Virus record (IMG/VR): IMGVR_UViG_3300032087_001731
Coordinates: 1-20,536 of that record
Direction: 5' to 3' (one strand)
DNA from: a virus
Length of the DNA: 20,536 bases
Positions 1 through 20,536 of the stretch are shown here, piece by piece. Every line of letters begins with the position of its first letter. The first letter of the stretch is position 1. The position numbers were made by a program, and so were the translations under genes. The notes beneath the pieces are model-generated. The model was not told where the DNA came from, made no database searches, and was given only the letters and a program-made list of their open reading frames with translations.

Positions 1-1
1 A

Positions 2-1153
2 TGGTCAGTCTGGGCCATGCGGCCTACCACTCTGGCGTCACTCAATGCCGGTCTTGTCGGGGGTGCCTACGCATGGAACGAACTGAACGGGTACGATGAG
101 ATTGCCTCGGCTCTGAAAGACTACCTATCGTTCGACAAATACAACCCGATTGTCATCACCGGGGTCGAGGAAGACAAGGACGGGAAACGTACCATCACCT
201 ACCGCGATCTGGGATATATCAACCCGTTCAACCCGATCAGTCAGATTGCGAACCGGGTCATGGCTGCTGCTGCATCAGGAAAACCGGTAGAGGATGCCCT
301 TGCTGAGACGATGCCCGGTGCTATCAGGGACGTCGTCAGCCCGTTTGTTGATCGGTCTCTGGCACTAGACGTGGGCATGTCGGTGTACCGGTCGATTATT
401 GCCGCCAATGAGGGCGATGATCGTACAGCACAGTATTATATCGGCAAGGCGTACCGTACATTAGAACCCGGTTTTGCCAAGATGGCCCGAGAACTGGTAA
501 CCGAGGCAGACGTACTCGACCCGAACCTTGAGCGGGTTGTTTCCCCCCGATACTTCGGGGCAGAAGGCAAGAAGATCGACTCGATTGAGGATGTCGGGGA
601 ATACTTCTACCGAAGCGGTCTAGCTCTAACCTTCGCCCCGGAACGCCGCTTCGAGGTGGACGCAACAACCGGCTTTGCACTTAGTAAACAGTCTCGTGAT
701 CTGAACACAGGATGGTCGTCATATCGACGAGGTATCGGACAGCTGCTCCGCGACCCAAGCTACACAGACCGCCTTGACTATGAGCGAATGGCCCGTGAGT
801 ACGAGGAAGAACTTGGTCGTCAGGTGGGTATTCAGGCCAACATCGCCGACCTGTTCGACGATCTTGAGACACTGGCAGGTAGTCGGGCCGCTGCCCGTCG
901 GGTAATGCGCGACCCCGATCTCAAGTCGGCAATGCCACGATCCCGTCGGGAGCGGGGCCGTCTGTTACGAGACCGATCAGCCGTGAAGCGCCTATCCACC
1001 AACAATGAGTTCTGGAAGGAAGTCAGGAGAAGTAATCCTGAACTGGATGTATATGAATTACGCCGGATGTTCCGGACAATTGAACGGGTCTACGACAACA
1101 AGAACCTGAACATGGCAGACCCGGACGATTTGCCCGAGGTTATCTTCGAGTAA
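2..1153 (+). CDS. C-terminal part of a large, probably virion-associated phage protein (partial)
   Basis: The frame is open from the left edge (codons begin at base 2), so this is the tail of a longer gene; the first in-frame ATG at 17 need not be the true start. About 383 residues are visible. The early part is hydrophobic and Gly/Ala-rich, followed by a block around 'YRDLGYINPFNP' and then 'PFVDRS'. I associate this style with the C-terminal regions of very large phage structural or ejected (internal virion) proteins, but no named domain is certain. The last 100 residues are strongly charged, with an Arg-rich stretch ('RSRRERGRLLRDRS') that may bind nucleic acid or pack against other virion proteins. 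It is the only long rightward gene and ends exactly where the leftward module ends, which fits the end of a structural module. The function is inference. Confidence 0.75.
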   Translation, partial: WSVWAMRPTTLASLNAGLVGGAYAWNELNGYDEIASALKDYLSFDKYNPIVITGVEEDKDGKRTITYRDLGYINPFNPISQIANRVMAAAASGKPVEDALAETMPGAIRDVVSPFVDRSLALDVGMSVYRSIIAANEGDDRTAQYYIGKAYRTLEPGFAKMARELVTEADVLDPNLERVVSPRYFGAEGKKIDSIEDVGEYFYRSGLALTFAPERRFEVDATTGFALSKQSRDLNTGWSSYRRGIGQLLRDPSYTDRLDYERMAREYEEELGRQVGIQANIADLFDDLETLAGSRAAARRVMRDPDLKSAMPRSRRERGRLLRDRSAVKRLSTNNEFWKEVRRSNPELDVYELRRMFRTIERVYDNKNLNMADPDDLPEVIFE

Positions 1154-1600
1154 CTACTTGGCGTTCTTTACCATGGACGCACCGAAGTAGAGTCCAATAA
1201 TAGCCGAGACAAGATGCGTATCCAGCGGGGTGATGACCAGCCCTTTCAAGGATTGCCAGACAGTCTGCTCCTCACCCTCAGTAATGAACAGGAAGCCGGG
1301 GTTCCACTCCGTCCACCCGACAACCACGGGCAGTTCGGGCCAGAAGACAGGGACAACCTTCGGCCAGACAATGACCGCACCGATGGCCGACAGGGCGATG
1401 ATACGGCGGGTAATTTGGAATCCACGGTTCTCGTACCGCCTAGCCTCGTCCGTGGCCTTAGACTGCGCTGCAAGGCCGTCTATGGCCCTCTGAAAGGCCT
1501 CCTGCTTCGACTTCATGTTCTGTGACCAGATGGTCATGACACCGCCGAGAAGGCTGCTGCCGAGCATTGTAACCAGTTCTAGGGGGATTCCACCGAGCAT
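1154..1600 (-). CDS. Multi-pass small membrane protein, possible holin
   Basis: 148 residues. Three hydrophobic segments can be seen: about residues 5-25 ('LELVTMLGSSLLGGVMTIW'), 67-88 ('IIALSAIGAVIVWPKVVPVFW') and 130-144 ('LVSAIIGLYFGASMV'). A charged, probably helical linker rich in K, E and R lies between the first two. Size and the three-segment plan resemble three-TM phage holins (for example the GTA-holin type), but I cannot confirm homology, and no endolysin is visible nearby. The start is translationally coupled to the gene before it: TGATG, with the A of the ATG at 1600. The gene is the last of the leftward run, and its stop codon directly abuts the stop of the rightward gene at 1153. 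A structural membrane protein is the main alternative. Confidence 0.8.
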   Translation of the reverse strand: MLGGIPLELVTMLGSSLLGGVMTIWSQNMKSKQEAFQRAIDGLAAQSKATDEARRYENRGFQITRRIIALSAIGAVIVWPKVVPVFWPELPVVVGWTEWNPGFLFITEGEEQTVWQSLKGLVITPLDTHLVSAIIGLYFGASMVKNAK

Positions 1601-1896
1601 CAGGATGCTGCCTTCTTCAGGTATTCGACGTCCTTCTTCAGGGCTTCTACCTCCCTGTGGCGTCGCTCCATTGTATCAGGGGACATCATATCAGCCAATA
1701 TCCCCATCCGTTGCAGCATCGAGTCGGTGTTGTTGTCGTTCTTATCGAGTCGATTATCCAGCTGTCGCAGCCGTGTCTCGATATCCTTGATTTGTTCTGT
1801 TAGTTGTTTGATTTGTTGTCGAGCAATAGCGGCTGCGGAGACCACCGACACGAGCATTCCACCCAATGTCAGCAGCATACGCAGGTCTACGTCCAT
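1600..1896 (-). CDS. Membrane-anchored coiled-coil protein
   Basis: 98 residues. The N-terminus has one hydrophobic segment (about residues 6-25, 'RMLLTLGGMLVSVVSAAAIA'). A long charged helix with heptad-like spacing of I/L follows (about 28-60, 'QIKQLTEQIKDIETRLRQLD'), and a second Lys/Glu-rich helix closes the protein. This plan suits a small inner-membrane protein with a cytoplasmic or periplasmic coiled coil. With the next gene it could form a lysis pair (holin partner or spanin-like), but no lipoprotein partner is visible, so this is inference. The stop overlaps the next start (TGATG). The start ATG at 1896 directly follows the stop of the preceding gene (TGAATG), indicating tight operon coupling. 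Confidence 0.75.
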   Translation of the reverse strand: MDVDLRMLLTLGGMLVSVVSAAAIARQQIKQLTEQIKDIETRLRQLDNRLDKNDNNTDSMLQRMGILADMMSPDTMERRHREVEALKKDVEYLKKAAS

Positions 1897-2193
1897 TCAT
1901 GTCTCCAAGTCTCTAAAGTCAATCTGTGTCAGAAGGACATTATTAACCAGTAAACATTGCAATACATGGCTGACCTCCGCCATGTTAAGTTGGCCGACGA
2001 GGTAGTCTTCTGACGTGTTGTCTTTGTTAAACGTAATTACAATCATGCCGTCAACCTGTTCAGAGGCTACCTTGGCAGTTACCATGCTAAGACACTCGGT
2101 CATGGTACGCAAAGCCTCTGCCCGATCCTCCTCTGGGGTGGGAACCTGCTGCTTCCCCTTCAGATAGACTACCTTATCCTTGTCATCACTCAT
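1897..2193 (-). CDS. Conserved-looking phage protein of unknown function, 98 aa
   Basis: 98 residues, no membrane segment. The N-terminal 25 residues are charged and probably disordered ('MSDDKDKVVYLKGKQQ'). The rest reads as a small alpha/beta domain, with a strand-like 'GMIVITFNKD' and helix-like 'MAEVSHVLQCLLVNNVLL'. The name 'unknown' is deliberate: no motif is recognised. The ATG at 2193 overlaps the stop of the preceding methyltransferase-like gene by four bases (ATGA), and its own stop is followed without a gap by the next ATG. It is therefore co-translated with its neighbours at the 3' end of the leftward run. Confidence 0.7.
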   Translation of the reverse strand: MSDDKDKVVYLKGKQQVPTPEEDRAEALRTMTECLSMVTAKVASEQVDGMIVITFNKDNTSEDYLVGQLNMAEVSHVLQCLLVNNVLLTQIDFRDLET

Positions 2194-2873
2194 CGATATT
2201 TACTCTGCATGGGCCAAACCACGGGTCCGTCAACCTTGGTCATACGACGGAACGCCATAATGTTCGTCACCTCGACCGGCTGTTCGAACTGGAACCTGCC
2301 ATACAGGTGGTTCTTGGTGTACTCGACGACCTGACGATTCGACACAGGACCGGTGACACCGCAGCCACCCAACATCTCGAACCCGTTGTCCCGGTAGAAG
2401 TCGGCATAGGCTGTCGGGCTGATGTTCCAGAAGCCGTGGTTCATCATGTTCAGCGGATTTACATGGACGACCACGCCACCATCAGGTCGAACAGCGGAAA
2501 GGATATTAGCAAATACCTGTCCGACGTTGAAGCAATGTTCGGCAGTGCCGCCGTCAATGACGACATCATATTTCTCCGGCCAGTCCTCCGGGTAGTTGAG
2601 GTCCACGATACGCTCGGGGCCACGCGCCTGAACAATGTCAACATAGTCTACCTTTCTGAAGCCGAGTTCCTTGGTCAACACTTCTGTTGTGTCGTACACC
2701 GGGTGCGGCCAATTGTGCCACGACCGAATCTTGTCGGCGTCCTCCAGTTCTGTGTACTCACCTTTGATGAGTTCGGGATCGACGAGCAGGTCTGAGTAGC
2801 CCAGACACAGGCACGTCTTGTCCTCCGGTTCTATCTGCTGGAGCAGACGGTACGTCGTTGTCTCAATACCCAC
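2190..2873 (-). CDS. SAM-dependent methyltransferase-like protein
   Basis: About 227 residues. The sequence has the alternating strand/helix pattern of a class I methyltransferase: 'KTCLCLGYSD' near the N-terminus, then 'YDVVIDGGTAEHCFN' with the acidic strand-end typical of the region after the SAM site, and 'RPDGGVVVHVNP'. The segment 'NPLNMMNHGFWNISPTAYADFY' is typical of methyltransferase-like proteins in polysaccharide gene clusters. The classical glycine-rich motif I is weak, so catalytic competence is not certain. A GTG start at 2873 is chosen because AAGGA lies 8 nt upstream; a TTG at 2879 is the alternative. It overlaps the preceding glycosyltransferase/DUF115 gene by 11 nt and the following gene by four. 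The context suggests modification of a sugar or of a virion or cell-surface target. Confidence 0.7.
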   Translation of the reverse strand: MGIETTTYRLLQQIEPEDKTCLCLGYSDLLVDPELIKGEYTELEDADKIRSWHNWPHPVYDTTEVLTKELGFRKVDYVDIVQARGPERIVDLNYPEDWPEKYDVVIDGGTAEHCFNVGQVFANILSAVRPDGGVVVHVNPLNMMNHGFWNISPTAYADFYRDNGFEMLGGCGVTGPVSNRQVVEYTKNHLYGRFQFEQPVEVTNIMAFRRMTKVDGPVVWPMQSKYR

Positions 2874-4500
2874 GGGCAATATCCTTCAGGTTCTTCAGTT
2901 CACGTATCTTACGGTTCTTCCACGTCTCGGCACAGAGCGTGTCTTCCCCGATGAACGACAGTTCCATATCCATGTCGGTCTTGTCAAACAGACGTTCACA
3001 ATCCTGTGCCATGGCGAGTAGTTCGCCTGTCGTCCAGAACTGCCGGTCGTTGATCTTGACGGACAGATACTTCTCTCGCTCCTTACCGTCGTGGCTCATT
3101 ATCTTGTCGTTTTTCTCCTCGTCCGGCGGCTCCGGGAATGAACCGTCTAGCCCGATCATGGTTGCATTGCGGAACCCGAGGGTGTGTAGCAGTCCGACTG
3201 CACGTGTTGCAGCACATGTGCCGCCCGTGATGTAGACAGTATCCGGATCGAGGGGGAAGTCCTCCTCGGCAGCGACTCGCTGAATGGCGTTGGAATAGGC
3301 GTGGAAGCCGATGATTGTCGCACCCTTCTCGATCAGGTGTCGGGTCACTGACGGGTCTGTCATGGACGCGACAAAGAAGATCGTACGCTTGTCGAAGTTC
3401 TCGAACAGGTCTTTGCGTCGAATACCGTGCGTAGACTCTCCGTCGATGGGTCGGGGGTCGAGGACAATACATCCCCACGGGACAATACCAGCCTCGTGCA
3501 TCCGGGGCAGGGCGTGTTTGACGCAGAGGATGTGGCTCTTACTGACAAACTTCCCGTCGTAGTATTTCTGACGGAGCAGATCGTAATCTACTGATGGTCC
3601 TGCGGAGACGACGACCCCAGTCCCTCCATGGACCCGGCACCGCTCAACCCATCGGTCGATAAGTTTGACGTTTTCAACGATGTTATTCTTGATGTAATCA
3701 TCCGGCATAGAGTCCTTGGGTTGAACCATAATAGGAATTTCTTTAGGGGCATTGGTAGCTGCTTTCTTATCTTTCTTGGCACCTTTGAAGTGTTCCATCT
3801 TGTCGGCCAGTGGCGACGTATGGAATGCGTCGAGTGTCTTGGCCTCGGGCGACAGGTTCTGGACGAGCAGTCCGTGATTCTGGTGCAGGTTGATGATGCG
3901 CTGGAAGACAAAACCATCGTGCCATTCACGATAACCACGAACCTCCAGACTGTCGTACGCAGCCCGGACATCTTCGAGTACGTTGAATGCCGCCTCGCGG
4001 TCAGGCCAGAGAGCGAAGCGCATAAAGCTGGTCTCGGCGTAGTCGGCAACCGGACGTTCCAGAAGGGTGACATCATGGCTGAAGTCAAGGATACTGTCCA
4101 GCCATGCAGGTTCTACCCGGTCGGTCGTCACCGTGTCGCCGTCGAGCCAGAGCAGACTGTACGGTGTCTGATCCTCGGGGTCAGAGACGAGGCTGCGACA
4201 GGTCTCGGTGATGGCAAAGACCTTGTGACAGAACTTGACGACGTCCATGCGCCAGTTCGGTGGCTCGAAATCCTTCAGCCGATTGCGGAACAGAATCAGT
4301 TCAGAGACATCGTTCAGGTTGTGGTAGGTGATGTGGTCGGCCTCCGGCAGACCGTCCTCGGCTAACAGGTCGAAGTCGTGATACCAGATGCGGATGTCGA
4401 TGTCGGAGGACCAGTGCTTGGCGACGGAGTCGAGCATCCGTCGGCCATACTTCTCGAAGCCGTCCTTGTTGAACGACGTTACCAGTACGTACTTGTTCAT
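2863..4500 (-). CDS. Two-domain protein: N-terminal glycosyltransferase-like, C-terminal DUF115 (Maf/MptE-like)
   Basis: 545 residues with two recognisable halves. Residues 1-230 resemble a nucleotide-sugar glycosyltransferase, with the metal/UDP-sugar DXD motif in 'LLWLDGDTVTTD' (D120, D122). A Lys-rich linker follows at about 238-256. Residues 290-460 carry the hallmarks of DUF115: 'GVVVSAGPSVDYDLL' (about 296-309), 'HALPRMHEAGIVPWGCIVLDP' with an Asp at 348, 'YITGGTCAATRAVGLLHTLG' and 'MIGLDGSF'. In bacteria DUF115 occurs in Maf proteins that glycosylate flagellin with nonulosonic acids; in archaea it occurs in the pterin pyrophosphokinase MptE. The fused order suggests a phage glycosylation enzyme. 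The substrate is unknown, and host surface sugar, virion protein or modified DNA are all possible. The ATG at 4500 overlaps the preceding glycosyltransferase stop (ATGA). Confidence 0.8.
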   Translation of the reverse strand: MNKYVLVTSFNKDGFEKYGRRMLDSVAKHWSSDIDIRIWYHDFDLLAEDGLPEADHITYHNLNDVSELILFRNRLKDFEPPNWRMDVVKFCHKVFAITETCRSLVSDPEDQTPYSLLWLDGDTVTTDRVEPAWLDSILDFSHDVTLLERPVADYAETSFMRFALWPDREAAFNVLEDVRAAYDSLEVRGYREWHDGFVFQRIINLHQNHGLLVQNLSPEAKTLDAFHTSPLADKMEHFKGAKKDKKAATNAPKEIPIMVQPKDSMPDDYIKNNIVENVKLIDRWVERCRVHGGTGVVVSAGPSVDYDLLRQKYYDGKFVSKSHILCVKHALPRMHEAGIVPWGCIVLDPRPIDGESTHGIRRKDLFENFDKRTIFFVASMTDPSVTRHLIEKGATIIGFHAYSNAIQRVAAEEDFPLDPDTVYITGGTCAATRAVGLLHTLGFRNATMIGLDGSFPEPPDEEKNDKIMSHDGKEREKYLSVKINDRQFWTTGELLAMAQDCERLFDKTDMDMELSFIGEDTLCAETWKNRKIRELKNLKDIARGY

Positions 4501-5264
4501 GGCTGTATTCCGGTAAAGTTATCGTCTTCGGCAAGGTGTGCCATCTGGCGGCGGAGATACCCCCACCATTCGTCGGCGTATCGACACTCCTCATAGCCCG
4601 GATGGATGGGCAACCCGTGGCTGAAGTGTACGCCGCCGGGTATCAGGTCTGGTTTACTCACGCCTTCGATCCAGTTCCATTGATCTGGTAGACGACCTAT
4701 CTCGTGTTCCTCCAGCCAGAAGAAATTGTGGAGCCGAGTTCCTGACGACAGGTTTACCTCTGTCGGTGTCATCTTGGCGTTCGACGGGTGGGCCATGTTG
4801 ATCATCATCAACGACGACCACAGCTTTCGGCTGTATTGGCTCTGCTGTCGTCCGTCCATCTTGACCGCACCCTCCTCGGGTTGCCAGTCGAACTGGACAG
4901 TCATCAGGGCTTTGTCGGGATGATCCCGGCAGTAGTCGAACAGCTTGGTGAGATCGTGTTGAAAGATGAAGTCAGAGTCACAGAACATGACCCAGTCTCG
5001 AATGTGGAGACTCCGGGCCAGTGGGATGGTGCAGAACCGGGTAAAGGAAAACTCGGTGGAGAATGGTCTGCCATCCTCCTGATCCCAATACTGACCGATC
5101 TCATCGACGTACCACTTCCTCTCGAAGAGGCGCATCTCTCGAAGTTTACGGTGATTCAGTCCGAAGATATTCGGTGTTTCGTCACGGGTGTTCTCACGAA
5201 TCGAACCCGTACATGCGACGTAGGCCTCGACAGTGGAGGCGTCGTATCCAATGAATATATCCAT
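4497..5264 (-). CDS. Glycosyltransferase with DXD motif (GT8-like)
   Basis: 255 residues from the chosen ATG. The N-terminus 'MDIFIGYDAS' is the usual opening of glycosyltransferases of the GT8-like fold. 'WVMFCDSDFIF' supplies the DXD metal/nucleotide-sugar motif at residues 96-98. Downstream 'ALMTVQFDWQP' and 'IPGGVHFSHGLP' fit the sugar-acceptor half. A GTG at 5297 would add 11 residues; neither start has a convincing ribosome binding site, and I prefer the ATG because it matches where the family fold begins. The gene overlaps the GT/DUF115 gene by four nucleotides, so the two enzymes are probably made together and act on the same glycan. The donor sugar and acceptor cannot be told from the sequence. 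Confidence 0.8.
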   Translation of the reverse strand: MDIFIGYDASTVEAYVACTGSIRENTRDETPNIFGLNHRKLREMRLFERKWYVDEIGQYWDQEDGRPFSTEFSFTRFCTIPLARSLHIRDWVMFCDSDFIFQHDLTKLFDYCRDHPDKALMTVQFDWQPEEGAVKMDGRQQSQYSRKLWSSLMMINMAHPSNAKMTPTEVNLSSGTRLHNFFWLEEHEIGRLPDQWNWIEGVSKPDLIPGGVHFSHGLPIHPGYEECRYADEWWGYLRRQMAHLAEDDNFTGIQP

Positions 5265-5308
5265 GGGAACATAATCATCAGATACGACGACCTTCACAAA
5301 GACTTTTT

Positions 5309-5512
5309 TTACTTACCTCTGGTGGCCGGATTCTCTTGAGCAAGTTTCTCAGCAGCCAGACGCTCACGATCTGCGGCGGTGTTACCGAACTTGTCCATGG
5401 TCTCGTTACCCCAACCGTAAATCTGGGGCTGACCGTACTCGTTAACCTCGCCGGACGGCAGACTAAAAATAGTACTGAGGCCCAGCATGATAGCAAGAAT
5501 GATCTCTAGCAT
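5309..5512 (-). CDS. Small membrane or exported protein, 67 aa
   Basis: 67 residues. The first 18 are hydrophobic ('MLEIILAIMLGLSTIFSLP') and could be a signal anchor or an uncleaved signal peptide. The remainder is polar and charged, with no Cys. An AAGGAG ribosome binding site lies 6 nt before the ATG, and the ATG directly follows the stop of the DUF1289-like gene (TAAATG), so the start is secure. No family is recognised. It stands between the ribonucleotide-reductase pair and the glycosyltransferase cassette and may belong to either. A different reading frame over 5278-5496 is a shadow without a ribosome binding site. Confidence 0.7.
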   Translation of the reverse strand: MLEIILAIMLGLSTIFSLPSGEVNEYGQPQIYGWGNETMDKFGNTAADRERLAAEKLAQENPATRGK

Positions 5513-5632
5513 TTACTTCTCCTTGGTTAAGTCAGCGTACGCCTGACGAATTTCTTCGATAGTTCGTCCGCAGCCTACACAATATTTCTTCTCGTCGTCA
5601 AGACGACAGGCGGATTTACATTTACGCGGCAT
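5513..5632 (-). CDS. DUF1289-like small cysteine protein, 39 aa
   Basis: Read directly from the sequence. The 39 residues contain 'CKSACRLDDEKKYCVGCGRT' followed by 'IEEIRQAY'. The order Cys-x3-Cys, about eight residues, Cys-x2-Cys-x-Arg-Thr-x-(D/E)-Glu-Ile is the signature I know from DUF1289, short bacterial proteins presumed to bind zinc or an iron-sulfur centre. The ATG at 5632 lies inside the end of the ribonucleotide reductase gene (11-nt overlap in another frame). The stop is immediately followed by the next ATG, and the reading frame uses the same C-rich third positions as its neighbours. Coupling to the reductase suggests, but does not show, a redox or nucleotide-related role. Confidence 0.7.
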   Translation of the reverse strand: MPRKCKSACRLDDEKKYCVGCGRTIEEIRQAYADLTKEK

Positions 5633-7526
5633 TTAGATCGACAACCTCGCACACCCCGCCGGTACATGCCAGTGTCTGTGATCCGGCGGTATTGTCCTCG
5701 GCTTCGTACTCACCGAGACGGTTCCAGTCGATCATCTTCGGCATACGGCCCAGCAGTTCCTGATACGTCTCCTCGTCACAGTCCTGATACGGTGCCTGTT
5801 GGTAGGTGTGATCAGAGTGCGGCAGGAAGCTGATGCCGCTGCACAGGTCGAAGTTCTTGTAGACCCATGCACCGACTTCTAGCCACTCCTCATCACGGAC
5901 GCTGATGGTGACAGACGGTTTGTGTTCGCACCAGTTGACGGCGTACGTCTTCCAGAGTTCTAGCTGCTCCAGTGCGGACATGTCGTTCCGGGTCACCGCA
6001 TACTCTGGCGACTTGACCGGGAACGAGAAGACCATGGTCGAGTCCGGGTGGAATACCTCCGGCTCTGCCGGGACACCCTCGTCCACCATCAGCTGGGTCA
6101 GCGGGTCTTTGACGTCGCCACGTACCGTACGAATATAGTACGGGCTGTGTCGGGCATGGATGCCAGACCCTGCATCGACCAGCTGCGACACCGTACCGGA
6201 CGGCTTGACGCAGGTGATGGCAGCAGACTGCGGAATGTCCAGACGCTCGGCCCATTCCTTGTTGGTGTCCACGGCCAGTTGCCGCAGTTCTGCAAGAACC
6301 TCCGGGTCGGGATGACTGGTGACCACGGCGTCCATGATACCTGTCAGGCTGACGCCAAGCAGCCGCTCCTCCTCCGTGTTCTTCGTCCAGACGCGACGAA
6401 GATAGGGGAACTTGGTAAAGGTAGACTGCACCGTGCCAAGGATAGTGGCGAGGCGGACCTTCTTCTTCAACGACTCTACGGTGTCGGTAGACCGGACGAC
6501 AACCTCGGTCAGGTTGCAGAACTGGTTGTTACGCAGGATGATCTCGGAGCATGGGTTCGTCCCCCACTCGTAGCCAGTCTTGCGACGACCATGGTTCTCG
6601 ACATGCTTGTCTGCTGCGTACCGGGCGAAGATGCCACGCTCACCAGACTTGGATTCGATCAGGGCAGTCCACTCGCGCATAAACGATTCAATGTCGGGCT
6701 TCTCGGTGTAGACCACGGAGTTGTTCGCCAGTGCCCGTTGTGCGTTCTGCTCCCACCACTGACCAGACTTGGCATGACGCATTCGGTCATCGGACAGGTT
6801 GGACAGGCTGATCATGGCTGACCTGCGTACGCCACCGACGACAACGATGTCACCGATCTTGCACATGATGTCGTGGCACTCGATGCTGTTCAGACGACGA
6901 CCGACGGCCCCTTGGAATACGTTGATCGTGAAACGGAACAGATCGACAAGCGGCTCCGGACCAGAGGCACGACCACCAAATGTCTTCAGCTTGGCACCGG
7001 CAGGGCGGACCTTCGAGACGTCCCACTTCGGAATCTCACCGGCATAGAGCATGGCGACTAGCTTACGGTACGCCTTGGCCCAGCCCTCCTTCGAGTCGTG
7101 GACGACGATGACGTCCTCGGAATCGAATAGCTGCTCTGGAACCTCGGGCAGCTTGGCGATGTGCTGACGCTCGACAGAGAAGCCGACACCCGTCCCGCAC
7201 AGCAGGATCATCATGGCCTCGTCGAACGCCTTCATGTCATCGACAGCAATGTACGAGCAGTTGTATCCGGCAGTGTTGTCGCGGTCGAGGGCTGGTCCGG
7301 CAGTCATCAGCATACGCATGGACGGCATGACGGACAGAGACAGGATGGCGTCTCGCAACTCTTCGACGACTGACTCATCGTCTATGCAACGTGCAACCAC
7401 GTTATCCACGTACCGGTCCACCGTCTCCGACCATGTCTCTCGTCGCCCCTCTTCGGGCAACCATCGGGCATAGCGGCTGAGTGCAATGAACTGTTGATAC
7501 TGGGTGGGTAGGTGGTTGGACAACAT
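5622..7526 (-). CDS. nrdJ: Class II (adenosylcobalamin-dependent) ribonucleoside-triphosphate reductase
   Basis: 634 residues. It reduces ribonucleotides to deoxyribonucleotides for phage DNA synthesis in the cytoplasm. The residues expected for the monomeric Lactobacillus-type enzyme are present in order. C90 ('GYNCSY') is one half of the active-site disulfide. C326 and E328 ('NPCSE') are the thiyl-radical cysteine and general base. C337 ('NQFCNL') is the second half, at the same 11-residue spacing as in the reference enzyme. The extreme C-terminus 'LACTGGVCEVVDLNAA' gives the shuttle pair C621/C626. There is no separate small subunit, and the protein is about 100 residues shorter than the Lactobacillus enzyme. 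The start overlaps the previous stop (TAATG). Use of this enzyme implies that the host makes or imports vitamin B12. Confidence 0.93.
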   Translation of the reverse strand: MLSNHLPTQYQQFIALSRYARWLPEEGRRETWSETVDRYVDNVVARCIDDESVVEELRDAILSLSVMPSMRMLMTAGPALDRDNTAGYNCSYIAVDDMKAFDEAMMILLCGTGVGFSVERQHIAKLPEVPEQLFDSEDVIVVHDSKEGWAKAYRKLVAMLYAGEIPKWDVSKVRPAGAKLKTFGGRASGPEPLVDLFRFTINVFQGAVGRRLNSIECHDIMCKIGDIVVVGGVRRSAMISLSNLSDDRMRHAKSGQWWEQNAQRALANNSVVYTEKPDIESFMREWTALIESKSGERGIFARYAADKHVENHGRRKTGYEWGTNPCSEIILRNNQFCNLTEVVVRSTDTVESLKKKVRLATILGTVQSTFTKFPYLRRVWTKNTEEERLLGVSLTGIMDAVVTSHPDPEVLAELRQLAVDTNKEWAERLDIPQSAAITCVKPSGTVSQLVDAGSGIHARHSPYYIRTVRGDVKDPLTQLMVDEGVPAEPEVFHPDSTMVFSFPVKSPEYAVTRNDMSALEQLELWKTYAVNWCEHKPSVTISVRDEEWLEVGAWVYKNFDLCSGISFLPHSDHTYQQAPYQDCDEETYQELLGRMPKMIDWNRLGEYEAEDNTAGSQTLACTGGVCEVVDLNAA

Positions 7527-7714
7527 TAGTTTATCTCCGGCACGGTGAAGCGCAGGTTAGACCTGACTTGATAGATTTTCTGACGGCCAACCACTTCTTC
7601 CTCCACCCATACACGGACGTTCGGATAGCCCCGGTCGGCATAGTAATTTTTGATTTTATGTACGAGTTTTTGACTCGCCAACTTGCTTTTGAGATAGTCT
7701 TGTGGTTCTGCCAT
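7526..7714 (-). CDS. Small protein of unknown function, 62 aa
   Basis: 62 residues, rich in K, R and aromatic residues, without membrane segments or Cys. The N-terminal half looks helical ('YLKSKLASQKLVHKIKNYYADRG') and the second half looks like two or three beta-strands ('VRVWVEEEVVGRQKIYQVRSNL'). This plan suits a small nucleic-acid- or protein-binding fold, but no family is recognised. The stop codon overlaps the reductase ATG (TAATG), so it is translated just ahead of that enzyme. A GGAG lies about 12 nt before the ATG, a little far. Confidence 0.65.
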   Translation of the reverse strand: MAEPQDYLKSKLASQKLVHKIKNYYADRGYPNVRVWVEEEVVGRQKIYQVRSNLRFTVPEIN

Positions 7715-7775
7715 AATTCTGGGATTCTCCGCTGAGTTTGCTGAGTTACTGGGTCTGATTGTTGGGGATCAGTGG

Positions 7776-7904
7776 TTAGTATCTACCACGCTTACGGGCG
7801 ATTGTCGAGCGTCGTCCGATGTTTTTTGAGTGTCGGTGGCCGACCGGCTTGGTGCGTCGCTTGACCTTGGTTTGGATAACCCGCTGCTCTGTTTTCTTTG
7901 CCAT
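7776..7904 (-). CDS. Very basic 42-aa protein
   Basis: Read directly from the sequence. The 42 residues include 16 Lys/Arg and two His and almost no acidic residues. The core 'KVKRRTKPVGHRHSKNIGRR' would bind nucleic acid readily, and the composition recalls small ribosomal proteins or phage DNA-binding peptides. There is no Cys motif. AGGA lies 8 nt before the ATG, and the stop of the preceding membrane-protein gene lies 2 nt upstream of the start. The 61 nt between this gene and the next contain a direct repeat (AACTCAGC) and a short 5-bp stem-loop, but no gene. Confidence 0.6.
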   Translation of the reverse strand: MAKKTEQRVIQTKVKRRTKPVGHRHSKNIGRRSTIARKRGRY

Positions 7905-7906
7905 GT

Positions 7907-8092
7907 CTACAGTCCTATCAAACGCCAACCGTGATTGGCGATGGCGTTTAGAATAATTGCAAGGCAGGTAGCGATATGAAGGAAGACCCAGACGGATCGA
8001 ATGATGGCGACAGTGTCTGCCTTGTCGTCGTCGTCATATGCCTTCTGTCCTATCGCCTTGCACCAATACTCCCACATCACCAATCCGGCCAT
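7907..8092 (-). CDS. Single-pass membrane protein, 61 aa
   Basis: 61 residues. The first 30 are polar, with an acidic patch (DDDDKAD at about 19-25). One clear transmembrane segment follows at about 33-53 ('SVWVFLHIATCLAIILNAIA'), then a short basic tail. Its ATG lies inside the 3' end of the FkbM methyltransferase gene (16-nt overlap in another frame), and its stop is 2 nt before the next start, in keeping with the dense packing here. The function is not recognised; a membrane-associated phage effector or an accessory to the nucleotide module is possible. Confidence 0.65.
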   Translation of the reverse strand: MAGLVMWEYWCKAIGQKAYDDDDKADTVAIIRSVWVFLHIATCLAIILNAIANHGWRLIGL

Positions 8093-8733
8093 GCTGTCTC
8101 GTCAGGCGTGTAGATGATCTCTGATCCTACGCGGTGCGGGTAGTATTCAAAACTAAAATCTGACAGAGACATGTTGATGGCGTCGGCCACCATCCCGTAC
8201 GACACGCCGTTGCCCTTCACCTCAAGGCACAGGACAGGACGACAACGCTCGATGGTATCCTTTGCACCCCGGAGGACAGCGGGTTCGTGTCCCTCGGCAT
8301 CGATCTTCAGAAAGTCCAGATGCGGCAGGGCGAGTGTGTCGATGGGCACGACCTGTACGAAGTAGGCTGTCCCGTCCGCCTTCTGCCCCGGTGCGGCCAG
8401 TGACCACATTCCTGAGTTGCCCTGACGATTGTGGACCAGCGTCATCATGTCCGATGTCCACGACGCACCCTCGTTCCTGATGGTCACGTTGTCCAGATGG
8501 GTGGTGTTCCGGGTCAGGCACTCGGCGTTCTCAGGGTTTGGCTCCATGGCCCAGACCTCATCGAACTCCTCGGCAAGATGCCGTGTCCATATGCCGACAT
8601 GGGCACCGACATCGAGGGCCAGACGTCGCCGCTTGGTCAGGCCAAGGGCAACCTTCCGTGTCCCGAGTTCGTAGTCGGGACCGGCAAAGTGTGTGTCGGA
8701 ATCGGGGAGCCAGAGGCCGTTAACTTCTTTCAT
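8077..8733 (-). CDS. FkbM-family SAM-dependent methyltransferase
   Basis: 218 residues. SAM-binding motif I is 'LALDVGAHVGIWTRHLA' (about residues 39-55), the acidic residue at the end of strand two is in 'VWAMEPNPEN', and the FkbM hallmark 'LDFLKIDAEGHEPAVLRGA' lies at about 139-157. FkbM enzymes O-methylate small molecules or sugars; in phages they usually lie with glycan-modifying genes. Here the gene sits inside the replication/nucleotide run, between the DUF3310 gene and small membrane and basic proteins, separated from the glycosyltransferases by the reductase. AGGG 7 nt before the ATG supports the start. Its substrate is unknown. Confidence 0.88.
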   Translation of the reverse strand: MKEVNGLWLPDSDTHFAGPDYELGTRKVALGLTKRRRLALDVGAHVGIWTRHLAEEFDEVWAMEPNPENAECLTRNTTHLDNVTIRNEGASWTSDMMTLVHNRQGNSGMWSLAAPGQKADGTAYFVQVVPIDTLALPHLDFLKIDAEGHEPAVLRGAKDTIERCRPVLCLEVKGNGVSYGMVADAINMSLSDFSFEYYPHRVGSEIIYTPDETAWPDW

Positions 8734-8742
8734 TGTTTCGCC

Positions 8743-9012
8743 CTAGTTCACATGCTCGAACGGGTTGATCTTTTCTTTCTCTGCTTCGAGACGGGCAATC
8801 TCACGCTCGGCGTACCACTTGATCTTGTTCAGATCGTACAGCGTTGTCGCACCGTCCTTGCGACCCAGACGATAACACGCCTTGAATATATTCCCGACAG
8901 AAAAATTCATCTCCCGATGCTCAATCAAATCCTGCAACTCGGACGCACCCTCGGGCAGTTCGTAGTAGCTGGTTGACCAGCCGTCAGATTTAACTGTGGT
9001 TGAGGATGGCAT
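8743..9012 (-). CDS. DUF3310-family phage protein (T7 gp1.7-like family)
   Basis: 89 residues from the chosen start. The C-terminal half 'MNFSVGNIFKACYRLGRKDG' followed by 'LYDLNKIKWYAEREIARLE' matches the DUF3310 pattern (N-F-x2-GN-x2-K-x2-R-x-G-K, then a D/E-L-x-K-x3-Y helix). I recall that this family includes part of T7 gp1.7, a nucleotide kinase, so a nucleotide-metabolism role is plausible but not shown. A TTG at 9066 would lengthen the protein by 18 residues. I chose the ATG at 9012 because AAGGA lies 8 nt upstream and the overlap with the previous gene shrinks from 77 to 23 nt. Confidence 0.75.
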   Translation of the reverse strand: MPSSTTVKSDGWSTSYYELPEGASELQDLIEHREMNFSVGNIFKACYRLGRKDGATTLYDLNKIKWYAEREIARLEAEKEKINPFEHVN

Positions 9013-9337
9013 TGATTTTCCTTCTGATGAATGTAGCTTCGCCGGTATTGATAACTTGATGGGCAAACGAACGTACCTGTGTGTAGTCTACTCCTGCCAG
9101 ATCACAGACGGTTACGAAGTCTGCTGCTGTCACACCAACAGTTGCGAACAGCCAACCTTTCGCCCTGTCTCTCTCCAGCACTGCTTCGGCTGATTCATTG
9201 TCGGCCTCGGGCTTGGTTGCGTCAAGCATGGCCTGAAAGATAACAGCCAGAAACAATAACTTATGGGGATCACCTGACGGTGACTGGGAGATTACCTCTA
9301 ACTGATCGTCGAGGTCAACAGAAATCTTCGAGGACAC
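8990..9337 (-). CDS. Phage protein of unknown function, 115 aa
   Basis: 115 residues with a GTG start. The first 20 residues are acidic. The middle is helical ('PHKLLFLAVIFQAMLDATKP'). The last 60 residues ('WLFATVGVTAADFVTVCDLAGVDYTQVRSFA') contain a helix-turn-helix-like pattern, 'FVTVCDLAGVDYTQVRSFAHQVI', which could bind DNA. No family is named. The ribosome binding site upstream of the GTG is weak (A-rich with GAAAG), so the start is uncertain. The gene overlaps the GIY-YIG gene upstream by 23 nt and the DUF3310 gene downstream by 23 nt, so it belongs to the same transcript as the replication nucleases. Confidence 0.65.
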   Translation of the reverse strand: MSSKISVDLDDQLEVISQSPSGDPHKLLFLAVIFQAMLDATKPEADNESAEAVLERDRAKGWLFATVGVTAADFVTVCDLAGVDYTQVRSFAHQVINTGEATFIRRKINAILNHS

Positions 9338-9779
9338 GAGACAGTACTTTCTTTTTTTGTTCTGCTGTCATGAACTCTTTCGGGATGAATCGGATTCTGT
9401 CGATGAACTGGTTATAGAACAGGCGTTCGCCTTCTCCGTCGGTTTCCGTCAAGACATTACAGACATGCTGAAGATGAGTCTCACCGTAGGTCAGCCCACT
9501 TCTGGTATCAAACTCGGCAAGTATTTCAAAGTGAAAGTTACACTTGCCAAGTTGTTTGATGTCCTCGTTTACCAGCTTGGATGAGGAGGTGTACGACTTC
9601 CAGTCAGATACCTTGCCCCGACGTCCTTTGCTGTAACGATGATACTGCTTCTTCCCGATATACCTTCTGCCGGTCAGAACATTTACAATAAGATATACAA
9701 AACCGAATGAGTTGTCCGGGTCCAGTTTCAGACGCTGCGGATTTTTCCAGTGTCCCCTAGAGGGTGACCTCTTCGACAT
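9315..9779 (-). CDS. GIY-YIG-type endonuclease
   Basis: 154 residues. The GIY-YIG core is 'GFVYLIVNVLTGRRYIGKKQ' (Y29 in VYL; Y40-I-G), followed by a basic patch ('YHRYSKGRRGK'), 'WKSYTSSS' and a probable metal-binding glutamate E100 in 'YGETHLQ'. There is no extra DNA-binding domain, so the protein resembles the small Seg-like phage enzymes. It may be a mobile homing endonuclease. Alternatively, since T7 encodes its Holliday-junction endonuclease in this part of its gene order and no such gene is seen here, it may serve as the resolving or host-DNA-degrading nuclease. That last idea is inference. The gene starts inside the 3' end of the preceding nuclease gene (23-nt overlap). Confidence 0.8.
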   Translation of the reverse strand: MSKRSPSRGHWKNPQRLKLDPDNSFGFVYLIVNVLTGRRYIGKKQYHRYSKGRRGKVSDWKSYTSSSKLVNEDIKQLGKCNFHFEILAEFDTRSGLTYGETHLQHVCNVLTETDGEGERLFYNQFIDRIRFIPKEFMTAEQKKKVLSRVLEDFC

Positions 9780-10605
9780 TCGGTGTCTTTTCTACATGGG
9801 TTAAATACTTCACTCCGTTGGCGTACCGGAATCCTCGGAGTCCTGCGCCGCCATTTGCATCGGCCCAGCACTCAAACTTGTGGTCGCAGAAACTGCAACC
9901 CTTCGCCAATCCGAGGTTGCCCGACTTCCCTTCTGGAACCGAATCGTAACATCTCGGAGGTGGCGTATCAGAATTGAGGACGGTTTTGACATGGCTGACC
10001 CGCTCCTCTGCATTGATCATGTGATTGCCGGAGACGGTGCAAACCTTGATCTCACCGGACTCTTTGTTGATGGCAAGGAAGGCGGCGCGGTCATCGCCAC
10101 ATGCCTGTGCGTACCCGCTGATCTGACCGATGTATCCGAACGGGTCGTCGAGGGCCAAGGTCAGGGCGTCTTCGAACTTCTTCATGCCGTACCGTGACGC
10201 CGTCTTGACGTCGGTGATGACGCCATCGATCCGGGCATCCATGTGTCCCTTGATGCCGTCGATCTCGACTTCTTTCTGCTCGTCCTCGACCGAGTGTCCT
10301 GCCTCCTTGATCAGGAACAGGATCAGTGCCTCCATCAGGTGGCCCATCAGGAACTTGATACGCAGACTGTACGGCATGTCGGAGCCGGAGGTCTGTCGGT
10401 TGATGTCGTACCATAGCTGACGGTCGGGCCGTCCCATGTTCGACATACGAAGGGTCTTCGGTTTGTTGGCCGGTTCTCCGATGGAACGTAGCACGGCCTC
10501 GCGCATGTCCGTCATCATCGCCTCGACATTCTCGGGATCAGGATTTGAAATCCCGAGATCAAACGCCGTCTGTAGGTCTTGCGGAATGTCTTCGATGCGT
10601 TTCAT
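9757..10605 (-). CDS. PD-(D/E)XK nuclease, RecB/Cas4 type, with C-terminal cysteine cluster
   Basis: 282 residues. The RecB-nuclease motifs appear in order: 'GHLMEA' (H89, E92), 'GHMDARIDG' (D123), 'TDVKT' (D132, K134) and Q161-x3-Y165 ('GQISGY'). A C-terminal cluster Cys237-x2-Cys240-x5-Cys246 ('CSFCDHKFEC') is the same pattern as the Fe-S clusters of Cas4 and AddB. The N-terminal partner cysteine normally found before 'xRxLWY' is absent here ('PDRQLWYD'), but C219 could replace it. In T7-like phages a 5'-3' exonuclease (gp6) processes replication intermediates; this protein may do that job. ATG 10605 is preferred over TTG 10617 because GAGG lies 7 nt upstream. Confidence 0.85.
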   Translation of the reverse strand: MKRIEDIPQDLQTAFDLGISNPDPENVEAMMTDMREAVLRSIGEPANKPKTLRMSNMGRPDRQLWYDINRQTSGSDMPYSLRIKFLMGHLMEALILFLIKEAGHSVEDEQKEVEIDGIKGHMDARIDGVITDVKTASRYGMKKFEDALTLALDDPFGYIGQISGYAQACGDDRAAFLAINKESGEIKVCTVSGNHMINAEERVSHVKTVLNSDTPPPRCYDSVPEGKSGNLGLAKGCSFCDHKFECWADANGGAGLRGFRYANGVKYLTHVEKTPNVEEVTL

Positions 10606-10623
10606 GCTGTGCCTCAATTAGTT

Positions 10624-10648
10624 GGGGGTTTGTAGGACAGGTACCCCC
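10624..10648. repeat. Stem-loop C (6-bp G/C stem), left member of a duplicated hairpin
   Basis: The arms GGGGGT and ACCCCC flank a 13-nt loop. On the minus strand it reads GTCCGGGGGTACC..., sharing most of its sequence with the hairpin at 10723-10745. It lies just upstream of the nuclease ribosome binding site. There is no U-tract after it on either strand, so it is not a classical terminator. Confidence 0.6.
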
Positions 10649-10681
10649 GGACCTGCTGGAACGTTGTTCGTGGCAACGCCC

Positions 10682-10716
10682 TTTCAGATGGTTGGGAAAG
10701 TCAAAACCATCTGAAA
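10682..10716. repeat. Perfect 12-bp inverted repeat between ssDNA-binding protein and nuclease genes
   Basis: TTTCAGATGGTT is followed by an 11-nt loop and its exact complement AACCATCTGAAA. The stem is flanked by two related G/C hairpins, and the 153-nt gap (10606-10758) holds no gene. Without a T-run the structure looks more like an mRNA-stabilising or processing element, or a protein- or replication-related site, than an intrinsic terminator. Confidence 0.75.
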
Positions 10717-10722
10717 TTAGGT

Positions 10723-10745
10723 GGGGGTGGATGACGGGCACCCCC
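10723..10745. repeat. Stem-loop A (7-bp G/C stem), right member of a duplicated hairpin
   Basis: The arms GGGGGTG and CACCCCC enclose a 9-nt loop. The minus-strand sequence begins GTCCGGGGGTGCC, matching the hairpin at 10624-10648. It starts about 13 nt downstream of the ssDNA-binding protein stop codon in the transcribed direction. Confidence 0.65.
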
Positions 10746-10758
10746 GGACCCGGACTTA

Positions 10759-11259
10759 CTATGCTGAGAAAGATGCCCCATCATTGAGGGCCGCAAGTTC
10801 GGCCATCGGGTCTGATGTTGCCCCTGCATACGGCACAAGGTCAATCACCTGAACGGCATTGAAACGGGCCGAGGTCGTGCCATACTTCTTGAAGGTTTTT
10901 GCGAAGTACACCACATTCACCGTCGATCCATTGCCGATGAGCGTTGTCTTCGGAACGGCGTTCATCTCGGCGTCAACAACCTTCGGTTCGAAAGGAACCT
11001 GAATGTTTTCCCCGTCGGGGTCTTCTGGGTTCGTTGCCCATTCTGTCGCCGGATGCTTGAAGGTAATACACGGGGTATAGTCCTTCTTTGCGTGACTGTG
11101 GACGATCTTGTCTCCCAGACCCTGTGCGGTCAGTTCGGCAATGTCATCGTCCGACAACGGACCAATGTCGATAGAGTATTGGTAGTTGTCAGGGTACTTC
11201 GGGCTGTTGGCGGCTTCGTGTACCTTGGCCCAGTGTGCAGTTCCAGTAATTGTAGCCAT
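10759..11259 (-). CDS. Putative phage ssDNA-binding protein
   Basis: 166 residues from the chosen start. The N-terminus 'MATITGTAHWAKVHEAANSP' then 'YQYSIDIGPLSDDD' is how phage ssDNA-binding proteins of the gp2.5-like OB-fold type commonly begin. A later 'NAVPKTTLIGNGSTVNVVYFAK' and 'FNAVQVIDLVPYAG' complete the strand-rich pattern. The protein would coat single strands at the fork and coordinate the polymerase and primase-helicase. The usual strongly acidic C-terminal tail is missing (it ends 'AALNDGASFSA'), so I am not fully sure of the class. The ATG at 11259 follows AAGGA at 11 nt; a longer start at 11316 would translate through a stem-loop and gives non-protein-like sequence. Stem-loops flank the gene on both sides, which suggests separate mRNA handling. 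Confidence 0.7.
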   Translation of the reverse strand: MATITGTAHWAKVHEAANSPKYPDNYQYSIDIGPLSDDDIAELTAQGLGDKIVHSHAKKDYTPCITFKHPATEWATNPEDPDGENIQVPFEPKVVDAEMNAVPKTTLIGNGSTVNVVYFAKTFKKYGTTSARFNAVQVIDLVPYAGATSDPMAELAALNDGASFSA

Positions 11260-11289
11260 TTGATTTGGTTTCCTTCGGGTTTCTGGGGG

Positions 11290-11315
11290 TGTGCGAGGCC
11301 CCTCTGTATCGCACA
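11290..11315. repeat. Stem-loop in the leader of the ssDNA-binding protein gene
   Basis: TGTGCGA and TCGCACA, a 7-bp perfect stem, enclose 12 nt. The element lies 31 nt upstream of the start codon, on the transcript between the 73-aa gene and the ssDNA-binding protein gene. Confidence 0.6.
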
Positions 11316-11320
11316 ATCTA

Positions 11321-11347
11321 ACTTCTAGCAGTTCTCGGACTAGAAGT
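11321..11347. repeat. Stem-loop overlapping the stop codon of the 73-aa gene
   Basis: ACTTCTAG and CTAGAAGT, an 8-bp perfect stem, enclose 11 nt. The TAG stop of the 73-aa gene lies within one arm (11340-11342). No U-tract follows, so a terminator is not supported; an RNA processing or stabilising hairpin is possible. Confidence 0.6.
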
Positions 11348-11561
11348 CAAACCTTTCTTGATGACGATGAATGTCATCCAATTCCTTGATGTCTTCCATG
11401 AAATCCTTGTAGTCCTCGTGGACGCTATAGAACTTCAGCACTTTCTTCATTGCCTTGATTGGCACGTCGGGGGTGTTGTAGTTGCGTCGGATGAAATCGC
11501 GTAGCGATGCGGCAACAACCTCATCGACCCAGTCGTCATCTAAGTTTACTTCGATCTTCAT
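11340..11561 (-). CDS. Small acidic phage protein of unknown function, 73 aa
   Basis: 73 residues. The opening 'MKIEVNLDDDWVDEVVAASL' followed by 'RDFIRRNYN' is a pattern seen in small conserved phage proteins; the rest is helical and charged ('MKKVLKFYSVHEDYKDFMED'). There are no Cys or membrane segments. The ATG at 11561 overlaps the preceding stop (TGATG) with GAGG 7 nt upstream; a GTG one codon earlier is possible. Its place between the nuclease-like 160-aa protein and the ssDNA-binding protein suggests a replication accessory, but no function can be read from the sequence. Confidence 0.7.
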   Translation of the reverse strand: MKIEVNLDDDWVDEVVAASLRDFIRRNYNTPDVPIKAMKKVLKFYSVHEDYKDFMEDIKELDDIHRHQERFDF

Positions 11562-12043
11562 CACGCTGCCTCTTCCAGTGGTTTAAGTTTTGTAAAGTGA
11601 ACGATCCAAGCAGGGTCACCCGGCCCGAGTACGTTAGCGATCTGCTCCTTGGTGCGCCAATACTTGTCTGTCATGGCCTCGGCCCCGTCGAAGTGTCCGA
11701 CAACCGTTGCCGATGTGTGATCCCTAGCAACATGAACAAAGCCATACAGACCGGGCACATCGCCGGGACGGAGAATCATATGACCTAATGAATAACTGCT
11801 GCGGACATGGGTGTCGCCGACGTCAGGTCGCTTGAACTGGTTGATGTTGGGGACGAACTTTCTGCCCGTGGCCTTGGCGTAGGCCATCTCCCCCATGACA
11901 CCAAGTATCTCGTTCTTAGCTTCATATCCACGACCTGTTGCGTTGCCGGGATTTAGTCCCTGACGGCGCGACTCATCATAGATGTCTTGGGCTACCTGCT
12001 TGGCGTATTCGATATCTTCGGGCGTGAACTTTACACGTTTCAT
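11561..12043 (-). CDS. Putative nuclease-fold phage protein, 160 aa
   Basis: 160 residues. After a helical N-terminus the segment 'ILGVMGEMAYAKATGRKFVP' and then 'RPDVGDTHVRSSYSLGHMIL' resembles the arrangement G-x2-GE-x-A...D-x-G...V-(R/K)-S found in phage proteins of a restriction-endonuclease-like fold. E, D and a basic residue (R instead of K) are in the expected order, but catalysis is not certain. The end reads 'YWRTKEQIANVLGPGDPAWIVHF'. The ATG at 12043 overlaps the polymerase stop (TGATG) and has GGAG 8 nt upstream, so it is preferred to the upstream ATG at 12079. Its place right after the polymerase gene suits a replication or recombination role. Confidence 0.65.
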   Translation of the reverse strand: MKRVKFTPEDIEYAKQVAQDIYDESRRQGLNPGNATGRGYEAKNEILGVMGEMAYAKATGRKFVPNINQFKRPDVGDTHVRSSYSLGHMILRPGDVPGLYGFVHVARDHTSATVVGHFDGAEAMTDKYWRTKEQIANVLGPGDPAWIVHFTKLKPLEEAA

Positions 12044-13782
12044 CAGTGTGTCTCCGACCAGTTGTGACCCACCTTCCAATCACAGTCGAGTGGGCAGTTG
12101 AATTGTAGCTGCTCGGCCACAGCCTGTACAGCATTCTTCGAGATGAGTCCGATCTCCTCGGGATCGAGACTGGCATCGGCCTCGATGCAGAGTTCGTCGT
12201 GAATCATGGCTACGATGTTCGCCCCCGGCGGCAACGTCTCGTGTACGTTGATCAGCCACTGCTTGGCGATGACCGCAGCACATGATTGGAGCAGCGTGTT
12301 CAGTGCTGCATGTTCTGAGCGGATGCGGAGGCGTCGTCCGTCGATGCCTTGGATAGTACCTGCCCCGGCTGCTTGGGTAACTCTTCGGTGTAACGAAGCA
12401 AATGATGGCATACCACGGAGATAGCGTTGCCTAATTGCATTACCTTCTTCTGGTCCGCCTCCGACAATTGTTCCCAGCTTGGCATTTCCTGCCCCGTATA
12501 GCAGAGCGTACGTGAAAGTCTTTGCTCCAGCCCGTGTAGGCAATCCTGCAAGTTGCTGAGTTCTTGTGTGAACGTCTCCATTGATAAGTTCCTCCGTGTA
12601 GTCCTTGTCGTTCAGGTAGTGGGCAAGGCATCGAAGCTCGATACCTGCAAGGTCAGTGCCGATGAGTTGTCGTCCCGACGGCACAGTCCAGCACGACCGG
12701 CACTCCGAGCCGTACTCTGATTGCGGCCCCGGCACCTGTTGTAGGTTAGGCCCGGTGCAGGACATGCGGTGGGTGATGGCACCAAGTGTCAGGTAGCCAC
12801 AACGGACACGGCTGTCCGACGATACCTTGTCGAGCCATGACGACACCTGCGCCACCCGCTTCTGTAGCAGAAGGTAACGGGCAATCTTCTGAGCAAGGGG
12901 TAGGTCAATGGCCGACAGCGTGGCCTCATCGACGATGGGCTGTCCCTTCTCGGTCCGTTTCCGGGGAACCCACCCCTGTCGCTGGAGACGGTCGGCAATC
13001 TGCTGACGACTGGCAAGGTTGAATGTCTGCCACTCTATGGCTGTGTGTTCACCACCGCAGACGGACGGATCGTTGAGATGCTTCAGCCCGACAGACGATA
13101 GGGTTCCGTCCTTCCGATACTTGGGGGTGACAAGGCGACGAGGCTTGGGAATGTCGGGCAGACCGGACAGAACCTCGGCCTCGATCTCGGCAACCTCATT
13201 GGACAGGGTGGCAACAAGAGTTGCCGCCCGTGGCTGGTCGAGATAGTAGCCATGATCTTCGACCGAGTTCATCACGGCACGGACACGATGCTCCATGGTC
13301 AGTGCTGCCTTCCATGATGCACCAGCAGCAGACCTGTCCATCTGGTACGCCTCGCCCTGTAGGTGCTTAAGTACACGGTGTGTCAGGTCCACGTCCTGTC
13401 GGCAGTACTCAATCATCTCGGCTGTTGCCCCGAGGCTCCAGTCGTGGAAGTCGATCTTGGCATCGTCGAGTCTGGCACCCCATGCCCGGAGACTGTGTCC
13501 GCCGGGACGATCAGGCCAGAGAAGCTGACTGATCAGCATGGTGTCTCGAACCTTGGCGAGGTCGAGGTCGGCGTCCAGCAGACGATGGATGACTGGGATG
13601 TCGAAGTTCACGGCGTTGTGTCCGTACATCCAGTCGAAGGACCGGAGGTAGTCGGGCAGTTCTGCCATGTTCTCTGAGGTGAATGTCCGACGATCCTCGG
13701 TGCCGACCACACGGGTACAGGCAACGTGGATGACCGTAGCATCGAGGTCATCCGTCTCAATGTCTACGATGACGTCAGACAT
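12043..13782 (-). CDS. Family A DNA polymerase with 3'-5' exonuclease (T7 gp5-like)
   Basis: 579 residues from the chosen start. The N-terminal exonuclease carries motifs 'VIVDIETDD' (Exo I), 'YGHNAVNFDIP' (Exo II) and 'YCRQDVDLTHRV' (Exo III). The polymerase domain has motif A 'LIGTDLAGIELRCLAHYL', motif B 'RAGAKTFTYALLYGAG' and motif C 'MIHDELCIEA'. In motif B the residue equivalent to E. coli Pol I position 762 is Tyr, as in T7, a state usually linked to lytic phages. ATG 13782 has AGGA about 8 nt upstream and lets the protein begin at the exonuclease domain, as in T7; a start at 13839 would add 19 residues without a good ribosome binding site. The gene is coupled to its neighbours by an 8-nt overlap upstream and TGATG downstream. 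Confidence 0.95.
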   Translation of the reverse strand: MSDVIVDIETDDLDATVIHVACTRVVGTEDRRTFTSENMAELPDYLRSFDWMYGHNAVNFDIPVIHRLLDADLDLAKVRDTMLISQLLWPDRPGGHSLRAWGARLDDAKIDFHDWSLGATAEMIEYCRQDVDLTHRVLKHLQGEAYQMDRSAAGASWKAALTMEHRVRAVMNSVEDHGYYLDQPRAATLVATLSNEVAEIEAEVLSGLPDIPKPRRLVTPKYRKDGTLSSVGLKHLNDPSVCGGEHTAIEWQTFNLASRQQIADRLQRQGWVPRKRTEKGQPIVDEATLSAIDLPLAQKIARYLLLQKRVAQVSSWLDKVSSDSRVRCGYLTLGAITHRMSCTGPNLQQVPGPQSEYGSECRSCWTVPSGRQLIGTDLAGIELRCLAHYLNDKDYTEELINGDVHTRTQQLAGLPTRAGAKTFTYALLYGAGNAKLGTIVGGGPEEGNAIRQRYLRGMPSFASLHRRVTQAAGAGTIQGIDGRRLRIRSEHAALNTLLQSCAAVIAKQWLINVHETLPPGANIVAMIHDELCIEADASLDPEEIGLISKNAVQAVAEQLQFNCPLDCDWKVGHNWSETH

Positions 13783-14350
13783 GTTGTATCCTGTCGGCGT
13801 GTCGATGCAGGGCAGATCGAAGAGGCTCCGTCTGCTCATCGGCTATCTCACGTACATGAGATGACTTTGCATCCCGATATGCCCGACTCGCCTCCTCAAC
13901 CGTGTCGTACAAACCTATATGCGTCCGAACGCCTCTCATATTACGATGTACCTGATACTTTTTAGCAGGTTTGTGCCACGACACACCTTGTGGATACTTG
14001 CCTCGTCTTGAGGCATTGTCGAGCAATAGTTTGTTCAGTGCCGGGGTGATAAACAGGCATCGGTCGGGGGCGTAGATTTTATTTCCGGGCAGGAGGATGT
14101 CTTTATCTAGCTGCTTACCTTCCCATTCCTGCTCCTCCATCCATGACTTGAAGACCGAAAACCGTAACCATTCTTCGCATACTGATGTCCCAATATACGT
14201 TGGCTTACGTTTATGATACAGTGGATCATAGGATCGATTAAGCATACTGGTCCACGCCCTGTAGTACGGGTCACGAACTTCCCGACCATCAACTACAATC
14301 CACGTTGAGGCATCAACGTCGTTGATTCCATGTCCCTGTACAAGTCTCAT
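13775..14350 (-). CDS. AP2-domain putative homing endonuclease
   Basis: 191 residues. The C-terminal part 'GVSWHKPAKKYQVHRNMRGV' then 'HIGLYDTVEEASRAYRDAK' (about 122-165) is an AP2 DNA-binding domain. The N-terminal part 'YYRAWTSMLNRSYDP', 'TSVCEEWLRFSVFKSWMEE', 'LDKDILLPGNKIYAPDRCLF' resembles the catalytic portion of phage HNH/AP2 homing proteins, but a full HNH triad is not obvious. It stands between the primase-helicase and polymerase genes, a classic spot for a free-standing homing endonuclease, yet is tightly coupled (ATGA with the helicase stop, 8-nt overlap with the polymerase) and leaves both neighbours whole. Its AT content looks somewhat higher than that of its neighbours, which suits a later arrival. 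Activity is unproved. Confidence 0.75.
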   Translation of the reverse strand: MRLVQGHGINDVDASTWIVVDGREVRDPYYRAWTSMLNRSYDPLYHKRKPTYIGTSVCEEWLRFSVFKSWMEEQEWEGKQLDKDILLPGNKIYAPDRCLFITPALNKLLLDNASRRGKYPQGVSWHKPAKKYQVHRNMRGVRTHIGLYDTVEEASRAYRDAKSSHVREIADEQTEPLRSALHRHADRIQHV

Positions 14351-16059
14351 GATGTGAAGTCCGCCAGTGGGCTGTTGTCGAAGACGGGTGTGTCGTCATG
14401 GGGGCCATCCTGTCCCGGTTCGCCAGTCTCTGTCAACCGTCCTGTCGTCTTGTCGTAATACAGGTAGGTGGCAGGTCCGGTGATCCCGGCGAAGCGGTTC
14501 TTCAGGACACGGACTGTGGTCGTGTTCCGCATCACCTCGTTCTCATGCTGCCCATTTCTTTCAAGGCCGATGACCATGTCGGAAAGTTGGGCAATGGCGG
14601 CGGAGCCTCGAAGCTGACTGAGACTGGTTGCTGCCCCGTCCTCATGACCCTGACCCTGTGGCCGTCGCAGATGACTGACCATGATGAGGCTGATGCGTAG
14701 TTCCTGTATCAGCATTCGTAGCTTCGTCACGATCTCGTCGATGGCCTTGCGTTCGTCGCCGTTCTCCTGACTGGAGACAACGATGGACAGGTGATCGAGG
14801 ACGATGTACTTGCAGTCCAGCGCCTTCGCCATGTGCCGGACACGCCCGATGATGTTGTCGAGCGTGTTCGATCCGAACGAGTCGTAGAAGAAGATGCGGT
14901 CGGTTCCGAGTGTCTGGTCGAACGCCTGTCGTAGTTCTTCCTGCGTGTACTCGGAGTCGGGAAGATGCAGCGGCTTGTTGGCGGCAATCGACATGAAACC
15001 GAGGGCCGACCGCTTGATGCCCTCTTCGAGGAACATGCAGCCGATGTTGTCCTCTGTCACGTTAAGCAGATGATACATCAGTTCACGGACGACGGCTGAC
15101 TTGCCGAGGCCTGACCCTGCCGTGAGCGTGACCAGTTCACCGACCCGGATGCCGTAGGTCATCTCCTGTAGACCGTCGTAGGGATAGCGGACTGACGGGG
15201 TGTCGTCATCCTGCGAGACCAAATCCCAGAGACCCGAGCCTCGCTTGATACCCTCGGGGGTGAACGGGAGGGCGTTCCACCAGCGCCGGGTGTAGTCCTC
15301 GACCTGTCCCCCGGCAAGGTATTCGCCTACGTCCTTCATCGGGGCGAGGTCAACGACTCGACACTTGTTCGGCTCGAACAGGTTGGCTACGTCCTCGGTC
15401 GCCCGACGACCCGCCTCGTCGTTGTCGAAGGCGAGGTAGATTGTCTCGAAGGTGTTCAGGTATTCGAGGTTGGCCTTGATGGCCTTGACCCCGGTGGCTG
15501 ACGGCATTCCGACGACAGGCCACTTCGACCCGTTCATCTGGTGTGCTGCCATGGTGTCGAGTTCCCCCTCGCAGATGGTGATCGTCTTGCCACCGCCGGG
15601 GAACAGGTTCATCCCGAACAGGACTGTCTGTTCCGACCCGTCCCATGAGAATGTTTTGTTTCTGATGTATCGTGTCTTGATGCCCTGTAGGACGCCGTCC
15701 CTGTCACGGTACGGGTACAGGTGTCGGTAGGTGACGTTGTCTACCTTGACGCCGTACTTTTCGACCACCGCCGCCGCGATCTTGCGGTCGGGGAGGACGC
15801 TGCACGACAGGCCGTTCAGCATATCGGTGAGGCGGCTGTTGGATTCTTGAGGCCGCTGGGCGGCGCTGGGCATCTGTATGACTGTGTTGTCCTTGTCCAT
15901 GTAGGGCATTACCTCTTCGAGCCGTGCGCCGGAGTAGGACTGCTCAGTCCCCCGGCAGGAGAAACAGTGGAAGTGTCCGTCGGTGTAGACGGCACCCGCG
16001 TCGGACGATCCGCACAGGTGGCATTCGATATGTGTCTTGACTGGTTCTGAATCACTCAT
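14347..16059 (-). CDS. Primase-helicase (T7 gp4-like)
   Basis: 570 residues. The N-terminal zinc-binding domain has C13-x2-C16 and C32-x2-C35. The TOPRIM primase core has 'TITICEGELDTMAAH' (catalytic E164) and 'YLAFDNDEAGRRA' (D212, D214). The RecA-like helicase has Walker A 'AGSGLGKSA' at about 314-322, a Walker B-like 'YIVLDHLSIVVS' and a downstream 'IMVSHLRRPQGQGH' motif. It would unwind the fork and lay down primers for the family A polymerase made two genes later. The ATG at 16059 overlaps the end of a 30-aa membrane peptide (8 nt), and its stop overlaps the AP2 gene start (ATGA). All residues I can check are intact. Confidence 0.95.
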   Translation of the reverse strand: MSDSEPVKTHIECHLCGSSDAGAVYTDGHFHCFSCRGTEQSYSGARLEEVMPYMDKDNTVIQMPSAAQRPQESNSRLTDMLNGLSCSVLPDRKIAAAVVEKYGVKVDNVTYRHLYPYRDRDGVLQGIKTRYIRNKTFSWDGSEQTVLFGMNLFPGGGKTITICEGELDTMAAHQMNGSKWPVVGMPSATGVKAIKANLEYLNTFETIYLAFDNDEAGRRATEDVANLFEPNKCRVVDLAPMKDVGEYLAGGQVEDYTRRWWNALPFTPEGIKRGSGLWDLVSQDDDTPSVRYPYDGLQEMTYGIRVGELVTLTAGSGLGKSAVVRELMYHLLNVTEDNIGCMFLEEGIKRSALGFMSIAANKPLHLPDSEYTQEELRQAFDQTLGTDRIFFYDSFGSNTLDNIIGRVRHMAKALDCKYIVLDHLSIVVSSQENGDERKAIDEIVTKLRMLIQELRISLIMVSHLRRPQGQGHEDGAATSLSQLRGSAAIAQLSDMVIGLERNGQHENEVMRNTTTVRVLKNRFAGITGPATYLYYDKTTGRLTETGEPGQDGPHDDTPVFDNSPLADFTS

Positions 16060-16144
16060 CGTTGCCTCGGAAGAAGATTAAGGTGAATGCAATCGCACCG
16101 AAGAGTAGTACAACTGCAAGTGGTATTGCTATGATTTCTGACAT
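16052..16144 (-). CDS. 30-aa single-pass membrane peptide
   Basis: Read directly from the sequence. Thirty residues, with a hydrophobic core at about 4-25 ('IIAIPLAVVLLFGAIAFTLI') and a short charged tail ('FRGNDE'). Its stop lies 8 nt inside the primase-helicase gene in another frame, typical of coupled phage genes. AGG lies 8 nt before the ATG. Such micropeptides in phages are often superinfection or host-membrane effectors, but nothing here says which. A chance frame cannot be ruled out, though the position and hydrophobicity argue for a real gene. Confidence 0.5.
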   Translation of the reverse strand: MSEIIAIPLAVVLLFGAIAFTLIFFRGNDE

Positions 16145-16147
16145 GTC

Positions 16148-16176
16148 TTGCCTATGTTGCAGTGCAGCATTATATT
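16148..16176 (+). promoter_or_regulatory. Sigma-70-like rightward promoter
   Basis: TTGCCT (16148-16153) and TATATT (16171-16176) are separated by exactly 17 nt. The match to the -35 consensus is 4 of 6 and to the -10 is 5 of 6. Transcription would begin near 16183 and read the small rightward gene at 16213. Confidence 0.5.
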
Positions 16177-16185
16177 ATGGCGGAG

Positions 16186-16205
16186 GCCCCATGCCGGGGC
16201 AGGAG
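16186..16205 (+). promoter_or_regulatory. Leader hairpin touching a strong ribosome binding site
   Basis: GCCCC, a five-base loop and GGGGC (16186-16200) form a short stable stem immediately followed by AGGAG (16201-16205), which is 7 nt before the ATG at 16213. The hairpin could modulate translation of the small rightward gene. Confidence 0.45.
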
Positions 16206-16212
16206 ATTCGCT

Positions 16213-16374
16213 ATGACATTCAATAACGCCACCCTTGTGTTCGATGTCTTCAATGTCGGAGGCCATGGCCGTCATGGCCGTACCTCCAGCATCTGGAACA
16301 AAATTAAACAGGGAGTAATCCGATATGGAACCGCTCGTGCTGAAGACGCTCTTCGGAACGGTCACATTTACTGA
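16213..16374 (+). CDS. Small rightward gene, 53 aa, unknown function
   Basis: 53 residues, opposite in direction to every gene around it. The sequence begins 'MTFNNATLVFDVFNVGGHGR' and ends 'GVIRYGTARAEDALRNGHIY'; it is basic and looks like a small compact or nucleic-acid-binding protein, but no family is recognised. The ATG at 16213 is chosen because AGGAG lies 7 nt upstream and a sigma-70-like promoter lies at 16148-16176; the earlier ATG at 16162 lies within the promoter. A palindrome GGCCATGGCC lies inside the coding sequence. Its stop is 6 nt from that of the leftward 58-aa gene, so the two converge. It could be a regulatory or early gene that interferes with leftward transcription; this is inference. 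Confidence 0.55.
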   Translation: MTFNNATLVFDVFNVGGHGRHGRTSSIWNKIKQGVIRYGTARAEDALRNGHIY

Positions 16375-16380
16375 CCGCAC

Positions 16381-16557
16381 CTACAGGCTGGAAAGCCCAG
16401 TCTTTGGTTTGGATTTGTCGTGGACTTTCCCGTCCACCTTCACCCAGACCAAGGGATCGTAGAACTTTCCGTAACGATTCCAGAGCCATCGAGGGTTCCG
16501 TACCGGTTTGAAATCCGGGAAGACCCTCGATGCGTTCAACTGTTTCCACTGCGCCAT
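16381..16557 (-). CDS. W/Y-rich basic protein, 58 aa
   Basis: Read directly from the sequence. 58 residues, 'MAQWKQLNASRVFPDFKPVR' then 'PRWLWNRYGKFYDPLVWVKV', rich in Trp, Tyr, Lys and Arg with few acidic residues. AGGA lies 7 nt before the ATG, and a near-consensus leftward promoter lies just upstream, so this is the first gene of the replication transcript. Two other frames across this stretch (16304-16600 leftward, 16325-16462 rightward) are less protein-like. The function is unknown; the composition suggests binding to nucleic acid or protein. Confidence 0.6.
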   Translation of the reverse strand: MAQWKQLNASRVFPDFKPVRNPRWLWNRYGKFYDPLVWVKVDGKVHDKSKPKTGLSSL

Positions 16558-16583
16558 GGTGAAATCCTGTAATTGATTGGTGG

Positions 16584-16664
16584 TTACTCATCATTATCAA
16601 CTACCTCACCACCGTTGTCAATGGACTCCTTTATCCTCACGTGCCTATTCAGCGCCTCACACAA
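16584..16664 (-). CDS. Possible 26-aa peptide overlapping a promoter
   Basis: A TTG-initiated frame of 26 residues ('CEALNRHVRIKESIDNGGEV' near its middle, ending in 'DNDE') starts within the last codons of the beta-helix gene. It is protein-like, but the TTG has only a weak ribosome binding site and the frame covers the promoter at 16593-16621. It may be a chance frame. Confidence 0.25.
   Translation of the reverse strand: MCEALNRHVRIKESIDNGGEVVDNDE
16593..16621 (-). promoter_or_regulatory. Near-consensus sigma-70 promoter for the replication module
   Basis: On the minus strand TTGACA (complement of 16616-16621) is a perfect -35. After 17 nt, GATAAT (complement of 16593-16598) matches 5 of 6 bases of the -10. 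The start would be near 16586, about 30 nt before the ATG of the 58-aa gene. It would drive the leftward run through primase-helicase and polymerase using host RNA polymerase. Confidence 0.7.
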
Positions 16665-17439
16665 TCTCAACCAACTTATATCGCTTGTCATTCATTTCAA
16701 TAAAGATGTCTTCATTGGTATCAGACTTTTCTGCACGGCCAGTGAGTCGATCACATGCATCGCCAGAGACCCTAGCACTGTAATTGACCCAAGCATTGCC
16801 AGAGACCCGAGCATTACCAAAGACCTTAGCATTGCTAAAGACCCGAGCATTGCCAAAGACCCAAGCATCGCCAGAGACCTTAGCATTGTCAAAGACCTGA
16901 GCATCGCCAAAGACCCAAGCATCGTCAAAGACCCGAGCATCGCCACAGACCCCAGCATTGCCGTAGACCTGAGCATTGTCATAGACCCGAGCATTGCCAA
17001 AGACCTTAGCATCGCCAAGGACCTGAGCATTGTCATAGACCTCAGCATCGTGAAAGACCCGAGCATTGCCAAAGACCCAAGCATTGCCAAAGACCTCAGC
17101 ATCGCCAAAGACCCAAGCATTATCATAGACCTTAGCACCGCCAGAGACCCAAGCATCGCCAGAGACCTTAGCATTGCCAAAGACCCTAGCATTGCCAAAG
17201 ACCCCAGCTTTGCCGTAGACCTGAGCATCGCCAAAGACCTCAGCATCGTGAAAGACCCGAGCATTGCCAAAGACCTGAGCTTCGGCTCCTACATATGCAG
17301 TCTCATCAACAGTAGCGGTATCAGCAACCCATCCACCACCTTTAGGGTGTTTGTGAGCCGGGACTGGACCATTGCCGTCATCAAAATCAAACGTAGTCAT
17401 CGTCTCTCTATCTCTGTGCTTCTTGGTTTCGTTAATCAT
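16657..17439 (-). CDS. Left-handed beta-helix (hexapeptide-repeat) protein, 260 aa
   Basis: 260 residues. After an N-terminal part ('MINETKKHRDRETMTTFDFD'), residues 37-228 are 32 uninterrupted six-residue repeats of the form x-V-(F/Y/S)-(G/D/H)-(N/D)-A, such as RVFGNA, EVFHDA-like and KVSGDA. This is the left-handed beta-helix pattern; three hexads per turn would give about 11 turns. The C-terminal 32 residues ('NEDIFIEMNDKRYKLVEIV') leave the repeat. Most hexapeptide proteins are acyltransferases, but no catalytic His loop is visible, so a binding, spacer or structural role is more likely. The ATG at 17439 has the strong AAGGAGAGGAA upstream and a promoter behind it. ATG 17400 is an alternative. 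The 18-bp repeat units leave the other strand and frames open as well, which is an artefact. Confidence 0.85.
   Translation of the reverse strand: MINETKKHRDRETMTTFDFDDGNGPVPAHKHPKGGGWVADTATVDETAYVGAEAQVFGNARVFHDAEVFGDAQVYGKAGVFGNARVFGNAKVSGDAWVSGGAKVYDNAWVFGDAEVFGNAWVFGNARVFHDAEVYDNAQVLGDAKVFGNARVYDNAQVYGNAGVCGDARVFDDAWVFGDAQVFDNAKVSGDAWVFGNARVFSNAKVFGNARVSGNAWVNYSARVSGDACDRLTGRAEKSDTNEDIFIEMNDKRYKLVEIV
16756..17331 (-). repeat. 18-bp tandem coding repeat array (32 units)
   Basis: Each unit encodes one hexad of the beta-helix. Units differ mainly at codons for residues 1, 3 and 4, while the GCNxxxGTN framework stays fixed. Such an array can expand or shrink by slippage or recombination. It is not a CRISPR: there are no spacers. 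Confidence 0.85.
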
Positions 17440-17458
17440 TGGGGTTCCTCTCCTTAAA

Positions 17459-17486
17459 AGGATAGCAAGTCTGTATTTCGTGTCAA
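17459..17486 (-). promoter_or_regulatory. Leftward sigma-70-like promoter of the beta-helix gene
   Basis: TTGACA (complement of 17481-17486) and TATCCT (complement of 17459-17464) are 16 nt apart. The -35 is perfect and the -10 matches 4 of 6. The start would be close to the ribosome binding site AAGGAGAGG and the ATG at 17439, giving a very short leader. Confidence 0.6.
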
Positions 17487-17495
17487 CGTTCCCGT

Positions 17496-17514
17496 TAGTA
17501 CCAGATCGGTACTA
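17496..17514. promoter_or_regulatory. Inverted repeat upstream of the leftward promoter (operator-like)
   Basis: TAGTACC and GGTACTA, perfect 7-bp arms separated by AGATC, lie 10 nt upstream of the -35 hexamer at 17481-17486. Size and symmetry fit a dimeric repressor or activator site; a helix-turn-helix gene lies about 500 bp away. Confidence 0.45.
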
Positions 17515-17576
17515 TCTTTGGTGATCCTGTCCCACAGGCCCGACAATAAATGCCGGATTTCTGCGGGTTTCAGGGG

Positions 17577-17612
17577 TGCGACAATTTGTCCTATTGTGGA
17601 GTCGGTGTCGCA
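17577..17612. repeat. Nested inverted repeats (TGCGACA...TGTCGCA and GACAATTTGTC)
   Basis: A perfect 7-bp inverted repeat spans 17577-17583 and 17606-17612. The left arm overlaps an 11-bp palindrome GACAATTTGTC (17580-17590). These lie within the broken zinc-ribbon stretch and may be operator or RNA-structure elements. Confidence 0.4.
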
Positions 17613-17617
17613 GCGGC

Positions 17618-17644
17618 TACATATCTATGTATCGAGTTTGATAC
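17618..17644. repeat. Two overlapping short inverted repeats (TACATA/TATGTA; GTATC/GATAC)
   Basis: TACATA-TC-TATGTA (17618-17631) overlaps GTATC-GAGTTT-GATAC (17629-17644). They cover the amber codon of the broken zinc-ribbon frame. Regulator binding is possible, but short AT-rich symmetry also arises by chance. Confidence 0.35.
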
Positions 17645-17670
17645 ACTCCGTAGTTTCTTCCATTGTTACT

Positions 17671-17718
17671 TTATTTCTTCTCTTCTGCATCGAATGTTTG
17701 TTGTCGGTCGTAATCCAT
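17671..17718 (-). CDS. Possible 15-aa peptide coupled to the 44-aa membrane protein
   Basis: An ATG overlaps the stop of the 44-aa gene (TGATG), and the frame runs 'MDYDRQQTFDAEEKK' to TAA. It is acidic and short; the coupling is its only support. Confidence 0.2.
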   Translation of the reverse strand: MDYDRQQTFDAEEKK

Positions 17719-17852
17719 CAGAGGTCATCCCAGTCGGCAGTCATCACCAGACGACCACCGATGACGAATACGACGAGGGCTGCGACGGGGTGTACCATCA
17801 GTAGTCCGGTAGACCCCGCCATGATAAGAACTCCTAACATTCCTTTTGTCAT
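17718..17852 (-). CDS. 44-aa membrane protein
   Basis: Read directly from the sequence. 44 residues. Hydrophobic stretches at about 5-19 ('MLGVLIMAGSTGLLM') and 22-37 ('PVAALVVFVIGGRLVM') form either one long or two short membrane segments, and the end is acidic ('TADWDDL'). The ATG overlaps the stop of the zinc-ribbon gene by four bases (ATGA), so translation is coupled. The role is unknown; small membrane peptides in an early phage block often act on the host envelope. Confidence 0.55.
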   Translation of the reverse strand: MTKGMLGVLIMAGSTGLLMVHPVAALVVFVIGGRLVMTADWDDL

Positions 17853-17965
17853 TTGATGTCGTACTGCTTCCAGCACTGGGGGCAGTAGAACAGACCGCCC
17901 GACCTGATGTCGGCTCTCCGACTACCGCAGTCGTCACACGGTGGTCGTCCGTCATTCATCGTCAT
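17849..17965 (-). CDS. Zinc-ribbon protein, 38 aa
   Basis: 38 residues from the ATG at 17965 (a second ATG two codons later is equally good). 'PPCDDCGSRRADIRSGGLFY' is followed by 'CPQCWKQYDIK': two Cys-x2-Cys knuckles 14 residues apart, a complete minimal zinc ribbon. Such proteins bind nucleic acid or a partner protein. A longer version from a GTG at 18052 has a well-spaced GGGGAG and overlaps the previous stop (GTGA), but its extra 29 residues use atypical codons and overlap a better frame, so I prefer the short form. It is coupled to the next gene by ATGA. Confidence 0.6.
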   Translation of the reverse strand: MTMNDGRPPCDDCGSRRADIRSGGLFYCPQCWKQYDIK

Positions 17966-18059
17966 CGGAAAGATTTCCGACCTGTCGGGCTTCTCCAGCC
18001 TCCGAGTACCATAGTTCGAGACCGTCGAGGAACTCTCTGATGTCGTCTTCACTGGGCAC
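17952..18059 (-). CDS. Small acidic protein, about 35 aa
   Basis: The frame reads 'PSEDDIREFLDGLELWYSEA' and ends 'GNLSDDDE': acidic and amphipathic, with third-position C preference like its neighbours. No ATG is present. The start could be a GTG at 18059, or one at 18095 that has AGGAG 10 nt upstream and would overlap the helix-turn-helix gene by 47 nt. Its stop lies 8-14 nt inside the zinc-ribbon gene. No function is recognised; an acidic DNA-mimic or adaptor is one thought, unsupported by motif. Confidence 0.4.
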   Translation of the reverse strand: MPSEDDIREFLDGLELWYSEAGEARQVGNLSDDDE

Positions 18060-18327
18060 CTCCCCGGCCACGGACGTTACGTAGCTGACGGCCACGGGGG
18101 TCACGCTCCTGTAGATATTCCCAGAGCGATTGGAGACAGACCTCGTTGTGGTTCTTTCTGTCGGCTGACCATCCTCCCTGTCCTGCCCTGACCATGTCGA
18201 TTCGTCCTGCGTATCCTGCTTGTCTGATCCCACCTGCACTGATCTCTCCTTTGAATAGGTCTGCTGCCTGTTTGATGGTGACGTAGCCTGTCGGGCTGAT
18301 CTGTCGGAGGTTGTAACGGTTGTTCAT
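18049..18327 (-). CDS. Helix-turn-helix protein, 92 aa
   Basis: 92 residues. 'YVTIKQAADLFKGEISAGGIRQAGYAGRI' (about 15-43) reads as a MerR/excisionase-like helix-turn-helix: a Thr/Ile start, an AAD-L helix, a turn, then a recognition helix followed by a wing ('VRAGQGGWSADRKNHNEVCL'). The tail is Arg-rich ('RDPRGRQLRNVRGRGG'). It may regulate the promoters and palindromes a few hundred bases downstream, or act in excision-like DNA bending, though no integrase is seen. Its ATG overlaps the preceding stop by four bases (ATGA). Confidence 0.65.
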   Translation of the reverse strand: MNNRYNLRQISPTGYVTIKQAADLFKGEISAGGIRQAGYAGRIDMVRAGQGGWSADRKNHNEVCLQSLWEYLQERDPRGRQLRNVRGRGGAQ

Positions 18328-18485
18328 TCTACTTCTACCTTCATTTGGTTGTTGTCGATTCCGAACAGTCGGATGGTGAACTCTTGTCCCGAGGCGTCGG
18401 TGGCCGTGACGTAGGTTACTTTGTAGAAGTCACGATCCTCTGACTTGACCTTGATTGCCTCGATGTCGTGGTAGGTTACTTCCAT
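18324..18485 (-). CDS. Small protein of unknown function, 53 aa
   Basis: 53 residues, 'MEVTYHDIEAIKVKSEDRDF' then 'YKVTYVTATDASGQEFTIRL': a beta-strand-rich small domain with no Cys and no membrane segment. The ATG at 18485 is chosen over a longer frame from 18593 because GAGGA lies about 7 nt upstream, and it reduces overlap with the previous gene to 10 nt. The stop overlaps the helix-turn-helix start. Function unknown. Confidence 0.65.
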   Translation of the reverse strand: MEVTYHDIEAIKVKSEDRDFYKVTYVTATDASGQEFTIRLFGIDNNQMKVEVE

Positions 18486-18685
18486 GGTATTCCTCGCTTC
18501 TCTGTTCGTCGGAGAATTTTTCTCCAGATGCTGATATGGATACGTGATCTGTCGGTGGTTGTCGGGCTGGTCGCTGACCTGAGACGGACCCACTTGCGTC
18601 CGACCTGACCTTCGACCATCCGTAGCCCTGAACCTATGCGGGGCATCTCATCTTCGAGATGTACCCAGCCCCTGTAGTCAGCCAT
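18476..18685 (-). CDS. Small basic protein of unknown function, 69 aa
   Basis: 69 residues, strongly basic in its second half ('VGRKWVRLRSATSPTTTDRS', 'SIWRKILRRTEKRG'). 'MADYRGWVHLEDEMPRIGSG' opens the protein. GGAGGGG about 7 nt upstream of the ATG at 18685 gives a good start, and the gene overlaps its neighbours by 8 and 10 nt in other frames. The basic composition suggests nucleic-acid binding, without a known motif. Confidence 0.6.
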   Translation of the reverse strand: MADYRGWVHLEDEMPRIGSGLRMVEGQVGRKWVRLRSATSPTTTDRSRIHISIWRKILRRTEKRGIPWK

Positions 18686-19082
18686 CCTTCGGCCCCTCCC
18701 AGTATCCGTAGATCATCTTATGGGTGCTGTCCCATGTGTCGTGGGCAACACCGTCGATGACGGCTACAAAGTGCCGTGCCATTCGGGCTATCACACGCCC
18801 CTTTGGCATGTCGCGGACGTAGGCTTTACGGCCTTTGAATTTTGGGGCTGCTACCCAAGTCCATCCATGTGCTGCCAACACTTTGTCGAAATCATCCTTG
18901 TAGATGCCGTTTCTGGCGCTACGGACTCCGTCCCGACCTTTGGCATTAGCCTCTGCCAATTTGTCGTAGGCTTCCCTGTAATCCATTTGCAGGGCGATTG
19001 CCATGGCACGTGCCGCGCAGTCATCGGCTGTGCCTTTGAAGTACTGGCTGCGACCGCCGTCGCTGTAGGTGTAGTCAGCCAT
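18678..19082 (-). CDS. Papain-like cysteine-protease-fold protein, 134 aa
   Basis: 134 residues. The order of C22 ('ADDCAARAMAIAL'), H104 ('ARHFVAVIDGVAHDTWDS') and D115 or D118 matches a papain/transglutaminase-like Cys-His-Asp triad. The surrounding pattern 'D-C-x-x-R-A...Y-x-x-x-Y/W-x-x-L' resembles short phage and bacterial proteins of that fold. It may be a small peptidase, amidase or a host-targeting effector; the sequence does not show its substrate. AGGAGG lies 5 nt upstream of the ATG, an excellent ribosome binding site, suggesting strong expression. The 117 nt upstream of it (19083-19199) hold no clear gene. Confidence 0.7.
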   Translation of the reverse strand: MADYTYSDGGRSQYFKGTADDCAARAMAIALQMDYREAYDKLAEANAKGRDGVRSARNGIYKDDFDKVLAAHGWTWVAAPKFKGRKAYVRDMPKGRVIARMARHFVAVIDGVAHDTWDSTHKMIYGYWEGPKDG

Positions 19083-19199
19083 ATCGGCCTCCTGTTGTTG
19101 TTGACCCTCATAGAGTATTCGATGGTCACTGAAAAGTCTACCCCAGTTCTTGAAATATTATTGCGTTAGCTGTGCATCTGGTGCATGGCTGGTATGTCG

Positions 19200-19460
19200 T
19201 CAGTGCATAGCTGTCGTTGTGTCGTCGATGTCGTCGAATCGCATGATGGCCTCGACACCACAGGCCACGAGGTGGGCGGCAACATCGACGGAATCGTCCG
19301 ACTTCTCCAGTTGTCCTATAATAAATGATAGATAATCTCGATTCGGGTCTGTCCGGGCGATGTTGTCGGCCAGTTCTACACACAGATCGTGGAGTTCATC
19401 CCCTGCTTCTCGTATTCTTCCGGCGAGACGAACCATGTCGGCTCTGACGTCTTGTTCCAT
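19200..19460 (-). CDS. Helical protein of unknown function, 86 aa
   Basis: 86 residues from the ATG at 19460, chosen because AAGGA lies 9 nt upstream; the frame is open for 68 more codons upstream, but that part runs through the 177-aa gene and is Pro/Arg-rich. The body 'MEQDVRADMVRLAGRIREAG' and 'DELHDLCVELADNIART' is long-helical, then 'DYLSFIIGQLEKSDDSVDVA'. It overlaps the 177-aa gene by 85 nt in another frame, the longest such overlap I accept here; an ATG at 19436 would shorten it to 61 nt. Function unknown. Confidence 0.55.
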   Translation of the reverse strand: MEQDVRADMVRLAGRIREAGDELHDLCVELADNIARTDPNRDYLSFIIGQLEKSDDSVDVAAHLVACGVEAIMRFDDIDDTTTAMH

Positions 19461-19909
19461 CTTGCTAAATCCTTTTTGTCGTTGATGTAGTAGCGGCGGT
19501 AGGCTACCACAGGATCGGGGTCTTTGTATTCGTCCGGCATACACTGCGGAATCGGAGTGTGGAACGGTTTGTTTGATATGTGAGCAGGTGGTCGGGACAG
19601 TGGCTTGACCAGTCGCTCGGTCTTGTGGGTCTTGCCCCCGTACCGGTGGGTGTATTCCCGGCACAGGCTGATCAGTAGCTGGTGCGTCCAGACGTAGTTG
19701 CCCACGGCCTCACGTACCCATACGGCAGACGGATGGTTCTTGTGTGTCGCCTTGTACATGCCGTGCCAGTCTGCGTGGTCGTCTCCGTCGAGGACACGGT
19801 GTGCGGTGGACAATAGCTGCGCTGTTTCCAGTATCATCTTGACGACGTGCTTGTCGCAGTGATGGATGGCGCAGACCACCGGGTCAGGGTGTAGATAGAA
19901 GATGTTCAT
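19376..19909 (-). CDS. Conserved phage protein of unknown function, 177 aa
   Basis: 177 residues. The opening 'MNIFYLHPDPVVCAIHHCDK' followed by 'HVVKMILETAQLLSTAH' is one I recognise from many marine phages and viral metagenomes, always without an assigned role. It is rich in His and Cys (H16, H17, C18, D19, K20, H21), which could bind metal or be catalytic. Later segments 'NHPSAVWVREAVGNYVWTHQ' and 'WNKTSEPTWF' are also typical of the family. The ATG at 19909 directly follows the stop of the previous gene (TAAATG). Some databases link similar proteins to DNA glycosylase-like folds; I am not sure of that. Confidence 0.7.
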   Translation of the reverse strand: MNIFYLHPDPVVCAIHHCDKHVVKMILETAQLLSTAHRVLDGDDHADWHGMYKATHKNHPSAVWVREAVGNYVWTHQLLISLCREYTHRYGGKTHKTERLVKPLSRPPAHISNKPFHTPIPQCMPDEYKDPDPVVAYRRYYINDKKDLARWNKTSEPTWFVSPEEYEKQGMNSTICV

Positions 19910-20098
19910 TTACTTTTTCCTGTCATGTTTTAGTTTGAACATTTCGCACCAGACATGTCGTTCCTTTCGGGACATGATGTCTAGATACTTCTCCGTGATG
20001 TCGTAGATATAGTCAAGGTCACGGCGAGAGCCGTCCGAGGTATCGTAGAGATCGTCCACGATAGCCTCGTACGCTGTGCGGGTCTTGCCTATGCCCAC
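19910..20098 (-). CDS. Small charged protein, 62 aa
   Basis: 62 residues with a GTG start 3 nt after the previous stop. 'GIGKTRTAYEAIVDDLYDTS' and 'DLDYIYDITEKYLDIMSRKE' form two or three charged helices, with a basic tail ('KLKHDRKK'). The 'GIGKT' near the start recalls a P-loop fragment, but it is far too short to be an ATPase. The ribosome binding site is weak, so translation may depend on coupling to the gene before it. Function unknown. Confidence 0.55.
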   Translation of the reverse strand: MGIGKTRTAYEAIVDDLYDTSDGSRRDLDYIYDITEKYLDIMSRKERHVWCEMFKLKHDRKK

Positions 20099-20101
20099 CG
20101 A

Positions 20102-20455
20102 TCACCACCAGCACGAGTAGATGACAGTCTCGCCACGTTCGATAGCCTTCATGGCCTCGTCGCAGAACCGAAGGTCGTCCGACCGGTATTCTTCCAGCGT
20201 CATGTCCTGATACTGGTGTCCGTAGAACATGCCGCCGTCGGAGCGACAGTCCTTGAAGCCTGACAGGATAGCCTTGCGGAGTTCCTCGATGTCTTCCCTG
20301 TCGAGGTGCAAGTCCTGACAGTTGAGTGCTGATGCGTCCTGTCCAGTCCTTTCCACCCACAGGCGCTCCATGTACTCCTGTAGTGCGGCGTGTTTGCGCC
20401 AGTAGAATGTTGCCGTAGGTTCTTTGCGGAACTCTGCGTATTGATCTAGTCCCAT
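20102..20455 (-). CDS. Conserved phage protein, 117 aa (family often mislabelled phosphoglycerate kinase)
   Basis: 117 residues. 'MGLDQYAEFRKE', 'FYWRKHAALQEYMERLW', 'LNCQDLHLDREDIEELRKAI', 'GGMFYGH' and the ending 'VIYSCWW' match a widespread small phage protein. Some database entries call it phosphoglycerate kinase, which it is far too short to be; nothing in it resembles that enzyme. Its function is unknown. The ATG at 20455 overlaps the stop of the gene before it (TAATG). It probably lies in an early block that continues beyond the right edge. Confidence 0.75.
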   Translation of the reverse strand: MGLDQYAEFRKEPTATFYWRKHAALQEYMERLWVERTGQDASALNCQDLHLDREDIEELRKAILSGFKDCRSDGGMFYGHQYQDMTLEEYRSDDLRFCDEAMKAIERGETVIYSCWW

Positions 20456-20535
20456 TATTCCATCTCCTCGTAGCGTTCTCTGGTTTCACGGACCAGTCGT
20501 CCGTATTGGTTAAGGCCAAGGCCGTGGTCAAATGC
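20455..20535 (-). CDS. C-terminal end of a gene continuing past the right edge (partial)
   Basis: Twenty-six codons followed by TAA at 20455-20457, reading 'AFDHGLGLNQYGRLVRETRE' then 'RYEEME'. The stop overlaps the next ATG (TAATG), the same coupling used elsewhere here. A competing frame (20019-20531) runs antisense to good codon use in the 117-aa gene. The piece is too short to name. Confidence 0.5.
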   Translation of the reverse strand, partial: AFDHGLGLNQYGRLVRETRERYEEME

Positions 20536-20536
20536 T

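Follow-up and report, generated by a model that had tools for sequence, protein, structure and literature searches.

The window, the whole 20,536-nucleotide stretch of virus DNA analysed here, comes from a marine-type phage with a compact gene set predicted to build and methylate a short sugar chain. We propose that three overlapping genes, together with a further methyltransferase gene, encode a soluble module that would assemble and methylate a glycan with host sugar donors, most likely on a virion protein of the phage itself. The activities are predicted, and we give this reading a probability of about one half.

Organisation and conservation of the locus

The module lies on the minus strand and comprises a GT-A glycosyltransferase gene (4497-5264; 255 aa from ATG at 5264, with an alternative in-frame GTG at 5297), a gene for a 545-aa fusion protein (2863-4500) and a gene for a protein of class I SAM methyltransferase fold (2190-2873; 227 aa from GTG at 2873, TTG at 2879 being a possible start). 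The positions agree with those in an earlier note on this DNA, which had described the three genes as overlapping by 4-11 nt: the first two share 4 nt (4497-4500), while the second and third share 11 nt (2863-2873) with the GTG start and 17 nt with the TTG start. The methyltransferase gene in turn overlaps by 4 nt (2190-2193) the next gene of the operon, also on the minus strand (1897-2193), whose 98-aa product is 60-91% conserved in relatives and gave no significant family match in Pfam, PHROG and NCBIfam profile searches. A FkbM-type methyltransferase gene (8077-8733, minus strand) is located upstream of the ribonucleotide reductase (RNR) gene.

The dN/dS values were 0.09-0.10 for the GT-A, fusion and methyltransferase genes (0.10 for GT-A, 0.09 for the methyltransferase), thus purifying selection acts on every part of the module. 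Since the GT-A gene is also present in all nine IMG/VR records found to carry the fusion, the gene set is not a chance assembly. The proposal in the earlier note that these genes serve one pathway is supported by the overlaps, the conserved order and the relatives in which glycosyltransferase, methyltransferase and PF01973 domains are fused. In the clade of the window virus the module lies behind the genes for replication and RNR and converges with the virion genes, so that late expression cannot be assumed. In Pelagibacter phage HTVC115P, which shares this layout, polA through RNR also precede convergent genes, but no glycosyltransferase is annotated at that place; the module therefore appears to be accessory.

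The position near replication genes might also suit a role in decorating hypermodified DNA bases of the phage against restriction, as DNA is among the known targets of phage glycosyltransferases (cited in PMC12619734). Genes of PF00303 (thymidylate synthase / dCMP hydroxymethylase) were, however, not found in 12 larger contigs of 40-59 kb. Moreover, we know of no DNA-base glycan enzyme among PF01973, FkbM or Methyltransf_24 proteins, and such a role looks unlikely.

The separate GT-A protein and the fusion protein

The profile phrog_28018 matches the GT-A protein with an E-value of 8.9e-61 over most of its length (residues 13-258 of the 266-aa form), and its homologues match Glyco_transf_8 at 2.7e-7 and 7.1e-6. 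Residues D96, D98, K147 and W149 are identical in eight sequences from diverse phages. The profile match and the invariant D96-x-D98 bear out the earlier assignment of this gene as a DXD glycosyltransferase.

The fusion consists of a GT-A domain (residues 1-235), a linker, a PF01973 MptE/Maf-like domain and a conserved C-terminal part reaching residue 545, as delimited by Pfam and an AlphaFold2 model (pLDDT 85.3, with a low-confidence flexible linker at about 246-255). The earlier note had placed a DUF115 signal at residues 290-460, where PF01973 (Maf_flag10) was indeed detected (residues 273-456), with an E-value of 2.6e-14 and a score of 53.8 bits, the cut-off being 34.6. Residues S299, G301, K328, H329, D348, R350 and T428 of this domain are invariant. 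The note had also expected a glycosyltransferase within residues 1-230 and would have taken the lack of a profile signal there as refutation; no Pfam glycosyltransferase profile indeed gave a significant match in this region, so at profile level this half of the refuting outcome was observed, but the predicted fold and the motifs point to a glycosyltransferase. Residues 6-245 match a phage protein encoded beside a glycosyltransferase (E = 6e-6), and the domain contains a DXD motif at D120/D122 (WLDGDT) and HDGF at 194-197. The DXD motif is retained in 24 of 28 aligned sequences and altered in the other four (L116, L124, L126 and L128). Structure prediction had been suggested in the earlier note; a Foldseek search with the model retrieved LARGE1 (1.2e-8), alpha-1,3-galactosyltransferase (1.7e-7) and glycogenin (1.9e-6) for the N-terminal half, and the fusion also matched the Maf crystal structure 5mu5 from Magnetospirillum. 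Based on fold and DXD motif, the N-terminal half is predicted to be a retaining GT-A enzyme of GT6/GT8 type. The top structural match of the fusion in BFVD was A0A6J7X5Q0, a 714-aa phage methyltransferase-domain protein (5.8e-43, 740 aligned columns). Direct sequence comparison with PDB chains and alignment-profile searches of PDB yielded nothing usable for the fusion.

The PF01973 half is closer to the Maf-type flagellin transferases than to the other named proteins found. The NCBIfam profile PseD (NF050051) matches the fusion at 8.6e-8 over residues 293-458 only; because its score lies far under the cut-off (31.2 of 670 bits), we did not file the fusion as a Maf. Maf proteins combine a degenerate Rossmann N-terminus, PF01973 and a helical C-terminus (PMC11339370). 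This three-domain layout is absent from the fusion, which has a GT-A N-terminus and, in relatives, also a methyltransferase, and no flagellar context was seen. Hence, despite the likeness of its PF01973 domain to Maf and PseD, we consider it very improbable, and the least likely of the readings weighed here, that the module glycosylates host flagellin or pilin in a Maf-like manner and so changes host motility or adsorption: the Maf-specific N- and C-terminal domains are missing, no flagellin-related gene was seen nearby, and the gain for a lytic phage would presumably be small.

The name of PF01973 derives from archaeal MptE, a 6-hydroxymethylpterin diphosphokinase, and the gene lies close to RNR, so the fusion might instead act as a diphosphokinase in cofactor or nucleotide metabolism. 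Gene context argues against an MptE role, as glycosyltransferases and methyltransferases are the fusion and operon partners; besides, the flagellin modification protein PseD is the nearest curated protein and the fold search retrieves Maf. We regard a diphosphokinase as very improbable.

Methyltransferases in cis and in trans

The earlier note had called the product of 2190-2873 SAM-methyltransferase-like, and the predicted fold agrees, the curated profile Methyltransf_12 being matched only below cut-off (0.004, 18.3 of 30 bits). The AlphaFold2 model (pTM 0.84) gave 86 PDB matches at E<=1e-3, and among the matches listed almost all are class I methyltransferases; the top fold match has an E-value of 9.7e-6 and the TM-score (query) reaches 0.54. 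The modelled fold is thus clearly that of a class I methyltransferase. The FkbM product of 8077-8733 is recognised by PF05050 (8.7e-19) and TIGR01444 (2.1e-23) and probably shares the function of the module.

Where the fused methyltransferase domain of relatives is missing or its motif is altered, a separate methyltransferase usually lies nearby. The FkbM gene occurs in 7/7 contigs without the fused domain versus 0/28 with it, and a methyltransferase gene of its own (C16) comes next in 8/8 neighbourhoods with an altered DGGHS motif versus 0/29 with an intact one, counts that stem from few lineages, with one exception. In L137, a relative without the fused methyltransferase, no recognised methyltransferase was present within 17 kb.

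Three-domain relatives in other phages

Sixty-eight complete relatives of the fusion were found in other viral contigs; a search of viruses for a glycosyltransferase combined with PF01973 had been proposed in the earlier note. Sixty of them consist of glycosyltransferase, Methyltransf_24 and PF01973, with the methyltransferase in the middle, and the window fusion is a reduced version of this wider three-domain phage protein. The extra 220 residues of the relatives were also considered as a second copy of the glycosyltransferase domain, which was rejected as their profile is Methyltransf_24. A GT-A gene is found directly upstream of the fusion in 65/68 relatives, at -82 to +55 nt, and the remaining three fusions begin at a contig end. 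In one clade neither the N-terminal DXD nor the motif of the methyltransferase is retained, so not all domains are active enzymes everywhere. In several relatives, in keeping with a virion target, the module comes after the gene of a very large protein on the same strand, which in some of them matches only PHROGs of unknown function.

Several proteins of uncultured Caudovirales in UniProt, including A0A6J7X5Q0 ("Methyltransferase domain containing protein") and several named "MptE-like", probably belong to the same three-domain family and carry automatic names only. Tblastn with the PF01973 half and with the methyltransferase found no relative among 50,697 phage records. Caulobacter phage CcrColossus has a weakly PF01973-like gene that overlaps the gene of a tail protein, which would likewise suit a virion target, and the Pfam matches of CcrColossus gp126 (below cut-off) and DLP6 AAY80_202 are only suggestive of kinship; single-sequence hhalign with CcrColossus proteins, DLP6 proteins and S-SCSM2R neighbours gave nothing significant. 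In the literature searched, including that on DUF115/MptE-like domains in phages, we found the three-domain family described neither in its architecture nor in its operon or function, and a paper on HMO-2011-type phages contained no glycosyl or methyltransferase terms.

Proposed function and related systems

No transmembrane segments were predicted in the GT-A protein, the fusion or the methyltransferase, and the module would comprise soluble, cytoplasmic glycan-building enzymes. We infer the following order of steps. The two GT-A parts, one a protein of its own and the other the N-terminal half of the fusion, would each transfer one sugar from a nucleotide sugar, using a metal ion bound at the DXD motif. 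The PF01973 domain may then add a further sugar, with a CMP-activated acid such as host CMP-Kdo as the donor. This step is proposed on the model of Maf and Cst-II: Cst-II is similar to the PF01973 domain of Maf, and the donors of Maf enzymes are CMP-Neu5Ac or CMP-Kdo (PMC11339370). A gene for a CMP-sugar synthetase was looked for in 25 contigs and not found, so any CMP donor would need to come from the host. The adjoining class I methyltransferase and the FkbM enzyme would methylate the glycan, for which one of the phage's virion proteins is the most likely acceptor.

The same enzymes could alternatively act in the cytoplasm on a surface glycan of the host, whether lipopolysaccharide, capsule or the lipid-linked precursors of these, leaving the infected cell unable to bind further phages. 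This is the main rival and a real possibility, if one we would not favour. Being cytoplasmic, the enzymes would have access to precursors of the host; CMP sugars are the donors of the Maf-type relatives with PF01973, and lipopolysaccharide synthesis draws on CMP-Kdo. Furthermore, in S-SCSM2R a related GT-A gene lies close to kdsA and kdsB, and published work connects glycosyltransferases of pelagiphages with the modification of lipopolysaccharide (PMC9599517). On the other hand, we saw no seroconversion-type membrane protein, flippase or acyltransferase in the module, whose three proteins are devoid of membrane segments. In addition, no integrase was noticed in these phages, and a late surface change would presumably be of little use to a lytic phage.

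Modification of virions has precedents. In chlorovirus PBCV-1, A064R (glycosyltransferase, glycosyltransferase, methyltransferase) builds and methylates the end of the capsid glycan, and A061L is a separate methyltransferase (PMC9614988). Here too a GT-A domain, a predicted second glycosyltransferase and a methyltransferase share one soluble viral chain, and another methyltransferase is encoded apart from it; the comparison concerns how the systems work, with homology considered only at the level of the general GT-A fold. Unlike in A064R, the second transferase is PF01973/Maf-like and not of A064R-D2 type, the host is bacterial and the activities are predicted; relatives carry the methyltransferase mid-chain, whereas the window encodes it as a gene of its own. 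Two glycosyltransferases and a methyltransferase on one chain are accordingly not found in the window protein (glycosyltransferase and PF01973) and are found in 60/68 relatives, if PF01973 is a transferase. The mycobacteriophages Che8, Corndog and Myrna glycosylate capsid and tail tube with phage-encoded glycosyltransferases, for which the accessible text of PMC12363180 reports no methyltransferase coupling; the likeness drawn here is one of function. Pelagibacter phage Mosig encodes adjacent homologues of both GT-A parts (Mosig_00188/00189) and two FkbM methyltransferases. Its two glycosyltransferases are, in contrast to the fusion, separate genes, and PF01973 was looked for in Mosig and not found.

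Going further, we tentatively suggest that an undescribed phage glycan-assembly family (GT-A, methyltransferase and Maf-like PF01973, beside a second GT-A gene) may, in uncultured aquatic phages that are widespread, coat virions with a glycan that is O-methylated and bears a host-derived CMP-activated acid such as Kdo, methylation being integral and supplied in trans when the fused domain is lost. Few systems of phage virion glycosylation are known, and work on them has largely centred on immune evasion. A protein of three activities that is conserved and kept by selection in many environmental phage contigs would provide a workable model for the question of why glycans are built and methylated by phages outside animals, and the Maf/PF01973 family would gain a viral branch. 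With loss of the methyltransferase in cis paired with its presence in trans, the role of methylation would be directly testable. Moreover, the parallel with A064R, reached with different domains, would mean that viral glycan assembly lines arose convergently.

Genomic context and domain structure of the module

The locus described here very probably (about 85%) encodes a module that builds and methylates a glycan. Its minus-strand genes are flanked by a B12-type ribonucleotide reductase (RNR) gene (5622-7526) on one side and by small genes of membrane-associated appearance (1154-1896) on the other. As the earlier note had proposed, its three genes overlap by 4-11 nt: the GT-A glycosyltransferase gene (4497-5264) overlaps the gene for the 545-aa fusion (2863-4500) by 4 nt, and the latter overlaps the methyltransferase-like gene (2190-2873) by 11 nt; a further 4 nt overlap joins this last gene to the next small gene. 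Since their third-position GC resembles that of the window replication genes and dN/dS against one relative is 0.10 (GT-A), 0.09 (fusion) and 0.09 (methyltransferase-like gene), the genes are real and constrained. In the window clade the module ends the replication-gene operon, convergent with the virion genes. The window covers the entire IMG/VR viral record of 20,536 bases, which is probably part of a larger genome.

The GT-A protein matches phrog_28018 (8.9e-61), with relatives in Caulobacter, Synechococcus, Pelagibacter and Stenotrophomonas phages; the DXD aspartates are invariant and two homologues pass the Glyco_transf_8 cut-off. In the fusion, the DUF115 domain (PF01973) suspected earlier was confirmed at residues 273-456 (2.6e-14). 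The N-terminal glycosyltransferase claimed with it gave no Pfam glycosyltransferase match in residues 1-235 and is supported by fold: the AlphaFold2 model (28 sequences, pLDDT 85.3, linker 246-255 uncertain) matched the retaining GT-A enzymes LARGE1, alpha-1,3-galactosyltransferase, glycogenin and GlyE in Foldseek. The model also matched the Maf crystal structure 5mu5 (1.3e-6), a match which, the Foldseek output being without aligned ranges, we infer from the PF01973 position to lie in the C-terminal half. PF01973 is common to the fusion and Maf, but the fusion does not have the Maf layout, and its sole NCBIfam match, flagellin-modifying PseD, is far below the full-length PseD cut-off. The third protein, predicted from the start to be SAM-methyltransferase-like, has a class I methyltransferase fold in its model (pTM 0.84, best PDB match 9.7e-6). 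All three are soluble by hydropathy.

Elsewhere in the window, 16657-17439 encodes a YdcK-like beta-solenoid repeat protein (PF18836, 9e-29); third-position GC in this gene is low relative to the others, and the opposite strand has a long open frame there (16573-17457). A pyrimidine dimer DNA glycosylase-like protein (PF03013, 1.1e-5) is encoded at 19376-19909. A 191-aa protein (13775-14350) with a weak, below cut-off AP2 match (PF00847, 0.00022) overlaps the DNA polymerase gene start; present in the relative G008 and absent from G001 and G006, it is possibly a homing endonuclease-type insertion.

Architecture and distribution among relatives

Viral contigs were searched with each fusion half separately and every open frame was classified, yielding 68 complete fusions from other contigs. 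Methyltransf_24 (PF13578) lies between the two halves in 60 of them (736-798 aa, one of 745 aa being shortened at its end; 1e-8 to 1e-11 where the motif is intact) and is missing from eight. In 65/68 the fusion is preceded at close range (-82 to +55 nt) by a GT-A gene; the remaining three fusions start at a contig edge. In phages like the Pelagibacter phage Mosig the two GT-A parts are separate, mostly adjacent genes, and PF01973 was not found in Mosig. Adjacent pairs were seen in most of the Mosig-like contigs L013 and L090-L108, which suggests that the pair is the older unit to which the PF01973 and methyltransferase parts were added. BFVD holds entries of apparently the same architecture under automatic names only. 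A scan of genomes (one per species, 84,980 species), which distant relatives may escape because it relies on short conserved peptides, gave two loci, both on contigs binned into marine MAGs. These, labelled Flavobacteriaceae (L137, PANU01000007.1) and Sneathiella (L138, PAKP01000072.1), have the gene content of phages (polA, RNR, holin) and were probably mis-binned.

On the PF01973-part tree the fused methyltransferase requires three presence/absence changes, with several long branches and the direction of change unsettled. The window clade lacks it and carries the separate methyltransferase and an FkbM gene (8077-8733 in the window), while locus L084, also lacking it, has FkbM and a separate Methyltransf_24 gene. 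FkbM was found in 7/7 contigs without the fused domain and 0/28 with it, the seven (window, G001, G003, G004, G006, G008, G031) representing two lineages only, so that a Fisher value computed over contigs is not to be taken as a probability. In one further clade the DGGHS motif of the fused domain is replaced by GSGNS or GGGNS; a separate methyltransferase, C16 (Methyltransf_23, 5.3e-6, slightly under cut-off), directly follows the fusion in 8/8 neighbourhoods with the changed motif and 0/29 with the intact one, essentially a single lineage. L137 is an exception, having no fused domain and no recognised methyltransferase in 17 kb. Part of this clade has an altered DXD as well: in six loci (L116, L117, L123, L124, L126, L128) both DXD (LDPxx, VDPHC) and DGGHS are altered and the PF01973 motifs kept. 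Because dN/dS of the altered domains stays low (0.08-0.16 in the clade; 0.09-0.15 for the N-terminal and middle domains of the six loci), these look like non-catalytic or altered (pseudo-enzyme) domains retained by selection rather than decaying.

Relatives of 37-54 kb carry genes for a terminase, a portal, a major head protein and a protein of the ejection type. Between the window and Pelagibacter phage HTVC115P, DNA polymerase identity is 41.6%. That phage has the same polA-RNR-convergent-genes layout but no glycosyltransferase annotated at this place; the module is thus accessory. In L041, L044, L047, L081, L130 and L137 it follows, on the same strand, a gene for a large protein (up to 1895 aa, some copies cut by contig ends). 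All PHROG matches of this protein are to families without an assigned function, so that the module may at most possibly belong to a late operon in these loci. A 2OG-Fe(II) oxygenase (phrog_61), prolyl-hydroxylase type by sequence, adjoins the GT-A gene or shares its neighbourhood in some relatives (L043:4566-5132; also L074, L078, L137), and the glycan might conceivably be attached to a hydroxylated residue.

Proposed mechanism and target

GT-A enzymes use nucleotide-sugar donors and a metal ion at DXD, and both GT-A parts would do likewise. The PF01973 domain is itself quite likely a glycosyltransferase; that of Maf is similar to Cst-II, and both CMP-Neu5Ac and CMP-Kdo can be used by Maf enzymes (PMC11339370). 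Since a CMP-sugar synthetase did not turn up in any of 25 contigs, the simplest idea, by analogy, is that the domain would take a host-made donor such as CMP-Kdo. O-methylation of glycans is common among FkbM and similar enzymes, and the combined product would be a short methylated glycan.

DNA modification by the module is disfavoured, PF00303 being absent from 12 larger contigs. Modification of the host surface is the principal alternative, at a lower probability than a virion target. The module would work like the chlorovirus PBCV-1 enzyme A064R, a functional likeness for which no homologous arrangement is claimed. At close to even odds, the glycan may be placed on a virion protein, as precedent suggests from chlorovirus A064R and A061L (PMC9614988) and from mycobacteriophage capsids and tails (PMC12363180).
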